Shown: positions 1-64,000 of the stretch, piece by piece
How positions within the stretch are numbered: the stretch's first letter is position 1
How the letters are laid out: each line of letters begins with the position of its first letter
From: Alphaproteobacteria bacterium
GTDB lineage: Bacteria > Pseudomonadota > Alphaproteobacteria > Micavibrionales > Micavibrionaceae
Assembly (NCBI GenBank): GCA_020443295.1
Contig: JAGRIJ010000008.1
Location: 1 to 64,000 of the forward strand
DNA: 64,000 nucleotides
Direction of reading: 5' to 3'
The notes under the pieces: model-generated
What the model was told of the DNA's origin: nothing
The model's database searches: none
Seen by the model: the letters and a program-made list of their open reading frames with translations, nothing else
Made by a program: the position numbers and the translations under genes

Positions 1-39
1 CTCGGCGATACAGCGTTGAAGTTCGACTTCGGCGTCCAT
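1..39 (-). CDS. 5' end of an unidentified minus-strand gene (partial)
   Basis: An ATG on the minus strand opens a frame that reads MDAEVELQRCIAE and runs off the left edge of the window. Upstream lies an AT-rich stretch with only a weak purine-rich ribosome site (GGAAAT). Thirteen residues are too few to assign a family. It could be a real gene start or a chance frame; the AT-rich spacer between it and the next minus-strand gene is compatible with a promoter. Confidence 0.3.
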   Translation of the reverse strand, partial: MDAEVELQRCIAE

Positions 40-94
40 AAGATTATTTCCGTATTATTATTTTTGTAATTCTACAGGGTTTAAACGCCCGGCT

Positions 95-1381
95 TCAACT
101 CCAGAACTCTTCCTTTTCCGGCACCCGCGAAAAGGCGATCTTCGTGCCCACATATCCCGCCAGCGTCTTGGGCGGCAATCCAAGACTGACCGTTTCACGC
201 TGGTAACGGTCCTGCAGCTTATCAAGCGCCTGCGTCAGCGCGTCATGTTTGCGCAGTTTTTCCTGCGTCTCTTTCTGCTCGGTTTCAAACAGATCATAGG
301 TGATGTCCCCCGAACGGCTCAGATCGTAAAGCGTAACGGAGACTTTCCGGAAACGCAGGGCGGAAGGAGAATACAGAGGCGCATAAAAAAATCGCATCAT
401 CTCGCTCCAGAGATCGTCCAGTTGCTGCAAAAACGTGAACGGGTCCCGCGCGGGAGAAATCTTCCGTTCCCCGGCCCAGCGCTGGTACTCGGTCGTCCGC
501 ACGGAAAGGGAAACCCGGCTGGCGTAAAACCCCTTGCGCCGCAGACGGTAGCTCGCCTTTGTCAGGAGCCTGCGCGCCATCTGCCGCGCCGGGGCCGGTG
601 CGCGCAGAAGAGGATCGAGAATCCGGCTGTGCCCGATCATCGTGTTTCCGGTTTCCTGCGTTTCGAAATCATAACCGTGCAGCCAGTACCAGAACCGCTC
701 TCCCTGAACGCTGCCCCATATTTTGCGCGCGTGTTTAGGTGAAAGATTCCATAAATCCGGGATAGTCTTCACCCCCGCCCGGTGCAGCCGCCGCTCCATG
801 TTAAAGCCGATCCCCGGCAGGTCGATCAGCTGCAGATCGAACAGCGGGCCGGGCAGATCCTCCTGCCGCAAAATTGTCAGCCCGTCGGGTTTCTTCATAT
901 CGCCTGCGATTTTCGCCAGCAGCGAGTTCGGCGCAATCCCGATCGAGCAGGTGATCGCGGACCCGACATGCTCGCGTATCCCCCGCTTGATCCGCAGCGC
1001 GACCTCTGTAGCCGCCTCCACGCTCCGCCGCGAGGGGGGCAGGCGCGAGGACAACTCGTCGATCGACCAGATCTTGTTGATCGGCGTATGAAGCGCGATT
1101 TCATCAACGATTTTATGATGATACTCGACATACTTGTCATGCCGGGCGAGCACGCAGGTCAGATTCGGGCACATTTTCTTCGCATCCCGGATCATCGTGC
1201 CCGTTTTGATCCCGTAAGCCTTGGCCTCATAGGACGCGGCGATCGCGCAGGTATGGTCGGTTTCCATCGGCACCACCGCCACGGGCTTCCCGCGCAGATG
1301 CGGGCGTTCCTGCTGTTCCACGCTGGCAAAATAGCTGTTCAGGTCCAAAAACAGCCATTTCAGGCCGGGTTCGCGGTCCAT
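95..1381 (-). CDS. Y-family DNA polymerase (DinB/UmuC-like), SOS-controlled
   Basis: A translesion DNA polymerase of 428 residues that copies past damaged bases at the replication fork. The N-terminal palm begins with FLDLNSYFASVEQ, giving the first metal-binding Asp, and the catalytic pair is in SIDE at about residue 108. A helix-hairpin-helix stretch (DLPGIGFNMERRL) and a little-finger domain follow. I chose the ATG at 1381 because it has AGGA eight bases upstream; an in-frame start further upstream would overlap the predicted -10 element. After SIDE the usual AYLD is replaced by LSSR, so it is not a canonical DinB, and I see no clear clamp-binding motif at the C-terminus. The SOS box upstream predicts LexA repression. 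Assignment to the Y-family is firm; the subfamily is not. Confidence 0.9.
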   Translation of the reverse strand: MDREPGLKWLFLDLNSYFASVEQQERPHLRGKPVAVVPMETDHTCAIAASYEAKAYGIKTGTMIRDAKKMCPNLTCVLARHDKYVEYHHKIVDEIALHTPINKIWSIDELSSRLPPSRRSVEAATEVALRIKRGIREHVGSAITCSIGIAPNSLLAKIAGDMKKPDGLTILRQEDLPGPLFDLQLIDLPGIGFNMERRLHRAGVKTIPDLWNLSPKHARKIWGSVQGERFWYWLHGYDFETQETGNTMIGHSRILDPLLRAPAPARQMARRLLTKASYRLRRKGFYASRVSLSVRTTEYQRWAGERKISPARDPFTFLQQLDDLWSEMMRFFYAPLYSPSALRFRKVSVTLYDLSRSGDITYDLFETEQKETQEKLRKHDALTQALDKLQDRYQRETVSLGLPPKTLAGYVGTKIAFSRVPEKEEFWS

Positions 1382-1413
1382 GATCGAAATCCTGTAAAAG
1401 ATGCGGCAGCTCC

Positions 1414-1442
1414 ATAAAAGCAAAAAATTAAGAACAAATCAA
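1414..1442 (-). promoter_or_regulatory. Promoter of the Y-family polymerase gene
   Basis: On the minus strand TTGATT (1437-1442) and TTTTAT (1414-1419) are separated by 17 bases. The -35 element sits inside the SOS box, so LexA binding would block RNA polymerase. The predicted transcript start falls about 25 bases before the chosen ATG. Confidence 0.55.
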
Positions 1443-1446
1443 GAAC
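1432..1446 (-). promoter_or_regulatory. SOS box (LexA operator), GTTC-N7-GTTC
   Basis: Minus strand reads GTTCTTGATTTGTTC, an exact match to the direct-repeat LexA operator known from alphaproteobacteria (GTTC-N7-GTTC). It lies about 50 bases before the start of the Y-family polymerase gene and overlaps its -35 element. Confidence 0.85.
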
Positions 1447-1640
1447 ATTTTGTATGAAAAAGCTCAGCTTATGGAGGAACAAAAGAAAATATTAAAACAA
1501 ATATGAAAGTATAAAAATGAATTACGCTGGTAAAACTGGAGGCAGGACCCGGAGCCGCACTTGACGAAAGAAAAGGCGGGGGAGAAGATAGGGCAGAGTA
1601 CCATGAGCAGGATACAGGCGTCCGGTAAGGGCATCGCCGA

Positions 1641-2147
1641 ATGAATAAAAAAACAGTTTCGATCAACGAAAGCCAGTTTTACATGTGGCGCACACTGTTT
1701 GCGATCGCACACGCCGACAATATTCTGGCAGACGGGGAAATCCAGTACATGGCTAAGGTGCTTGAGGAGGTCAGATTCACTTTTGAGCAGACCGAAACCC
1801 TTAAGGATGATATCAAGCACCCCAAGGACATAGAGGAAATGTTTGCAGGCATCAGCGATGTTCAGGATCGCATCCTGTTTTTCGATCTGGCCCGTGAACT
1901 GGTATGGGCCGACGGCGATTTCGGAGAAGAAGAGCAAAGCGCGATTATTAAACTCAAACGCGCCCATTTTCTGAAAACGGACGTGGATGAACTGATTGGC
2001 AAAATCAATCTGGAATTCGAAGACGACCGCGATTCAAGACCCGAGAATGAAGAATACCATTATCACAGCAAGCATCAGCGTTTTCGTAAAACCATCTTTT
2101 CCTTCCGCGACCGATTCCTCGAAACCATTACCGGAAGATACTCGTAA
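1641..2147 (+). CDS. TerB-like protein
   Basis: 168-residue soluble protein with a TerB / DjlA-N-terminal-like helical domain at about residues 10-115: FAIAHADNILADGEI and LVWADGDFGEEEQSAI show the family's two 'AD-G-....E' metal-binding-type repeats. A charged, His/Tyr-rich tail (about 120-168) has no match I recognise. TerB-type domains bind divalent metal and are found in tellurite-resistance and membrane-stress proteins, but no ter gene is nearby, so the role is open. Its stop lies 8 bases from the stop of the convergent lipoprotein gene. No strong ribosome site precedes the ATG. Confidence 0.65.
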   Translation: MNKKTVSINESQFYMWRTLFAIAHADNILADGEIQYMAKVLEEVRFTFEQTETLKDDIKHPKDIEEMFAGISDVQDRILFFDLARELVWADGDFGEEEQSAIIKLKRAHFLKTDVDELIGKINLEFEDDRDSRPENEEYHYHSKHQRFRKTIFSFRDRFLETITGRYS

Positions 2148-2155
2148 TCCTTAAC

Positions 2156-2704
2156 TTATGGGAAAAACGTTCTAACGGCCTGATCGGGTAAGAAAGATTC
2201 TGTAATGGGCAAAGGCGGGTAGGAGGGATATTTTTTCCCGTCAAAATAAAGAATGCTTTCCCCTGCTTTTTCTTCACCTCCCGCTACGCGGACAGCCAGA
2301 TCATGCCACCCCGAATGAATTCCGGCCCCCACATAAACAGGGTTTCGGACCGGACGGATCAGGTTGATCGGGACAAACTGCCCGTGCTCGGCCTTCATGA
2401 CCAGCAGGGCGCACCCCTCCATCCCGCACCAGTAACCGTAAGGGGATTTGAGATAAACCAGCGCATCCCGCTTCCCGTCGTCGTTCAGGTCGAAGCGCGC
2501 ATACTCATAGCGCGTCTGCGCCGGGGCCGTCTGTTCTTTCAGAAAACCGTGTATGGAAGCCATAAGAACATCGTCACCGGGGTCGGCCTCGGTAGAGGGA
2601 AGAGGAAGAAGCTCCGGCCCTTCCTGTGACTCTTCTCCGCACCCGCAAAGCAGCAGGCAGAGGCAGAAAAATAAAAAAAACGAGGAAGACAGAAAAGGGT
2701 TCAT
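2156..2704 (-). CDS. Lipoprotein with an Asp-rich loop, function unknown
   Basis: 182 residues. A very hydrophobic N-terminus ends in a lipobox-like LLLCGC, so the mature protein is probably lipid-anchored at about residue 20-22. The acidic stretch YARFDLNDDGKRDALVYL resembles the Ca-binding repeat loops (DxNxDG) of VCBS/FG-GAP proteins, present here once. The C-terminal part contains three Cys in WCGMEGC-type spacing and a Pro/Tyr-rich segment. It is monocistronic on the minus strand. I do not recognise a named family. Confidence 0.6.
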   Translation of the reverse strand: MNPFLSSSFFLFFCLCLLLCGCGEESQEGPELLPLPSTEADPGDDVLMASIHGFLKEQTAPAQTRYEYARFDLNDDGKRDALVYLKSPYGYWCGMEGCALLVMKAEHGQFVPINLIRPVRNPVYVGAGIHSGWHDLAVRVAGGEEKAGESILYFDGKKYPSYPPLPITESFLPDQAVRTFFP

Positions 2705-2829
2705 ACCCGATAGCGTAAGGAACAGGAGTGGAATTGACTATGTGCAAGTGTGCACCGCACACAGTTTTTTCATCGAAAAGCGGTTGCACCGCCAGAAAAG
2801 CCGCATTAATCTGCAGGCCGATAGTGAAC

Positions 2830-2843
2830 ACTGTGGAGTCTGT
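2830..2843 (+). repeat. 14-bp direct repeat, copy 1 (fdxA leader)
   Basis: ACTGTGGAGTCTGT covers the ribosome-binding site of the ferredoxin gene; an identical copy lies inside the gene at 2969-2982, where it encodes the DCGVC cluster-binding segment. The spacing is 139 bases. Confidence 0.6.
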
Positions 2844-2844
2844 C

Positions 2845-3198
2845 ATGACGTTTGTCGTCACCGAAGCCTGTATAAAATGCAAATATACCGATTGCGTGGA
2901 GGTCTGCCCCGTCGATTGTTTTTACGAGGGCGAGAATATGCTTGTCATAAACCCGGATGAGTGCATAGACTGTGGAGTCTGTGAGCCGGAATGCCCCATC
3001 GATGCGATCCTGCCTGATACGGACTCGAAGGCCGAACAATGGCTGGAAGTCAACCGAATCTATTCTGACACGGCTCGCGAAAATGCCTGGCCGAATATCA
3101 CGGTTAAAAAGGACCCGATGCCCTCTGCTGAGGAGATGAAAGACATACCCGGCAAGATGCAGGGCCATTTCAGTGACAAGCCCGGAGAAGGGGACTAG
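2845..3198 (+). CDS. fdxA: 7Fe ferredoxin (FdxA family)
   Basis: 117-residue soluble electron carrier with one [3Fe-4S] and one [4Fe-4S] cluster. Ligands are visible: [17 protein letters not shown] near the N-terminus and [12 protein letters not shown] at about residues 40-51. The C-terminal extension (about 60-117) with SAEE and KPGEGD-type tail is characteristic of proteobacterial/actinobacterial FdxA, about 107-112 residues long. The ATG at 2845 starts MTFVV exactly as in the family and has GGAG 8 bases upstream; a longer upstream frame has no family support. It is followed by cysK after a 60-base gap. The ferredoxin reductase two genes away could be its redox partner (inference). Confidence 0.93.
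2969..2982 (+). repeat. 14-bp direct repeat, copy 2 (inside fdxA)
   Basis: Second identical copy of ACTGTGGAGTCTGT, encoding part of the second cluster motif of the ferredoxin. Confidence 0.6.
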
Positions 3199-3259
3199 GG
3201 TGGGACCAAGGTAGAGGGATTTGAATGCACAGGAAATTTAATGCGAAAGGATTTACCTC

Positions 3260-4264
3260 ATGAATTTACCAGCCGTTAAACATAAAGACTCCAATGCTCT
3301 TAAGTCTGTCGCGGAATATCGCGGTCATGTTTATAACAATATTCTGGAAACCATTGGCGCCACGCCGCTCGTGCGCTGCAGCCGCATCATGGAGGAATAT
3401 GGGGCTCAGGCTGAAATTTTAAGCAAGCTGGAGTTTTTCAATCCGCTGGCATCGGTTAAGGACCGGATCGGCTTTGCAATGATCGAGGATGCAGAACGGG
3501 CCGGAAAAATAAAGCCTGGCAGGACCGTTCTGATCGAGCCGACCTCCGGCAATACAGGGATCGCACTGGCCTTCGTGGCGGCCTCCAAAGGCTACCGCCT
3601 GATCCTGACCATGCCCGAAAGCATGTCGATCGAGCGGCGCAAGATGCTTCGCTATCTCGGAGCCGAGCTCGTTCTCACCCCCAAGGAAAAGGGAATGCCC
3701 GGCGCGATTGCGCGTGCAAAGGAACTGTTGTCCGAATATGAAGACTCTTTCTCCCCCGGTCAGTTTGTCAATCCCGCCAACCCCCAGATTCACCGGGAAA
3801 CCACGGCAGAGGAGATCTGGAACGATACCGACGGCAAGGCGGATATCCTGATCTCCGGCGTGGGAACGGGCGGAACCCTGACCGGTGTTTCACAGGTTCT
3901 CAAACAGCGTAAGCCCGGCTTTAAAACATACGCGGTCGAACCCGAAGAAAGCCCGGTTCTCTCCGGTGGCGATCCCGGTCCGCACAAGATTCAGGGGATC
4001 GGCGCGGGTTTCGTACCGGACGTGCTGGAAAAAGACCTGATCGATAGCGTTATCAAGGTATCCAGTGACGAAGCCTTTAAAATGGCCCGTGAACTGGCAA
4101 GGCTCGAAGGCATTCCCGGCGGGATCTCATCGGGCGCAGCTGTGGCAGCCGCGCTCAAAGCGGCTGAAATGCCGGAAAACAAGGACAAGCAGATAATCGT
4201 GATCCTGCCGTCCTTCGCCGAGCGCTATATCTCAACACCGCTCTTTGAAGGTTTGGAAGAATAA
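3260..4264 (+). CDS. cysK: Cysteine synthase (O-acetylserine sulfhydrylase)
   Basis: PLP enzyme of 334 residues that makes L-cysteine from O-acetylserine and sulfide in the cytoplasm. The PLP lysine is in NPLASVKDR at about residue 67, the Asn/substrate loop is [11 protein letters not shown], and the phosphate-binding GTGGTLTG loop is at about residue 200. The N-terminus carries about 20 extra residues before the usual [12 protein letters not shown]. The ATG has AAGGA 11 bases upstream. The end [19 protein letters not shown] is typical of CysK. It is on the same strand as fdxA and convergent with the reductase gene. Confidence 0.93.
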
Positions 4265-4275
4265 GCGCTAGAGAA

Positions 4276-5367
<1,092 letters not shown>

Positions 5368-5409
5368 CTAACGTGTAATAAGACAAGAAGCCGCTAATGT
5401 AAAGTCTCT

Positions 5410-8130
5410 TTACCCTTTCATCAGGGATTTAAGCTCATAAAGAAAATCCAGCGCTTCCCGTGGCGAAAGAGTATCCGGATTAACGGAATCAAGCTTTTCC
5501 TCCAGCCTGCCTTTATCAGCTTTGGGCTTCGCGGCCGCGCTGAAAAGGGGCAGGTCGCCTGCCAGCGTGGTCAGCCGCCCTGTCTGGTCTTTATCCTGCA
5601 GCAGCGCAAGAATTTGCTGCGCCCGGGCAATCACCGGCTCGGGCAGCCCGGCCAGTTGCGCGACATGAATCCCATACGATCGGTCCGCGCTTCCCGCGAT
5701 CACCTTGTGCAGGAAGACGATCGATCCTTTCCACTCCTTGACCGCCATCGCATGACAGCTCAGCGAGGACAGCGAGGATTTAAGAGAGGTCAGCTCATGA
5801 TAATGCGTGGCGAACAAGCCCCGGCTTTCATTAACGGTATGCAGGTATTCAACGCACGCCCATGCGATTGAAAGCCCGTCGAACGTGGCCGTTCCGCGCC
5901 CGATTTCATCCAGGATCACAAGAGAGCGCGTGGTGGATTGGGTCAGGATGGTTGCCGTTTCGACCATTTCCACCATGAAGGTGGATTGCCCGCGCGCCAG
6001 ATCGTCCGAAGCGCCGACCCGGCTGAACACCCGGTCCACGAGCCCGATCGTGGCGGACTCGGCGGGAACAAACGAACCGGCCTGTGCCATAATGGTGATA
6101 AGCGCGTTTTGTCTCAGGAAGGTTGATTTCCCCGCCATGTTGGGCCCCGTGAGAAGCCAGAGCCTTTGCTGCGGGTCAAGGGTGCAGTCATTGGGGACAA
6201 AGCTCTCGCCCCGCCGCTTTAAAACCGCTTCCACCACGGGATGCCGGGCGCCGCGCAGGTCGAAGCAAAGATCCTCTCTCAGAACCGGGCGGGCATAGTT
6301 CATATCCTCCGCCAGGTCGGCCAGTCCCGCAGCAACATCAAGCATCGCCAACGCCTTTGCTATACGTCCGAGCGCCTGTGATAGCGCAGTGATCTCTCTG
6401 ACAAGCTCCTCAAAAACGGAGAGTTCCAGCGCAAGGATCTTTTCCGCCGCGGAGAGAATATCCCGCTCGACCTCCGCCAATTCAGTGGTTGTGAACCGCA
6501 CCGCATTCAGCAAGGTTTGCCGGTGAATGAACGGGTTAGGAGCATTATTCTGATCTTTTGCGCCAACCATCAGCGCGTCCGCCCGCCGGGCAGGGACCTC
6601 GATAAAATACCCCAGCACATTGTTATGCTTGATCTTAAGCGTATCGATTTTTGAAAGCTTCTGATATTTCTCCTGCAACCCCGCAATCACCTTACGGCTT
6701 GCATCGCGCAGCGTCCGCAATTCATCCAGCCGGGGCAGGTATCCCTTGCGCACAAATCCGCCCTCGCGGTGATACGCGGGCGGTTCATCGACCAGCGCCC
6801 GTTCAAGCATGTTCTGAAGATGGGAGAGCGCCCCGTCGATCGCAAGAGCATCGCAAAGATCCTGCAAAACCGGGAGGGCATCTTCATTTCCCGTAAGCAG
6901 CACGCTGCGGATGCCAAGGGAGGATTGCAGCCCGACGGTAATCGCCCGCAGGTCACGCGGCGTTCCGCGCCCGATTGTAATCCGTGAGAGTGCCCGCTCG
7001 ATATCAGGTACCAGCTTGAACTGACCGCGCATATCCTCGCGCTTACCGGAATGCTCGAAAAAGAACGAGACCCGTTCCAGCCTTTTATTGATCGCGCTCG
7101 TATCGAAAAGCGGGGCGCTGAGCATCTCGTGTAAAAGCCGTGCCCCCGCGCCGGTCAGTGTGCGGTCGATCGTATCGATCAGGCTGCCTTTCCGTTCGCC
7201 GGAAAGGGTGCGCGTAAGTTCAAGGTTCCGGCGCGTGGCCGCATCCATGGTCATGAAACCGCCGGGAACAATCTGCTGCAACTTGTCCAGAAACGGGACT
7301 TTGCCCTTCTGTGTGCGCTCGACATAGGAAAGCAGGCTTCCCGCCGCCGCAACCTCGGCGCGGCTGAACGAGCCAAGCGGGTCGAGCGACCGCACCCCGT
7401 AAAACTCCTCCAGCCGTTTCTGAGCATTCGTGCTATCGAAAAACCCTTTATCCTGATAACTCAGGAGATTAGAAAAAGGTTCTAAGAGTTCGGATAAAGA
7501 GCGTTGAGCGCCGTCGCTCAGAAGGATCTCCCCCGGTTCCAGCCGGTCCAGCGCGGCCCGCACATCGGAAGCCTCAAGCTTCTGCACCTTGAAAGCCCCG
7601 GTGGAAACTTCCAGCCACGCCAGAGCGCAGGATTCATCGCCGGTTTCCGCCAGCGCGCAGAGATAGTTATGCTCGCGGGAATCAAGAAGATGATCTTCGG
7701 TCAAGGTGCCCGGCGTGACCAGCCGTACCACTTCCCGCCGAACAAGCGCCTTGGAAGCGCTCCCGCCCTCGCGCTTGGTCCGTTCTTTGGCTTCTTCAGG
7801 GGTTTCGACCTGCTCGCAGATCGCAACTTTATGTCCCGCACGGATCAGCTTGGCCAGATACGGCTCATAGGAATGATAGGGAACCCCGCACATGGCGATA
7901 TCCTGCCCCTGGTTTTTGCCGCGTTTGGTCAGCGCGATATCCAGAACGGAGGAGGCGATAACCGCATCTTCATAGAAAAGCTCGTAAAAATCGCCCATCC
8001 GGTAAAACAGCAGGCAGCCGGGATGCTCGGCCTTCAGCTGGTGATACTGCGCCATCATCGGCGTCATGGGGGAATCGGCGGCAGCGCCGGAGGAATCGGC
8101 AGAATCTTTATACGCGGCAGACTGGGACAT
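5410..8130 (-). CDS. mutS: DNA mismatch repair protein MutS
   Basis: 906-residue mismatch sensor. The mismatch-binding Phe-x-Glu is seen in MGDFYELF near residue 47. The ATPase has the P-loop [14 protein letters not shown] at about residue 647, the [10 protein letters not shown] signature and Walker [18 protein letters not shown]. Length (family about 850-900) and domain order are standard. The ATG at 8130 is preferred over the TTG two codons upstream. A ribosome site is not obvious. It is alone on the minus strand, downstream of an unidentified gene, with mutL not in view. Confidence 0.97.
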
Positions 8131-8178
8131 ACCCAAGAGTCTTACGCGAACATCCTGCTGAAGAAAATAGCGAAAATG

Positions 8179-8769
8179 CTAAAGGGCCGGCTGAAGTTCT
8201 GCAACGTCGCTCAGAAGGTCGAACGGAACGACGCTTTCATCGTGTACCGTGGCCTCGATCTGACGAACCGCCGAAACGATAGTTTTAAGCTGCCCGATCG
8301 TCAGGGTATGACGCCGGGTTCCGCTGAATTCCGGATATTTGGATTTCTGGCGTGGCGTTGAATTCGTAAAATCATTGATAAAGGTGGTGAGGTGATACGC
8401 CTTGTCCTCGTCGCCGTATTGAGGACTGCCGCTCAGGTAATCGCCGTAAATTTTGATTTCCTGCATCTGGTCAATCAGGCGGCCAACCTGCTCGGCAAGC
8501 AAACGCGCTGTTTCGCCGCCACGGGTCTTCTGCGCCAGTGTCTTATTGATTTCAGCAAGAGCGGCATGAACCGTCCGGCACTCTCCGTAAGTGATAGAGA
8601 AAAACGGTTTGGTCAGGTTTCCGTGACCGGGACGGCTTGCCATCGGCGGCACGCAAATCGGCGTATAAAGCGCGATGTAGTCCGCTGGCGGACGAATGAA
8701 GTCCGAGACATCAATGGGCGCGAGGGCTGAGCTGAGGGTTTCGAGGTTTTGTTTCAGGTTTTTGATCAT
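8179..8769 (-). CDS. Conserved-looking protein, function unknown
   Basis: 196 residues, no signal peptide or membrane segment. Its sequence appears mostly alpha-helical in the middle (about 75-110, EQVGRLIDQMQEIKIYGDYL) with several Pro-rich turns near the N-terminus (PPADYIALYTP, PPMASRPGHGN). Composition matches neighbouring genes, and it is 48 bases upstream of mutS on the same strand. The absence of a terminator between them would allow co-transcription. I recognise no family. Confidence 0.6.
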   Translation of the reverse strand: MIKNLKQNLETLSSALAPIDVSDFIRPPADYIALYTPICVPPMASRPGHGNLTKPFFSITYGECRTVHAALAEINKTLAQKTRGGETARLLAEQVGRLIDQMQEIKIYGDYLSGSPQYGDEDKAYHLTTFINDFTNSTPRQKSKYPEFSGTRRHTLTIGQLKTIVSAVRQIEATVHDESVVPFDLLSDVAELQPAL

Positions 8770-8825
8770 GGCGCAGGCTTCTTGTAAAAGGCTTAAACAA
8801 AAATTATTTCAACCAATGTAACAAA

Positions 8826-8841
8826 AAGTGGTTAACCACTT
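8826..8841. terminator. 16-bp perfect palindrome, possible terminator
   Basis: AAGTGGTTAACCACTT is a perfect palindrome. On the minus strand it is followed by TTTGTT, so it can fold as a 6-bp stem with a TTAA loop and a short T tract downstream of the 32-residue peptide gene. An operator for a dimeric regulator is the other possibility. Confidence 0.45.
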
Positions 8842-8855
8842 ATTAAGGAAATTAA

Positions 8856-8882
8856 CATAAGGGAAAGAAACAGGCCCTTATG
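8856..8882. repeat. Inverted repeat just after the 32-residue peptide gene
   Basis: CATAAGGG and CCCTTATG (8 of 8 pairs) are separated by 11 bases. With the palindrome at 8826-8841 it forms tandem hairpins downstream of the small ORF, as expected for a short, stable transcript. Confidence 0.45.
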
Positions 8883-8892
8883 GCTGAAAGAC

Positions 8893-8991
8893 TTAGAACC
8901 AGCCGAAAAAACTGCCCAGAAACAGATACAGGCCAAAACCTCCGCAAACCAGAAGAAGCAAGGCAGCGGGAATAAGGATATGATTGTGCAA
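8893..8991 (-). CDS. 32-residue single-pass membrane peptide
   Basis: A minus-strand TTG at 8989-8991 opens a 32-codon frame with the sequence LHNHILIPAALLLLVCGG then FGLYLFLGSFFGWF. One strongly hydrophobic helix occupies about residues 5-29, with two His at the N-terminus and a terminal Gly-Trp-Phe. It is preceded by a perfect AGGAGG Shine-Dalgarno four bases from the start, the strongest such site in this area, and followed by tandem hairpins. Length and shape resemble small inner-membrane proteins that modulate larger complexes, but I cannot assign a partner. The non-ATG start and short spacer reduce certainty. Confidence 0.5.
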   Translation of the reverse strand: MHNHILIPAALLLLVCGGFGLYLFLGSFFGWF

Positions 8992-9102
8992 GGTGCCTCC
9001 TTATTTAGGAATAACATACAAGCCGATAAGGCTGCGAGAATATTTCGTAACCCGCGAAACGAAACCAGGCCTTGGAAAAAATATTGAAAAAAGGACTAAA
9101 CT

Positions 9103-10344
9103 CTATGATTTCTTTCGCCCCTTCTTGTTAGGGGAGGCAAGGGCCGATGTCAATTTTTGAACCAGCATACGGGCAATATCTTTCTTCTCGCTGCGCGGCC
9201 AGATCTCCGGACCGTCAGCACTCAGAAAAAGGACCTGGTTAGTCTCGCTCCCGAAAGTTTTTTCTGTCCCTTGATCGTCAGGCCCTACCGTATTGGCCAG
9301 AAGCCAGTCGCACCTCTTGTTTTTTAGCTTGGCTTTGGCGTTTTTCTCCAGATTCTCCGTCTCTGCGGCAAACCCGACCACGATTTTCGGGCGGTTTTTC
9401 TTTTTTGTCGCGACCGTCTTCAGGATGTCGGGATTTTCAACCAGCCGGAGGGCATCGGGTGTGCTTGATGATTTTTTGATCTTCTGCGCCTTTTCCTGAA
9501 CCGGACGCCAGTCGCTGACGGCGGCGGCGGCGATAAAGATGTCGACCGGAAGCGAGGATTCGCAGGCTTCAAGCATCTCTGTCGCGGTCTGAACATGGAC
9601 GCAGCGCACGCCCTGAGGGTCGGGCAGATTGACAGGCCCGCATACAAGCGTGACCGAAGCCCCGGCCTCGTATAAGGCTTCGGCAATCGCGTGCCCTTGC
9701 TTTCCTGACGAACGGTTCCCCAGAAAGCGCACCGGATCGAGAGGTTCGAATGTCGGTCCACTGGTAACCAGTGCGGAAAATCCGGAAAGAGCCTTGGGTT
9801 TAAAATAACGTTCGATAGATTCGAGAATCTGCCGGGGTTCGCTCATCCGCCCCCATCCGGTTTCACCGCAGGCCATATCGCCCGGTTCTGGGCCGACCTG
9901 AAGAATCCCGCGTTTACGGAGAATCTGCAGGTTGCTTTGTGTGGCCGCATGATTCCACATCTGCGGGTTCATGGCGGGAGCGATCAGGATAGGCTTGTCG
10001 GAGGCCAGAAGAGTTGTGGAGGCCAGATCGTTGGCCAGCCCGTGTGCCATCTTGGCCATCAGATCGGCGCTGGCCGGAGCGATCACGATCAGGTCGGATT
10101 CGCGACTCAGGCGAATATGCCCCATCTCTGTTTCATCCGTTAAGCACCAGAGTTCCGTATAAGTTTTCTGACCGGTAAGCGAAGAAACGCTAAGGGGGGT
10201 GATAAACTGCGCTCCTCCGGCAGTCAGGACGGCGCGGACATGGGCGCCCTCGTGCCGCAAAAGCCTGATGAGTTCCAGAGACTTGTAGGCGGCAATTCCT
10301 CCGGAAATAATCAGCAGGATATTTCTATCATTCAGGACGCTCAT
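9103..10344 (-). CDS. coaBC: Bifunctional phosphopantothenoylcysteine decarboxylase / synthetase
   Basis: 413 residues; two consecutive steps of coenzyme A synthesis. The N-terminal CoaC flavoprotein has SGGIAAYK, the APAMNPQMW segment and the active-site Cys in GDMACGETGWGRM at about residue 160. The C-terminal CoaB domain starts near residue 190 with TSGPTFEPLDPVRFLGNRSS and includes VGFAAET. Length is typical. The ATG is at 10344 with AGG ten bases upstream. It is separated from the upstream minus-strand gene by a strong terminator, so it has its own promoter. Confidence 0.96.
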   Translation of the reverse strand: MSVLNDRNILLIISGGIAAYKSLELIRLLRHEGAHVRAVLTAGGAQFITPLSVSSLTGQKTYTELWCLTDETEMGHIRLSRESDLIVIAPASADLMAKMAHGLANDLASTTLLASDKPILIAPAMNPQMWNHAATQSNLQILRKRGILQVGPEPGDMACGETGWGRMSEPRQILESIERYFKPKALSGFSALVTSGPTFEPLDPVRFLGNRSSGKQGHAIAEALYEAGASVTLVCGPVNLPDPQGVRCVHVQTATEMLEACESSLPVDIFIAAAAVSDWRPVQEKAQKIKKSSSTPDALRLVENPDILKTVATKKKNRPKIVVGFAAETENLEKNAKAKLKNKRCDWLLANTVGPDDQGTEKTFGSETNQVLFLSADGPEIWPRSEKKDIARMLVQKLTSALASPNKKGRKKS

Positions 10345-10396
10345 GGCACCAACCTATTATATCTCCGGCGGACACGCCAATTCTATTCCTGCATAA

Positions 10397-10423
10397 GAAG
10401 AAACCCCGCTCATTGCGGGGCTT
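10397..10423 (-). terminator. Rho-independent terminator
   Basis: Minus strand reads CCCCGC, loop AATGA, GCGGGG, followed by TTTCTTCTT. It lies downstream of the acidic membrane-anchored protein gene and before coaBC. Confidence 0.85.
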
Positions 10424-10455
10424 CCCAAAACTGTAACAGGCATAAAACCTAATTC

Positions 10456-10992
10456 TTACTCTTCAAGACCCAGATCGTCTTCCGCAGAGTCTTTGACTTT
10501 CTCCACGTTTTCCATGACCTTGTCTTTCATTTCATTGGCCTTCTCTTCGATAGCTTCGCCGGCTGCAGGCTCAATAGCGGCAGCATCCGGAGCGGCCTCG
10601 GTAGAAGACTCCGCGGAAATTTCAGACGCTGCATCATCATCGCCGGGAATGGGCATTCCTCCAGCGGCTTCATCCAGCTTTCCGGCGGACTTGGAGAGAT
10701 CGTCAACCTCTTCATCAACCGCTTCAAGATCTTTCTCCATTTCAGACTGTTCGGCCTGAACGGCTCCTTGTGCATTTTCAGAAGCTTGAGAAGCCACCGC
10801 TTTGATGTTTTCTCCGGCTTCATCCATGGTTTTTGAGAAATCGAGGCCCATATCGCTATCTCCCGCTGCGGGTTCAATCCCGGCAACGGCAGGCTTTTGG
10901 CCTTCACGCTGCCCGGAAATAGCAAGGATTCCAACCAGACCAATGGCGAGGACAGCAGTAGAATAGATAACAGATTTCGTAAAGTTGCTCAT
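10456..10992 (-). CDS. Acidic Ala-rich membrane-anchored protein
   Basis: 178 residues. One N-terminal membrane segment (about 7-27, VIYSTAVLAIGLVGILAI) is followed by a highly acidic, Ala/Glu/Asp-rich remainder with no Cys or Trp, likely extended or coiled coil outside the membrane. EPAAG occurs twice (after the membrane segment and near residue 142). The helical stretches NIKAVASQASENAQGAV and EKANEMKDKVMENVEKV look like LEA/apolipophorin-type amphipathic helices. No family assignment. It is monocistronic, ending in a strong terminator. Confidence 0.6.
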   Translation of the reverse strand: MSNFTKSVIYSTAVLAIGLVGILAISGQREGQKPAVAGIEPAAGDSDMGLDFSKTMDEAGENIKAVASQASENAQGAVQAEQSEMEKDLEAVDEEVDDLSKSAGKLDEAAGGMPIPGDDDAASEISAESSTEAAPDAAAIEPAAGEAIEEKANEMKDKVMENVEKVKDSAEDDLGLEE

Positions 10993-11115
10993 AAAGATGC
11001 CCTTCTAGTGGTATTTTTCATAAAGAACGGAAGTAAGGTGTCCGCAAACAATTGCTTCCTTATAGCTGAAAGTCAAACGAAAAAGAAGAAAAATCTTGGC
11101 TTTATGAAAAATAAT

Positions 11116-11880
11116 TCAGGGGCGTACGCCCTTATGAACCGCAGCGATTCCGGCGCTGAAATTCAGGTATTCCGCCATTTTAAAGCCGGCGTTTTGCAAC
11201 CGCGAAAGAAGCTTTGTCTGCGAAGGAAATCTGCGGATACTTTCAACCAGATAGCGATAACTCTCTTCGTCATTTGCGACCTGCTGACCGAGTCGGGGGA
11301 TAACGGTATCGGAGTAAAGGCGATAGAGACGATTCAGGCCCTCGGGCTGAACGCGGCTGAACTCGAGGCAGAAAAAGCGTCCGCCCGGTCTGAGTACGCG
11401 GAAAGCTTCCACAAGAGCCGTATCGATATGCGTAACGTTCCGCAAGCCGAAGGCGATCGTATACACATCAACTGACGAATCGGGCAGGGGCAGCGATTCG
11501 GCATTGCCCGTCACCCAGTTGAAATCCTGCAGCCAGCCGTGATCCGTCGCCCGGTTCCGCCCTACGGAAAGCATGTTTTCATTGAGATCGCATAACGTAA
11601 TAACGGCCCCCGGCCCAGTTTTACGGCGGATTCGAAAGGCGATATCGCCCGTTCCTCCGGCAACGTCGAGATAATGAAGCGGTCGCCCGGCGCGAAAAGC
11701 GTGTGGGCGGATCATACGGACAAATCGGTCTTTCCATATCCGGTGGATTCCGCCGGACATCAAATCGTTCATAAGGTCGTAACGGCGGGCGACATTATCG
11801 AAAACATCAATGACTTTTTCCGTTTTTTCTTCGGGCGTGACTTTCGTTTCGCCAAACCATATGCTCTCAGGATTCTGCAT
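11116..11880 (-). CDS. ubiE: Ubiquinone/menaquinone C-methyltransferase UbiE
   Basis: 254-residue SAM-dependent C-methyltransferase of quinone synthesis. Family signatures: VARRYDLMNDLMSGGIHRIWK, the SAM motif LDVAGGTGDIAFR, and FGLRNVTHIDTAL followed by EAFRVLRPGGRFFCLEFS. The C-terminus YLNFSAGIAAVHKG is typical. The ATG has AGGGA nine bases upstream. It is divergent from murJ with only 37 bases between starts, so the two promoters overlap or lie inside the genes. Confidence 0.96.
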   Translation of the reverse strand: MQNPESIWFGETKVTPEEKTEKVIDVFDNVARRYDLMNDLMSGGIHRIWKDRFVRMIRPHAFRAGRPLHYLDVAGGTGDIAFRIRRKTGPGAVITLCDLNENMLSVGRNRATDHGWLQDFNWVTGNAESLPLPDSSVDVYTIAFGLRNVTHIDTALVEAFRVLRPGGRFFCLEFSRVQPEGLNRLYRLYSDTVIPRLGQQVANDEESYRYLVESIRRFPSQTKLLSRLQNAGFKMAEYLNFSAGIAAVHKGVRP

Positions 11881-11917
11881 CTGTAACTTCCCTGCAAGTG
11901 ATGTAAGGTGTTAGCAC

Positions 11918-13483
11918 ATGAATCTGGTAAAAGCCATGGCCACGGTCGCGGGCATGACGGGGCTCTCCCGCATTGCCGGTTTCGTACGCGATATGATGAC
12001 GGCAGCTATTCTCGGTGCTGGTCCCGTTGCAGATGCTTTCTTCATAGCCTTGAAACTCCCCAATCTCTTCCGTAGGATCACGGCGGAAGGCGCGTTCAGC
12101 GTTTCCTTTGTCCCGCTTTATGCCAAGGCGCTGGAAGAGGAAGGCGAGGAAGCGGCCGACCGGTTCGCCGGAAATGCCTTTATGGTCATGCTCAGCATTC
12201 TCTCGGTGTTCACGCTGCTGGCGATGCTCTTCATGCCCTATGTGCTCTATGTCATCGCCCCGGGTTTCGCCGATGATCCAGTGCGTTACGGCTACTCGGT
12301 GGAGTTTTCCCGAATTTCATTTCCCTACCTCTTGCTAATGTCCCTGACGGCTTTGCTCGGCGGGGTCCTGAATGCGCATAATCGCTTTGCGCCTTTTGCC
12401 TTCGTGCCGACCCTTTTCAACCTCTCTTTGATCATGTCTCTGCTGGTCAGCAGCTACTTCCCGACCCCCGGCCATGCGATGGCTTGGGGCTTGCTGGCTT
12501 CAGGTTTTCTGCAACTGGCCTTTCTCTGGGTCAGCATGAAAAGAGCGGGCTTTACAATCATTTTGGGCCGACCGAGGCTGGACGGAAAAGTCCGGCGGGT
12601 CTTTCGGCTGATGGTTCCGGGTCTGTTGGGGGCAGGAGTGGTTCAGCTCAATCTCTTTTTCGATATCATGATCGCCTCCTTTCTGGGAGAGGGTGCGATT
12701 TCTTATCTCTATTACGCCGACAGGCTCAACCAGCTTCCGTTGGGCGTCGTCGGCATAGCGGTGGGAACGGCGCTGCTGCCGTTGCTCTCCCGCGCTATGG
12801 CGCGAGTGGAGAAGGAGGGGCACGATGACGGCGAGGCGCGTGATCTGTTTAACCGCGCCCTGGAATACTGTCTTCTTCTGGCGCTTCCGGCGGCGGCGGC
12901 GCTCGCCGTTATCCCGCTGACACTGATTACGGTCCTCTTCGAACGCGGGGCGTTTACTGCGGAAGACAGCGCCGTGACCGCAAATATTCTCGCCTGTTAT
13001 TCCATCGGCCTCCCGGCCTATATCGCCACGAAAGTCTTTTCGACCGCCCACTGGGCCCGCCACGACACAAAAACTCCTGTCAGGATATCTATGATCGGCA
13101 TGGGTTTGAATATAGTGATCGCGGTCGCTCTGGCTCCTTTCATCGGGGTGGTGGGGATCGCGCTGGCAACAGGGCTGACCGGGTGGGTCCAGTACGCCCA
13201 GCATATCCGCGCCCTGCAAAACCATCCGCACGCGCAGCTGGATAAGCGCTTTTTAAGGAACATTCCAAAAATTATTACCGCGACTTGTGCGATGGCGGTG
13301 GGCCTGTATATACTCGCCCTGCTTTTGCAGGGCTGGGTCTTCGGTGCTCCGCTGGCGTCAAAAATAATTGCGGTCCTGATCTTGGTGGTGTCGGGCGCGG
13401 TCATATACGGGACGGCGATATTCGGAACCGGGGTCCTGCGGGCAAAAGACATAAAAAGACATTTATTGAAAAAGAGCGCATAA
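11918..13483 (+). CDS. murJ: Lipid II flippase MurJ
   Basis: 521-residue polytopic membrane protein of the MOP superfamily that moves lipid II across the inner membrane for peptidoglycan synthesis. The N-terminal TGLSRIAGFVRDMMTAAILG and FFIALKLPNLFRRITAEGAFSVSFVPLY are the diagnostic MurJ/MviN segments, containing the conserved Arg residues of the cavity. About 14 membrane segments can be counted. It is followed by trpS after 5 bases, the usual alphaproteobacterial order. Confidence 0.96.
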   Translation: MNLVKAMATVAGMTGLSRIAGFVRDMMTAAILGAGPVADAFFIALKLPNLFRRITAEGAFSVSFVPLYAKALEEEGEEAADRFAGNAFMVMLSILSVFTLLAMLFMPYVLYVIAPGFADDPVRYGYSVEFSRISFPYLLLMSLTALLGGVLNAHNRFAPFAFVPTLFNLSLIMSLLVSSYFPTPGHAMAWGLLASGFLQLAFLWVSMKRAGFTIILGRPRLDGKVRRVFRLMVPGLLGAGVVQLNLFFDIMIASFLGEGAISYLYYADRLNQLPLGVVGIAVGTALLPLLSRAMARVEKEGHDDGEARDLFNRALEYCLLLALPAAAALAVIPLTLITVLFERGAFTAEDSAVTANILACYSIGLPAYIATKVFSTAHWARHDTKTPVRISMIGMGLNIVIAVALAPFIGVVGIALATGLTGWVQYAQHIRALQNHPHAQLDKRFLRNIPKIITATCAMAVGLYILALLLQGWVFGAPLASKIIAVLILVVSGAVIYGTAIFGTGVLRAKDIKRHLLKKSA

Positions 13484-13488
13484 ATTAA

Positions 13489-14493
13489 ATGAGCAAGCGG
13501 ATTTTATCGGGCATGCAGCCTACCAGCCAGCTTCACCTCGGCAACTATCTGGGGGCGCTGAAGAATTGGGTGAAGTTTCAGGAGGAGCCGGGTACGACCT
13601 GCCTGTACATGGTCGCGGACCTGCACGCTGTGACCGTGCCTTACGAAACCGGTGAACTCTCAAAAGCCACCCGCGAAATTGCCGCGGCCTTCATCGCCGC
13701 CGGAATAAACCCGCAAAAATCGTTTATTTTTGTTCAATCGGCCGTGCCGGCGCATTCGCAGCTCATGTGGATGCTCTCCACGATGGCCCAGCTCGGCAAA
13801 CTCCAGCGTATGACCCAGTTCAAGGACAAGGCGGGCAAGAATACGGAGCGCGTAGGGCTGGGGCTCTTCGCCTATCCGGTCCTGATGGCAGCCGACATTC
13901 TGGTTTATAAGGCAACGCACGTTCCGGTCGGCGAGGACCAGAAACAACATCTCGAACTCAGCCGCGATCTGGCCGCGACCTTTAATACCCGTTACGGGGT
14001 AGAGTTTTTCCCCCAGCCCGAACCCGTCATCACCGGCCCGGCTCCGCGGGTGATGAGTCTGCGCAACGGAAACGAGAAAATGAGCAAATCGGCGGAATCT
14101 GACATGACCCGCATTAACCTCACCGATGACGCCGATATGATCGCCCAGAAAATCAGAAAGGCCAAGACGGACCCCGATCCGCTGCCCGAAAAGCTTGAGG
14201 ACTTGGCCAACCGTCCCGAGGCGCTGAACCTCGTAACCATTTATGCGGCGCTGAGCGGTGAAACCCGGGAGCAAGTCTTAAAAAAATTCGCCGGGCAGCA
14301 GTTTTCCGTCTTCAAACCCGCCTTTGTGGATGTTGCTGTGGAAAAACTGGCCCCGATCACCCGCAGAATGAAGGAATTAATGGACGACCCGTCCCAGATC
14401 GACAAAATCCTCGCAAAAGGCAATGAAAAGGCCAATGAAGAGGCGGCTCCAATCGTCCGTGAGGCTATGAAAATTATGGGCTTTTACAGCTAA
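13489..14493 (+). CDS. trpS: Tryptophanyl-tRNA synthetase
   Basis: Class I aminoacyl-tRNA synthetase of 334 residues. The HIGH-like motif is in MQPTSQLHLGNYLGAL and the KMSKS motif in NGNEKMSKSAESD at about residue 200. VPVGEDQKQHLELSRDLA is the TrpRS substrate segment. Length is standard. It is translationally close to murJ (5-base gap). A palindromic stretch just after the stop (GCCTG...CAGGC around 14500-14530) may terminate transcription, but its T run lies in the loop, so I do not call it. Confidence 0.97.
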   Translation: MSKRILSGMQPTSQLHLGNYLGALKNWVKFQEEPGTTCLYMVADLHAVTVPYETGELSKATREIAAAFIAAGINPQKSFIFVQSAVPAHSQLMWMLSTMAQLGKLQRMTQFKDKAGKNTERVGLGLFAYPVLMAADILVYKATHVPVGEDQKQHLELSRDLAATFNTRYGVEFFPQPEPVITGPAPRVMSLRNGNEKMSKSAESDMTRINLTDDADMIAQKIRKAKTDPDPLPEKLEDLANRPEALNLVTIYAALSGETREQVLKKFAGQQFSVFKPAFVDVAVEKLAPITRRMKELMDDPSQIDKILAKGNEKANEEAAPIVREAMKIMGFYS

Positions 14494-14581
14494 CGCTTAG
14501 CGCCTGTGGGATTTTTTTCCCCGGCAGGCAAATTCAGAGGTGCAAAACCCCAGATTATGGTTTATGATGAGGGGCATAAGA

Positions 14582-14600
14582 GCCGCAGCCTCTCTGCGGC
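14582..14600 (+). repeat. Hairpin in the leader of the secreted-protein gene
   Basis: GCCGCAG and CTGCGGC form a 7-bp perfect stem with a 5-base loop, 38 bases before the ATG at 14639. No T tract follows, so a leader structure is more likely than a terminator. Confidence 0.35.
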
Positions 14601-14638
14601 AAGCCTATTGAGTTAACAGATTTGGGATAGCGTTCGTC

Positions 14639-15298
14639 ATGCACTTCGTCAAACGGTCTTTCTTCCTCGCAGCAGTTTTTTGTTTTATCGGGATCGGATC
14701 GGCAAAAGCCGAGGTCTTCTTTATTGAAGATCAGGTCAACCGTTTCAGCATCAGCTTCCCGGATCTCTGGATCAGGATCAACAACCAGAAGCCCGATGAC
14801 GAGCTTACGATTGCGGGTCCGGGCGAGCCGGACTTTGCGATGTGCCGCGTCCGTGTCCGCGAAGACCGCCGTTTTCTGATTTACCCCCGCAAGTTTGCGG
14901 ACTCCATCCAAAAGGTCGCCTACAGCCGTGATTTCTGGAACAAGTATCTCGGCGAATATGACGATGTTATGGTCGACAATTTCCGCGAGCCGACCGGACT
15001 GGGCAGAGGGTTCGGCAGTTATACGGAGGCGACCTACACCACCGCCGAAGGCACCATTATGCGCAAGCGCGGCCTGATGTTTGCATCCCTGTACCATGAC
15101 AAGGCCTATATCGTGGACTGTTCTGCGGAAGAGAGCCTCTATGAGAAATGGCGCCCGGCATTCCTCAGCATCGTGAAGTCCGTTGATTTCGAAAAGGTGG
15201 TGCATGAGCTGCCGAGCGGAAATTACAGGAATTTCATGGCTGATCCTCCGGTCGTCATCAACGGCGGCCCTAAAAAGGTCGATGTCTACCGCTATTAA
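14639..15298 (+). CDS. Secreted protein, function unknown
   Basis: 219 residues with a Sec signal peptide cleaved after AKA at about residue 24. The mature part begins VFFIEDQVNRFSISFPDLWIRI, a pattern seen in periplasmic proteins of the PsbP/DcrB type fold (FSISFP..W), then alternates charged strands and helices. Two Cys (CRVRV at about 61 and VDCSAEE at about 160) could form a disulfide. The tail is Pro/Gly-rich. It lies alone between trpS and the TauE-type transporter. The fold resemblance is inference. Confidence 0.6.
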   Translation: MHFVKRSFFLAAVFCFIGIGSAKAEVFFIEDQVNRFSISFPDLWIRINNQKPDDELTIAGPGEPDFAMCRVRVREDRRFLIYPRKFADSIQKVAYSRDFWNKYLGEYDDVMVDNFREPTGLGRGFGSYTEATYTTAEGTIMRKRGLMFASLYHDKAYIVDCSAEESLYEKWRPAFLSIVKSVDFEKVVHELPSGNYRNFMADPPVVINGGPKKVDVYRY

Positions 15299-15397
15299 GC
15301 AATCTTGCTGAAATATTGATTTTCATACGGTTTTTTTTGTCGGGCGTCTTGTAACAACGCCGTCCCTGCGGCATTGTCAGCACGATAGGGAAACAAA

Positions 15398-16309
15398 GTG
15401 CAAATCTATTTACCCATCGCAGAAATGTCCGTGCCGATTGAATCAATCGTCATTCTCGGGGCATTTGTTGGCTTTATTTCCGGGGTTTTCGGGGTAGGTG
15501 GCGGATTTTTAACGACCCCTCTGCTTATTTTCATGGGAATTCCGGCTCCCGTGGCGGTGGGAACGCAATCCTGCCAGCTTGTGGCATCGGGGATCGGCGG
15601 GGTCATGGGGTACTGGCGTCGCGGAAATGTGGACTTCCTGATCGGCTCGGTGATGTTGATAGGCGGATTGATCGGCTCCTCTATCGGTATGATTTTCTTC
15701 CGTGTGCTGCAATATATCGGGCAGATCGATCTGGTAATCTCTTTGCTCTATATTGTCCTGCTGGGGTCGATCGGCCTGATGATGCTCTTTGAGGGCTTTT
15801 TTACGATCCTGAAGCCCAAATCGGTACGCTCCGAGTTTAACCGCCTCAAAAGCCCCAGGCTGATAGCTAAGCTTCCGTATAAAATGCGCTTTGCACGCTC
15901 AAAACTGTATATCAGCGTGCTTGTCCCCGGCGGAATAGGGATGTTCAGCGGTTTCCTGGTCTCGGTGATGGGCGTTGGCGGCGGATTTTTTCTTGTTCCT
16001 GCAATGATCTATATTCTCGGCATGCCGACCCTGCTGGTTGCGGGAACATCGCTCTACCAGATTATTTTTACCAGCGCATTTTCGGTCATCATGCACGCGA
16101 TGATCAGCCAGACGGTAGATTTTGTTCTGGCGTTCTATCTGATCGCCGGGGGGGTCATCGGCGTTAAGTTCGGCGTTATGGTCTCGCGCCGCATCACGGG
16201 CGCGCGCGCGCGTGTGATATTGGCCCTGATGGTCTTGGCGGTTTGCCTGCAACTGGGCATAAAGCTTTTTATAGAACCCTCGAATCTCTTTGAAGTGGTG
16301 GTTCAATGA
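15398..16309 (+). CDS. TauE/SafE-family anion (sulfite/sulfonate) exporter
   Basis: 303-residue inner-membrane transporter with about eight membrane segments in two internal repeats, each opening with a Gly-rich motif: GVFGVGGGFLTTPLLIFMG near residue 30 and VMGVGGGFFLVPAMIYILG near residue 190. A GTG start at 15398 with AGGG nine bases upstream is preferred, giving MQIYLPIAEMSV as in related alphaproteobacterial proteins. Its stop overlaps the next gene's ATG (ATGA), so the two are translationally coupled. Family members export sulfite, sulfoacetate and related ions; the substrate here is not decided by sequence. Confidence 0.88.
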   Translation: MQIYLPIAEMSVPIESIVILGAFVGFISGVFGVGGGFLTTPLLIFMGIPAPVAVGTQSCQLVASGIGGVMGYWRRGNVDFLIGSVMLIGGLIGSSIGMIFFRVLQYIGQIDLVISLLYIVLLGSIGLMMLFEGFFTILKPKSVRSEFNRLKSPRLIAKLPYKMRFARSKLYISVLVPGGIGMFSGFLVSVMGVGGGFFLVPAMIYILGMPTLLVAGTSLYQIIFTSAFSVIMHAMISQTVDFVLAFYLIAGGVIGVKFGVMVSRRITGARARVILALMVLAVCLQLGIKLFIEPSNLFEVVVQ

Positions 16310-17085
16310 GGAGGAATCTTAAACCAGTTCCCTATAAGGCCGTCGGCACCGTTCTCTTTGTATTTTTGATGGCGCTGTTAGGTACGGGGCAGGCGCTGGC
16401 AAAATCCAAGGTCCTGAGTATTGAACTCGCTTTCGATCACATCGACGTCACATCGGGCTTTTCCGGCGCCCAGATCGAGGTTTTCGGCCATCGCCGGGAT
16501 AAATACACCGATGTGGCAATCGTGGTCACCGGTCCGGAAAAAAATATTACGGTCTGGCGCAAGGCACGCATTCTGGGAGCCTGGATTAACCGCTATGCCG
16601 TTCGTTTTCGCAAGATGCCCCTCTATTACGGTTACGCGGTGGGAGACGGCGAGGTTTTCAACGACAAGCAACTGATGAAATCAAGCGGGATCGGACTGGA
16701 TTCTTTGATAGCCGGAAAAGCCGAGCTTAAAAATCCGTCCATAAATGCGACGAACCACGAACAGGCCCTGATATCCAGCATGCAGGCCGAACACGTTTAT
16801 CCTGTAGAACCTTTGAAAATAAATTATATCAACGACTATTTTTTTCGGACGCATTTTCTGCTCCCCGCAAACGCGCCGACCGGAACTTACAAAATCCGCA
16901 GCTTTTTATTCAAGGAAGGAAAGCTGGCGGAAACAGACATTGATACGTTGAAGGTTGAACAGGTCGGCCTGAACGCATTTATTTACGGGGCCGCCCATAA
17001 ACATGAAGCTTTATATGGCATCTTTTGCGTTGTTCTGGCCCTGATTAGCGGCTGGTTTGTAGGCATTCTGCGCATAAGGCCTTAA
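16306..17085 (+). CDS. TIGR02186-type transmembrane protein, partner of the TauE/SafE exporter
   Basis: 259 residues with a signal peptide ending GQALA at about residue 32 and a C-terminal membrane segment (about 235-255, GIFCVVLALISGWFVGIL). Between them is a periplasmic domain with IEVFGHRRD, VVVTGPEKNITVWRKARILGAWIN and the conserved VFPLxINYINDYFFR-like region, matching the alphaproteobacterial TIGR02186/Alph_Pro_TM family. Members are nearly always next to a TauE/SafE gene; here the reading frames overlap by four bases. A substrate-handling or stabilising role is inferred from context only. Confidence 0.8.
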   Translation: MRRNLKPVPYKAVGTVLFVFLMALLGTGQALAKSKVLSIELAFDHIDVTSGFSGAQIEVFGHRRDKYTDVAIVVTGPEKNITVWRKARILGAWINRYAVRFRKMPLYYGYAVGDGEVFNDKQLMKSSGIGLDSLIAGKAELKNPSINATNHEQALISSMQAEHVYPVEPLKINYINDYFFRTHFLLPANAPTGTYKIRSFLFKEGKLAETDIDTLKVEQVGLNAFIYGAAHKHEALYGIFCVVLALISGWFVGILRIRP

Positions 17086-17121
17086 AATAAATATGTTAAC
17101 TCTGTGAAGGAGAAGAAACAC

Positions 17122-17586
17122 ATGACGGTGGCAAAACAGCAAAAGGATGGAGGCACATTTCTTCTGGTCGTTGACATCACCGACGAATTTACGGTCGCTG
17201 TCGACTACGCTTCGGATTTCGCTCAGGCCAACAGGGGCCATATCGCGTTGTTGAACGTTATAGACATCGACCACTTTGACCATTGGGGAAATATCGAGGG
17301 AAAAGTAAAAAAGGAAATGCGCACACAGGCGGAAAATCTGATCTACGAGACAGCCGGACGCATCACGAGCCGGACCGGCATGATCCCAATGGTTTGCATA
17401 GAGGAGGGCAGCCGCAGCGAAGTGATTTTGGAGACAATCAATACCTATCCTGAAATCTGTATGCTGATACTCGGCGGGGACTCCCATTCCTCGAACCCTG
17501 GCCCTCTCGTGAGCTATTTTGCGGGTAAGGGCCTCTCCCGCTTGCGGGTCCCTCTGATGATCGTGCCGGGTCACCTGCAGTTTTAA
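17122..17586 (+). CDS. Universal stress protein (UspA family)
   Basis: 154-residue soluble protein of the Usp fold. It starts with a beta strand FLLVVDITDEFTVAVDYA and ends with the nucleotide-binding signature region LILGGDSHSSNPGPLVSYF then LRVPLMIVPGHL, close to the G-2x-G-9x-G(S/T) pattern but with altered spacing. The ATG at 17122 is preferred since AGGAG lies nine bases upstream. It sits between the exporter pair and nfu, as in many alphaproteobacteria. Confidence 0.85.
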   Translation: MTVAKQQKDGGTFLLVVDITDEFTVAVDYASDFAQANRGHIALLNVIDIDHFDHWGNIEGKVKKEMRTQAENLIYETAGRITSRTGMIPMVCIEEGSRSEVILETINTYPEICMLILGGDSHSSNPGPLVSYFAGKGLSRLRVPLMIVPGHLQF

Positions 17587-17654
17587 AGGGGTTGAATTTA
17601 GCTGGTAAGCAGCAGTATAAGCATTTTTGCTCAAAAACCTGAAGGATGTGAAAC

Positions 17655-18215
17655 ATGTTCATCCAGACCGAAATCACGCCCAACCCGGCAACCCTCAAAT
17701 TCTTGCCCGGACAGCCGGTATTTCCGGACGGAACGCTTGATTTCGCCAGCAAAGACGAAGCGGCCCCTTCGCCGCTGGCCCTTCGCCTGTTCGATTTGCA
17801 GGGGGTCAGCCGTGTTTTTCTGGCATCGGATTACATTTCCGTCAGTAAATCCCCGGATACGGACTGGTCTGTGCTCAAGCCGATGGTCCTTGCCCTCCTG
17901 ATGGACCACCTGGCGACCGGACAAGCCGTAATCAGCGCGTCCTATAAAGAGGATTCCCCCCATCAGACCGCGCAGGAGGACGAAATTTCCCTTCAGATCC
18001 GCGAGCTTCTCGATACGCGCGTTCGCCCGATGGTGGCAATGGACGGCGGGGACATTGTCTTTGAATCCTTCGAAGACGGTGTTGTCTATCTGAAAATGCG
18101 CGGAGCGTGTTCGGGATGTCCCAGTTCAACGGCAACCCTCAAGAGCGGTATTGAAAACATGCTCCGTCATTATATTCCGGAAGTGCAGGAAGTCCGGGCG
18201 GTGGGGGATCTTTGA
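17655..18215 (+). CDS. Fe-S cluster carrier protein, Nfu type
   Basis: 186 residues. The N-terminal Nfu_N domain is recognised by TEITPNPATLKFLPG and the C-terminal NifU domain by DGGDIVFESFEDGVVYLKMRG, with the cluster-binding CxxC in CSGCPSS at about residue 154. It receives [4Fe-4S] clusters and hands them to target enzymes, like human NFU1. Its TGA overlaps the TTG start of tsaB, so the two are coupled. Confidence 0.93.
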   Translation: MFIQTEITPNPATLKFLPGQPVFPDGTLDFASKDEAAPSPLALRLFDLQGVSRVFLASDYISVSKSPDTDWSVLKPMVLALLMDHLATGQAVISASYKEDSPHQTAQEDEISLQIRELLDTRVRPMVAMDGGDIVFESFEDGVVYLKMRGACSGCPSSTATLKSGIENMLRHYIPEVQEVRAVGDL

Positions 18216-18940
18216 GCGGAGAAAACAAACACCCCGTGATCCTTTCATTTGATTGTGCGATGAACGGCTGTGCCGTGGGCGTGTATGATCACGCGGGAAA
18301 CCGGGTGCTGGCGAGCCTCAGCGAGGAAATGACATCCGGTCAGGCCGAGCGGCTGGTCCCCATGATCGAACAGGTCCTAAAACAGGGGAAAAAGCAATAT
18401 ACGGATCTGGAGGCGGTGGCCGTAACAAATGGTCCCGGCGCGTTTACGGGGATAAGGATCGGCATTGCAGCGGCAAAGGCTTTGGCGCTGACTCTGGAAA
18501 TCCCCGCGATCGGGATAAGCACGTTCGATGCTGTCCTGCAGTCCTCTTTACAGAGTAGACCAGCAAAGTCTTATAAAAGTTATTTGATTATTCTCGAAAC
18601 CAAACGCTCTGATTTTTACGTACGGAAGTATGATGCGGATCTCGTTCCCGTTCATGCCGGAGCGTGTCTGGCGGCCGAACAGGTTTCAAATCTGATCACT
18701 GAAGAAAAGACGGTTTTAATCGGAGATGCTGTAAAGAGATTTATGCAGGAGAGTAACCGGAAACCCGAAGCATTCGAATGTATCGATATAAAACTGTGTG
18801 ATCCTGTCGCAATCGCGAAACAGGCTTCCATACAAGTTGAGCAACCGGAAAATATTATAGAAATAGCTCCGGCTTACTTTCGTGCGCCCGATGTCAGTAC
18901 CCCCAAAACGCCGGAAAGGTATTTTTATAATAAAGCTTAA
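18212..18940 (+). CDS. tsaB: tRNA t6A37 synthesis protein TsaB
   Basis: 242 residues, ASKHA fold. It partners TsaD in making threonylcarbamoyl-adenosine at tRNA position 37. The N-terminal strand ILSFDCAMNGCAVGVYD and the GPGAFTGIRIGIAAAKALAL segment are diagnostic. It uses a TTG start overlapping the nfu stop (TTGA), with GGGGG six bases upstream. In many relatives rimI follows; here a terminator follows and then mucR. Confidence 0.92.
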   Translation: MSGENKHPVILSFDCAMNGCAVGVYDHAGNRVLASLSEEMTSGQAERLVPMIEQVLKQGKKQYTDLEAVAVTNGPGAFTGIRIGIAAAKALALTLEIPAIGISTFDAVLQSSLQSRPAKSYKSYLIILETKRSDFYVRKYDADLVPVHAGACLAAEQVSNLITEEKTVLIGDAVKRFMQESNRKPEAFECIDIKLCDPVAIAKQASIQVEQPENIIEIAPAYFRAPDVSTPKTPERYFYNKA

Positions 18941-18979
18941 ATAATCAGATAAAAAAATATTTATCTTGCCTCTTGCATT

Positions 18980-19005
18980 TAAATACGCTTTGAGCGTATT
19001 TTCTT
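18980..19005 (+). terminator. Terminator after tsaB
   Basis: AATACGC, loop TTTGA, GCGTATT, then TTCTT. The 7-bp stem is AT-rich but followed by a T-rich tract on the plus strand. It may alternatively be an operator of the downstream mucR gene. Confidence 0.6.
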
Positions 19006-19054
19006 AACCGGGTAAAAATTACAAATAATCACCTTTTTTATGCGGAAGAGTAGA

Positions 19055-19483
19055 ATGGTAGAAATCAAAGCAGAAAAAATGAATGAATCGATTGGTCGCG
19101 AAGACCTTCTGGCCATGACAACGGAAATCGTTTCAGCCTACCTGTCGAATAACACTTTGCAGGCGGCAGAAATTCCCGCAGTGATTGAACAGGTATACAA
19201 AACTGTTGCAAATCTCAACACGGAAACCTCTGTTACGGCCGACCGTCCGCAACCGGCGGTCCCTATCAAGCGTTCCGTTACACCCGACTACATTATCTGC
19301 CTCGAAGATGGAAAGAAGCTCAAAATGCTCAAACGCCATCTGAAAACAGCCTACAACATGTCTCCTGAAGAATATCGGGAACGCTGGGGCCTTCCTGCCG
19401 ACTACCCGATGGTAGCTCCCAACTACGCGCGGCGCCGGAGCAAGCTGGCCAAGGATATCGGGCTGGGAACGCGCGGCCGTTAA
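19055..19483 (+). CDS. MucR/Ros-family transcriptional regulator
   Basis: 142-residue global regulator with a prokaryotic zinc-finger-like domain at about residues 80-130: DYIICLEDGKKLKMLKRHLKTAYNMSPEEYRERWGLP, then DYPMVAPNYA, the family hallmark. The second Cys of the Ros finger is Asp and the second His is absent (HLKTAYN), as in MucR variants with altered metal binding. The N-terminal part (about 10-50) is the oligomerisation region. The ATG at 19055 is preferred since GGAAGAG precedes it; another ATG lies 15 bases upstream. MucR proteins bind AT-rich DNA and repress many genes. Confidence 0.93.
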   Translation: MVEIKAEKMNESIGREDLLAMTTEIVSAYLSNNTLQAAEIPAVIEQVYKTVANLNTETSVTADRPQPAVPIKRSVTPDYIICLEDGKKLKMLKRHLKTAYNMSPEEYRERWGLPADYPMVAPNYARRRSKLAKDIGLGTRGR

Positions 19484-19518
19484 GCGTTAAGCCTTAAGAG
19501 TTCTGAAAAAACCGAAAA

Positions 19519-20349
19519 TTAATGGCTGAGGGTTTTGCCGCGGTCTCTCGCTGCGCGCAAAGCATCTTCGAACAGTTTTTGCAGGGCCGCATCCTTCATC
19601 AGAATTTCAAGGGCCGCTTCGGTTGTGCCGCCGGGGCTTGTAACGTTCTGCCGGAGCTGGGCTGCAGGAATATCCGGGTATGCAGCCGCCAGCGCCGCAC
19701 TGCCGATAACGGTCTGGCGTGCGAGCTTCATGGCTTTTTCCGGCGGCAGTCCCAGCTTCTCCCCGGCCTTGGCCATCGCTTCGATCAAAAGGAAGACATA
19801 AGCCGGCCCGCTTCCCGAAAGCGCGGTCACGGCATCCATCAGGACTTCATTCTCCAGCCACACAAGCAGACCGGTACATCCCAACAGCCGCGAAGCCATC
19901 TCTTTTTGTTCCGGGCTGACATGCGCGTTGGCCACAGCGGCAATAACACCGCGCCCGATAGAGGCCGGCGTATTGGGCATGGAACGGATAACAGGTTGTT
20001 TGCGGCCAAGGATCTGCTCAAAAACTTTAATGGGCTTTCCGGCCGCAATGGATAAAAACAACGATGTTTTGATGGTTGCCCCTGAAAGTGTTTCAAGCAC
20101 GGAATTCAGGATCTGCGGCTTGACGGCGATGACAGCTACATCCGGATCCTTTTTGAATGAGGAGGGGATGTCTCTCTCATGAGTAATGCGCGCATCCTCA
20201 GCCAGTTTTCCGGGCAAAGGGGCGGGATCGGCGACGATGATATGGGAGGCAAGGGACTTTTCCAGCCACCGCTCCAGCATGGCGGACCCCATCTTGCCGC
20301 ACCCGACCAGAAGCAGGGTATCAATGGGGTCTGGGTCGGCGGCAGTCAT
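19519..20349 (-). CDS. proC: Pyrroline-5-carboxylate reductase
   Basis: 276-residue NADPH-dependent enzyme for the last step of proline synthesis. The Rossmann motif is LLLVGCGKMGSAMLERW at the N-terminus. MPNTPASIGRGV and the C-terminal SGSGPAYVFLLIEAMAKAG and NVTSPGGTTEAAL are the family signatures. Third gene of the ubiK-ybjN-proC run; 22 bases separate it from the ybjN-type gene. It is convergent with mucR. Confidence 0.96.
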   Translation of the reverse strand: MTAADPDPIDTLLLVGCGKMGSAMLERWLEKSLASHIIVADPAPLPGKLAEDARITHERDIPSSFKKDPDVAVIAVKPQILNSVLETLSGATIKTSLFLSIAAGKPIKVFEQILGRKQPVIRSMPNTPASIGRGVIAAVANAHVSPEQKEMASRLLGCTGLLVWLENEVLMDAVTALSGSGPAYVFLLIEAMAKAGEKLGLPPEKAMKLARQTVIGSAALAAAYPDIPAAQLRQNVTSPGGTTEAALEILMKDAALQKLFEDALRAARDRGKTLSH

Positions 20350-20371
20350 GAATTCTCTCGGGATATAGGGA

Positions 20372-20875
20372 TTATGATTCTCCCGCCGTTTCCATCAGGG
20401 CCAGCGAAAGATGTTCGGAATTGGCAGGCTGCATGCATGAAAGCAAATGAAAGACGGGATAAAAACGCTCGCAATGAGCCAGCGAAATATCGATCAGATC
20501 CTCGAAATAAGCGCTGCACTCATGAAACTCATACCCCTTCATCAGGCAAGTCTGACGATAGGCCGGGATATGCGTTTTGCGGGCAATCTCGAAATGCCCC
20601 ATCCAGGATTCTTCGTTCATATCCATAAGGGAAGAGCTGGCCAAAACCATGTTTTCAGAACGGACAGCCATGTCATATTCGCATGTAAATTGCATGGCGC
20701 TGAGATTTTTCTGCCAGATGAAAAAGAGGCGGTAGTTACAGGTGCGGCCTTTGACCTGCACCGTCAGGCAGTCGTCATCCGTGCGGTCAAAGACCCAGTT
20801 CTGCTCGGAAAGAATCTCTTCGACGCTATCAAGCGGATTCAAACCTTTTTCAACGATCTCGGTTCTGCTAACCAT
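20372..20875 (-). CDS. YbjN-domain protein
   Basis: 167 residues. The YbjN fold is suggested by NPLDSVEEILSEQNWVFDRTDDDCLTVQV then YRLFFIWQKNLSAMQFTCEYDM, a common alphaproteobacterial arrangement between ubiK and proC. The domain resembles type III secretion chaperones; its role is unknown. The ATG at 20875 has AGGGG ten bases upstream. It lies in the three-gene minus-strand operon. Confidence 0.85.
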   Translation of the reverse strand: MVSRTEIVEKGLNPLDSVEEILSEQNWVFDRTDDDCLTVQVKGRTCNYRLFFIWQKNLSAMQFTCEYDMAVRSENMVLASSSLMDMNEESWMGHFEIARKTHIPAYRQTCLMKGYEFHECSAYFEDLIDISLAHCERFYPVFHLLSCMQPANSEHLSLALMETAGES

Positions 20876-20918
20876 CACTCACCCCTGGTACTTATGAATA
20901 ATCACTCAAATAAACGGC

Positions 20919-21209
20919 CTAGGCCTTCTTTTTACGGGAACCGGAACTTTTCTTTCCGGATTTTTTACCCGCTTTGCCTTCCAGTTCCAAAACATGCCGT
21001 TTAAGGCCTTCAAGTTCTTCGCGAAGGGTTTCAACCACCAGTTCCAGACGCTCGAAATCTTCGCGCGGAACCAGATCAAGTTTCAGTGCAAGGCTGTCAA
21101 GACGGCCACGAAAGTTTTCATTAGCCTGCTTTCCGGCCTCCCCCAGAAGGGTCGCAGCACCCCCGGCAAGCCGGGCCAGATCGTCAAGTATTCTTTCCCG
21201 CGAAACCAT
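20919..21209 (-). CDS. ubiK: Ubiquinone biosynthesis accessory factor UbiK (BMFP family)
   Basis: About 96 residues. An amphipathic N-terminal helix (RERILDDLARLAGGAATLLGEA) is followed by a coiled coil (REDFERLELVVETLREEL...) and a Lys/Ser-rich tail. This is the BMFP/UbiK pattern; UbiK helps the late steps of ubiquinone synthesis as a trimeric membrane-associated coiled coil. The ATG at 21209 gives the family's usual N-terminus; another start 13 codons upstream is possible. First gene of the ubiK-ybjN-proC run. Confidence 0.85.
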   Translation of the reverse strand: MVSRERILDDLARLAGGAATLLGEAGKQANENFRGRLDSLALKLDLVPREDFERLELVVETLREELEGLKRHVLELEGKAGKKSGKKSSGSRKKKA

Positions 21210-21364
21210 GCTTTTTACCCGTCCGCAAAGTTGGCCGTTTTCTAACATGCTTTATCCGGCTTTGCAAGAATCTTGATCGCGTAAAACCGCCTGTTACCCC
21301 CTGTTTTGCTTTATTCTTATAAAAAATGTTTACAAACGCGGCGGACAAACCGATAAACAACCCT

Positions 21365-22195
21365 ATGGCGTTTCAATTCCCGAACATTGACCCCGTTGCA
21401 ATCTCGATTGGCCCCTTTGGCGTTCGGTGGTATGCGCTATCCTATATGGTGGGGATTCTGCTGGGCTGGAGATATGCGCTCCATCTGGCCGAATCGGGGG
21501 AAGAGGGAACCCGTCCCAACAAGATCGACATAGATGATTTCATAACCTGGGCCGTCGCCGGCGTGATTGCAGGGGGCCGGATCGGCTATGTCCTGTTCTA
21601 CGCTCTCGCTTTGTATCTCCAGAATCCTCTGGAGATCGTGATGATCTGGAAAGGCGGCATGTCGTTCCACGGCGGCATGCTGGGGGTTCTTCTGGCGATG
21701 ATACTTTTTGCCCGCAAGCATCAGGTGCCGCTGTTTCGCATTGCCGATATTGTCTGCGCTTCAGTACCCATAGGGCTTTTTTTCGGGCGGCTGGCCAACT
21801 TTGTGAACGGCGAGCTTTATGGCCGGTTCACGAATGTCTGGTGGGGAATCGTCTTTCCGGACGGCAGCGGTATGCCCCGCCACCCCAGCCAGCTTTACGA
21901 GGCCGCGCTGGAAGGGGTTATCCTCTTTCTTCTGCTTGCCGTTTTGGTCAGGATTCCCTCTGTTCGTAACCGCCCCGGAACCGTAGCGGGAGCGTTTTTG
22001 ATGGGCTATGGAACGTTCCGTTTTATGGTTGAATTTTTCCGTGAGCCTGACGAACAGATCGGATATATCGCAAACCTGATAACGATGGGGCAGATTCTCT
22101 GCATCCCGATGATATTGCTGGGCGCTTTTCTGGTGTTTCGGGCGGCCCGGCAGGTGCCGAAAATATCCGCCGCGCAAACTCATGACTCCGCTTGA
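21365..22195 (+). CDS. lgt: Prolipoprotein diacylglyceryl transferase
   Basis: About 276 residues with seven membrane segments; it attaches diacylglycerol to lipoprotein Cys. Hallmarks: NIDPVAISIGPFGVRWYAL, the catalytic His in GGMSFHGGMLG, and GRLANFVNGELYGR with its essential Arg and Asn. The ATG at 21365 fits the family start FPxIDP; an earlier ATG at 21326 would add 13 residues and neither has a clear ribosome site. The gene overlaps the following methyltransferase gene by 14 bases. Confidence 0.95.
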   Translation: MAFQFPNIDPVAISIGPFGVRWYALSYMVGILLGWRYALHLAESGEEGTRPNKIDIDDFITWAVAGVIAGGRIGYVLFYALALYLQNPLEIVMIWKGGMSFHGGMLGVLLAMILFARKHQVPLFRIADIVCASVPIGLFFGRLANFVNGELYGRFTNVWWGIVFPDGSGMPRHPSQLYEAALEGVILFLLLAVLVRIPSVRNRPGTVAGAFLMGYGTFRFMVEFFREPDEQIGYIANLITMGQILCIPMILLGAFLVFRAARQVPKISAAQTHDSA

Positions 22196-23270
22196 AAAAA
22201 TACTGATCGACAAGATTCGCTCCCACGGTCCCATCAACATCGCAACCTTCATGGAGCAGGTCTTATGTCATCCGGAATTCGGCTATTATACGAGCCGCGA
22301 TCCCCTCGGCAGATCGGGCGATTTCATCACCGCCCCGGAGATTTCCCAGATGTTTGGAGAATTGATGGGTCTTTGGGCCGCCGACCTTTGGCATCAGATG
22401 GGGAAACCTTCAGAAGTCGTTTTATTTGAATGCGGTCCGGGTCGGGGAACGCTGATGGCCGATATGCTCAGGGTCGCAAAAAAAGTCCCTGAATTTGCTG
22501 AAGCGATAAAAATACACCTGCTCGAAACAAGCCCCGTCCTTCGTGAAAAACAGCGTCAGGCCGTCAAAGGACAAGAGATTGTTTTTCATGATGATATACC
22601 CCTGAATGTGCCCGGTGTGCCGGTTATTCTGATCGCCAACGAATTCCTCGATGCCTTGCCCGTCCGCCAGCTGATCCGGAACGGCCAGAACTGGGACGAG
22701 CGCACAGTCGCAGTCGATAGCGAAAAGGGCTTAACCTTTTCCCAAAAACCCCTGCCTCCCGGGGAGTATAAGAATCTGCTGCAAACAGCACGGGACGGCG
22801 AGATTTTTGAAATCAGCCCGGCGCAGGATGATTTTACCCGGAAAACCTGCAACATGCTGAAAGCTGGCGGAGCTGCCCTTTTTATCGATTACGGCTATAC
22901 GAAATCGGCCCCGGGGGACACTCTGCAGGCAGTGCGCAACCACCGTTACGTGGATGTCCTCGAAGAGATCGGGCGGTCGGATCTGACAGCCCATGTCAAT
23001 TTTGAACGCCTTGCGCATGTGGCACAGGAAGAAGGGGCAAAAATTCACGGCCCCGTCACCCAGTCGCGGTTCCTGCTCTCCCTTGGTTTGGCGGAACGTG
23101 CGGAGAATCTGATAAAAACAGCACAATCCGCCCATAGCCCTTCAGATGAAAATTCGCTACAAAACATAAAGTCTGCTGTGCTGCGCCTGAGCGGCCCGAC
23201 GGGCATGGGACAACTTTTCAAGGCGATATGTTTGACACATGACCGCACACTTAAACCGGCAGGATTCTAA
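22182..23270 (+). CDS. SAM-dependent methyltransferase, MidA/NDUFAF7 family
   Basis: 362 residues. NDUFAF7 in mitochondria dimethylates an arginine of a complex I subunit. Family motifs: HPEFGYYTSRDPLGRSGDFITAPEISQMFGE, SAM motif FECGPGRGTLMADML, and ANEFLDALPVRQL. The substrate in bacteria is unproven. The gene overlaps lgt by 14 bases and pgeF by 32 bases, the classic alphaproteobacterial trio. Confidence 0.93.
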   Translation: MTPLEKILIDKIRSHGPINIATFMEQVLCHPEFGYYTSRDPLGRSGDFITAPEISQMFGELMGLWAADLWHQMGKPSEVVLFECGPGRGTLMADMLRVAKKVPEFAEAIKIHLLETSPVLREKQRQAVKGQEIVFHDDIPLNVPGVPVILIANEFLDALPVRQLIRNGQNWDERTVAVDSEKGLTFSQKPLPPGEYKNLLQTARDGEIFEISPAQDDFTRKTCNMLKAGGAALFIDYGYTKSAPGDTLQAVRNHRYVDVLEEIGRSDLTAHVNFERLAHVAQEEGAKIHGPVTQSRFLLSLGLAERAENLIKTAQSAHSPSDENSLQNIKSAVLRLSGPTGMGQLFKAICLTHDRTLKPAGF

Positions 23271-24060
23271 ACCCGTCATCTTTCGTCATCCGGATTTCTC
23301 GGACGGGCTGCACGAGAGAATATTCTATGGGTTTTTCGGGCGCACAGGAGGCGTAAGCAGGGGCATTTTTGAAGGCCTGAACTGCGGGCAGGGATCAGGA
23401 GATAATCCCGAAGATATAGCCCGGAACCGCGCGATTGTGTCGCATCAGGCCGGAATTGCCCCTGAAAATCTGCTCTCGCTTTATCAGGTTCACGGCCCGG
23501 CCTGCCTGACGGTAGGCTCGTCCTGGACTTTCGCAGACAGGCCGCAGGCCGATGCGATGGCTACGCAAAAGCCCGGACTCGGACTTGGAATCCTTGTGGC
23601 AGATTGTGCGCCTGTGCTGTTCTCAGCCGGGAAGCCGGATGGAACGCCTCTGATCGCGGCTGCCCATGCGGGCTGGAAAGGCGCGGTTTCAGGGGTTCTC
23701 GAATCAACGCTTAAAGTCCTGATGGATAATGGCGGGCAGCCCTCATCGGTCCGGGCTTGTATCGGCCCCTGTATCAGCCCCGATTCCTATGAAGTCAGTG
23801 AAGATTTCAAAAAACCTTTTCTTGATCATTCTGCGGCAGCCTCCCGTTTCTTTAAAAAAGCTGAAAAACCGGAGCACCTGATGTTTGATCTGCCTTCTTA
23901 CTGTGCCTGGCGTTTGCTTCAGGCCGGCGTAAAAAACGTTTCCTGCCTGAATAAAGACACCTGCGCAGATGAAAAGAATTTCTATAGCTACCGCCGCTCT
24001 ACCCACCGGAAAGAGCCGGATTACGGTCGCCAGATCGCGCTCATAGCGATAAAATTATAA
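23239..24060 (+). CDS. pgeF: Peptidoglycan editing factor PgeF (laccase-domain protein)
   Basis: 273 residues, formerly 'multicopper polyphenol oxidase'. The metal site is in AAHAGWKGA (about residue 145) and in CIGPCISPDSYEV, and FYSYRRST ends the family block. PgeF removes L-Ser-containing muropeptide precursors. It overlaps the previous gene by 32 bases, so it is translationally coupled. Confidence 0.93.
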   Translation: MTAHLNRQDSKPVIFRHPDFSDGLHERIFYGFFGRTGGVSRGIFEGLNCGQGSGDNPEDIARNRAIVSHQAGIAPENLLSLYQVHGPACLTVGSSWTFADRPQADAMATQKPGLGLGILVADCAPVLFSAGKPDGTPLIAAAHAGWKGAVSGVLESTLKVLMDNGGQPSSVRACIGPCISPDSYEVSEDFKKPFLDHSAAASRFFKKAEKPEHLMFDLPSYCAWRLLQAGVKNVSCLNKDTCADEKNFYSYRRSTHRKEPDYGRQIALIAIKL

Positions 24061-24079
24061 GCACTGCAATAAAATCCGG

Positions 24080-24107
24080 TTGATTTTGCGCTTTGATCTC
24101 TTATAGT
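24080..24107 (+). promoter_or_regulatory. Predicted prs promoter
   Basis: TTGATT (24080-24085) and TATAGT (24102-24107) with a 16-base spacer, about 65 bases before the prs start. No terminator separates it from pgeF, so read-through is possible too. Confidence 0.45.
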
Positions 24108-24172
24108 TCGCAGATCAGGGTAATAAGTAAAATTTTGGATTTGCCACGCATCGGGGGGTTTGGGCGATAGCG

Positions 24173-25105
24173 ATGAAACTGATATCCGGGAATTCTAACC
24201 GTGCTTTGTCAGAGGCGATCTCGTCGTACCTCGATGTCCCTCTTACACAATGCAATATCCGTCGTTTTAACGACATGGAAGTCTTTGTGGAGATCATGGA
24301 GAACGTCCGGGGTCAGGATACGTTTTTCATTCAATCGACCTCATTCCCTGCAAACGATCACTTGATGGAATTGCTCATTGCCATCGATGCGCTCAAGCGC
24401 GGCTCGGCCAAGCGGATTACAGCGGTGATACCATACTTTGGATATGCGCGGCAGGATCGAAAAACAGGGGGCCGGACTCCCATCTCCGCAAAGCTGGTTG
24501 CAAATATAATCACGGCTGCCGGAGCGGACCGCGTTCTAACGATGGATCTGCATGCCGGGCAGATTCAGGGCTTTTTTGACATACCGGTGGACAATTTGAT
24601 TTCCGCTCCCGTCTTCGCACCGCATATTAAGAAACATTATAACGGCCATAAACTTTGCGTAGTCTCCCCGGATGTTGGAGGAGTCTTCCGCGCGCGCGCC
24701 CTGGCCAAGCGTCTAAAGGCGGATCTGGCGATCATCGACAAGAGACGCGAAGAAGCAGGGGTCTCCGAGGTTATGAATGTAATCGGTAACGTGGAAGGCA
24801 AGGCCTGCATTCTGGTGGACGATATCGTGGATTCCGGGGGCACGCTCTGCAACGCCGCTTCTGCTCTGAAAGACAAGGGGGCGGTAGATGTCTCGGCTTA
24901 CGTGGTTCACGGCGTTCTGTCCGGCGAGGCGGTCAAAAGAGTGCAAAACTCTCCCCTTTCAAAATTAGTGATTTCTGACAGCATTGCAGCCACGGATGCC
25001 ATGAAGTCCGCTAAAAACATAGAACAGATCAGTATCGCCAACCTGATTGGAGAGGCGACCCGCAGGATCTTCGAAGAACGCTCGATTTCCGAGCTTTTCA
25101 AGTAG
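24173..25105 (+). CDS. prs: Ribose-phosphate pyrophosphokinase
   Basis: 310-residue enzyme that makes PRPP for purine, pyrimidine, His, Trp and NAD synthesis. Catalytic and PRPP-binding elements are complete: [32 protein letters not shown], and the PRPP loop [15 protein letters not shown] at about residue 215. Length is typical. Upstream GGGGGG and GGGCGA serve as the ribosome site. rplY follows after about 110 bases. Confidence 0.97.
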
Positions 25106-25164
25106 CTTAACCAAAAAACTCTTGTAAATTGGTCCCGAATGGGGTTATTTAGCGCCTGAAACCG

Positions 25165-25188
25165 TGCCGGCACCCCTGGAGGCCGGCA
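25165..25188 (+). promoter_or_regulatory. Hairpin in the rplY leader
   Basis: TGCCGGC and GCCGGCA form a perfect 7-bp stem with a 10-base loop, 27 bases before the rplY start codon; CTTG-AAA-CAAG follows next to the ribosome site. No T tract follows. It could be a mRNA element for autogenous control by L25, but that is inference. Confidence 0.35.
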
Positions 25189-25215
25189 TGAATCTTGAAA
25201 CAAGAGGTTATTGAA

Positions 25216-25893
25216 ATGTCTAGAAAATACGCTTTGAAAGCGGCTAAACGTGAACGCGCAGGTAAAGGGGTCGCGCGGTCATTACGCCGCGAAGGCCGTA
25301 TTCCCGCCGTTGTCTATGGCGACGGGAAAGAGCCTGTTAAAATCTCCCTTTCTTCGAGTGAAGCAACCATGGAATACCGCAAGGGCCACATGTTCACAAA
25401 CCTGTGTGACCTGGACGTGGACGGACAGGAACATCTGGTACTCGTCCGCGACATACAGGAAAACCCCGTGACTGACTTTGTGGAGCATATTGATTTTCTG
25501 CGCGTGACGCCCAAGACTAAAATTGCGGTGTATGTTCCCGTGCATTTTATCAATCATGATGACTCTCCAGGGATCTTCCAGAAAGGCGTGCTGAACGTTG
25601 TCCGTCACGAAGTTGAGCTGATATGCAATGCAGTCGACATTCCGGAATCGATCGATGTTAATTTGGCTGGAAAAGAATTGGGAGACGCAGTCAAAATCAG
25701 TGACGCTCTTCTTCCCGAAGAGGTAAAGCCCGTCATTAGCAACCGTGATTTTACAATTGCAACTCTGGTTGCTCCGAAGACTGGCGCCGACGAGGATGAA
25801 GCCAAACCTGCAGAAGGAGAAGCGGTTGCAGCCGAAGGTGCAGCAGCTGCACCCGCAGCAGCGGGCCAAGCTCCGGCTCCTGAGAAGAAGTGA
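25216..25893 (+). CDS. rplY: Ribosomal protein L25 / general stress protein CTC
   Basis: 225 residues. The N-terminal 5S-rRNA-binding L25 domain starts with KAAKRERAGKGVARSLRREG and IPAVVYG; the C-terminal TL5/CTC domain (about 95-190) contains VHFINHDDSPGI and PESIDVNLAGKELGDAVKISDA. The tail is Ala/Glu/Pro-rich low complexity. The ATG at 25216 with AGAGG nine bases upstream gives the standard N-terminus. A strong terminator follows. Confidence 0.95.
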   Translation: MSRKYALKAAKRERAGKGVARSLRREGRIPAVVYGDGKEPVKISLSSSEATMEYRKGHMFTNLCDLDVDGQEHLVLVRDIQENPVTDFVEHIDFLRVTPKTKIAVYVPVHFINHDDSPGIFQKGVLNVVRHEVELICNAVDIPESIDVNLAGKELGDAVKISDALLPEEVKPVISNRDFTIATLVAPKTGADEDEAKPAEGEAVAAEGAAAAPAAAGQAPAPEKK

Positions 25894-25912
25894 AGTTCTT
25901 AGAATGGATTTT

Positions 25913-25953
25913 AAAAAGCGCCGGGTTGCAGAAAAAGCAGCCGGCGCTTTTTT
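25913..25953 (+). terminator. Strong rho-independent terminator after rplY
   Basis: AGCGCCGG pairs with CCGGCGCT, an inner TGC/GCA continues the stem, the loop is AGAAAAA, and TTTTTT follows. It separates rplY from pth and argues against a pth start further upstream. Confidence 0.92.
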
Positions 25954-25985
25954 CTCAGTCCAAAAAACAGCGAGAGGAGAAAGCC

Positions 25986-26624
25986 ATGTGGCTTTTTACC
26001 GGGCTGGGAAACCCCGGAGAGGAATACGCAAACCACCGCCATAATGTTGGCTTTAAAGTCGTGGAGGCGATAGCGGGTCACTATTCTTCCTTCGGTCCTT
26101 TCCGATCCAAATTTCAGGGGCAGATTAGCGAAGGAAAAATAAGCGCTCAGAAATTGCTGCTTTTAAAACCGCAAACTTACATGAATCTTTCAGGCCAGTC
26201 TGTTGCGAAGGCAGCGCACTTTTACAAAATAGACCCGGAGCGCATTGTCGTGTTTCATGACGAAGTGGATCTAAAGCCGGGGGAAATCCGGGTAAAAAAA
26301 GGCGGCGGTAATGCCGGGCACAACGGCCTTAAATCGATACAGGAAGATTTGGGAACTCCGGATTTCTGGCGTGTCAGGATTGGAGTGGGTCGCCCCTCGG
26401 CAGGCGGAGATGTCAGCCATCATGTTTTGGGGAACTTTTCAAAAGCAGAGCGCGGGTGGCTGGAGCCTCTGCTGCAGGAAATGGCGCGTAATGCGGCCAA
26501 CTTGCTTTCCGCAGATCCCTCGCTTTACGCGCGGAACCTGAAGCCAAAAACTGAATCTGAAAAGCCTGAAAAAACGGAAGCAGCCAAACAGACAAAAAAA
26601 GAGGAAACAAAAAATGGGATTTAA
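25986..26624 (+). CDS. pth: Peptidyl-tRNA hydrolase
   Basis: 212-residue enzyme that frees tRNA from drop-off peptides. TGLGNPGEEYANHRHNVGF contains the catalytic His, and HDEVDLKPGEIRVKKGGGNAGHNGLKS the catalytic Asp and tRNA-binding segment. The ATG at 25986 with AGGAG five to ten bases upstream is clear; a longer in-frame reading would cross the rplY terminator. The C-terminus has a Lys/Glu-rich tail of about 25 residues beyond the usual core. It overlaps ychF by 11 bases. Confidence 0.96.
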   Translation: MWLFTGLGNPGEEYANHRHNVGFKVVEAIAGHYSSFGPFRSKFQGQISEGKISAQKLLLLKPQTYMNLSGQSVAKAAHFYKIDPERIVVFHDEVDLKPGEIRVKKGGGNAGHNGLKSIQEDLGTPDFWRVRIGVGRPSAGGDVSHHVLGNFSKAERGWLEPLLQEMARNAANLLSADPSLYARNLKPKTESEKPEKTEAAKQTKKEETKNGI

Positions 26625-27717
26625 TTGCGGGATCGTGGGTCTGCCAAATGTTGGAAAATCAACTCTCTTTAACGCGCTGACGGCAACGGCGGCGGCTCAG
26701 GCTGCAAATTTTCCCTTCTGCACGATTGAGCCGAATATCGGACGGGTAGCCGTTCCCGACCCGAGGATGGAACAGCTTGCAAAAATTGCGGGCTCTCAGA
26801 ATATCATACCCACGCAACTTGAATTTGTGGACATTGCGGGTCTGGTGAAGGGGGCCAGTAAAGGAGAAGGGCTGGGAAATCAGTTTCTGGCCAATATCCG
26901 TGAGACAGACGCGATTATCCATGTGCTGCGGTGTTTTGAGGATGCGGACATCCATCACGTTGAAGGATCGGTTGATCCGCTGCGCGATGAAGAGGTTATC
27001 GAAACGGAACTCATGCTTGCCGACATGGAAAGCCTGACCAAGCAGGTCACGAATATCGAGCGCCGTGCCAAGACGGGCGACAAGGAAATAAAAGGCCAGT
27101 ATGAATTCATGCTGCGCCTGAAGGAAGCTCTGGATCAGGGAAAGCCCGCCCGCACGGTGTCCGTCGACAACGAAGACCAGAAACGCTGGATGAACCTCTG
27201 CCAGCTCATCACATCGAAGCCGGTCCTCTATGTCTGTAATGTAAAAGAGGAAGACGCTGCAAAAGGCAACGAATGGACAAAAAAGGTTGAAGAGATGGCC
27301 ACGCGGAAGGGGGCGCAGGCGGTAGTCATCAGCGCGGCGATTGAATCCGAAATCGCGCAATTGGAATCGGAGGAGGAAAAAACTGAATATCTCTCGTCCA
27401 TGGGGCTTGATGAGCCGGGCCTGAACAAGGTAATCGGCGCCGGATACAAACTTTTGAACCTGCAGACCTATTTCACCTGCGGCCCCAAGGAAACACGCGC
27501 CTGGACGGTTCGTAAAGGGGCAAAGGCACCCGAGGCGGCAGGCTGTATCCACACGGATTTCGAGCGGGGATTCATCCGCGCGGAAGTAATCGCCTTCGAG
27601 GATTACATTTCCTGCAAGGGCGAAGTTGGCGCAAAGGAAAAAGGAAAAATGCGCCAGGAAGGCAAGGAATACATCGTTAAAGACGGCGATGTCATCCTGT
27701 TCCGTTTTAACGTCTAA
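26614..27717 (+). CDS. ychF: Redox-regulated ATPase YchF (Obg family)
   Basis: 367-residue ribosome-associated P-loop ATPase. G1 is GLPNVGKSTLFNAL, G3 is DIAGLVKGASKGEGLGNQFL, and the guanine motif is replaced by NVKEED, the YchF change that favours ATP. The C-terminal TGS-like domain contains TYFTCGPKETRAWTVRKG and FIRAEVI. Coupled to pth by overlap, the usual neighbour. Confidence 0.97.
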   Translation: MGFNCGIVGLPNVGKSTLFNALTATAAAQAANFPFCTIEPNIGRVAVPDPRMEQLAKIAGSQNIIPTQLEFVDIAGLVKGASKGEGLGNQFLANIRETDAIIHVLRCFEDADIHHVEGSVDPLRDEEVIETELMLADMESLTKQVTNIERRAKTGDKEIKGQYEFMLRLKEALDQGKPARTVSVDNEDQKRWMNLCQLITSKPVLYVCNVKEEDAAKGNEWTKKVEEMATRKGAQAVVISAAIESEIAQLESEEEKTEYLSSMGLDEPGLNKVIGAGYKLLNLQTYFTCGPKETRAWTVRKGAKAPEAAGCIHTDFERGFIRAEVIAFEDYISCKGEVGAKEKGKMRQEGKEYIVKDGDVILFRFNV

Positions 27718-27732
27718 ACCATCTAAACGACG

Positions 27733-28299
27733 TTACCGGGAAGAAATGTTTCTTTGCAGGAAAGGCATCATACGGCTCAGGATCCGGTCCTTGAAAATAA
27801 AATGGTGCGCAAGGGCCGCGGAGACGTGGACAACGACCAGACCGGCCAATACGTAAGCGGTAAGACTGTGAAAATTCCGAAAAAGCGGGACCAGTGCCCG
27901 GTCCTTCTCCATCAGCGCCGGAAAGCTGACCAGCCCGTATAAGCTGGGTTCCCGTCCCATGGCCGATATCATCAGCCAGCCTGAAACAGGCAGGGCAAAA
28001 AGAAAAAAGTAAAGCAGCCCGTGAGTAATCCGTGCTGCAAGCCTGAATTTAAAGGGCATATCCTCCGGCAGCAAGGGCGGCTTTGTATAAAAGCGCCAGA
28101 AAAGGCGGAAAAGCATCAGAAGCAAAACGGCCATGCCCGTGGATTTATGCAGATCCACCATGATAGGCTTCCACTCGCCGGGTGCGAATTCACGCCCCCA
28201 TCCCAGTCCGAGCATGACAAGGACCATAAGAGCCGCCAGCCAGTGGAGGAGTAGGCTGACGGCTCCATAGGTGTGGGAGGAGTTTCGCCATTGAGGCAT
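27733..28299 (-). CDS. Cytochrome b561-type membrane protein
   Basis: 188 residues, four membrane segments. Histidines placed as in bacterial b561 diheme proteins: LLLHWLAA in helix 1, DLHKSTGM in helix 2, RITHGLLYF in helix 3 and VVVHVSAALAHHF in helix 4. Such proteins pass electrons between quinol and a periplasmic acceptor such as superoxide or another redox partner. Last gene of the cupredoxin / barrel / b561 operon, 7 bases after the barrel gene, so co-transcription is very likely. Confidence 0.88.
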   Translation of the reverse strand: MPQWRNSSHTYGAVSLLLHWLAALMVLVMLGLGWGREFAPGEWKPIMVDLHKSTGMAVLLLMLFRLFWRFYTKPPLLPEDMPFKFRLAARITHGLLYFFLFALPVSGWLMISAMGREPSLYGLVSFPALMEKDRALVPLFRNFHSLTAYVLAGLVVVHVSAALAHHFIFKDRILSRMMPFLQRNISSR

Positions 28300-28306
28300 A
28301 TCGGTC

Positions 28307-29035
28307 TTAAAACTCGTATTCCAGGTTCAGTTTAATTGTCGCATCCGCAGCAGCATCGGAAAGGCCGAGCAGCAATCCGGTATCGTATTTGACATGGTCG
28401 ATCTTTCCTTGCGCAACAGGACCAAACTGGTGGCTCTGGCTATTGAAAGAAAGCTTGTCATGAAAGGTTCCGAAATCGCCGTAATACTCGAATCCGGGCT
28501 CGAATTTCTCATCATATCGGTATATCGATTGCAGGGCGATCCCGCTGCCCCAACTCGTATCATGATGAGGTCCGAATTCATGTTCGAGTTTCAGGTTCGC
28601 AGTATTCATGAAATCGTTGACATCCTTTTCAAGGAGCAGCTTGGTTTCAAAATTGTCTGGATCTCCGCTATGTGCTGCCTTTTCCAGTTCGACATAAAAC
28701 CCTGCATCCATCCAGTTTTCACCGGGCTTCCAGGGGGTAAAAATATTTTCCCATTTGTAATTGGTAAGTTTGTCGCTCTTCCCGTTTTCTTTTTCAATCT
28801 CGCCGGAAAGTTCGACCTGCCACCAGTCGTTGACGCCATATTCAAAACCGACCACCTGGCTGAAATAATTATCCTTATCCTTGCGGTGATCGAAGTCATA
28901 ATTCAGATTCGCTTCCGCCGCCAGTTCTCCCTTCTCAACGCGGGGTTGGTAGATTTTAAGGTTATCGGCCCGGGCTTGGAGGGCAGAAAAAAAGACAACA
29001 GAAAAGCACACGAATGCACCGTTAAAGTACTTCAT
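28307..29035 (-). CDS. Outer-membrane beta-barrel protein, function unknown
   Basis: 242 residues with a signal peptide ending QARA at about residue 23. The mature protein alternates aromatic and polar residues (AEANLNYDFDH, FEYGVNDWWQVELSGE, KLLLEKDV, ANLKLEHEFGP) and ends in LNLEYEF, with the terminal Phe needed by the BAM machine. About ten to twelve strands can be sketched. It resembles the small 'transporter/phenol-degradation MetA-like' barrels. It lies between the cupredoxin and cytochrome genes, spaced 30 and 7 bases. Confidence 0.75.
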   Translation of the reverse strand: MKYFNGAFVCFSVVFFSALQARADNLKIYQPRVEKGELAAEANLNYDFDHRKDKDNYFSQVVGFEYGVNDWWQVELSGEIEKENGKSDKLTNYKWENIFTPWKPGENWMDAGFYVELEKAAHSGDPDNFETKLLLEKDVNDFMNTANLKLEHEFGPHHDTSWGSGIALQSIYRYDEKFEPGFEYYGDFGTFHDKLSFNSQSHQFGPVAQGKIDHVKYDTGLLLGLSDAAADATIKLNLEYEF

Positions 29036-29065
29036 TTTATAAGATCCTGTAAGGGTTAGAAAAAA

Positions 29066-29401
29066 TTATTGTGCGACGATGCTTCCTTTGGCATCGGGGT
29101 TGTTATCGTCGAATATGGGATATTCGCCCGGTTCAAGCGGCCCGATATAGACGTCGGTACTCTCGCCGCTTTTGATTTTCACTTCCCGGTTCAACCGGTA
29201 ACTCTCAAATTCTGTTTGAACGGTTTCGCTGTTTTTGACAACAAGATGAATTTTCTCATGAGCGGGAACTTCCAGAACCGGAGGGCTGAAAGAACCCTCT
29301 TTCATTTCGATCGTATAGGTTGTGCCGTCTTCCGCCAGGACCGGAAATGGGGCGCCCATACTTAAAACAGAACCAAGAATTAAAGCATACTTAAGATTCA
29401 T
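29066..29401 (-). CDS. Periplasmic cupredoxin-like protein (EfeO/FtrB type)
   Basis: 111 residues with a signal peptide cut after VLA at about residue 23. The mature 88 residues form a single Cupredoxin_1-like domain: YTIEMKEGSFSPPVLEVPA, IHLVVKNSE, LNREVKIKSGESTDVYIGPLEPGEYPIFDD. The His/Cys/Met copper ligands of plastocyanin are not visible; acidic residues, Tyr and Asp dominate, as in iron-uptake domains of EfeO and FtrB (family knowledge). A strong AAGGAGG precedes the ATG. First gene of a three-gene operon; no FTR1 permease is in the window. Confidence 0.78.
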   Translation of the reverse strand: MNLKYALILGSVLSMGAPFPVLAEDGTTYTIEMKEGSFSPPVLEVPAHEKIHLVVKNSETVQTEFESYRLNREVKIKSGESTDVYIGPLEPGEYPIFDDNNPDAKGSIVAQ

Positions 29402-29468
29402 AGGAATCCTCCTTTGTTACGCTTTATTTTTCTTGAACAAGCTGAAGGGAACCTGAAGTAAACAAAAA

Positions 29469-29504
29469 ATAAAAAGCCCGGCTTATTTCCGGGCTTTTTA
29501 TTAA
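29469..29504. terminator. Bidirectional terminator
   Basis: AAAAAGCCCGG and CCGGGCTTTTT flank the loop CTTATTT, with A and T tracts on both sides. It separates the 54-residue peptide gene from the cupredoxin operon. Confidence 0.92.
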
Positions 29505-29520
29505 GACTGAAGGAAAAACT

Positions 29521-29685
29521 CTATGCTTTAATATTGACAAGCCGCGAATCTTTATCCGGACCGGCTCCGTCCACATCGCCGTCATGGTCGGGATCGGATG
29601 CAGCGCCTGAAGAAGGAGGCAGAGCCACATTCTTCTGAGCCTGTGGGATAAGAATGTTCGACAGATGAATAGCAGAAACTGACAT
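29521..29685 (-). CDS. 54-residue Asp-rich peptide with an EF-hand-like loop
   Basis: ATG on the minus strand preceded by AAAGGA at 8 bases and followed by a strong terminator. The protein starts MSVSAIHLSNILIPQAQ and contains DPDHDGDVDGAGPDKDS near residues 31-47, a pattern of alternating Asp with Gly like calcium-binding EF-hand or dockerin loops. No signal peptide. It lies 88 bases downstream of the 637-residue CYADD-repeat protein on the same strand, so both may share a transcript. I do not recognise a family, and it may function with the repeat protein. Confidence 0.65.
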   Translation of the reverse strand: MSVSAIHLSNILIPQAQKNVALPPSSGAASDPDHDGDVDGAGPDKDSRLVNIKA

Positions 29686-29773
29686 TTAAGAAATCCTTTC
29701 TATACAGGTCGTTTCTTCACAACCATCCCCATTATCCGGCATTAACCTGAAGTGAAGCTTAAGGCGAAGAATA

Positions 29774-31687
29774 TTAATGTACAGGCGCCGCAGCGGGCTC
29801 TTTATGGCAGGGCCCATCCATGTCGTCAGCATAGCAGGCGCCGTCTTCTTCAACTTTTTGCCCGGTTGCATCTCCGGCGTTGCGCCGGATGGATTCATCA
29901 TCGCCGGGTTTCTCCCCGCCGCCGCAGGCACCCTGAAAATCATCGGCATAACAGACCCCGTCATCTCCGCCCGTATGGGTCTCGGTCCCGCAGGGCCCAT
30001 CGATATCGTCGGCATAACAGACGCCGTCTCCGCCCGCATGGGAGGGTTGTGCATCGCTGCACAGATCCAGCCCGCCTTCATTCACCCGTTCCCTGAGAGT
30101 GGGGAGATAGCGGTCCTCGCGCAACCGGTTATAGGTTTCCCGGAAATTATAAGGATCGACCATGCTTCTGCCGCCCCATTCGAACAGGCTGGCAGCCGAA
30201 GCGCTCTTGTCGCGAAGATCGCGCATAATCATCTGCACGGTCGCTGAGTCTTTCACATCGTCATATTTCAGATCCATGTTCTGCGGAACGAGGTCTGGAC
30301 GCAGCCTCTGGGCCAGACGGAACAGATGCTCGTCATCGACGGCGCCAAAGCGCTCCACCCATCTTTGGTCGCGGTACTCATCAAATTGTGCGCGGAAATA
30401 AATATCGTGCTGCTGTTCGCGCGTGATCCCGATTCTCTCCAGCTGCTCCGCACGTCCTTGATCGCGCGGCGGCTTTCCAAACCCGATTTTAGCCAGAAAA
30501 ACGTCATCTTGGTGGGGGTTGAACCGGCCTTCCAGCATGGCTTTGGAAATATCATGCTCGTCAATGCAAAGAACTCTCGCCTGATGAGCCATGATTTCCG
30601 TGGCAATCTGGCCAACCTGATCGCGTGTAAAACTTTGTGCGTTCAGATCGAACCCCAGGCGTTCTGCAATAGAACGGATCAACGCCTGCTGCGTAGGATC
30701 GGCGTTGTCGGGGTGCAGGAGCGATTTCGCGCTGACGCTGTCGCCGTTCAGAAGATCGACATAAACGGCCTGGTTAAAGAAACGGTCGCGAACGGGGTTT
30801 TCCCATGGCGTATCGGTTCGGGGAGGGGCATCGGTATAGGCTCCGCCCGGTAGGCGCGCCCCGACGATATAATCGACAAGGCTTTTCATGGCTCCCACCC
30901 GGCCAAGCTCCCGCATGGCAGGGCTGGAAGGCTGCTCTCCGCGCATCTGCATCAGCCAGATCTGGTTGAGCGTCTTCTGAAGGTCTTCCTGTTGTACTCC
31001 TGCCTCGCGCATGCGCTTTTGCAGCAATTCGTTCATAAAATGGGCAGCCCGGACATCAAGATGCTGCGGCACGAAATCAACGCAGATATCCGGATTGGCG
31101 TCTCTTTGCTGCTTAAGATAGTCTTTTAACGCTCTCCCTGTGCTCTCAAGCACATCGGTATTGGTTGAGGGATTGCCCGTCACGCCCAGATACGAATCGC
31201 TCAATTGCATCAACTCTGCAGCTTGCTGCGCAGGGGTTTTTGGAGCGGGAGCTGCCGTTCCTCTCTGCGTAAGCAGCCGTCTCGATTCGGCATTGACGTT
31301 TCGGCGCATCTCTTCCGGCAGGGCCTGAGTCTTGGTGGCCAGATCGTTCAGCATGGAAATGGTTTGCTTGAGGCCTGCTCCGACCTGCCCGGAAGTATCG
31401 GCAACCGCCGCCGCCTGAAGCATGGTAATGGCGGCTATGGTGGCTTCGTCCATTTCTCCGGTGACCTGAACGGCGCTTAGCAAATTCGCCTTGTCGCCGG
31501 CCAGTGCGCGCAAATCGGCCCCGGCCCCGGCAAGAAAGCGTTGCGTATCCTCAATGGAACGGCTGTAAGTTCTTAAGAAAGCGGCATCGGACGCGTCTTC
31601 GTTAAGCGTAAGCGGCGTGTGTCCCATATCAAAAATACGGGGAACGATAGTATTAAGAGTCTGTTTGAGCTCTATGATTTCCGACAT
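29774..31687 (-). CDS. Large protein with C-terminal Cys-Asp repeats, function unknown
   Basis: 637 residues, no signal peptide or membrane segment. The first 550 residues are mostly helical; I see SIEDTQRFLAGAGADLRALAG and LAQRLRPDLVPQNMDL but no known catalytic motif. The last 90 residues carry three copies of G-[VA]-C-Y-A-D-D-x2-G-[PA]-C. Cysteines are scarce before residue 540. The ATG at 31687 is preferred (AAGGG upstream); a GTG four codons earlier is in frame. It is read from a near-consensus promoter. Candidates for function include metal binding or secretion without a signal peptide, both speculative. Confidence 0.75.
   Translation of the reverse strand: MSEIIELKQTLNTIVPRIFDMGHTPLTLNEDASDAAFLRTYSRSIEDTQRFLAGAGADLRALAGDKANLLSAVQVTGEMDEATIAAITMLQAAAVADTSGQVGAGLKQTISMLNDLATKTQALPEEMRRNVNAESRRLLTQRGTAAPAPKTPAQQAAELMQLSDSYLGVTGNPSTNTDVLESTGRALKDYLKQQRDANPDICVDFVPQHLDVRAAHFMNELLQKRMREAGVQQEDLQKTLNQIWLMQMRGEQPSSPAMRELGRVGAMKSLVDYIVGARLPGGAYTDAPPRTDTPWENPVRDRFFNQAVYVDLLNGDSVSAKSLLHPDNADPTQQALIRSIAERLGFDLNAQSFTRDQVGQIATEIMAHQARVLCIDEHDISKAMLEGRFNPHQDDVFLAKIGFGKPPRDQGRAEQLERIGITREQQHDIYFRAQFDEYRDQRWVERFGAVDDEHLFRLAQRLRPDLVPQNMDLKYDDVKDSATVQMIMRDLRDKSASAASLFEWGGRSMVDPYNFRETYNRLREDRYLPTLRERVNEGGLDLCSDAQPSHAGGDGVCYADDIDGPCGTETHTGGDDGVCYADDFQGACGGGEKPGDDESIRRNAGDATGQKVEEDGACYADDMDGPCHKEPAAAPVH
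29807..30028 (-). repeat. Three protein-level repeats (C-Y-A-D-D-x-x-G-x-C)
   Basis: Copies fall at about residues 554-566, 576-588 and 615-627 of the 637-residue protein. The Cys pair spacing is x8 in all three; copies 1 and 2 sit close together, copy 3 after a longer linker. DNA is similar between copies (GGCATAACAGA occurs in two), so the repeats probably arose by duplication. Confidence 0.8.
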
Positions 31688-31740
31688 TACACCCTTCACC
31701 CCGAATACAAAACGGGACCATAATTCTTATATTTTGACAA

Positions 31741-31770
31741 ATTATACGGTCTAGACCCGATCTTTGTCAA
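31741..31770 (-). promoter_or_regulatory. Consensus sigma-70 promoter with nested dyads
   Basis: Minus strand TTGACA (31765-31770) and TATAAT (31741-31746) with an 18-base spacer, both perfect hexamers. The spacer carries the perfect palindrome GGTCTAGACC (31748-31757), and TTTGACAAA / TTTGTCAAA (31733-31741 and 31763-31771) form an outer inverted repeat around nearly the same centre. It should drive the 637-residue protein gene, with repressor-type control likely. Confidence 0.75.
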
Positions 31771-31802
31771 ATAAATGAGGAATATAAGTTGTTTAAGGGT
31801 CT

Positions 31803-32702
31803 TTAGCCGGCTTTAACCAGTTTTTTGGGCTTTTGGCGGACAAGAGCCTGATACGCCTCTTTCAGGCGTTTGGTCACGGGACCGACGGTAAAACGCTGCC
31901 CGTCGATCTCTCCCACAGCCGTGATTTCCGCGGCCGTTCCGGTCAGGAAGATTTCCTGAAACTGGGATAATTCCTCGGGCTTAAGATGGCGCTCTTCTAC
32001 TTTGATCCCCATATCCTTGGCCAGGGCCATGACAGTCTGGCGGGTAATCCCGTTCAGGAAACAGTCCGGGGTAGGGGTCAGGAGAACCCCGTCTTTGACC
32101 GCAAAGAAGTTCGCGGCGGACGCTTCCGCTATGTATCCCCTGTAATCCAGCATCAGGGCATCGTCATAGCCCTCATCCTCGATCGCGTGCTTGGACATGG
32201 TGCAGATCATATAAAGCCCTGCGGCCTTGCTCTGCGTTGGGGCGGTATCAGGCGCCGGACGCCTCCACGGGGCTGTTTTCAGCCGCAGGCCGTTAACCTG
32301 CTTTTCTTCCGGGTAATAGGTTCCCCAGTGCCATCCGGCAACGGCCACATGAGTCTTGGTTTTGCGGGCGGAAACGCCCATCTGTTCGCCGCCGCGCCAG
32401 GCGACTGGTCGAACGTAGCCGTCTTTCAGGCCGTTTGCCTCCATAACCTCATACTTGATCTCTTCAATCTGATCGGGCGTAAGAGGAACCTGCATTCCCA
32501 GAATCTCGGCAGACCGGATCAGGCGCTTGGAATGTTCGAGGCTCTTGAAAATCGTGCCGTCATACATCCGTTCCCCTTCGAAAACCGAACTGGCATAGTG
32601 CAGCCCATGGCTGAGGACGTGAATTTTTGCCTCGCGCCAAGGGAGCATCTTGCCGTTAATCCAGATAAAACCGTCTCGGTCATCAAAAGGCTGAAAAGCC
32701 AT
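31803..32702 (-). CDS. ilvE: Branched-chain amino acid aminotransferase
   Basis: 299-residue fold-type IV PLP enzyme for the last step of Ile, Leu and Val synthesis. LSHGLHYASSVFEGERMY, RPVAWRG, TQSKAAGLYM with the PLP Lys at about residue 159, and YIAEASAANFFAVKDG are the family segments. Length is typical. GAGGA precedes the ATG at ten bases. It is divergent from the OmpR-type regulator gene. ilvD lies elsewhere in the window. Confidence 0.95.
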   Translation of the reverse strand: MAFQPFDDRDGFIWINGKMLPWREAKIHVLSHGLHYASSVFEGERMYDGTIFKSLEHSKRLIRSAEILGMQVPLTPDQIEEIKYEVMEANGLKDGYVRPVAWRGGEQMGVSARKTKTHVAVAGWHWGTYYPEEKQVNGLRLKTAPWRRPAPDTAPTQSKAAGLYMICTMSKHAIEDEGYDDALMLDYRGYIAEASAANFFAVKDGVLLTPTPDCFLNGITRQTVMALAKDMGIKVEERHLKPEELSQFQEIFLTGTAAEITAVGEIDGQRFTVGPVTKRLKEAYQALVRQKPKKLVKAG

Positions 32703-32809
32703 AATCCAGTCCTCATCTTTTACGTTTACCCATCCCGAATTTCGGTCTAGGCTGTCAAAAACCGTGAAAAAACAAGCTATACGGCTGAATTTATTTTGTA
32801 AAGAAGATC

Positions 32810-33535
32810 ATGATGTCTCTTTTGGAATGTGAAGGCAACCTGTCGAGTCGGCCCCATATCCTCGTGATCGATGACGATGTCCGCATCTGCCAGCTCGTTT
32901 CCCGTTATCTGATAGAACAGAATTTTGTCGTTTTAACGGCCAAAAATGCCGATGACGCCCGTGAAGTCATGAAACGCTTCAGCTTTGATGCGCTGATTGT
33001 CGATGTCATGATGCCCGGCCAGACCGGCTTGGACTTTACCCGCGAACTTCGCCAGAACATCTCTATTCCTGTGATCCTCTTGACGGCATTGGGAGAAGTC
33101 GAGGACCGCATCGCCGGGCTTGAGGCAGGGGCCGACGACTACCTCCCCAAGCCCTTTGAGCCTCGTGAGCTGGTCTTGCGTTTGAACGCGGTTCTAAAAC
33201 GAAGCCCTCCGCGAGGGCAAAAAAAGGCCGTGGCATACCGGATAGGCAACTGGCTGTTCAGGCCCGATCGCAGTGAATTGGACGACGGGCAGGGCATTCA
33301 GAGGCTGACAACAGTAGAGGCGACATTGCTAAGGGTTTTGTGTGAGAACGCTGGAGAGCCTCTTGGCCGTCACGAACTGGCGGAACGGTGCGGCATGGAC
33401 GATACCGGCGAGCGCACAATAGACGTTCAGGTTACCCGCCTGCGCCGCAAAATCGAAAATGATACCCGCAATCCCCGCCATTTGCTGACGATCAGGGGAA
33501 AGGGCTATATGCTGCATGCAGAACAGCAGGATTAG
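32810..33535 (+). CDS. OmpR-family response regulator
   Basis: 241 residues. The receiver domain begins HILVIDDDVRICQLV, the phosphorylated Asp is in ALIVDVMMPGQTG at about residue 66, and the Lys in YLPKPFEPREL. The winged-helix DNA-binding domain (about 145-240) ends RTIDVQVTRLRRKIE then IRGKGYML. A second ATG is next to the first. The sensor kinase follows after 17 bases. In other alphaproteobacteria this pair lies divergent from ilvE, as here. Confidence 0.94.
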   Translation: MMSLLECEGNLSSRPHILVIDDDVRICQLVSRYLIEQNFVVLTAKNADDAREVMKRFSFDALIVDVMMPGQTGLDFTRELRQNISIPVILLTALGEVEDRIAGLEAGADDYLPKPFEPRELVLRLNAVLKRSPPRGQKKAVAYRIGNWLFRPDRSELDDGQGIQRLTTVEATLLRVLCENAGEPLGRHELAERCGMDDTGERTIDVQVTRLRRKIENDTRNPRHLLTIRGKGYMLHAEQQD

Positions 33536-33552
33536 CGGGACGGGAAAAGCAG

Positions 33553-34896
33553 ATGGGCAAAAAATCATGGATTAAGAGCTTTCTCCCCAAGACTCTGCTG
33601 GGCCGTTCTCTGGTGATCATTATTGCGCCCATTTTCCTTATTCAGGTCATTTCAACTTTCATGTTCTTCGATCGCCACTGGAATAAAATGGCGATCCGTC
33701 TCTCTTATGCCGTGGCCGGGGAACTGGTGATGATTGCCACTTTGATAGAAAGAAATCCCGATCCGGAATACATCCAGTCTTTAACGGATCTTGCCGGCGA
33801 CCGGCTTGGTTTGATTATCAGCTATGAACCGGGCGGCGTGCTGGATAAAACGCCCGATACGCAAGAGCCGAGCCGCTGGGCAAAATATATGTCCAGGACC
33901 TTTACAAACGAGCTGGTCCAGCAAACGTCACGCCCCTTCACCGTCGATGTCGATTTCGAGGAAAAGTGGGTGGAAGTAAGGCTTCAACTCGATCAAGGGC
34001 TTTTGAAGGCCTCTCTGCCTCAAAGGCGTCTGTTTACCTCAACTACTTATATCTTCCTTCTCTGGGTCTATGGTTCTTCCGCAATTCTGCTCCTGATTTC
34101 CGTGCTCTTCATGCGTAATCAGATCCGGCCGATACGAAAACTGGCAATTGCGGCCGAGCGATTTGGCAAGGGGAGGCATGTCGAAAACTTCAAGGTTGAA
34201 GGAGCCCGGGAAGTCCGTCAGGCCGGGCAGGCCTTTCTCGACATGCGTACGCGGATCCAAAGGCAGATTCAACAGCGGACGGCCATGCTGGCGGGGGTGT
34301 CCCATGATTTGCGCACGCCGCTCACGCGGATGAAACTGCAACTGGCCTTGCTGGGGGACAGTCCGGATATCGAGGCGCTCAAAGGCGATATCGATGAAAT
34401 GGAAAAAATGATAGAAGGCTATCTGAATTTCGTCCGCGGCGAAGGCAATGAAACGCCCGTATCGGCGAAATTGCTGCCGCTGATCGATAGTGTCATTGTC
34501 GCCGGAAAGCGACATGGAAATAGCATCCACCTGCAGGCAAAGGAATTGGAAGATCTCACCGTCACCCTTCGGCCTCTGGCCATGAAGCGCTGCCTGACAA
34601 ACCTGATCAGCAACGCTTCGAAATATTCGCACGAAGTATGGGTGACCGTTGAGCAGGACGAACCGTCAACCGTTTCGATAACAATAGAAGATAACGGCCC
34701 CGGCATCCCCGAAGACCAGTACGAGGAAGTTTTTAAACCCTTCTTTAGAGTGGACATGTCAAGGAATACGGAAACGGGCGGAGTAGGGTTGGGCTTGCCG
34801 ATTGCTCAGGATATCGTGCACGCCCACGGCGGGATGATTGCTCTGGATCGGAGCGGTTACGGCGGGCTGGCGGTAAAAATAAAGCTTCCAGTTTAA
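33553..34896 (+). CDS. EnvZ-like sensor histidine kinase
   Basis: 447 residues. Two membrane segments (about 14-36 and 164-186) flank a periplasmic sensor of about 125 residues; a HAMP domain follows (IRPIRKLAIAAERFGKG). The phosphorylated His is in GVSHDLRTPLTRMK at about residue 250, then the ATP-binding N-box NLISNASKYSHE, DNGPGIPEDQYE and GGVGLGLPIAQDI. It should phosphorylate the response regulator encoded directly upstream. Its stop lies 2 bases from the stop of the convergent csaA gene. Confidence 0.94.
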   Translation: MGKKSWIKSFLPKTLLGRSLVIIIAPIFLIQVISTFMFFDRHWNKMAIRLSYAVAGELVMIATLIERNPDPEYIQSLTDLAGDRLGLIISYEPGGVLDKTPDTQEPSRWAKYMSRTFTNELVQQTSRPFTVDVDFEEKWVEVRLQLDQGLLKASLPQRRLFTSTTYIFLLWVYGSSAILLLISVLFMRNQIRPIRKLAIAAERFGKGRHVENFKVEGAREVRQAGQAFLDMRTRIQRQIQQRTAMLAGVSHDLRTPLTRMKLQLALLGDSPDIEALKGDIDEMEKMIEGYLNFVRGEGNETPVSAKLLPLIDSVIVAGKRHGNSIHLQAKELEDLTVTLRPLAMKRCLTNLISNASKYSHEVWVTVEQDEPSTVSITIEDNGPGIPEDQYEEVFKPFFRVDMSRNTETGGVGLGLPIAQDIVHAHGGMIALDRSGYGGLAVKIKLPV

Positions 34897-34898
34897 TT

Positions 34899-35237
34899 TT
34901 AGAAAAGCCGGACGCCGTTTGGAACAACCTGATCGCTGGCAGCGAGAACGACAAAGCCCTGATCGTCGGCAAAGCCCAGGGTCAGAACCTCCGACATAAA
35001 CGGCCCGATTTGCCTCGGCGGAAAATTCACAACGCCAAGAACCTGACGGCCGATCAGAGTCTCGGGGGTATAATGCTGGGTAATCTGGGCGGAACTCTTC
35101 TTAAGCCCGATCTCAGGCCCAAAATCGATAACAAGCTTGTACGCAGGTTTGCGGGCCTCCGGAAAGAGGGCGCACTCTACAACCGTCCCGATCCTTATGT
35201 CGACCTTCAAAAAATCATCATAAGAAATCGTGGTCAT
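34899..35237 (-). CDS. tRNA-binding-domain protein CsaA
   Basis: 112 residues made of one OB-fold tRNA-binding domain like that of MetRS C-terminus: DFLKVDIRIGTVVECALFPEARKPAYKLVIDFG and VVNFPPRQIGPFMSEVLTLGF. CsaA proteins act as secretion-related chaperones in Bacillus; in proteobacteria the role is unclear. It is tail-to-tail with the sensor kinase gene and 29 bases downstream of the phasin gene on the same strand. Confidence 0.9.
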   Translation of the reverse strand: MTTISYDDFLKVDIRIGTVVECALFPEARKPAYKLVIDFGPEIGLKKSSAQITQHYTPETLIGRQVLGVVNFPPRQIGPFMSEVLTLGFADDQGFVVLAASDQVVPNGVRLF

Positions 35238-35265
35238 TAAAACAAAAGCAAGCTAAGTTAAGGGC

Positions 35266-35727
35266 TTAAGCGGCTTTCTTGCCGTCTTCAGGGCTGGTTT
35301 TGTCAATCGCAGCTTTGATTTCCTTCAGACTGGCGGACAGGCGACGGTTAATCACACTGGACGCATCCGCATTCGTTTTTTGCAGAAGCTCGCTGATTTC
35401 ATTCATGCCGGCCAAGGTCTTTTCATAACTTTTCTTGAAAAGCTCTGCATTGCGCGCCAGTTTATCTTCAGGTTTTCCCTCTTTCAGAAGTTCGGAAGTA
35501 AGGGAGGACTGCTCCTTCATAATCTGGGACAACAACTCGGCTTGGCGGGTTGCGATGGTCTGCAGGCTCTGAAAAGCAATCTGCTGGGCTTCGGAGAACG
35601 TCTGGAGATTGCGACGCTGGGTCTCAATCAGGCTGCTGACGTCAAACGGAAATTTGCCAAAGTTTTCAAAGGCTTTGAAAAAATCGTTATTTTGAAAAAA
35701 ATTACTGGAACTTTTATCTTGTGTCAT
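35266..35727 (-). CDS. Phasin (PHA granule-associated protein)
   Basis: 153 residues, all helical, amphipathic and without Cys, matching the phasin_2 type: SLIETQRRNLQTFSEAQQIAFQSLQTIATRQAELL then SYEKTLAGMNEISELLQKTNADA. Phasins coat polyhydroxybutyrate granules and control their size. AGAGG precedes the ATG. It lies about 10 kb from the phaR/phaCAB locus but clearly belongs to the same storage pathway. Confidence 0.85.
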   Translation of the reverse strand: MTQDKSSSNFFQNNDFFKAFENFGKFPFDVSSLIETQRRNLQTFSEAQQIAFQSLQTIATRQAELLSQIMKEQSSLTSELLKEGKPEDKLARNAELFKKSYEKTLAGMNEISELLQKTNADASSVINRRLSASLKEIKAAIDKTSPEDGKKAA

Positions 35728-36029
35728 GAAAGAACCTCTGGTTCATGCGAAGTAATATATAAGAACACAAATACGCTAAGTTCTATACGCGCTAAAGTCA
35801 AGCCATTTGAATTCGCATACAGACGGCATATAAAAAGTAAACAATTCATAAACCAGCAAACAAAAGACCGGGATCACAGGCCTCGTGACCCGCCTTGGCG
35901 CCTGAAAAGCCACAAAAAACAGCAGGATTTAGCAATCTTTTAACTCCTTTCGTGCAGGGTACAGGAAGGGCAAACACAATCGCCATCATTGGTAATCTTG
36001 GGCGAAGACCTTCGAAAAGAAGGAAAACC
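35728..36029. other. Gene-free stretch between phasin and sensor-kinase genes
   Basis: About 300 bases. It must hold two divergent promoters. I see inverted TGCGAA elements (ATGCGAA around 35745 and TTCGCAT around 35811) and no supported small gene. The first 100 bases are AT-rich. No tRNA or terminator was recognised. Confidence 0.4.
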
Positions 36030-38630
36030 ATGAAGAAGAAGTTCAGACCAAAGAAAAAAATCAGCGCCGGATCACGGCGCGGATTGTGGCTGACCTCGGG
36101 TCTGGCGCAGGCGATGGTACTGTTGAACGGGATCATCCTGACATGCACGGCCTTTTATATTCTCCATATTTTTATCAACGGCATATCGGTGGAGGAATAC
36201 AGGGCTTCCGCGGATGACGCCGGTCATGTGTTTATGGATGGAATATCGGACCAGGAAAACACGGTCAGGCTCCTCTCAAGCGTTCTTCTTCTCTCCACCA
36301 ATATGAATGAATCCGTTTTATCGGAACAAATACGCAGAAACATCCCGGGTTTAAGCCAGTTTGATCAGGTACTCTGGATTTACGAGGGATCTCCGGGAAA
36401 ATGGAACTACAAGACCCTCTACGAATCCTCGCACGTAACCAATAAGGAAGCCAGCTATACGCTGGTCCCCAGCCAAAATCTGATCACAAAAATCGTTCAG
36501 GATAAATTTTTCGAAAACGATAGCTTGCGCGTGATGTCTGATCTGCCGGGAATGAATTTTGTGGAAACCAAGTCTTCTCCCCCCACGATGGAGCGCCCTT
36601 TTTCTCTGGTCAAGGTTGTAAAAAAGAACGACTCTTCGCAAGGCGTGATCTTTGCAGTATCCAGACCTGAAAAGCTGATCGACGAAAGCTGGCTGGATAA
36701 GGAAAGCTCGATCTGCGACCTGACGATCAAGGACATATCCTCAAGCAAGAACATGTACAGCATGGAGAATGACAGGATTGCAACGCAATCTGTCGCTTAC
36801 GAACAAAAATACAACTTTTTCGTAGGGGATGGTGAATGGCAGATCACCATTCAGTTCACCAAGAAATCCAATATGCTCTATATCGAGCAAATGCCGTTTC
36901 TGGTCTTGTTTTTCGGCATAGCTCTGACGGCCATCGGAACCTTGTTCGTACGCAATAACCACAAGCAGGCGCAACGGGTATCTTTAATGAACAAGGCTCT
37001 GGAGCAGAAAAACCTTGAGCTTGAAACGGAAATTTCGGAAAGGGAGCGCCTGAACAGTGCCTTGATGAAAGCCGACAAGGAAAACAGGGCGGTGATCGAC
37101 TCGGTCAGCGATATTATTTTTGAAACGGATACGGACGGCCAAATACTCTTCCTGAGCGCATCGTGGAGAAAAATAACCGGCTTCGATGTGGAGCGCTCCA
37201 AGGGAAATAATCTGTTCTCAATGCTGAATCCGGAAGATCAGACCAAACAGAAAAAAGAATTCGATATGATGGTACGGGGGCAGAAACAGGCCTACCGGAC
37301 CTTTACGCGCCTGAGAACGGCGGAAGGGACGTTCCGTTCGATCGAACTGGCCATTTCGATGATCCGGCAGGACGAAAACAAGAACCTGCGCGTGGTCGGA
37401 ACCATAACGGACGTTGAAGAGCGCAGAAGGGCGGAGCGGGCCTTGGCCGAAGCGGAAAAGAAATACCGGACGATCGTTGAAAACGCGGCGGGCGGTCTGT
37501 ATCAGCTCACGCCCGAGGGGATATATCTCAGTGCCAACCCCTCTATGGCGCGGATTCTCGGTTATAAAAACGTTGAAGAGCTTTTGCACGAAGTCAAAAA
37601 CGCGAACGGGGCAGTCTATATTGACAAGGACGAACGCGAATCTTTTATCAATGCACTCATGCGCGCCGGGCAGATCAACGGCTATGAAACGCAGGTCTTC
37701 AAAAAAGGCGGAACAAAGATCTGGGTCAGCGAAAACATCCGTTGCGTGAAGGATGAGGCGGACAACATCCTTTACTTTGAAGGCAGCATGGAAGACATCA
37801 CCAAGCGTAAGGAAGCGGAAATCGCGCTGAAAGACGCCAAGGTGCAATCGGATATGGCCAACCGCTCCAAAACGGAATTCATCGCCAATATGAGCCACGA
37901 GTTGCGGACGCCTCTTAATGCAATCATTGGGTTTTCCGAAATCATGAAGAACGAAGTGATGGGGGCGCTGGGCGCCGATATGTACCGGGATTACGTGAAA
38001 GATATCCATAAGAGCGGCAAAGGGCTGCTGAAAATCATCAACGAAATCCTCGACATATCGAAAATTGAATCCGGGGACCGTGAACTCAACGAGAGTGAAT
38101 TCCCCTTTGCAACCTTGGTTGAAACCTGCCTTGAACTGAATAAGGCCAAGGTACAGGACAAGGGGATTACCGTGGCCAATAATGCGAATGACTTGCCCTA
38201 CCTCATCGGTGAGGAACTGGCCGTCAAGCAGATTATCGCAAACATTTATTCGAACGCCGTCAAATTTACCCCCGAAGGGGGCCGCATTACGCTCATGTCA
38301 ACTTTCGACCATAACGGGTCTCTGCGCTTTTCCATTTCCGATACCGGGGTGGGTCTGACCAAGGATGAAATTCAAAAAGCCCTTTCACCCTTCGGACAGA
38401 TCGATAATGCGCTTGACCGTTCAGGCTCTGGGGCCGGTTTGGGACTAACCCTCTCCAAATCCATGATGAAGCTCCACGGCGGCGACCTTGAAATTCTTTC
38501 TGAAAAAGGGATCGGCACGACCGTCAGCCTGATCTTTCCTGCCGAGCGGATATCGCACAGGGCGCGCAAGGAAAGCGCAACGGAAACAACTCCGACTCCT
38601 GAAACGAAACAGGACTCGCCCCTTCAGTAA
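36030..38630 (+). CDS. Membrane-bound PAS sensor histidine kinase
   Basis: 866 residues. A basic N-terminus precedes membrane segment 1 (about 20-50), an extracytoplasmic sensor of about 240 residues and segment 2 (about 286-308). A coiled coil and two PAS domains follow (about 345-470 and 475-600; FETDTDGQILFLSASWRKITGF and LYQLTPEGIYLSANPSMARIL). The phosphorylated His is in NMSHELRTPLNAIIGF at about residue 623, then NIYSNAVKFTPEGG and GAGLGLTLSKSMM. The ATG at 36030 with AAGGA is preferred. There is no receiver domain or adjacent response regulator, so its target lies elsewhere. It overlaps recX tail-to-tail by 7 bases. Confidence 0.92.
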   Translation: MKKKFRPKKKISAGSRRGLWLTSGLAQAMVLLNGIILTCTAFYILHIFINGISVEEYRASADDAGHVFMDGISDQENTVRLLSSVLLLSTNMNESVLSEQIRRNIPGLSQFDQVLWIYEGSPGKWNYKTLYESSHVTNKEASYTLVPSQNLITKIVQDKFFENDSLRVMSDLPGMNFVETKSSPPTMERPFSLVKVVKKNDSSQGVIFAVSRPEKLIDESWLDKESSICDLTIKDISSSKNMYSMENDRIATQSVAYEQKYNFFVGDGEWQITIQFTKKSNMLYIEQMPFLVLFFGIALTAIGTLFVRNNHKQAQRVSLMNKALEQKNLELETEISERERLNSALMKADKENRAVIDSVSDIIFETDTDGQILFLSASWRKITGFDVERSKGNNLFSMLNPEDQTKQKKEFDMMVRGQKQAYRTFTRLRTAEGTFRSIELAISMIRQDENKNLRVVGTITDVEERRRAERALAEAEKKYRTIVENAAGGLYQLTPEGIYLSANPSMARILGYKNVEELLHEVKNANGAVYIDKDERESFINALMRAGQINGYETQVFKKGGTKIWVSENIRCVKDEADNILYFEGSMEDITKRKEAEIALKDAKVQSDMANRSKTEFIANMSHELRTPLNAIIGFSEIMKNEVMGALGADMYRDYVKDIHKSGKGLLKIINEILDISKIESGDRELNESEFPFATLVETCLELNKAKVQDKGITVANNANDLPYLIGEELAVKQIIANIYSNAVKFTPEGGRITLMSTFDHNGSLRFSISDTGVGLTKDEIQKALSPFGQIDNALDRSGSGAGLGLTLSKSMMKLHGGDLEILSEKGIGTTVSLIFPAERISHRARKESATETTPTPETKQDSPLQ

Positions 38631-39250
38631 ACGCCACGGGGATCGTCAGAATCCATCTCGACAACAGTTTTTGAAAGATCATAGGAAAACCCCGCGCGGG
38701 CAAAAACCCCCAGCTCTTTTTGAAGTATGGAAGGCTCTTTCGGACCTCTGCGAAACGGACCGATTTTTTTGCGCCGCGCGAAACGCAGGGCCGATTGCAG
38801 GTCGGTTTCCGCTAGGCTTAGGCCTTCTTCCTCATGATACTGCGCGAGAGATTCTGAAATCTGCGCTTCACTCAATCCTTTTATAAGCAGCTTGGCCCGG
38901 ATGGCTTTGAGGGATCGTCCCTGCCTGAGGAGGGAGGCAAGAATCCCCCGGACATAGACCGCATCGTTTAAAAGCCCTGCCGCTTCAAATTTGTCTGCCA
39001 GATCATCCACCATTTTTAGGCAGGAAGCTAAATCCTGTTCAGGATGTGCCTGGCAGGAACGACGGACCTTTCGTGCCATGACGCTCTTGAAATGTTTTTT
39101 GCTGGCCGCAAAACGCTGCAGGTAATACAGTCCCGAGTTATGAAGATAGGTTTCCGTAATTTTTTTCGGCAGGCGAGGGGCTGAGGAGGGGGAGCGCTTA
39201 CTTTTGCTGTTGACCGTCCGCAGTTCTGCTTTATTCTCTGTTCGTCCCAT
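38624..39250 (-). CDS. recX: Regulatory protein RecX
   Basis: 208 residues; RecX inhibits RecA filaments. Three-helix repeats typical of RecX are seen: YLQRFAASKKHFKSVMARKV, DAVYVRGILASLLRQGRSLKAIRAKLLIKGL and ALRFARRKKIGPFRRG. The N-terminus is extended by a Ser/Lys-rich stretch of about 25 residues. It is not next to recA and no SOS box was found before it. The gene is divergent from the ABC-2 permease gene with 29 bases between starts. Confidence 0.87.
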   Translation of the reverse strand: MGRTENKAELRTVNSKSKRSPSSAPRLPKKITETYLHNSGLYYLQRFAASKKHFKSVMARKVRRSCQAHPEQDLASCLKMVDDLADKFEAAGLLNDAVYVRGILASLLRQGRSLKAIRAKLLIKGLSEAQISESLAQYHEEEGLSLAETDLQSALRFARRKKIGPFRRGPKEPSILQKELGVFARAGFSYDLSKTVVEMDSDDPRGVY

Positions 39251-39279
39251 ACTCTCAAATGTAGCGCAGGTTTAAACCG

Positions 39280-40089
39280 ATGCAAATATCCTATACGTCC
39301 ATGGGTGAGCGCCGGATCCACGGCATCAACAAGGTGGGTCTGTATACGCTTGTAAGAAAAGAAGTTGAGCGTTTCTTAAAGGTATATACCCAGACCCTGA
39401 TCGCCCCTGCCATCACGACGCTGCTGTTTTATACGGTCTTCGCTTTGGCTTTTGGCGGGCTGCAAAGAAAAATGGAGGACGGGACCTCCTATCTGGATTT
39501 TCTGGCGCCGGGACTCGTGATGATGGCCATGGCTCAAAATGCCTTTTCCAACACGTCATCTTCCATTGTCATTTCCAAAATCCAGGGCAATATCGTGGAT
39601 CTCCTGATGCCCCCCTTATCCGCCGGAGAGATCCTGACAGGTTATATGCTGGGTTCGGTCCTGCGCGGCCTTACGGTGGGATTTACAACCTTTCTTGTGC
39701 TCTCTGTCTTTGTTCACGTTCATATCCACTCCGTCCTGCTTGTCCTTCTTTTCGCGGTTCTGGGGACGTATATGATGGGCTCATTGGGGATCACTGCAGG
39801 GATATGGTCGGATAAATTTGACCAGATCGCCGCCTTTACGAATTTTATTGTCACACCGCTGACCTTTCTGTCCGGAACCTTTTACAGGATCGGAATGCTG
39901 CCCGAAGAATGGAGGTTTGCCGCTTCGATGAACCCGTTTTTTTACATGATTGATGGTTTCCGTTCCGGTTTTGTGGGGCACGCGGACGGCAGCATGCTTG
40001 CCGGAATAGGCTTGCTGGTGACGGTCAACGTGTTGCTCACGGCTCTTGCGTACTGGATGTTTAAAACCGGCTATAAGATCAAGAGCTGA
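39280..40089 (+). CDS. ABC-2 type transporter permease
   Basis: 269 residues with six membrane segments, matching ABC-2 permeases of the YadH/NodJ type. RKEVERFLKVYTQTLIAPAITTLLFYTVFALAF opens the domain; FVTPLTFLSGTFY-like and RSGFVGHADG are in the second half. The ATPase is not adjacent, so a partner must come from elsewhere. A lipoprotein gene follows after 20 bases and could be co-transcribed. Confidence 0.88.
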   Translation: MQISYTSMGERRIHGINKVGLYTLVRKEVERFLKVYTQTLIAPAITTLLFYTVFALAFGGLQRKMEDGTSYLDFLAPGLVMMAMAQNAFSNTSSSIVISKIQGNIVDLLMPPLSAGEILTGYMLGSVLRGLTVGFTTFLVLSVFVHVHIHSVLLVLLFAVLGTYMMGSLGITAGIWSDKFDQIAAFTNFIVTPLTFLSGTFYRIGMLPEEWRFAASMNPFFYMIDGFRSGFVGHADGSMLAGIGLLVTVNVLLTALAYWMFKTGYKIKS

Positions 40090-40109
40090 GACGGAAAAAG
40101 GAGGAAAGG

Positions 40110-40718
40110 ATGAATAAAAAAGCAAAAAACACAGGTTGGCTCCTGCTTTCTGCCTGTTCGGTTATGCTGGCCTTGGGCGGGTGCAACACGGTGGGCAGCC
40201 CCCCGCCTGAAAAGATGACCTTCGACACGCTGGATCCCTTTCCCTTGTACGTGGCTTCATATGAAATTCAAAATCAAACGCCGGAAAACAGCGGCTTTTC
40301 GGACAAGGCAGAAGAGGAGGGGTTTGTCGCCTCGGTTAATAGAACGGTAGATGATTACCTGCATCATCGTTTCTCGGCAGTGGGCAGCAACGGCAAATTT
40401 CTGGCGGTCCTGAAAGAAGCGTCGGTGCAGCGCAGTGTTCTGCCCTCCGATAACAAAATCGGGGTGTGGATGAATGTCGACAAACGGGATCGCTACGATA
40501 TGAAAGTTGTCGTGCATATGGCTATTTTCGGCGTCGGGGATTACGAGAAAAAAGGGATAGATGTCCTTGCAAACCGGATGCTTGCAATTCCCGATCATGT
40601 CACCTTGGCTGAACGGGAGCGTCTTGAAATGGAGGCGCTGGATAATCTGATCGATGATCTCGATGGTTCTATTCAGCAGGTCCTGAAGGAAGATTTCCAG
40701 ATTCTTAACCAGCCATAA
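40110..40718 (+). CDS. Lipoprotein, function unknown
   Basis: 202 residues with a lipobox at LALGGC, so the lipid-anchored Cys is at about residue 25. The mature part has SYEIQNQ, VNRTVDDYLHHRF, FLAVLKEASV and an acidic C-terminal helix (TLAERERLEMEALDNLIDDLD). The ATG has AGGAGGAAAGG upstream, a strong ribosome site. It follows the ABC-2 permease gene after 20 bases. No named family. Confidence 0.7.
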   Translation: MNKKAKNTGWLLLSACSVMLALGGCNTVGSPPPEKMTFDTLDPFPLYVASYEIQNQTPENSGFSDKAEEEGFVASVNRTVDDYLHHRFSAVGSNGKFLAVLKEASVQRSVLPSDNKIGVWMNVDKRDRYDMKVVVHMAIFGVGDYEKKGIDVLANRMLAIPDHVTLAERERLEMEALDNLIDDLDGSIQQVLKEDFQILNQP

Positions 40719-40742
40719 CAAAGCATGATAGAGGGAAGATAA

Positions 40743-40775
40743 AAAGAAAGCGCAGGAGCCTCCTGCGCTTTCTTT
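40743..40775. terminator. Bidirectional terminator
   Basis: AAAGAAAGCGCAGGA and TCCTGCGCTTTCTTT are perfectly complementary over 15 bases with a 3-base loop. It serves the lipoprotein gene (plus) and the OmpA-like gene (minus), which converge here. Confidence 0.93.
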
Positions 40776-40797
40776 AATTCATGCTGAAAGCTCTTTC

Positions 40798-41673
40798 TTA
40801 TTTGAAAGAAATATTGGCACGGCGGTTGGCCGGCTCACGAACATTGTCCGGAGTGGGGACGAGAAGTTCGTCTTCTCCGCGGCTTTCAATGCTGATCAGA
40901 TTCTCAGGCACGCCAAGCTTCACAAGAGCGTCCCGCACGGCCGAAGCACGCTTGAAAGCCAGACGCTTGTTGTAATCGGACGGTCCGGACGTGTCGGCAT
41001 GGCCCTGTACGTTGACCTGAGAAGGCGGATTTTTCGCGACTTCCTTGGCAACGGCTTCCAGAACGCTGTTCGCGCTGCTGCTGATATCAAAGGCATCCCA
41101 GTTAAAGAACACGAGGTACATCGCTTCTTCGGGGATCATCGGCGGAGGCTCTTCAGCGGCCACGGGTTGCGGCCCCTGTTGAACAAGACCTTCAAGTTCG
41201 TTCATGGACTCCAGGAACGCTTTCTTACAGGAAAGAATGTCCTTGGTCTGCCAGTTCTCTTCTTGTTGTTCGATCCAGCAGTCGAAATTCACTTGGGCTT
41301 TCGCTGCCGTAGCGGGAGCGAGTTCACGGGCGCCAAGATCAAAAGCGATAATAAGGCGTCCGCGGGCGGCGCCCAGCTCCTTGATATGCTCTTCGCTCAG
41401 GTTCCAGTCATTGATCGGCTCGGGCATCACGCTTTCACCGGAAGCGGCAGCCAGACCCTTGCGGGCGAAGTGCAGCGCATCGGGATAATCGAACATGTCC
41501 TTAAGTTCATTGTTCGCGAAAGTTTTATACTCGGCGGCCAAAGCCTGAGTAAAGGGGCTTCCGACGGCTTTGGCCTCATTCAGGGCATCGACTTCGCTGT
41601 ATACGTCGAACACGGTACACCCGCTCAACGCAAGCATGCCCGTAACCAAAATAAGATTACGCAAGGATTTCAT
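40798..41673 (-). CDS. OmpA-family peptidoglycan-binding lipoprotein
   Basis: 291 residues. Lipobox LALSGC near residue 19 predicts a lipid anchor. A helical middle of about 150 residues contains two Cys-bearing segments (FDCWIEQQEENWQ, LSCKKAFLES). The C-terminal OmpA domain (about 180-291) has VNVQGHADTSGPSDYNKRLAFKRASAV and ESRGEDELLVPTPDNVREPANRRANI, with the Asp and Arg that bind diaminopimelate. The ATG at 41673 with AGGGGG upstream is preferred over one 17 codons earlier. It probably ties the outer membrane to peptidoglycan. Confidence 0.9.
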   Translation of the reverse strand: MKSLRNLILVTGMLALSGCTVFDVYSEVDALNEAKAVGSPFTQALAAEYKTFANNELKDMFDYPDALHFARKGLAAASGESVMPEPINDWNLSEEHIKELGAARGRLIIAFDLGARELAPATAAKAQVNFDCWIEQQEENWQTKDILSCKKAFLESMNELEGLVQQGPQPVAAEEPPPMIPEEAMYLVFFNWDAFDISSSANSVLEAVAKEVAKNPPSQVNVQGHADTSGPSDYNKRLAFKRASAVRDALVKLGVPENLISIESRGEDELLVPTPDNVREPANRRANISFK

Positions 41674-41858
41674 AATTTTTGCCCCCTTAATTAAAAGCAA
41701 AGTCTGAGAGTATCTTAAAGACAATTGTCCACCAACTTATACACTGACGGAAAACCATTCCTTACAGTTTTTATATCCAGAACAATATAATGTAAAGCTT
41801 AGTTTATGATTTTTAACAATTTTTATTAGGAGAATTCAAATCGTTAATCTTTTTTGCA

Positions 41859-41886
41859 TTGCACAAATATCCCGGGGGCGTATACT
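41859..41886 (+). promoter_or_regulatory. Promoter of the DJ-1/PfpI-like gene
   Basis: TTGCAC (41859-41864) and TATACT (41881-41886), spacer 16. The -35 is part of TTGCATTGCAC, and the TTGC-N6-GCAA element at 41889-41902 sits just after the -10. Confidence 0.6.
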
Positions 41887-41888
41887 TT

Positions 41889-41902
41889 TTGCTGTGGTGC
41901 AA
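41889..41902 (+). promoter_or_regulatory. TTGC-N6-GCAA element (possible PhaR operator)
   Basis: TTGCTGTGGTGCAA has the same architecture as TTGCACCTATGCAA between phaR and phaC. It lies over the expected transcript start of the DJ-1-like gene, where a bound repressor would block transcription. Confidence 0.45.
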
Positions 41903-41918
41903 CATAAAGGTCACGACC

Positions 41919-42521
41919 ATGAAAAAAATCGCTGAAAAGAGCAGAAAAGCGGCATTTCTTGTAGAGAATGGCTTTTCGGAAATTGATTTCCTTGATTCGT
42001 CCCCGGTTCTGGAAAAGGAAGGGTTTTTCATAAAAATAATCAGCGCTGAAAACGAGACTCTCAAGGCTTGGAATTGTAAGGATTGGACGCAAAGCTATGC
42101 CGCTTCGGCTCGTCTGGGGCAGGCATATGCGTGGGATTATGACGTTCTGGTCATCCCAGGGGGCCGCCGAAGCGTTGAAAAGCTTAAACTATGTCCCGAA
42201 ACCAGGGCCTTTATAGGGGCCTTTATATCAGCAGGCCAGCCCGTGATTGCCTATAATTATGCCCTTGAATTGCTGTTATCCTTGGGTCTTCTGAGCGGAC
42301 ACAGGGTGGCCGCTCCCGTGGAATTGGCAGAAGACATTGGGAAAGCAGGCGGCGTATGGTCCGACAAACCCGCAGTGGCCAGTGCTGGGTTTTTAACGCT
42401 GACCAGACAGGAATCGGGTTTCTCGGTGGAGATAAGAAGTTTTCTGAAAAAAGTGTCTCTTCTCGAAACCGCGGACAGCCCGCGTGCGTCCAGGATCTCC
42501 GGCAAAGATAAAGCGGCTTGA
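41919..42521 (+). CDS. DJ-1/PfpI-like protein lacking the catalytic cysteine
   Basis: 200 residues with the class I glutaminase-like fold: KAAFLVENGFSEIDFLDS, YDVLVIPGGRRSVEKL and FIGAFISAGQPVIAYNYALELLLSLGLLSGHRVAAP. Where DJ-1/PfpI enzymes have AICHG, this protein has AYNYA, so the nucleophilic Cys is Asn and the next His is Tyr; the Glu that pairs with the Cys is also Asp. It is therefore unlikely to be a classical deglycase or peptidase and may bind a ligand or partner. The ATG at 41919 is preferred (AGG at 8 bases). Confidence 0.8.
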   Translation: MKKIAEKSRKAAFLVENGFSEIDFLDSSPVLEKEGFFIKIISAENETLKAWNCKDWTQSYAASARLGQAYAWDYDVLVIPGGRRSVEKLKLCPETRAFIGAFISAGQPVIAYNYALELLLSLGLLSGHRVAAPVELAEDIGKAGGVWSDKPAVASAGFLTLTRQESGFSVEIRSFLKKVSLLETADSPRASRISGKDKAA

Positions 42522-42586
42522 TTTTTTTGACGGGCGTTATTATCTAAGGCACTCATATAATGCCACCCAAAAGAGGGATAAGCGCA

Positions 42587-43691
42587 ATGCGTGCCGAAAT
42601 TGAAGCAGTTGTTAGCGATATCGAAGAATCGCTCGAACTGCTGAGGAGGAGTCTTTGACTGGGAAGTCTCCCTTCAAAGACTTCAGGAATTAAACAGCCT
42701 GTCCGAAAGTCCTGATCTCTGGTCAGATCCGGAAAAAGCCCAGAAATTGATGCGGGAGCGCACCAAGATCGAGCAGGCCGTTGAGGCCGTGCAATCCATT
42801 GAGGCAAGGTTAAAGGACAACATCGATCTCCTGGAACTGGCGGAATCGGAAGACGACCGGGCGGTGGTGGTTGAAACCGAAAAGGCCATTGACGAGCTGC
42901 AGGCTTTTGCCCGCCGCAAGCGTCTCGAGAGCCTTCTGAGTGGCGAAGCTGATGATAACGACGCTTATCTGCAGGTGAATGCCGGGGCAGGGGGAACCGA
43001 GGCGCAGGATTGGGGAGAAATTCTCGGGCGCATGTATACGCGTTGGGCCGAACAGCATGGATACAAGATCAGCGTTATTGAAAGAAGTGATGGCGAGGAG
43101 GCAGGCCTGAAATCCTGTACTCTCAAGATCGAAGGGCCACAGGCTTATGGATGGCTGAAGACGGAAACCGGCGTACACAGGCTGGTGCGGATTTCACCCT
43201 TCGATGCGAACGCAAGGCGTCATACCAGCTTCGCATCCATTGCCGTCTCGCCTGTGATTGATGACGATATTGATATCGTTGTCGAAGACAAGGACTTGCG
43301 GATCGACACCTACCGGTCCAGCGGCAAGGGCGGGCAGCACGTCAATACTACGGACAGCGCGGTTCGCGTCACCCATATCCCCTCGGGAATTGCCGTAGCC
43401 TGTCAGGCCGGACGCTCTCAGCACCAGAATAAGGCCGAGGCGATGCGTCTTCTGAAAGCCAAGCTGTATGAAGCGGAGCTTTCGCGCCGCGAGGAGCAGG
43501 CGGCAAAGGAGCATGGCGAAAAAACAGATATCGGTTGGGGGCATCAGATACGGTCCTACGTTCTTCAGCCCTACCAGATGATAAAGGATCTCAGGACCGG
43601 CGTTGAGACATCTAACGCACAGGCGGTTTTGGACGGCGATCTGGATTCTTTTCTGGAAGCCTCGCTGGCCCATGGGGCAGGTCGGAAATAA
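42587..43691 (+). CDS. prfB: Peptide chain release factor 2 (programmed +1 frameshift)
   Basis: RF2, 367 residues over two frames. Codons 1-23 from the ATG at 42587 end at an in-frame TGA (42656-42658); translation continues in the +1 frame from GAC at 42657. RF2 hallmarks are the anticodon-like SPF in LVRISPFDANARR and the catalytic GGQ in SSGKGGQHVNTTDSAV, releasing peptides at TGA and TAA. Any annotation starting near 42747 would be truncated by about 53 residues. The upstream GAGGG and ATG fit a normal start. Confidence 0.95.
42644..42659 (+). other. Programmed +1 frameshift site of prfB
   Basis: AGGAGG (an internal Shine-Dalgarno), three bases, CTT TGA C: the same layout as the Escherichia coli prfB site. 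When RF2 is scarce the ribosome pauses at TGA, slips from CTT to TTT and reads on, so RF2 controls its own synthesis. Confidence 0.93.
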
Positions 43692-43764
43692 ATCATCCAC
43701 GATCTATGGATAACTAAAATAACTGAAGAATTTCAGCTATATATTAGACTTTATGAAATATTCT

Positions 43765-43792
43765 TTGAGAATTATGGCTAAAAGTGTATGAT
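43765..43792 (+). promoter_or_regulatory. Promoter of the coiled-coil protein gene
   Basis: TTGAGA (43765-43770) and TATGAT (43787-43792), spacer 16, each five of six to consensus. A TGACCG ... CGGTCA inverted repeat follows before the ATG. Confidence 0.5.
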
Positions 43793-43829
43793 TTGACCGT
43801 TATTTCGTAAATCACAAGCGGTCAGTGTT

Positions 43830-45818
43830 ATGAAACACCGTTCTGCCAAAACATTTGTCAAAGAACAATATTTTCGCCGGAAAAGACTGATCTTAAATCT
43901 GATCGCCGGCTCAATGCTGGCAGGTGTTTCTATGGCGGTCGCGCCCGTTCCCGCGTTAGCAAAAAGCGAAGTAAAAGCTCTCTATAAGCAGATCGAACAA
44001 CTCGAGGCTCAAAATGAGCAGCTCAGGAATTTGCTGGAACAATCCCGTCAGCAAAACCCTCAAAATCAGGGCAATTCTTTTGGGGAAGGGACCTTGCAAC
44101 CCCCGGAAGTAAATTTAAAAGGTAACAGCAAGGCATTGGAATATAATAAAAAAATTCGTCAACTTGAGATGGAAAATAAAGAATTGTCCGCAGCGCTTGG
44201 GCAGTTCCAAAATCAAATCCAGATGCTGAAAGCCGGGCAATCCAAAAATGAAAAACTGCTGGCGCAGGCGGAAGATGAAAACGAACGCCTGAAGGAAAAT
44301 ATCTCTTCTCGCTCCCAATCTTCCGAAGAACTGAAAACGCAGATGCAGGAAAACAGGCGTCTGGAAGAGGAACTGGCGAAGCTCCAGCGTCAATACGAAG
44401 ATCTTGAATCAAGAAAACAAGGGCAGGACCCGAAACTCGCAGCCCGGATGCAGGAGGCTTTAGGTCAGCTGCAGGGCGAAAACAGGAAGCTCGCGCAGGC
44501 ACTGGCGGAGATGAGCTCAAAAGTAATCGATCTTGAAAAAAATCAGGAAGAAATGAAGAGTGCGGCCCAGGAATCCCCTGAACTCTCGCGTAAACTGGCG
44601 GAACTTCAGCAGGAAAACAAAGGCTTGCTGGAACAAAATCAGGCGCTGCAAAAACAAGGCAGTCATCAGAATAATGAAAAGATGGTTGAACTCACCGCGC
44701 AGAACGAAAGCTTGCGCGAAACGATACGTGCTCAAAATGAAGCGCTGCTGGCAAACGATAATGCTGTTAAAGTTTCCGCAAAGTTAAAACAGGAAAACGA
44801 AGAACTCCGCCGCGGCTTTGCCCGGCTCGAAACAAAGGATCCTTCCCGGGATGACACAATCAAACAGTTGCGCCTCGATCTCGTCAATCTTCAGAATGAC
44901 CTGAATGATAAAAAGGAACAGCTGTCCGGCCTGCAGGATTTAAAGGAAACAATTCTGAAATTAAAACAACAGAACGAAACCCTTCAGGCATCGGCGTCTT
45001 CCGGAGGAAAGAAAGACGCTCTTGTCGGAGAAGCGCAGAACATGGCATTGCTGCAGGCAAATAAGGAAATGCAGGCAAAGCTTGAAAGGGAGAAAGACGT
45101 CACGACCGAATACCGTAAAAAAATTAAAGAGTATCAGGATCAGATCGCCCGGCTTCAGGGACATGGAAATGCGGAAGTCAGCCCCGTATCGGTTGAGGGT
45201 GCGGGGATGGGATATGATGAAACCCTCCGCGCACTGATGATGGAAAATCAGGAACTCAAGGCCCGGCTCGAATTAATGGAGACGCATAAAAAGACGGGTG
45301 GCAAAAACAAGGCAAACGCCAGGAGTGGAAAAATCGGCAAGGATGCCAGCAACGCACTCAAACGTGAACGCCAGTCGTCAATACAAGCGGAAGAAGAGCG
45401 TCCTCCACAGGTCCTGCAAGCGCTTTCTGGCCCCATTTTGCCGGAGGGAACAAAAGAAGCGGCAGCGAATAACATCCAGAACTCTCCCTCTGCAAACGAA
45501 TTGCTTGAGACCGAGCCGATGACCAAAAATGTAAAGCTCATCCGCAAGAACTATAAGGCTCTGCCGGAAATGCCTCCGGCTCAGGATTTTTCAGAATCTG
45601 GCAACGATAATCCCTCAGTGGCGGGTGAAGAAAAAGCGGATGTTACAAAAACGGCAAAGGCCGAAGAAACGGCAAGGGGATCGGTAAAACCTGTCCCGGT
45701 GCAATACATCGTCCCGCAGATAGAGCCTGCCGCAGGTTCGCAGGCTTTGAATATGAAAAAAGAAGACGTTTCAAAAGAAAAAGAGCCGATAAAAACCCGT
45801 CCGCAAACAAACGGGTGA
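43830..45818 (+). CDS. Exported coiled-coil protein, function unknown
   Basis: 662 residues. A long signal peptide ends PALA at about residue 44 after a basic start. Residues about 45-490 are nearly continuous coiled coil, rich in Gln, Glu, Lys and Asn with repeats such as ENxELxxxL and LxQENxxLxxQN; residues about 490-662 are low-complexity and Pro/Lys/Glu-rich, ending in a basic, disordered-looking tail. Long periplasmic coiled coils tether envelope layers or scaffold complexes, but the partner is unknown. No family named. Confidence 0.7.
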   Translation: MKHRSAKTFVKEQYFRRKRLILNLIAGSMLAGVSMAVAPVPALAKSEVKALYKQIEQLEAQNEQLRNLLEQSRQQNPQNQGNSFGEGTLQPPEVNLKGNSKALEYNKKIRQLEMENKELSAALGQFQNQIQMLKAGQSKNEKLLAQAEDENERLKENISSRSQSSEELKTQMQENRRLEEELAKLQRQYEDLESRKQGQDPKLAARMQEALGQLQGENRKLAQALAEMSSKVIDLEKNQEEMKSAAQESPELSRKLAELQQENKGLLEQNQALQKQGSHQNNEKMVELTAQNESLRETIRAQNEALLANDNAVKVSAKLKQENEELRRGFARLETKDPSRDDTIKQLRLDLVNLQNDLNDKKEQLSGLQDLKETILKLKQQNETLQASASSGGKKDALVGEAQNMALLQANKEMQAKLEREKDVTTEYRKKIKEYQDQIARLQGHGNAEVSPVSVEGAGMGYDETLRALMMENQELKARLELMETHKKTGGKNKANARSGKIGKDASNALKRERQSSIQAEEERPPQVLQALSGPILPEGTKEAAANNIQNSPSANELLETEPMTKNVKLIRKNYKALPEMPPAQDFSESGNDNPSVAGEEKADVTKTAKAEETARGSVKPVPVQYIVPQIEPAAGSQALNMKKEDVSKEKEPIKTRPQTNG

Positions 45819-45872
45819 ACCCTGTCCGTTTCTCACCCGTAAGCGAACAAAACTTACAGTCTATTCCTGCAT

Positions 45873-45900
45873 TAAAAAAGAAGGCTCCGATGGAGCCTTA
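45873..45900 (-). terminator. Terminator of phaR
   Basis: Minus strand AAGGCTCC, loop ATC, GGAGCCTT, then CTTTTTT. The stem overlaps the phaR stop codon. It also faces the plus-strand coiled-coil gene and may work both ways. Confidence 0.88.
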
Positions 45901-46431
45901 CTTGTTCTTTTTGGTTTTATCGTCGCCGGTATTTGGGGTGTAGGGGTTGCCAAAGGGCGACATCATTTTCATGGTTTTTTCAAACATTTCCATATTCTGA
46001 CGCCGCATTTCCTCCAGAGTGGGAATAGGGGGGAACATGCCCTCCATGCTTCTCATGCCCTCGAACGACTTGTTGACCTGCTCGCGGATCCGTTCCTGGT
46101 TTTTAACAAAAACATCCAGCGTCTGTTCCAGATAGCCGGGAATGAAATTCTGGATTTTGTCGCCGTAAAACCCGATAAGGGTGCGCAAAAAATTGGTCGG
46201 CAGAAGAGTCTCGCCCTGCGACTCCTGATCAACGATAATCTGTGTCAGAACCGAACGGGTGATGTCCTTGCCGCTCTTCGCGTCCTGCACGACAAACTCA
46301 TGCCCCTCTTTGACCATTTCGCACAAATCATCAAGCGTAACGTAACTGCTGCGTCCCGTATCATACAGACGGCGGTTGGCGTATTTCTTGATAATCGTGG
46401 GCCCGTCTTTGCCATTTCTTGTTTTGGCCAT
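45898..46431 (-). CDS. phaR: PHA synthesis repressor PhaR
   Basis: 177 residues. The N-terminal DNA-binding domain reads IIKKYANRRLYDTGRSSYVTLDDLCEMVKEG and the middle SVLTQIIVDQESQGETLLPTNFLRTLIGFYG, both diagnostic. PhaR binds phaR/phaP/phaC promoters and leaves DNA when it meets PHA. The ATG at 46431 is preferred (AGG at 9 bases); the upstream in-frame extension would run through the operator region. It is divergent from phaC. Confidence 0.95.
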   Translation of the reverse strand: MAKTRNGKDGPTIIKKYANRRLYDTGRSSYVTLDDLCEMVKEGHEFVVQDAKSGKDITRSVLTQIIVDQESQGETLLPTNFLRTLIGFYGDKIQNFIPGYLEQTLDVFVKNQERIREQVNKSFEGMRSMEGMFPPIPTLEEMRRQNMEMFEKTMKMMSPFGNPYTPNTGDDKTKKNK

Positions 46432-46432
46432 G

Positions 46433-46446
46433 TTGCACCTATGCAA
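46433..46446. promoter_or_regulatory. Candidate PhaR operator TTGC-N6-GCAA
   Basis: TTGCACCTATGCAA, a perfect dyad one base before the phaR start codon. Known PhaR sites are TGC-rich (established for Paracoccus and Cupriavidus), so this fits autoregulation. Confidence 0.6.
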
Positions 46447-46487
46447 TGAAGTGTTGTATGGATGAGATACCTCTATTATGCACAAAA

Positions 46488-46530
46488 TTGCTGCAAAAAA
46501 AAGTACTCTTTCAGCAATGCAAAAATTTTG
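46488..46530. promoter_or_regulatory. TGC-rich region before phaC, likely PhaR sites
   Basis: TTGCTGCAA (46488-46496) and GCAATGCAA (46514-46522), followed by TTTTGCCATGCTGCGC, lie in the phaR-phaC interval. Four TGC-rich elements in 110 bases is far more than in the other intergenic regions of this window that I read. Confidence 0.5.
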
Positions 46531-46542
46531 CCATGCTGCGCG

Positions 46543-47691
46543 ATGAAAAAAAGAACAAAAAACGAGACATTCAGAACAGGTCCTCATCCGCTTCCCATTC
46601 ATCTGGGCATGGCGGCCGCAGCAAAATCAGACATACAGGAATATGTCAGCCAGTACGTTCCGCTGATAGGGCAGGAGGAGTTGAGTGAAATCGTTCGCGG
46701 CATTCAGCTTTACCAGCGCCACCCCTATAAAGTGAAACGGAAGAAGAGAACGCCGGTATGGTCAGAGGGCGGAGCATGCGTTTATCGGTTCTCAAGGGAA
46801 GCCTGCGCTGCGATCGATTCAAGACGTCAGCCCGTCCTGCTTGTCCCGTCACTGGTCAATACCTGCGACATACTGAACCTCTGCCCGGAGCGCTCATTGA
46901 CGCAATGGCTGGCGGACAGGGGCCACCAGACCTATCTCTTGGACTGGGGGGAGACCTCGCAATATCCTCAGGATAAAAATATAGAAGGGATCGTCCGCGG
47001 ACGCCTGTGCGCGGCCATCGAAAATATTGCGGATCAGACGGGAGGTCCCGTGACGATAGTGGGATATTGTATGGGCGGAACGTTATCGATGGCCGCAGCT
47101 TCTGTTCTTCCTGAAAAGATAGGCCGTATAGTTCTGATGGCCGCTCCGTGGGATTTTCATACGCGCAATCAGGTGCTCTCCGAAAGGGTTCGCACATGGT
47201 CCCCTCTTGTCACAGGGATCATCGAGGAAAGGGGCTACCTCCCCGCAGAATGGACACAGGCGCTTTTCGCAACGCTCGACCCCTCGGGCTCTGCAAAAAA
47301 ATTTGCGCGCTTCGCCCGGATGGAACCGGACTCTGGCAAGGCAAAGCTTTTCGTGGCTGTCGAAGACTGGCTGAATGACGGGGTGAACCTTGCAGCAGAA
47401 ATAGCCACGCACTGCCTGCAGCAATGGTTCGCCCGCAATGCGCCTCAAAAAGGGGAATGGAAGATATCGGGCAGGGCTGTTAATCTGGAAAATATAGAGT
47501 GCCCGATCTTAATTGTTGCCTCAACGGGAGACCATCTCGTACCATACGATGCTGCAGCATGTATCTCGGAAAGCCTTTCAGGGACCAAAGCCGAAATCAT
47601 TCGCCTTGATTGTGGGCATATCAGTCTGATCGCCGGCAGCAAGGCGATAGAAACAGTCTGGACTCCGATTGCGGAATGGATGGAGTGCTGA
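46543..47691 (+). CDS. phaC: Short PHA synthase-like alpha/beta hydrolase (PhaC, class III-like)
   Basis: 382 residues with the lipase-like box GYCMGG, whose Cys (about residue 169) is the polymerising nucleophile of PHA synthases; the triad continues with Asp in STGDHLVP and His in DCGHISL. It is far shorter than class I PhaC (about 590) and near class III (about 355), which need a PhaE partner that is not in view. I prefer the ATG at 46543 because the encoded GPxPLPxHL segment is common in this family; ATGs at 46462 and 46609 are alternatives. No strong ribosome site is visible at any. Confidence 0.8.
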   Translation: MKKRTKNETFRTGPHPLPIHLGMAAAAKSDIQEYVSQYVPLIGQEELSEIVRGIQLYQRHPYKVKRKKRTPVWSEGGACVYRFSREACAAIDSRRQPVLLVPSLVNTCDILNLCPERSLTQWLADRGHQTYLLDWGETSQYPQDKNIEGIVRGRLCAAIENIADQTGGPVTIVGYCMGGTLSMAAASVLPEKIGRIVLMAAPWDFHTRNQVLSERVRTWSPLVTGIIEERGYLPAEWTQALFATLDPSGSAKKFARFARMEPDSGKAKLFVAVEDWLNDGVNLAAEIATHCLQQWFARNAPQKGEWKISGRAVNLENIECPILIVASTGDHLVPYDAAACISESLSGTKAEIIRLDCGHISLIAGSKAIETVWTPIAEWMEC

Positions 47692-47793
47692 ACACGTAAG
47701 CGAAGGCTTCCGCAGTACTTTCATGTTGCAAACTTTCTGCTGGCTGTTATTTTGGCCTGTATTTAAGCCATTTAATTTTTTCGAGGACATGAA

Positions 47794-49008
47794 ATGAGTG
47801 CACAGGATCCTATTGTTATCGCCGCCGCAAAAAGAACCGCTATCGGAAATCTCGGGGGAGCCCTTGGCAGCCTCCCGGCAAGCAGGTTGGGTTCGCTAAT
47901 TCTCAAGGCAGTGCTCGAAGAGGCAAAATCTGTAAAACCCGAAGAAATTGATCAGGTTATTATGGGGCAGGTCCTCACGGCGGTCTGCGGTCAGAACCCG
48001 GCCAGGCAGGCGGCAATAGAAGCAGGGATCCCTCAGGAGAAGACAGCACTGACCGTTAATCAGGTTTGCGGCTCCGGCTTGCGCAGCATTGCTCTGGGAA
48101 TGCAGTCCATCCTGACAGGCGATAGCGATATTGTGCTGGCAGGCGGTCAGGAAAACATGAGCTTATCCCCTCACGCACACATGATGCGCGAAGGGGTCAA
48201 ATTCGGAAACGTGGAATTCAGGGATACGATGATCGTCGATGGCCTCTGGGACATTTTCAACGATTATCATATGGGCATCACTGCCGAAAACATTGCGGAA
48301 AAATATCAGATCACGCGCGAGCAGCAGGATAAGTTCGCGGCCACCTCGCAAAACCGGGCCGAGGCGGCGATAAAGGCAGGAAAGTTCAAGGCGGAGATTA
48401 CGCCTGTTTCCATCGAAAAGAAAAAAGAAACCATTACGTTTGACCAGGATGAATTTCCTCGTGCGGGCGTAACGGCAGAAAGTCTGGGCAAGCTGCGCGC
48501 GGCCTTCAAAAAAGACGGAACGGTAACCGCCGGGAACGCATCGGGGATCAACGACGGCGCGGCAGCGGTTCTAATCATGAGGCAAAGTGAAGCAAGGAAA
48601 CGCAATATTGTTCCATTCGGAAAAATTGCATCATGGGCGACTGCCGGCGTCGATCCGTCCGTCATGGGAACCGGCCCGATCCCGGCCACGAAAAAGGCGC
48701 TCGACAGAGCAGGATGGAGCGTAAAGGATCTCGACCGTGTGGAATCCAACGAAGCCTTCGCGGCACAGGCTTTGTGTGTCTTGCAGGAAACGGGCTTTGA
48801 CCCGGAAAAGACCAACGTAAATGGCGGCGCCATAGCGCTGGGACATCCCATTGGCGCATCGGGCGCGCGCGTTCTGGTCACCTTGCTGCATGAAATGGCT
48901 CGCAGCGACGCGCAAAAGGGTCTTGCAACGCTGTGTATTGGCGGGGGCATGGGGATCGCCATGTGCATAGAGCGCGAAAAAGGACAGGACTGGAAAAAAG
49001 TCGCCTAA
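47794..49008 (+). CDS. phaA: Acetyl-CoA acetyltransferase (beta-ketothiolase)
   Basis: 404-residue thiolase that condenses two acetyl-CoA to acetoacetyl-CoA. The acyl-binding Cys is in NQVCGSGLRSIALG (about residue 92), then NEAFAAQ, GGAIALGHPIGASGAR and the second catalytic Cys in CIGGGMGIAM. Length is typical. AGGA precedes the ATG at 8 bases. A likely promoter lies in the 102-base gap after phaC (TTGCAA and TATTTT, spacer 16), with the TTGCAA again TGC-rich. Confidence 0.96.
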   Translation: MSAQDPIVIAAAKRTAIGNLGGALGSLPASRLGSLILKAVLEEAKSVKPEEIDQVIMGQVLTAVCGQNPARQAAIEAGIPQEKTALTVNQVCGSGLRSIALGMQSILTGDSDIVLAGGQENMSLSPHAHMMREGVKFGNVEFRDTMIVDGLWDIFNDYHMGITAENIAEKYQITREQQDKFAATSQNRAEAAIKAGKFKAEITPVSIEKKKETITFDQDEFPRAGVTAESLGKLRAAFKKDGTVTAGNASGINDGAAAVLIMRQSEARKRNIVPFGKIASWATAGVDPSVMGTGPIPATKKALDRAGWSVKDLDRVESNEAFAAQALCVLQETGFDPEKTNVNGGAIALGHPIGASGARVLVTLLHEMARSDAQKGLATLCIGGGMGIAMCIEREKGQDWKKVA

Positions 49009-49053
49009 ACGCGTGCAACAAAAAGAGACGTTTAAAATTCGGAGACAGAGAAC

Positions 49054-49776
49054 ATGAAAAAAATCGCCATCGTGACAGGCGGAACCCGCGGTATAGGGCA
49101 TGCGATCGCTTTAGCGCTGAAAGCGGACGGGTATGACGTCATCGCCACCTACCACGGGAATGAAGAGGCTGCGCAGAAATTCCGGAACGAAACAGGCTGC
49201 GAGGCTTTGAAGTTCGATGTTGCGGATTACGCAGCCTGTGAGGACGCCGTCAAAAAAGTGGAGGCCGGTCACGGCCCCGTGCAGATACTTGTGAATAACG
49301 CGGGAATAACACGCGATGGAATGCTGCACAAAATGCCGAAGGAAAACTGGCATGATGTGATCGAAACAAACCTGACCTCCTGTTTTAATATGTGTCGTCT
49401 TGTCGTGCCCGGCATGCGCGAACGTAATTTCGGACGGATCATCAATATAAGTTCGATTAACGGCCAGAAGGGGCAGTTCGGCCAGGTCAATTATTCCGCA
49501 GCGAAAGCGGGGATTTTAGGTCTGACGAGAGCGTTGGCGACGGAAGTCGCAGCAAAAGGCATTACGGTGAACGCAATTTGTCCCGGTTACATTGAAACCG
49601 ATATGACGGCGGGCATGAAACAGGAAGTCCTGGACTCCATCATCCGCCAGATCCCCGTAACCCGGATGGGACAGCCCGACGAAATTGCAGCGCTGGTATC
49701 GTTCCTTGCCTCCGAAAAGGCAGCCTTCATCACAGGGGCTACGATTGCTGCAAACGGAGGACAATACATGTCCTGA
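49054..49776 (+). CDS. phaB: Acetoacetyl-CoA reductase
   Basis: 240-residue short-chain dehydrogenase that makes (R)-3-hydroxybutyryl-CoA with NADPH. TGGTRGIGHAIA is the cofactor motif, NNAGITRDGMLHKM the family signature, and the catalytic Ser-Tyr-Lys is in NISSINGQKGQFGQVNYSAAKAG. PhaB rather than FabG is supported by the FGQVNYS segment and the phaA neighbour 45 bases upstream. GGAGA precedes the ATG. Confidence 0.93.
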   Translation: MKKIAIVTGGTRGIGHAIALALKADGYDVIATYHGNEEAAQKFRNETGCEALKFDVADYAACEDAVKKVEAGHGPVQILVNNAGITRDGMLHKMPKENWHDVIETNLTSCFNMCRLVVPGMRERNFGRIINISSINGQKGQFGQVNYSAAKAGILGLTRALATEVAAKGITVNAICPGYIETDMTAGMKQEVLDSIIRQIPVTRMGQPDEIAALVSFLASEKAAFITGATIAANGGQYMS

Positions 49777-49804
49777 TCCGGCGGAAGGGCACAAAAGGAA
49801 ATAT

Positions 49805-50335
49805 ATGGCAAAAAACACGATCATCCTCGAACGCCGTTTTGTACCGGCCGGAACAACCCTGATGAAAGAAGGTGATGAGGCAAATTGCGCCTATCTGATC
49901 CAGTCCGGGCTTTTGGGAGTTTATAGTGAGTATCAGGGGCAGACCATAGAACTGGCGCGGCTGGGGGTTGGTGAAATCTGTGGTGAAATGGCTCTCTTTA
50001 ACGAGGAAAGGCGGACGGCAAACGTTAAGGTTCTTGAAGATTGCAATCTGATTATTATTTCTCGCCAGACTCTTCTGGAAAAGCTTGAACGCAGCGACCC
50101 GACAATCCGGGCGGTCGTGGATATGCTGATCAAACGCCTGGTTAGCGGCAATCTGGTTGTTACGAATAAAAAGGGTAATGTGGAGGATCTGGTAGATATG
50201 GCAAATATCATGTATCAGAACGTTGCCGAATCGCTCACGGAAAAGGACCGGGTCAAATTCAAAAAGAATGTCTTTCCCCTTATGACCGAATTTATAGAAA
50301 AACTTGAAAGCTTCAGAAAAAAGGCAAAAAAATAG
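49805..50335 (+). CDS. Cyclic nucleotide-binding domain protein
   Basis: 176 residues. A cNMP-binding domain at about 10-125 has the phosphate-binding cassette GEICGEMALFNEERRTANVKV. No DNA-binding helix-turn-helix is seen after it; instead a helical C-terminus (DMANIMYQNVAESL, then a Lys-rich end) follows, so it is not a Crp/Fnr regulator. The ATG at 49805 has AAGGAAA upstream. It lies 28 bases after phaB and could be co-transcribed with it. Confidence 0.82.
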   Translation: MAKNTIILERRFVPAGTTLMKEGDEANCAYLIQSGLLGVYSEYQGQTIELARLGVGEICGEMALFNEERRTANVKVLEDCNLIIISRQTLLEKLERSDPTIRAVVDMLIKRLVSGNLVVTNKKGNVEDLVDMANIMYQNVAESLTEKDRVKFKKNVFPLMTEFIEKLESFRKKAKK

Positions 50336-50423
50336 CCAAACGGCTTTATTCTTGCCGCTGGCATTTTTTATGCGTATAAACCAACTGAATCCCCCGTAAC
50401 TCATAGAGTCCAGGAGCCTGCCC

Positions 50424-53400
50424 ATGAAGCGCGCCTTGATTATAATCCCGTTCCTCCTTGTGGTATTGCTGGCTGTGGTGCTGGTCGCGCCGGGTTTTAT
50501 GGACTGGAACCAGTACAAGGCGCAGGCTCAGCAGCAGGTCAAGGCCCTGACGGGTCTCGATATGGAATTGGCCGGAAACATCGGCTTTACAATTCTGCCT
50601 TCGCCGCGTTTCATGGCCGAAAAGGTTTCAATTAAAGCTCCTGAAGGATCAAAATCGGAAACATTGGCGTCCTTCGACCGTCTGGATGTGAATGTCGACC
50701 TGATCCCTTTGCTCAGCCGGCAGGTATCGGTGAAATACGTCACGCTGGTCAAACCCCAGATTAATCTGGAAATGCTGGAATCAGGAAAACTGAACGCCAT
50801 GACGCCCGAAATAGAATCGATGACAGGCGCTCAGGGAAATAACGCATCGTCGTCAACGGCGGCTGCGCCTTCCATCTCTCTGGACAAGATTGTGATCGAT
50901 AATGGCTCATTTTCCTATTACGACCATAAAACAAAATCGGAAACCACCATCCGCAACATCAATGCGGACCTGATCGCAAAAACGCTCTTTGGACCCTATC
51001 AGGCGTCGGGATCGCTGTTCTATCAGGGCAATTCTCTGGATTTTGATCTGCAGACCGAAAAATATGACACGAAAGCGCAACAGCTGAATCCGAAGCTGAA
51101 GCTTGTTCTGCAGCCCGGCGACATTGAACTGAATTATTCCGGGACCCTGAATCTGAAGGATCAGGTCGGGGGGCAGGGGGCTTTAAGTCTGAATATCCCA
51201 AACGTCGCCAAGGCGCTGGAGCAAAACAAAGTCACTGGCATCAGGGGACTTGATGTGCCTCTCAAGGTTAAGGGAGTGTTGACCGCCGATACTGAAAAGG
51301 CGGATTACCGGGATTTTGAACTCTCATTGGGTGATGACGCCTTTACAGGATCTTTCGGGGCCGTGCTCAACCCCCTCAGATACGCGCTGGAGATCAGGAC
51401 GCTCAACAGTGTAAAAATAGCTTCATTGCTTCCTGATCTGGCTATGTTTAAAACCGGAACCTTCAACCTGAAGATCGAAGGGGACAGCCAGACAACCAAA
51501 ATTCACCAAAGCGCGATCAGGCTGGACGATCATGAATTCACGCTCTCGGGCTCTTATACTCCTGTAACCAAAGCGGGCAGGGCTTTGGCAGTGATTGACT
51601 TCACGACCGCGTTACTGGATTACGACGCTCTGGCAAAGAAAATGCCGGCATCCAAGGGATCGTCAAAAGCCGATATGGAATCATCGCTGCGCGCGGCGGC
51701 TCTTCCGTTCGATATGGACCTGAACCTCAATGCCAAAAAACTCAAATACCAGGGTCAGGCCCTCGAGAATATCGGCGTAAAGGCCAAATTCCGTGAAAAT
51801 GCCTTGAGTGTTTCCGGCCTGACGTTGAAAAACTTTGCAAAATCCGATATTGCCGCCAGCGGAGGGATCGACAACATTAGGGACCTGAGCGGCATGACCC
51901 TCAATCTCGATGTGAATAGCCGGGATGTGCAGGCCTTGGCCAAGGCAGTGGGGGCGGATGCCTCGGGTCTTCCCAAGGATTTCGGCAGCGCGTCTGTCAA
52001 GGCGAAGCTCACAGGATCGGCCAACGCCATGGATATGACGGCGAATATTGCGGCCATGAACGGAGAGCTGATTACGCAGGGTAAAGTCAGAACGCCTATG
52101 AAAACGCCTGAACTGAGCGACATGACCGTCCAGCTCAAACATAAAAACATGGCCGAGGCCCTGCAAAAATTTACAGGAGCGGCAGAGCAGGACCCGAATT
52201 TCAAAAAGCCGATGGATGTTTACGCAAAAATATCGCAGAACGGTCAGGTCTACACCTTGGCCGGGCTGAAGGGCGATCTGGCCGGATTTACGGTACAGGG
52301 AGATGCGAAAGTTGATCTCTCCGGTGCAAAGCCCTACCTTTCCGGAGAGCTGAAGTTTGGAAAAATTGTGCTGGCCTCTTCGGTCACCACAGGAAACCCA
52401 GCCAAGCAGAATACATCCGAGCGCTGGTCCAAGGAAACGATTGATACCGCAGGGTTCCACGCGGTGAACGCGGACGTAAATATATCTGCGGCGTCGATAC
52501 TTTACGGCCCGTGGCCGCTCGAGGCTCCGGCGATGAAAGTCTCCCTGAAGGACGGTGTGCTTGAAATTACGGATATGCAGGCGGGACTCTTCGATGGCCG
52601 GATCGCGCTGGCATCAACCGTAAAGTCCGTCAACCAGCCGCGCCAGCCCATCCATATCGTTGCCAAAAGCAGCCTGACCGACGTATCGGTCGGAAAGCTG
52701 GTCAAGGCCCTCGCGGGATCGCAGATGATCGACCTCAGCGGCAAGGTCAGCACGGACATGGATATCACGACATCGGGAACCAGCCCGGCGGCTCTGGTCT
52801 ACGATCTGGGCGGGCAGGGAACGGTCAACGGCAGCAACATCGTCCTCAACGGTGTGGATGTAACCCGCTTTGCCAAAGCGTTGTCGGACGAAACCAAACC
52901 TGGAGACTCCTTGCTCGGATTGTGGAAAGGAACCACAAAGGGCGGCAAAACCTCCTTTGACACGCTTGAAGGCAACTATGTCATCAAGGACGGGGTTGTA
53001 AACATCGAAAAACTTGATCTGGATGGCCCGGAAGCAAATATCGCAACGACTGGAACCGTAAATCTGCCCCAGTGGACGCTTTCAACCAAGCACAAAATTA
53101 CGGTAAAGCCGAAAGACGATATCCCCTCCAATGTCCCGCCCTTTGAAATGGCGTTCAGCGGACCGCTCGATAATCCCGCTCAGACCTTCGGGCAGGGCGT
53201 GCTGCAGGATTATCTCAACCGCAAGATCAATCGCAAGTTCGAAAAGCTGCTGACGGACAAGCTTGGCTTGCCCGGCGGCGAAGATGCGAAAAAAGATAAA
53301 ACCCAGCCGCAGGAAGTTCTGCCGGGAAGCGGCGAGGAACAGCCTCAGGAAATTGCGCCCAAGAAGCTAAGCCCCGAGGATATCCTTCAGCAGGTTCTTG

Positions 53401-53540
53401 AACCTCCGACCGCTCAGGAGCAACAACCTGCGGAGCAGGAGCAGGCGCAACAACAGCCGGCACCCAAAAAGCAGGAAAAACCCAAGGACCTCGAACCCGA
53501 AGACGTGGTTAAAGACGTGTTGAAGGGGCTTTTACACTAA
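50424..53540 (+). CDS. AsmA-family envelope protein
   Basis: 1038 residues. One N-terminal membrane segment (about 4-25, LIIIPFLLVVLLAVVLVAP) is followed by GFMDWNQYKAQAQQQVKALTG and a large periplasmic part of beta strands with short repeats; the AsmA C-terminal domain (about 690-900) contains LSGKVSTDMDITTSGTSPAAL and ends near PFEMAFSGPLDNPAQTF. AsmA-like proteins bridge the periplasm and move phospholipid outward. The final 110 residues are Pro/Gln/Glu-rich and disordered-looking, an unusual tail. AGGAG precedes the ATG. Confidence 0.9.
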   Translation: MKRALIIIPFLLVVLLAVVLVAPGFMDWNQYKAQAQQQVKALTGLDMELAGNIGFTILPSPRFMAEKVSIKAPEGSKSETLASFDRLDVNVDLIPLLSRQVSVKYVTLVKPQINLEMLESGKLNAMTPEIESMTGAQGNNASSSTAAAPSISLDKIVIDNGSFSYYDHKTKSETTIRNINADLIAKTLFGPYQASGSLFYQGNSLDFDLQTEKYDTKAQQLNPKLKLVLQPGDIELNYSGTLNLKDQVGGQGALSLNIPNVAKALEQNKVTGIRGLDVPLKVKGVLTADTEKADYRDFELSLGDDAFTGSFGAVLNPLRYALEIRTLNSVKIASLLPDLAMFKTGTFNLKIEGDSQTTKIHQSAIRLDDHEFTLSGSYTPVTKAGRALAVIDFTTALLDYDALAKKMPASKGSSKADMESSLRAAALPFDMDLNLNAKKLKYQGQALENIGVKAKFRENALSVSGLTLKNFAKSDIAASGGIDNIRDLSGMTLNLDVNSRDVQALAKAVGADASGLPKDFGSASVKAKLTGSANAMDMTANIAAMNGELITQGKVRTPMKTPELSDMTVQLKHKNMAEALQKFTGAAEQDPNFKKPMDVYAKISQNGQVYTLAGLKGDLAGFTVQGDAKVDLSGAKPYLSGELKFGKIVLASSVTTGNPAKQNTSERWSKETIDTAGFHAVNADVNISAASILYGPWPLEAPAMKVSLKDGVLEITDMQAGLFDGRIALASTVKSVNQPRQPIHIVAKSSLTDVSVGKLVKALAGSQMIDLSGKVSTDMDITTSGTSPAALVYDLGGQGTVNGSNIVLNGVDVTRFAKALSDETKPGDSLLGLWKGTTKGGKTSFDTLEGNYVIKDGVVNIEKLDLDGPEANIATTGTVNLPQWTLSTKHKITVKPKDDIPSNVPPFEMAFSGPLDNPAQTFGQGVLQDYLNRKINRKFEKLLTDKLGLPGGEDAKKDKTQPQEVLPGSGEEQPQEIAPKKLSPEDILQQVLEPPTAQEQQPAEQEQAQQQPAPKKQEKPKDLEPEDVVKDVLKGLLH

Positions 53541-53741
53541 AGGATCAGGCCGCAGGGTCTGGAGCACAAAAACCCGGATCGCGCTGGAGAGGTTTCCGCT
53601 TCGCCCGGAATCGATTTGCGTGATGATTTGGTTAAGGCTCTCTCCGCGTTGTGCGGCGATCTCCTGCAGGGCTTCCCAGAACTCGTCTTCCATCGTCACG
53701 CTGGTCGGATGTCCGGCTATCAGGACAGATCGCTTCTTCAT
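53532..53741 (-). CDS. Ribbon-helix-helix domain protein
   Basis: 69 residues. RHH_4-type pattern: KKRSVLIAGHPTSVTMEDEFWEALQEIAAQRG then SLNQIITQID, with a beta strand followed by two helices and a C-terminal VFVLQTLR. Such small dimers may act as DNA-binding regulators or as antitoxin-like proteins; the toxin is not seen. It overlaps the preceding methyltransferase-like gene by ATGA, so they are coupled. It overlaps the convergent AsmA gene by 9 bases. Confidence 0.85.
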   Translation of the reverse strand: MKKRSVLIAGHPTSVTMEDEFWEALQEIAAQRGESLNQIITQIDSGRSGNLSSAIRVFVLQTLRPDPLV

Positions 53742-54556
53742 CCCGGCGCATCTTTTTCAAAAACGAGGATGGTATGATGCGGATCGCCGGGAAAGCTGTC
53801 CCGCTCCTGCAAGCGCCAGCCGAGAGTTTCGATACGCTCGGACCATTCCTCGGCGGTGCCGTAATTCGCAGGGATCGCAACATCATGTGTCGCCGGATCG
53901 AGCATCAGCCTTTGAAACAGGTATTCGTTCATGAATTGCAGCTCCGTATCCCTCGCGATATCCGTGGCCGTCTCCCCGTAGCTGGTATTTTCAATAACAA
54001 CCAGCCGGTCCGTCACTTTGGGGCTAAGGGTCGAAAGGATTTCCGCCGCCCGTTCGGGGCTGGCATGGTGAAGGACGTTGTTCAGAACGGCCATGGAAAA
54101 CTGGCCGCTGATAGCATCGGGGTCTCTGGAATCCGAAATCTGAAGGTTCGCGCGGCTGGTCAGGGCAAGAGGCTCATGATCGGTTGAAAGATTGACGACG
54201 GTGCTGCCCGCCGGCATCTCGTCCAGCCACAGCCCAAGCTGCGAGGAGAACGCTTTGGAGCGGCGGTCCTGGGAGTCGGCGAAAGCATCCGAAATAGAAG
54301 CGCTTCCGACATACTTGTTGCGCATCATCGTGCTGCTGAAAAGGGAATAGATAGAACTTTCGGCCTCTCTCAGGGATCGGCCCGGTTGCTCAAGCTCTTC
54401 AATCATGCGGTCCGCGAGGTTTGCGGCAACGTCCTGCGCAACCCCTATTTTTCTGAGAGTCGAAGTATAAACTTCACGCGTCCCGTCTCTGAGATCGGGA
54501 TCCGCAAGGTTTCGATGGATGCGGTCCTGCAGGGCCTGATAATCAACGATCGCCAT
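53738..54556 (-). CDS. Methyltransferase-like protein, function uncertain
   Basis: 272 residues. The middle resembles class I SAM methyltransferases: VVNLSTDHEPLALTSRANLQISDS (a degenerate motif I lacking the usual GxGxG) followed by FSMAVLNNVLHHASPERAAEILSTLSP and RLVVIENTSYGETATDI. The helical N-terminus (about 1-110) has no match that I recognise. GGAGGGGG gives a strong ribosome site for the ATG at 54556. It is between fumC and the RHH gene, coupled to the latter. The degenerate SAM motif makes catalysis doubtful. Confidence 0.62.
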   Translation of the reverse strand: MAIVDYQALQDRIHRNLADPDLRDGTREVYTSTLRKIGVAQDVAANLADRMIEELEQPGRSLREAESSIYSLFSSTMMRNKYVGSASISDAFADSQDRRSKAFSSQLGLWLDEMPAGSTVVNLSTDHEPLALTSRANLQISDSRDPDAISGQFSMAVLNNVLHHASPERAAEILSTLSPKVTDRLVVIENTSYGETATDIARDTELQFMNEYLFQRLMLDPATHDVAIPANYGTAEEWSERIETLGWRLQERDSFPGDPHHTILVFEKDAPG

Positions 54557-54613
54557 AATACCCCCTCCGGTAGCCACCAGAATAAAACCCGTGCAGTCAT
54601 AAAGGCAAGAAAT

Positions 54614-56038
54614 CTAATCTCTGGGTTTAATCATATCGATGGGCTTGACCCACTCCTTGAACTGTTCGTCCGTCAGCAAGCCGAGAGCAAGGGCCGCTTC
54701 CTTCAGAGAAGTGCCTTCCATATGGGCTTTTTTGGCGATTTTTGCAGCATTGTCATAGCCAATATGCGGATTAAGGGCCGTCACAAGCATCAGGCTTTCA
54801 TTCATAAGTTTTTCGATACGCGCGGTATTCGCCTCGATCCCGACCACGCAATTATCCGTAAAGCTGTTGCAGGAATCGGCCAGCAGGCGGATGGATTGCA
54901 AAACGTTATAAATGATAACGGGCTTGAAGACATTAAGCTCAAAATGTCCGTTCGAGCCGCCGATCGTAACGGAAACATGGTTACCCATCACCTGCGCGCA
55001 AACCATGGTCAGGGCCTCGCACTGTGTCGGGTTGACCTTGCCCGGCATGATAGAGGAACCTGGTTCGTTTTCCGGCAGGCTGATCTCCCCGAACCCGCAA
55101 CGCGGCCCCGAACCCAGCAGGCGGATATCATTGGCGATCTTCATGAGAGATGTGGCCAGAACGTTCAGCGCGCCCGAAGCTTCGACCAGCGCATCATGCG
55201 CGGCGAGCGCTTCGAATTTATTTTCGGCGGTCTTAAAGGCCAGATCCGTTATTTTCGAAACGTTCTCGGCAAATTTTTCGGCAAAGCCCGCTTTGGAGTT
55301 AATGCCGGTCCCGACCGCCGTGCCGCCTTGAGCCAGTTCAAGAAGGCGGGGGAGAACGGCTTGCATCCGCGCAATCCCGTACTCGATTTGTTTGGCGTAT
55401 CCCGAAAATTCCTGTCCCAAAGTCAGGGGCGTGGCATCCTGCAGATGGGTCCGCCCGATCTTCACAATTTCCTTGTAATCCTTGGCCTTGCTGTCCAGAG
55501 CTTTGTGCAGGTGCTGCAAAGCCGGGATCAGCTCGTGATGGATTTGCTCGACTGCGGAAATATGCATCACCGTCGGAAATGTATCGTTGGAAGACTGCCC
55601 CATATTCACATGGTCGTTCGGGTGCACCGGCTTCTTGCTGCCCATTTGTCCGCCCAGAATCTCGATCGCCCGGTTGGAAATCACTTCATTGGCGTTCATG
55701 TTGGTCTGCGTTCCAGACCCAGTCTGCCAGACGACAAGGGGAAATTCATCGACAAGCGTTCCGTCGATCACTTCATCGGCGGCCGCTATAATCGCATCGC
55801 CCAGTTTTGTATCCAGAACGCCCAGTTGCATATTTGTGATGGCGGCGGCTTTCTTTTGAACGCCGAGCGCCCGGATCAGAGGTTTGGGCATACGCTCGCC
55901 CCCGATTTTGAAATTACCCAGCGACCGTTGCGTTTGCGCGCCCCAGTATCGGTCGGCAGGAACCTCGATCGGGCCAAAGGAATCGGTCTCCGTTCGCGTG
56001 GGACTTCCGGCGGTTTTGTTAGCGGCGGCTTTTGTCAT
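54614..56038 (-). CDS. fumC: Class II fumarate hydratase
   Basis: 474-residue tetrameric, iron-independent fumarase of the citric acid cycle. [50 protein letters not shown] and the fumarase signature [15 protein letters not shown] are present. The ATG at 56038 with GAGGAG upstream is preferred; its start lies 20 bases inside the end of purK. No SspB or other usual neighbour is seen between it and the next gene. Confidence 0.96.
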
Positions 56039-57122
56039 CTGTTTTCTCCTCAAGAAATGTCACATGGCCCATTTTTCGTCCCTCACGGATATCTTCCTTT
56101 CCGTAGAGATGAAGGCAAGCATTTTTTTGGTCCAGAAGCTCCGGTGCGCGTAAAACGTCATCACCGATCAGGTTGAGCATCACCGCATTGGAATGGCGCT
56201 CGGACGAACCGACAGGCAGGCCGCACACGGTCCGGACATGCTGCTCGAACTGTGAAATGGCGCATCCGTCAATCGTCCAGTGCCCGGAATTATGGGTGCG
56301 CGGAGCGATCTCGTTGGCCAGAAGCCGCCCGTTACGGGTCACAAAAAACTCGACGGTAAGCACGCCGACAAGGTTAACAGCTTCCGCAACCTTTTTGGTC
56401 ATCTCGATGGCCTTGGCGCAGAATTCCAGGTTATGCGGCGCCGGAACAGTGGTTTTATGAAGGATATGGTTCTTATGTTCATTTAACATAGGGCCATAAA
56501 CAGCTGTTTTATAAGATTTATCTCTTGCTATAACGACCGAGATCTCATCGGTGAAAGAAATAGCGTCCTCGACGATAAGTGTCTCATCCTTGTGAGTATT
56601 GATAAAATCCATAAGCTTGGGATTATCCCTGATCCCTTTGGCAGGGCAGAAAATCTGCCCTTTCCCGTCGTATCCGAACCGGGAGGTCTTCAGGACGAAA
56701 GACTCGGATTTCCATGAAAGAAGTGTATGCTCCAGATCCTCAAGCGTCCCCATTTTTACCCAGCGGGCGGTCTCGATGCCCAGAGAGTTGAGAAACTGTT
56801 TTTCGGTAAGACGGTCTTGAGAGACCTCCAGCAACCGAACGTCCGGGAAAACAGATTTTGGCTTTAAGTTTTCAAGAAAACTAATTGTTTCAACAGGAAT
56901 ATTTTCAAATTCATAACTGATAGCGTCACAAAGCTTGGCAAATTCTTCCAGTGCGGGAAGATCATCGTAAGGGGCCACGATCGTTTTCCAGGCGACATGA
57001 GAAGCCGGGGAATCGTCAATAGGGGAAAGAACGGCACATCTGATCCCGAGCCGGGCGGCGGCCAGCACGCTCATGCGCCCCAGCTGTCCACCTCCCAATA
57101 TTCCTAATGTCTTGACGTTCAT
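56019..57122 (-). CDS. purK: N5-carboxyaminoimidazole ribonucleotide synthase
   Basis: 367-residue ATP-grasp enzyme of purine synthesis, acting before Pur[23 protein letters not shown] at the N-terminus, [30 protein letters not shown] and [17 protein letters not shown] are diagnostic. It follows purE after 33 bases and overlaps fumC by 20. Confidence 0.96.
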
Positions 57123-57155
57123 TGCATTGATTGGAGAGAGTTGGAAAGCCTTAAA

Positions 57156-57656
57156 TCATGTCTCTTCGGGCAATTCGGCCACACTTTTGGTTTGCTCGTT
57201 CCGGTAGGCTTTAAGCCGCTCCGCAAGGGGCGCATCGGAGAGCGATAAAATAGAGGCCGCCAGAAGCCCTGCATTTTTGGCTCCGGCCTCGCCGATAGCC
57301 AGCGTGCCGACCGCGATGCCTCCGGGCATTTGCACGATAGATAACAGGCTATCGAGCCCTTTAAGACTCTTGCTTTTCACAGGCACGCCCAAAACCGGCA
57401 AATGCGTAAGGCTCGCGACCATTCCAGGCAGATGAGCGGCTCCTCCGGCTCCGGCGATGATAACTTTAAGACCCCGCTGTTCTGCATTTTTGGCATATTC
57501 GACCATACGCTCAGGCGTGCGGTGCGCGGAAACGATTCGGCATTCGTGGGGAATTCCAAGTTCTTTAAGGGTTGAGTGGGCGTGCTGCAAAGTGTCCCAA
57601 TCACTCTGGGAACCCATAATCACACCGACAACAGGATGGTTATCCGACTGTATCAC
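57156..57656 (-). CDS. purE: N5-carboxyaminoimidazole ribonucleotide mutase
   Basis: 166-residue class I Pur[42 protein letters not shown] and ILSLSD are the active-site segments. A GTG start at 57656 is the only in-frame start giving the usual N-terminus; its ribosome site is weak. First of purE-purK-fumC. Confidence 0.95.
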
Positions 57657-57706
57657 CAGCCGTTTATAGCAAAAGGAGAGGAAAAAGCAACGGGATTAGG
57701 CCGCAA

Positions 57707-57928
57707 TCAGGCGATAATATCGTCGATCAGATCGCTCTGGATCTTCTGGATCATATCCTTGAGCCAGAGCTTTTTTTTCTTTAACTGCTGGAGGTGGAGC
57801 AGATTAACGGGCTTATCCCCCTCCGATGCACGCTGAATCACTTCGTCGAGCGCTTGATGCTCGCTCCTGTATTCCGCGAGTTTTACACGCAGTTCCTCTT
57901 GATCTTCCATGAGAAAAAAATCGTACAT
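57707..57928 (-). CDS. YdcH family protein (DUF465)
   Basis: About 73 residues: a helix-turn-helix hairpin with LRVKLAEYRSEHQALDEVIQRASEG, DKPVNLLHLQQLKKKKLWLKDMIQKI. This is the small DUF465 coiled-coil family, common in proteobacteria, with no known role. ATGs at 57928 and 57910 are both possible. It precedes purE on the same strand with a 50-base gap. Confidence 0.8.
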   Translation of the reverse strand: MYDFFLMEDQEELRVKLAEYRSEHQALDEVIQRASEGDKPVNLLHLQQLKKKKLWLKDMIQKIQSDLIDDIIA

Positions 57929-57991
57929 TTTCGATATAAACTTAAAAAATAATGTTACCACATAATCCTTTGTTTATTAACACAAAATACG

Positions 57992-58012
57992 CAGATTTTC
58001 AAAAAAAATCTG
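57992..58012. repeat. Inverted repeat upstream of pfk
   Basis: CAGATTTT and AAAATCTG with a 5-base loop, in the divergent region between YdcH and the phosphofructokinase gene. It could be an operator or a weak hairpin. Confidence 0.35.
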
Positions 58013-58113
58013 ATGAAAACACGGGAAATTGCAGCTTTTACCGCTTCCCTGTATGCAGAAAGTGAAACTACAGTATAAGCGAATCATACAGCAAAAATGT
58101 TAGGAATATAATC

Positions 58114-59187
58114 ATGACAAAAAAAATAGCCATTTTTACCAGCGGAGGAGACTGCGCAGGGCTGAATGCCGTGATGCGGGCGGTTGTGGTCGCTTCGCAC
58201 CGTTTGGAGTGGCAGGTTTTGGGCATAGAAAATGGAACGGCTGGGCTGCTGGAGGAGAAACCGAATTATCGCTTACTGACCCCTGACGATTTCGATGCGA
58301 CGGTCATGCGTCTGGGCGGGACCATTCTGGGGACGACCAATTCCCGCAATCCGTTTGAATATAAGATGCCCGACGGCAAGGTTCTGGACCGTTCCGATGA
58401 ATTAATCGCGGCCTTCAGGGATCTGGGGGTTGATTATATTATCGGGATCGGCGGAGACGGCAGTTTTGGGATCCTGAACCGCTTGATGAAAAAAGGAGGC
58501 CTGAAATTCATCGGCATTCCCAAAACCATCGACAACGACCTGAATATGACGGATTACTCGGTTGGCTTTGATACCGCGGTTTCCATAGCCACCGAAGCGC
58601 TCGACAGGCTGCAGCCGACGGCGGCCAGCCATGACCGTGTAATGGTGTTGGAAGTCATGGGCCGTGATGCCGGCCATATTGCGCTGACGGCAGGGATAGC
58701 CGGGGGCGCGGACGTAATCCTGATTCCGGAAATTCCCTATACGATTGAGAATATTGCCTCCAAAATTCAGGAAGTTAAGGAAAGCGGCAGGAATTTTGCC
58801 CTTGTAATGGTCTCAGAGGCTGTAAAAACCCCGGAGGGAAAGAAACTCGAGGTGGTCTATCAGGGGGGGGAAACCCGCTATGGCGGGATCGGGGATTATT
58901 TGGGTATGAAACTCGCCCAGGCAACGGGATCGGAAACCCGGGTAACTGTTTTAGGCCACGTCCAGCGGGGCGCCAGCCCGACCTATAACGACCGTCTGCT
59001 GGCGTCCGCGCTGGGGGTAAAAGCCGTGGATTTGGTGAAGGAGGGCAAGTTTGCCCGCATGGTGGCATGGCATAATGCGACAGTCATAGATGTCCCGATA
59101 GAGGAGGCGATTAAAGAATGCCGGACGGTCGATATTGAAGGGGTTTTGGTGCATACGGCCCGTTCGCTGGGTATTTCATTTGGATAG
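58114..59187 (+). CDS. 6-phosphofructokinase, ATP-type with mixed active-site signature
   Basis: 357 residues; phosphorylates fructose 6-phosphate in glycolysis. FTSGGDCAGLNAVMRAVV, GIGGDGSFGILNRL, GIPKTIDNDLNMTDYSVGFDTA and VMGRDAGHIAL are family motifs. At the E. coli position 104 it has Gly (GGDGS), which marks ATP use, while position 124 is Lys (PKTIDND), which is typical of PPi-type and group III enzymes. The Gly104/Lys124 pair is known for ATP-dependent group III PFKs, so ATP is the likely donor. AGGA precedes the ATG. Confidence 0.93.
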   Translation: MTKKIAIFTSGGDCAGLNAVMRAVVVASHRLEWQVLGIENGTAGLLEEKPNYRLLTPDDFDATVMRLGGTILGTTNSRNPFEYKMPDGKVLDRSDELIAAFRDLGVDYIIGIGGDGSFGILNRLMKKGGLKFIGIPKTIDNDLNMTDYSVGFDTAVSIATEALDRLQPTAASHDRVMVLEVMGRDAGHIALTAGIAGGADVILIPEIPYTIENIASKIQEVKESGRNFALVMVSEAVKTPEGKKLEVVYQGGETRYGGIGDYLGMKLAQATGSETRVTVLGHVQRGASPTYNDRLLASALGVKAVDLVKEGKFARMVAWHNATVIDVPIEEAIKECRTVDIEGVLVHTARSLGISFG

Positions 59188-59336
59188 GGGGCCCCAAACA
59201 GGGTATGATGTTATTTAGTATGTTATTAGGTGTGAACTGTTTTGTGTCTTGCAGCCCGCGATGAGTGAAGCTAAACTTTCATACAAATTATTGATTTACT
59301 TAACCTGTCACAATATTTGAAAGGGCTTTCTCCCTT

Positions 59337-59870
59337 ATGCTCTATGTACAACAATCGCTGGGTCCGGATGAAGAGCTCGTTCACATTGGTCAGTTTCACT
59401 GGATGTACACGGTGGGTGCTTTTTTTTCGATAATCTGGAGCCTGGTGGGCGGAGTACTGATCATTGTTCTCGCAATCAGGGGATATGCGTTTTGGTATCC
59501 GGACCAGATTAAGAACGCGACCGTGATGGAGTCGATCCTGATGCTGCACCCGGTTATTCGATTGGGAGCGTTTCTGGTTTTTATTTTTGGTCTTCTGAAA
59601 TTTGCGCACATGATGGTCGTCAAGGCGACCACTGAAATCGCGATTACGAACAACCGCCTGATCTTCAAGCGGGGCCTCGTGGCGCGGCAGGTTGGTGAAA
59701 TCAACATCGACCGGATTGAAGGGGTCAACGTGTTGCAGACCATTATGGGAAGGATTTTCAACTACGGCCGTATCATGGTGCGCGGTATGGGCGTAGGGGA
59801 GGTTGTCTTGCCTCCGATCGAAGATCCGATTGCGTTCAGGAAGGCGATTGAAAAGGCTAAAGCGTTATGA
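59337..59870 (+). CDS. Bacterial PH (YdbS-like) membrane protein, first of a pair
   Basis: 177 residues. Two membrane segments (about 25-50 and 70-92) precede a bPH2-type domain: TEIAITNNRLIFKRGLVARQVGEINIDRIEGVNVLQTIMGRIFNYG. Such proteins act in membrane/lipid homeostasis, the role being unknown. The ribosome site is in GAAAGGG. It overlaps the next gene, a second such protein, by ATGA; the pair probably forms a complex. Confidence 0.85.
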   Translation: MLYVQQSLGPDEELVHIGQFHWMYTVGAFFSIIWSLVGGVLIIVLAIRGYAFWYPDQIKNATVMESILMLHPVIRLGAFLVFIFGLLKFAHMMVVKATTEIAITNNRLIFKRGLVARQVGEINIDRIEGVNVLQTIMGRIFNYGRIMVRGMGVGEVVLPPIEDPIAFRKAIEKAKAL

Positions 59871-60466
59871 CGGCAGTAGAAGAAAAGGCAGTAAAAAAGA
59901 CTCCCTCTTCAGGTAAACAGTTATCTTTTCAGGACCAGGAACTCAAGCGGATGCTTGTGACCGGCGAAGAAGTAGTCCTCAGGGCAAAACTCCACAACGC
60001 AATCTATTGGAAATCGGCAGCAGTCGTCCTTCTGGGGATACTATTTTGCATTTTTATTGCTAGGCCCTTGGGATATTTGCTGTTGACGACAGGGGCAATT
60101 ATGGTAGTGCTGGCCATGATCACCAAGCATTATCTGCTCCTTGCCATCACAAATAAAAGGGTTCTTGCCCGTTACGGTCTCCTGCAGATGGATGTTGTCG
60201 ATATTCGTTTCAGCAAGATCGAAAGCATCGACCTTGAAAGAATGCTGCCGGGGCACCTCTTTGGTTACGCCACGGTGGTTGTGATGGGAACCGGCCAGCG
60301 CTTTATCCGTATCCCCTATATCGCCAACGCCGAGGCCTTCCGCCGCTATCACAACGAGATCACGCTCTCGCGCGAAGGGATTCATGAAGACGATGTCGAC
60401 GGCCTGCCCGAACCCCCTGAAAGCAGGAAAGAAAACAAGAACAAGGCGGCGCGCCGGGCCAAGTGA
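59867..60466 (+). CDS. Bacterial PH membrane protein, second of the pair
   Basis: 199 residues with a soluble N-terminus of about 40 residues, two membrane segments (about 45-90) and a bPH2 domain with LLAITNKRVLARYGLLQMDVVDIRFSKIESIDLERMLPGHLFGYATV. The C-terminus is charged and disordered-looking. Translationally coupled to the preceding gene. Confidence 0.83.
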   Translation: MTAVEEKAVKKTPSSGKQLSFQDQELKRMLVTGEEVVLRAKLHNAIYWKSAAVVLLGILFCIFIARPLGYLLLTTGAIMVVLAMITKHYLLLAITNKRVLARYGLLQMDVVDIRFSKIESIDLERMLPGHLFGYATVVVMGTGQRFIRIPYIANAEAFRRYHNEITLSREGIHEDDVDGLPEPPESRKENKNKAARRAK

Positions 60467-60524
60467 CGGCTTACAGCTAATATCCTCTTGTTTTTAAGGC
60501 GAAAAGCCTTTATCCGTAATCGTC

Positions 60525-62285
60525 ATGTTCGACGAAAAGAAATCGCATAAAAAGACCGCCGACGGCACGCAGTGGAACAAGGACAGATTAGTCAGCCGCT
60601 ACGTCACCGAAGGCCCGAAATCGGCCCCCCACCGCTCTTATTATTACGCGATGGGCATGACCGAGCAGGAAATCCACCAGCCGCTGGTCGGCGTAGCAAC
60701 CTGCTGGAACGAGGCCGCGCCCTGTAACATCGCCCTGAACCGTCAAGCGCAATCCGTTAAAAAAGGCGTCTCCGAATCCGGCGCCACCCCCCGCGAATTC
60801 ACGACGATCACCGTAACCGACGGCATCGCGATGGGGCATGAAGGCATGCGCTCCTCGCTCGTCTCCCGCGACGTGATCGCGGACTCTGTCGAACTCACCA
60901 TGCGCGGCCACTGCTATGACGCGCTGGTCGGCCTCGCTGGGTGCGATAAATCCCTGCCGGGCATGATGATGGTGATGATCCGCCTGAACGTGCCCAGCGT
61001 CTTTATGTATGGCGGCACCATCCTGCCCGGAAAATTCCGCGGCAAGGATGTCGATGTCGTCAACGTCTTCGAAGCTGTCGGCCAGCACGCCGCCGGAACC
61101 ATGTCGGACGAAGATCTGCACGAATTGGAATGTGTGGCCTGCCCATCCGCCGGCGCATGCGGCGGCCAGTTTACCGCCAATACGATGGCCTGCGTCTCCG
61201 AAGCCATCGGCCTAGCCCTTCCCAATTCCGCCGGCGCCCCGGCGCCCTATGAAAGCCGCGATGAATACGCGCAGGCATCCGGGCAGGCGGTGGTCGAACT
61301 CATCCGTAGCGGCGGCCCGCGCCCCCGCGATATCGTCACCCGTAAGGCGCTGGAGAACGCAGCGGCCATCGTTGCCGCAACAGGCGGCTCGACCAACGCG
61401 GCGTTGCACCTGCCCGCGCTCGCGCACGAAGCGGGGATCGAATTCAATCTCTTCCACGTTGCCGAGATTTTCAAAAAGACGCCCTATATCGGCAACCTCC
61501 GCCCTGGCGGCAAATACGTCGCCAAGGACCTCTTTGATGTTGGCGGTGTTGGCGTAGTTTTAAAAGAACTTCTCGATCACGGCTTCATTCACGGTGACTG
61601 CATCACCGTGACTGGCAAAACAATTGCTGAAAATCTGAAAGACGTAAAATTTCCCGAAAATCAGGATGTCGTCTACCCGGTCAAAAAACCGATCTACCCC
61701 ACGGGCGGCGTCGTCGGCTTGAAGGGCAACCTCGCGCCCGACGGCGCGATTGTGAAAATCGCGGGCATGAAGGATCTGGTTTTCGAAGGCCCTGCCCGCG
61801 TCTTCGACGGCGAGGAAGCCTGCTTCAACGCCGTGCAGAAAAAAGAATACAAGGACGGCGATGTTCTCGTCATCCGCTACGAAGGCCCGAAGGGCGGCCC
61901 CGGTATGCGCGAAATGCTCTCCACCACCGCGGCCCTGTACGGGCAGGGGACGGGCGGCAAGGTCGCGCTGATAACGGACGGTCGCTTCTCTGGCGGTACC
62001 CGCGGCTTCTGCATTGGTCACGTTGGTCCAGAAGCGGCGGTCGGCGGCCCCATCGCGCTCATCAGGGACGGTGATATCATCCGCATCGACGCCGAAAAGG
62101 GCACGCTGGACGTTGCCTTGAGCGAAGAGGAGTTGGAAAAGCGCCGCAAGGACTGGAAACCGCGCGCCAATAACTATAATTCCGGCGCGCTCTGGAAATA
62201 CGCCCAGCTCGTAGGCCCTGCCCACGAAGGCGCGGTCACCCATCCCGGCGCGGAAAAAGAAACGCATATTTTCGTTGATCTGTGA
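60525..62285 (+). CDS. ilvD: Dihydroxyacid dehydratase
   Basis: 586-residue Fe-S enzyme of branched-chain amino acid synthesis. GCDKSLPGMMM and CPSAGACGGQFTANTMAC carry the cluster Cys; GGSTNAALHLPALA and TDGRFSGGTRGFCIGHVGPEAA follow. A Cys at about position 57 (ATCWNEAAPCN) completes the ligand set. The gene is far more GC-rich than its neighbours (two 60-base lines I counted: 68 and 73 percent, against 53 percent for a line of the pfk gene), so recent transfer is possible. ilvE is 28 kb away. Confidence 0.95.
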   Translation: MFDEKKSHKKTADGTQWNKDRLVSRYVTEGPKSAPHRSYYYAMGMTEQEIHQPLVGVATCWNEAAPCNIALNRQAQSVKKGVSESGATPREFTTITVTDGIAMGHEGMRSSLVSRDVIADSVELTMRGHCYDALVGLAGCDKSLPGMMMVMIRLNVPSVFMYGGTILPGKFRGKDVDVVNVFEAVGQHAAGTMSDEDLHELECVACPSAGACGGQFTANTMACVSEAIGLALPNSAGAPAPYESRDEYAQASGQAVVELIRSGGPRPRDIVTRKALENAAAIVAATGGSTNAALHLPALAHEAGIEFNLFHVAEIFKKTPYIGNLRPGGKYVAKDLFDVGGVGVVLKELLDHGFIHGDCITVTGKTIAENLKDVKFPENQDVVYPVKKPIYPTGGVVGLKGNLAPDGAIVKIAGMKDLVFEGPARVFDGEEACFNAVQKKEYKDGDVLVIRYEGPKGGPGMREMLSTTAALYGQGTGGKVALITDGRFSGGTRGFCIGHVGPEAAVGGPIALIRDGDIIRIDAEKGTLDVALSEEELEKRRKDWKPRANNYNSGALWKYAQLVGPAHEGAVTHPGAEKETHIFVDL

Positions 62286-62343
62286 ACAGCTGCGCAGAGA
62301 GCCTGATTTTTTAAAGCCAAATTAAGTTTAAGTGTATAGGATA

Positions 62344-62367
62344 GTTAAGAATTTCAAGAATCTTAAC
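62344..62367. repeat. Inverted repeat before the L,D-transpeptidase gene
   Basis: GTTAAGA and TCTTAAC are separated by 10 bases, 23 bases before the GTG start. It may be a terminator remnant for ilvD or an operator; no T tract follows on the plus strand. Confidence 0.35.
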
Positions 62368-62389
62368 GCCATCAGGCAGTGTTGCGAAC

Positions 62390-64000
62390 GTGTCTTCAGC
62401 TCTCAAAAACCGAAAACGCTTTTGGAAGGGTATGGCGTTTCTCATCGCCCTGCTGATCTGCCCTTCGGCGATGGCGGCAGAGAAGAGCGCTGCTGACGGT
62501 TATCAGGGAGAATATTCAGAAAAATCCAGCGAACCGGCTCAACTGGTCCTGCTGGATCGCCCCGCCATAGAAAATTTCTACGCTCAGAGAAACGGTGAGC
62601 CTGTCTGGTTAAAAGGCAACCGCCTCAATAAGCGGGCGGCCCTTCTGATCAAGGCAATACAAAATTCATGGACGCACGGTTTAAATCCGGAAACTTATCA
62701 CTGGAACCGCATTTTTGAAATAACAGGCGCGAAAGCTAGTGCCGGAAAACGTCTGCCCCTGAAACAGGAAACAATTATGTTTTTTGAGTTGATGCTCACA
62801 GACTCTTTCGTGCGTTATGTGCGCGATCTGAGCGGGATGCGCATAGACGCGCAAAGCCTTGAGATGGAGGCGTCTCATTGGCGCCAGAGGCTTGATACGC
62901 AAACAGTTTTAAGCCTGCTGAACGACGAGAGCGACTTTGAAGGGCTTCTCATCAGGGTGCAGCCACAGGGGGCAACGTACAAGGCGCTTCAGTCTGAGCT
63001 GAAAACATTGCTGAAAAAATGGCAGGATGACCCGGAAGCGCAACTCGAGCCGATCAGGATAAGCGGGGCTTTATCGCCGGGAAAGTCGCATCCTGAAGTG
63101 CCAAAATTACGGCGCAGGCTGGGTCTCTCCGAACCCTCCAAAAAGGAAAACAGCCTGATTTACGATAGCAAGCTCGAACAGGCGGTAAAAAAATTTCAGG
63201 CGGAAAAGGGCCTCAAGGATGACGGGGTAATCGGCTCGAAAACCCTTTACAGTTTAAATCAAAACCTGCTGGATAAAATTGATCAGGTCATCATTAATCT
63301 GGAACGTCTGCGCTGGATGCCTTCCGAAAGCGCCAGCAAACTCGTGATGGTTAATCTGCCCTCCGCCACCCTTTGGGCTCTGGAAGACGGGCAGGTAAAA
63401 TTGGAAATGCCCGTGATTGTGGGAAGACCAAAACGGGCCACACTGTCTTTCCGCACGGAAATAACCGGCGTACGTTTTAACCCCGACTGGACGGTCCCGC
63501 CGACGATCCAAAAAGAGGACATTCTCCCGAAGCTGATCGATGATCCCGGATATCTGGTCGACAAGGGTATGGAAATTTATGACGGCTATGGAAAGGATGC
63601 CCAGACCCTCGATCCCATGACCACCGACTGGGCCGCGATGACGCCCGGGGAATACAAGACCCTGCGTCTGGTTCAGATCCCCGGAGCCCAGAACCCTCTG
63701 GGCCGCATAAGGATCCTGATGCCCAATAAGCACAACATCTACCTGCACGATACGAATGACCGTAAACTGTTCGGGCGCTCTGACCGGGCGCAATCGTCGG
63801 GGTGTATCCGTCTGCAGGATCCTGAAAAACTGGCAAACTTCATTTTATCCGAGCGGGAAGGGTGGTCGGACGGCCAGTTAAAAAAATATCTGGAGAACAA
63901 AAAAACCAAGGATATTATGATCCCGCATCATGTCCCGGTTTACCTGTTATATTATACCGCTTGGATTGGTCCGGAGGGCCAGGTGGTCTTCGGGGAAGAC
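62390..64000 (+). CDS. L,D-transpeptidase (YcbB/LdtD-like), 3' end outside the window
   Basis: At least 537 residues, with no stop before the right edge. A GTG at 62390 gives a basic N-terminus followed by a hydrophobic core and SAMAA, a good Sec signal; an ATG at 62432 is the alternative. A peptidoglycan-binding domain (about 230-285, LEQAVKKFQAEKGLKDDGVIGSKTL) is followed by the YkuD catalytic domain with HDTNDRKLFGRSDRAQSSGCIRLQD, whose Cys is at about residue 476. It makes 3-3 peptidoglycan crosslinks in the periplasm. Confidence 0.93.
   Translation, partial: MSSALKNRKRFWKGMAFLIALLICPSAMAAEKSAADGYQGEYSEKSSEPAQLVLLDRPAIENFYAQRNGEPVWLKGNRLNKRAALLIKAIQNSWTHGLNPETYHWNRIFEITGAKASAGKRLPLKQETIMFFELMLTDSFVRYVRDLSGMRIDAQSLEMEASHWRQRLDTQTVLSLLNDESDFEGLLIRVQPQGATYKALQSELKTLLKKWQDDPEAQLEPIRISGALSPGKSHPEVPKLRRRLGLSEPSKKENSLIYDSKLEQAVKKFQAEKGLKDDGVIGSKTLYSLNQNLLDKIDQVIINLERLRWMPSESASKLVMVNLPSATLWALEDGQVKLEMPVIVGRPKRATLSFRTEITGVRFNPDWTVPPTIQKEDILPKLIDDPGYLVDKGMEIYDGYGKDAQTLDPMTTDWAAMTPGEYKTLRLVQIPGAQNPLGRIRILMPNKHNIYLHDTNDRKLFGRSDRAQSSGCIRLQDPEKLANFILSEREGWSDGQLKKYLENKKTKDIMIPHHVPVYLLYYTAWIGPEGQVVFGED

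Follow-up and report, generated by a model that had tools for sequence, protein, structure and literature searches.

A lineage-restricted, fast-diverging protein family at one chromosomal slot of Micavibrionaceae

Gene X and its transcription signals

Gene X encodes a 637-residue protein and lies directly 3' of ilvE (branched-chain aminotransferase) on the same strand, facing ychF, an arrangement observed in every ortholog examined. Its features in the window (the whole 64,000-nucleotide stretch of DNA analyzed here) are collected in Table 1. A second in-frame start, GTG, is present upstream at 31699, and the ATG is preferred because of its better-spaced ribosome site and the alignment with relatives. 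Between ychF and X, the minus strand at 27733-29401 encodes a cytochrome b561, a 242-residue probable outer-membrane protein and a secreted cupredoxin-like protein; this trio is absent in G001 and G002.

Table 1. Coordinates and properties of gene X and the features around it
Feature	Positions	Strand	Remarks
Gene X	29774..31687	minus	637 aa, without known family; ATG at 31687, stop ends at 29774; helical body at about residues 1-536
X codons 541-637	29777..30067	minus	low-confidence tail with three Cys-x8-Cys repeats; pLDDT 23-35, dN/dS 0.17-0.28
Sigma-70-type promoter, TTGACA-18-TATAAT	31741..31770	minus	12/12; similar sites before slot genes of several other genera
37-bp inverted repeat, TTGACAAA-N21-TTTGTCAA	31734..31770	minus	perfect arms; encloses the X promoter
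X 5' leader	31688..31740	minus	conserved AT-rich start, short hairpin at about 31724-31706, ribosome site GAAGGGTG
54-aa ORF with EF-hand-loop-like DGDVDGAGPDKD	29521..29685	minus	probably coding, not conserved
Intrinsic terminator	29468..29502	minus	14-bp stem, -20 kcal/mol, z -4.7

All elements described in an earlier note made from the sequence are present where it placed them, and its interpretation is borne out in part. The note had described a perfect -35/-10 promoter, and the site was found both to score full marks and to be kept in relatives. It is the sole site scoring at least 11/12 in the window; order-1 resampled sequence contained a mean of 0.35 sites at this level and none at 12/12. 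Promoters resembling TTGAC[AT]-17/18-TATAAT precede the slot gene in g1, g28, g5, g10, G017 and G026, and conservation of the X promoter and leader extends to protein identities as low as 30%. Upstream of X in three g1 species (G000, G001 and G002), the inverted repeat enclosing the promoter is identical in length and arms, and its pattern has one other match elsewhere in these genomes, reversed-pattern controls giving none. A palindrome in the promoter spacer, GGTCTAGACC (31748-31757), was considered as a further element, but the genome contains it a single time and congeners lack it, and it was thus taken as chance.

In much of g1 and g28 a leader hairpin (z -1.4 to -4.0) lies just 5' of the ribosome site. 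It does not reach significance in the window copy, and the hairpins of different genera show no column-by-column alignment. The terminator is palindromic and thus possibly bidirectional. The codon adaptation of X, measured against a reference set of only two ribosomal genes, is ordinary (0.58), and codon bias was accordingly discarded as a sign of high expression. Strong transcription of X is likely, whereas high abundance of the protein stays unproven, since codon use is only average.

A family confined to Micavibrionaceae at the ilvE slot

No significant match to X was detected in Pfam, NCBIfam, PHROGs, PADLOC, PDB sequences, phages or viral contigs, in line with the earlier note, which could assign X and its small companion to no family. 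Plasmids gave one match, which lies in a TonB receptor (E 0.05) and is spurious. A whole-genome search recovered X in two congeners at 70 and 59% identity and in two other genera at about 30%. The X profile reaches 16 of the 104 Micavibrionaceae genomes; across 142 genomes it found no member in the order's remaining families. Among the genomes searched, X orthologs are thus confined to the host family, and X is a real, undescribed lineage-specific family.

The lack of a known family and the patchy presence would also be expected of phage or mobile-element cargo. However, X occupies a fixed slot between core genes across genera, has no relative in phages or viral contigs, and no tRNA was found in the window, so that this origin is barely credible; a gene-transfer reading was likewise dropped for want of phage support.

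The slot was read in about 45 genomes of the family. About 28 of them carry a long same-strand ORF of 241-1902 residues; in the rest, ychF follows directly or the slot is taken by short ORFs or another gene. In the two single-contig Micavibrio genomes, G052 (L074) and G023 (L076), the slot is filled by an opposite-strand gene that was named adenosine-deaminase-like by eye from its sequence. Profile comparison interlinked slot sub-groups A to E at probabilities of 99.8, 97.4, 82 and 42%, and placed sub-groups F, H and J in a second cluster (96.8 and 53%); the maximum among 110 reversed control sequences was 1.9%. No profile link joins the two clusters and three singletons, so the data do not establish a common ancestor for the whole set of slot proteins. 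The family to which X belongs is restricted to this lineage, diverges fast and occupies a single chromosomal slot in Micavibrionaceae. In G128 (L052 1262-3307), the N-terminal domain of X is tandemly duplicated, hinting that the longer slot proteins grew through domain repetition.

The proteins encoded at the slot share several properties. All are acidic, with net charges of -2 to -129. A hydrophobic N-terminus was seen in G132 and perhaps G010, and a membrane-span-like stretch possibly in G111 only, so the description of X as signal-free extends to nearly the whole slot group. Slot proteins of 1902, 1429 and 1219 residues contain no Cys, compared with 12-19 expected at the window's rate. This Cys avoidance is a property of slot proteins outside X's own sub-group, whose Cys tail is the exception to the Cys-poor character. 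The slot proteins of G111 (L079), G007 (L081) and G133 (L060), with 1902, 1429 and 1573 residues, have zero or one Cys. Peptidoglycan-binding-like motifs read by eye in slot proteins gained no support: Pfam PG_binding is absent among the matches listed (25 of 31 families, for 26 slot proteins at E <= 1), and X itself has no match.

X is 29-70% identical between genomes where IlvE, YchF and Prs are 75-92% identical. Where estimable, its dN/dS is about 0.08-0.12, with synonymous sites near saturation, and is higher in the tail (Table 1). Despite its fast divergence, X is under purifying selection.

Helical body, Cys-loop tail and the small downstream ORF

AlphaFold predicted an all-helical body for X (mean pLDDT 62.5, with many blocks at 70-90) followed by a tail that is disordered from residue 537; the core alone gave a mean of 66.3. 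The input alignments, built from proteins of the window and the genome contigs, were shallow, with four rows. A search of structure libraries with these moderate-confidence models returned nothing significant (best Foldseek E 0.56 and 0.69; best Z 5.0 and 6.0), and such models mark the fold neither as new nor as known. Two short strands in the model had suggested an EF-hand in the core, a reading without profile or fold support; even at E <= 5, X has no EF-hand match in Pfam.

The tail contains the three C-Y-A-D-D-x-x-G-x-C repeats that the earlier note had placed at the end of the protein, namely CYADDIDGPC at residues 557-566, CYADDFQGAC at 579-588 and CYADDMDGPC at 618-627. The region before them is Cys-poor, as had also been claimed, with residues 202, 374 and 543 as the only upstream Cys. 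None of 20,000 shuffled tails contained two or more repeats. At the DNA level, the repeats show up in part, as a 59-nt direct repeat, 76% identical, spanning copies 1 and 3.

Comparison with relatives shows which part of the repeat is kept. Two to four Cys-x(8-10)-Cys loops are found at the C-terminus in g1, g28 and g5, in the versions CYADDxxGPC in the window genus, CTVESATDYTC or CTVEGVVGKGPC in the sister genus, and CPVEDKVKGLC. Across the loops the two Cys are retained, in most cases together with an acidic residue at +3; Asp-Asp is local to the window genus. This weakens the proposal that the repeat's Asp pair binds metal. Most of the X sub-group has C374, C543 and the tail Cys pairs; G120 lacks all of them. 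The Cys total is even in 8 of 11 members and odd in the window copy, which has nine owing to a private C202, and in two others. Judged from sequence, the Cys pattern would fit disulfides, and hence an oxidizing place, although it is no proof of either; the odd totals count against export of the protein.

A disordered tail with short Cys-bracketed cores, repeated in copy numbers varying from two to four, is also what might be expected if X were a precursor from which the Cys-loop repeats are cut out or modified into small peptides. Yet no modifying enzyme was recognized among the neighbors, which are mostly housekeeping genes, such cores are missing in most slot relatives, and a peptide-modification family was matched only once, without significance (E 0.88). 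A precursor role is accordingly highly improbable.

Downstream of X, the 54-residue Asp-rich peptide with a DxDxDG-like loop reported in the earlier note is present on the same strand, as is the strong terminator after it. The ORF has an AAGGAT-type ribosome site, and its loop at residues 35-46 has the form DxDxDGxxxxxD, which is shared with EF-hand and dockerin-type calcium loops. Unlike in EF-hands, no flanking-helix pair is evident in the ORF. A distant slot relative, in G017, has an EF-hand_7 match at E 5.8e-4, which is below the Pfam cut-off. The codon log-odds of the ORF (0.142 per codon) are the highest of the six frames, corresponding to the 19th percentile of true coding pieces and the 77th of wrong frames.

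X and this peptide had been proposed to form a unit, a co-regulated metal-binding pair. The two genes lie on the same strand with 88 nt and no terminator between them and a common strong terminator behind, and the ORF, with its coding-like codon use and EF-loop-like motif, may share the X transcript. However, no relative of the ORF was found beside X in G001, G002, G055 or G006, in 95 related genomes or on plasmids; 385 genomes of the class gave only chance-like matches in unrelated frames, and Pfam, NCBIfam, PHROGs and PADLOC gave nothing significant. Without relatives in the searched genomes, the ORF is not a conserved partner of X. Given also that the Asp pair of the X repeat is not conserved, the proposed pair is very unlikely.

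Exported surface protein or cytoplasmic scaffold

Proteins with the traits seen at the slot, being acidic, Cys-free, signal-peptide-free and variable in size, look most like exported surface proteins. Our best guess, a tentative one, is that X is exported or surface-located and that its tail loops are closed by disulfides. X would leave the cell without a signal peptide and reach the cell surface or the medium, where its helical body would do the work, while the flexible tail might display disulfide-closed acidic loops of the form C-x-[AV]-[DE]-x(4-7)-C for binding or anchoring. That X-like proteins of 428-1902 residues share slot and strand counts in favor of export, and the absence of X from the ilvE-ychF slot of Micavibrio aeruginosavorus counts against it. 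Acidity combined with Cys avoidance is found in cytoplasmic scaffolds too, which likewise speaks against export.

The candidate route is type I secretion, the only signal-peptide-free system found to be near-universal in the family, with HlyD above cut-off in 101 of 104 genomes. The published Micavibrio genome encodes type I and type II secretion but neither type III nor type IV (PMC3189940). In G000:C35:24000-34790 (L125 1-10791), an outer-membrane factor, an ABC transporter and HlyD are encoded next to a giant protein (at least 1778 residues, net charge -279), a layout equal to that published for M. aeruginosavorus GMV0107-0111 (PMC3189940). The type I-linked giant GMV0107 comes from the same host family as X, and a type I locus of like layout is present in the window's genome; unlike this giant, X sits elsewhere, is far smaller and shows no detectable sequence relation to it. 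By eye, the C-terminus of X is also unlike that of the type I-linked giant of its own genome.

S-layer proteins are typically abundant and are described as acidic and without cysteines, and RTX substrates of type I systems are acidic and span 300-5000 residues (PMC3034196). Like such proteins, of which Caulobacter RsaA is an example, X is acidic and Cys-poor, lacks an N-terminal signal peptide, and belongs to a fast-diverging group of wide size range; the strong promoter is a further likeness. In contrast to them, X has no RTX repeats, is predicted to be helical rather than beta, shows by eye no matching C-terminal signal, has no adjoining secretion genes, and its abundance is unproven. GGxGxD nonapeptide repeats are absent from 25 of 26 slot proteins, with one isolated match in G001. 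X is described as a taxon-restricted case of fast-evolving acidic Cys-poor proteins, not as a new class of system.

Alternatively, X may be a helical scaffold or structural protein of the cytoplasm whose tail Cys have an intracellular metal-binding or redox role. Nearly all members lack a signal peptide or membrane span, the prediction is all-helical, no known secretion signal was recognized, and codon use is average, all of which argue for this possibility. However, the strong Cys avoidance in very long members and the fast divergence with length change suit exposed proteins better, and a Cys spacing of 8-10 residues is not that of the usual zinc knuckle. Export and the cytoplasmic scaffold are given equal weight, each being possible but doubtful.

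Exported, X could in the boldest case found an undescribed class of signal-peptide-free Micavibrionaceae surface proteins, encoded at a fixed slot and remade in size and sequence between species like prey-contact or receptor-evasion proteins. One clade would have a tail of disulfide-closed acidic loops, and the promoter with its inverted repeat would be controlled by a dedicated regulator. This extended version is improbable.

The relatives of Micavibrio include bacteria that kill other bacteria through surface contact. The absence of X from its slot in M. aeruginosavorus suggests that predation as such does not require X. Encoded at one slot across many genera of the family, strongly promoted, fast-changing and free of a signal peptide, such a protein is a candidate surface or contact factor, and X would be an easy knockout target.
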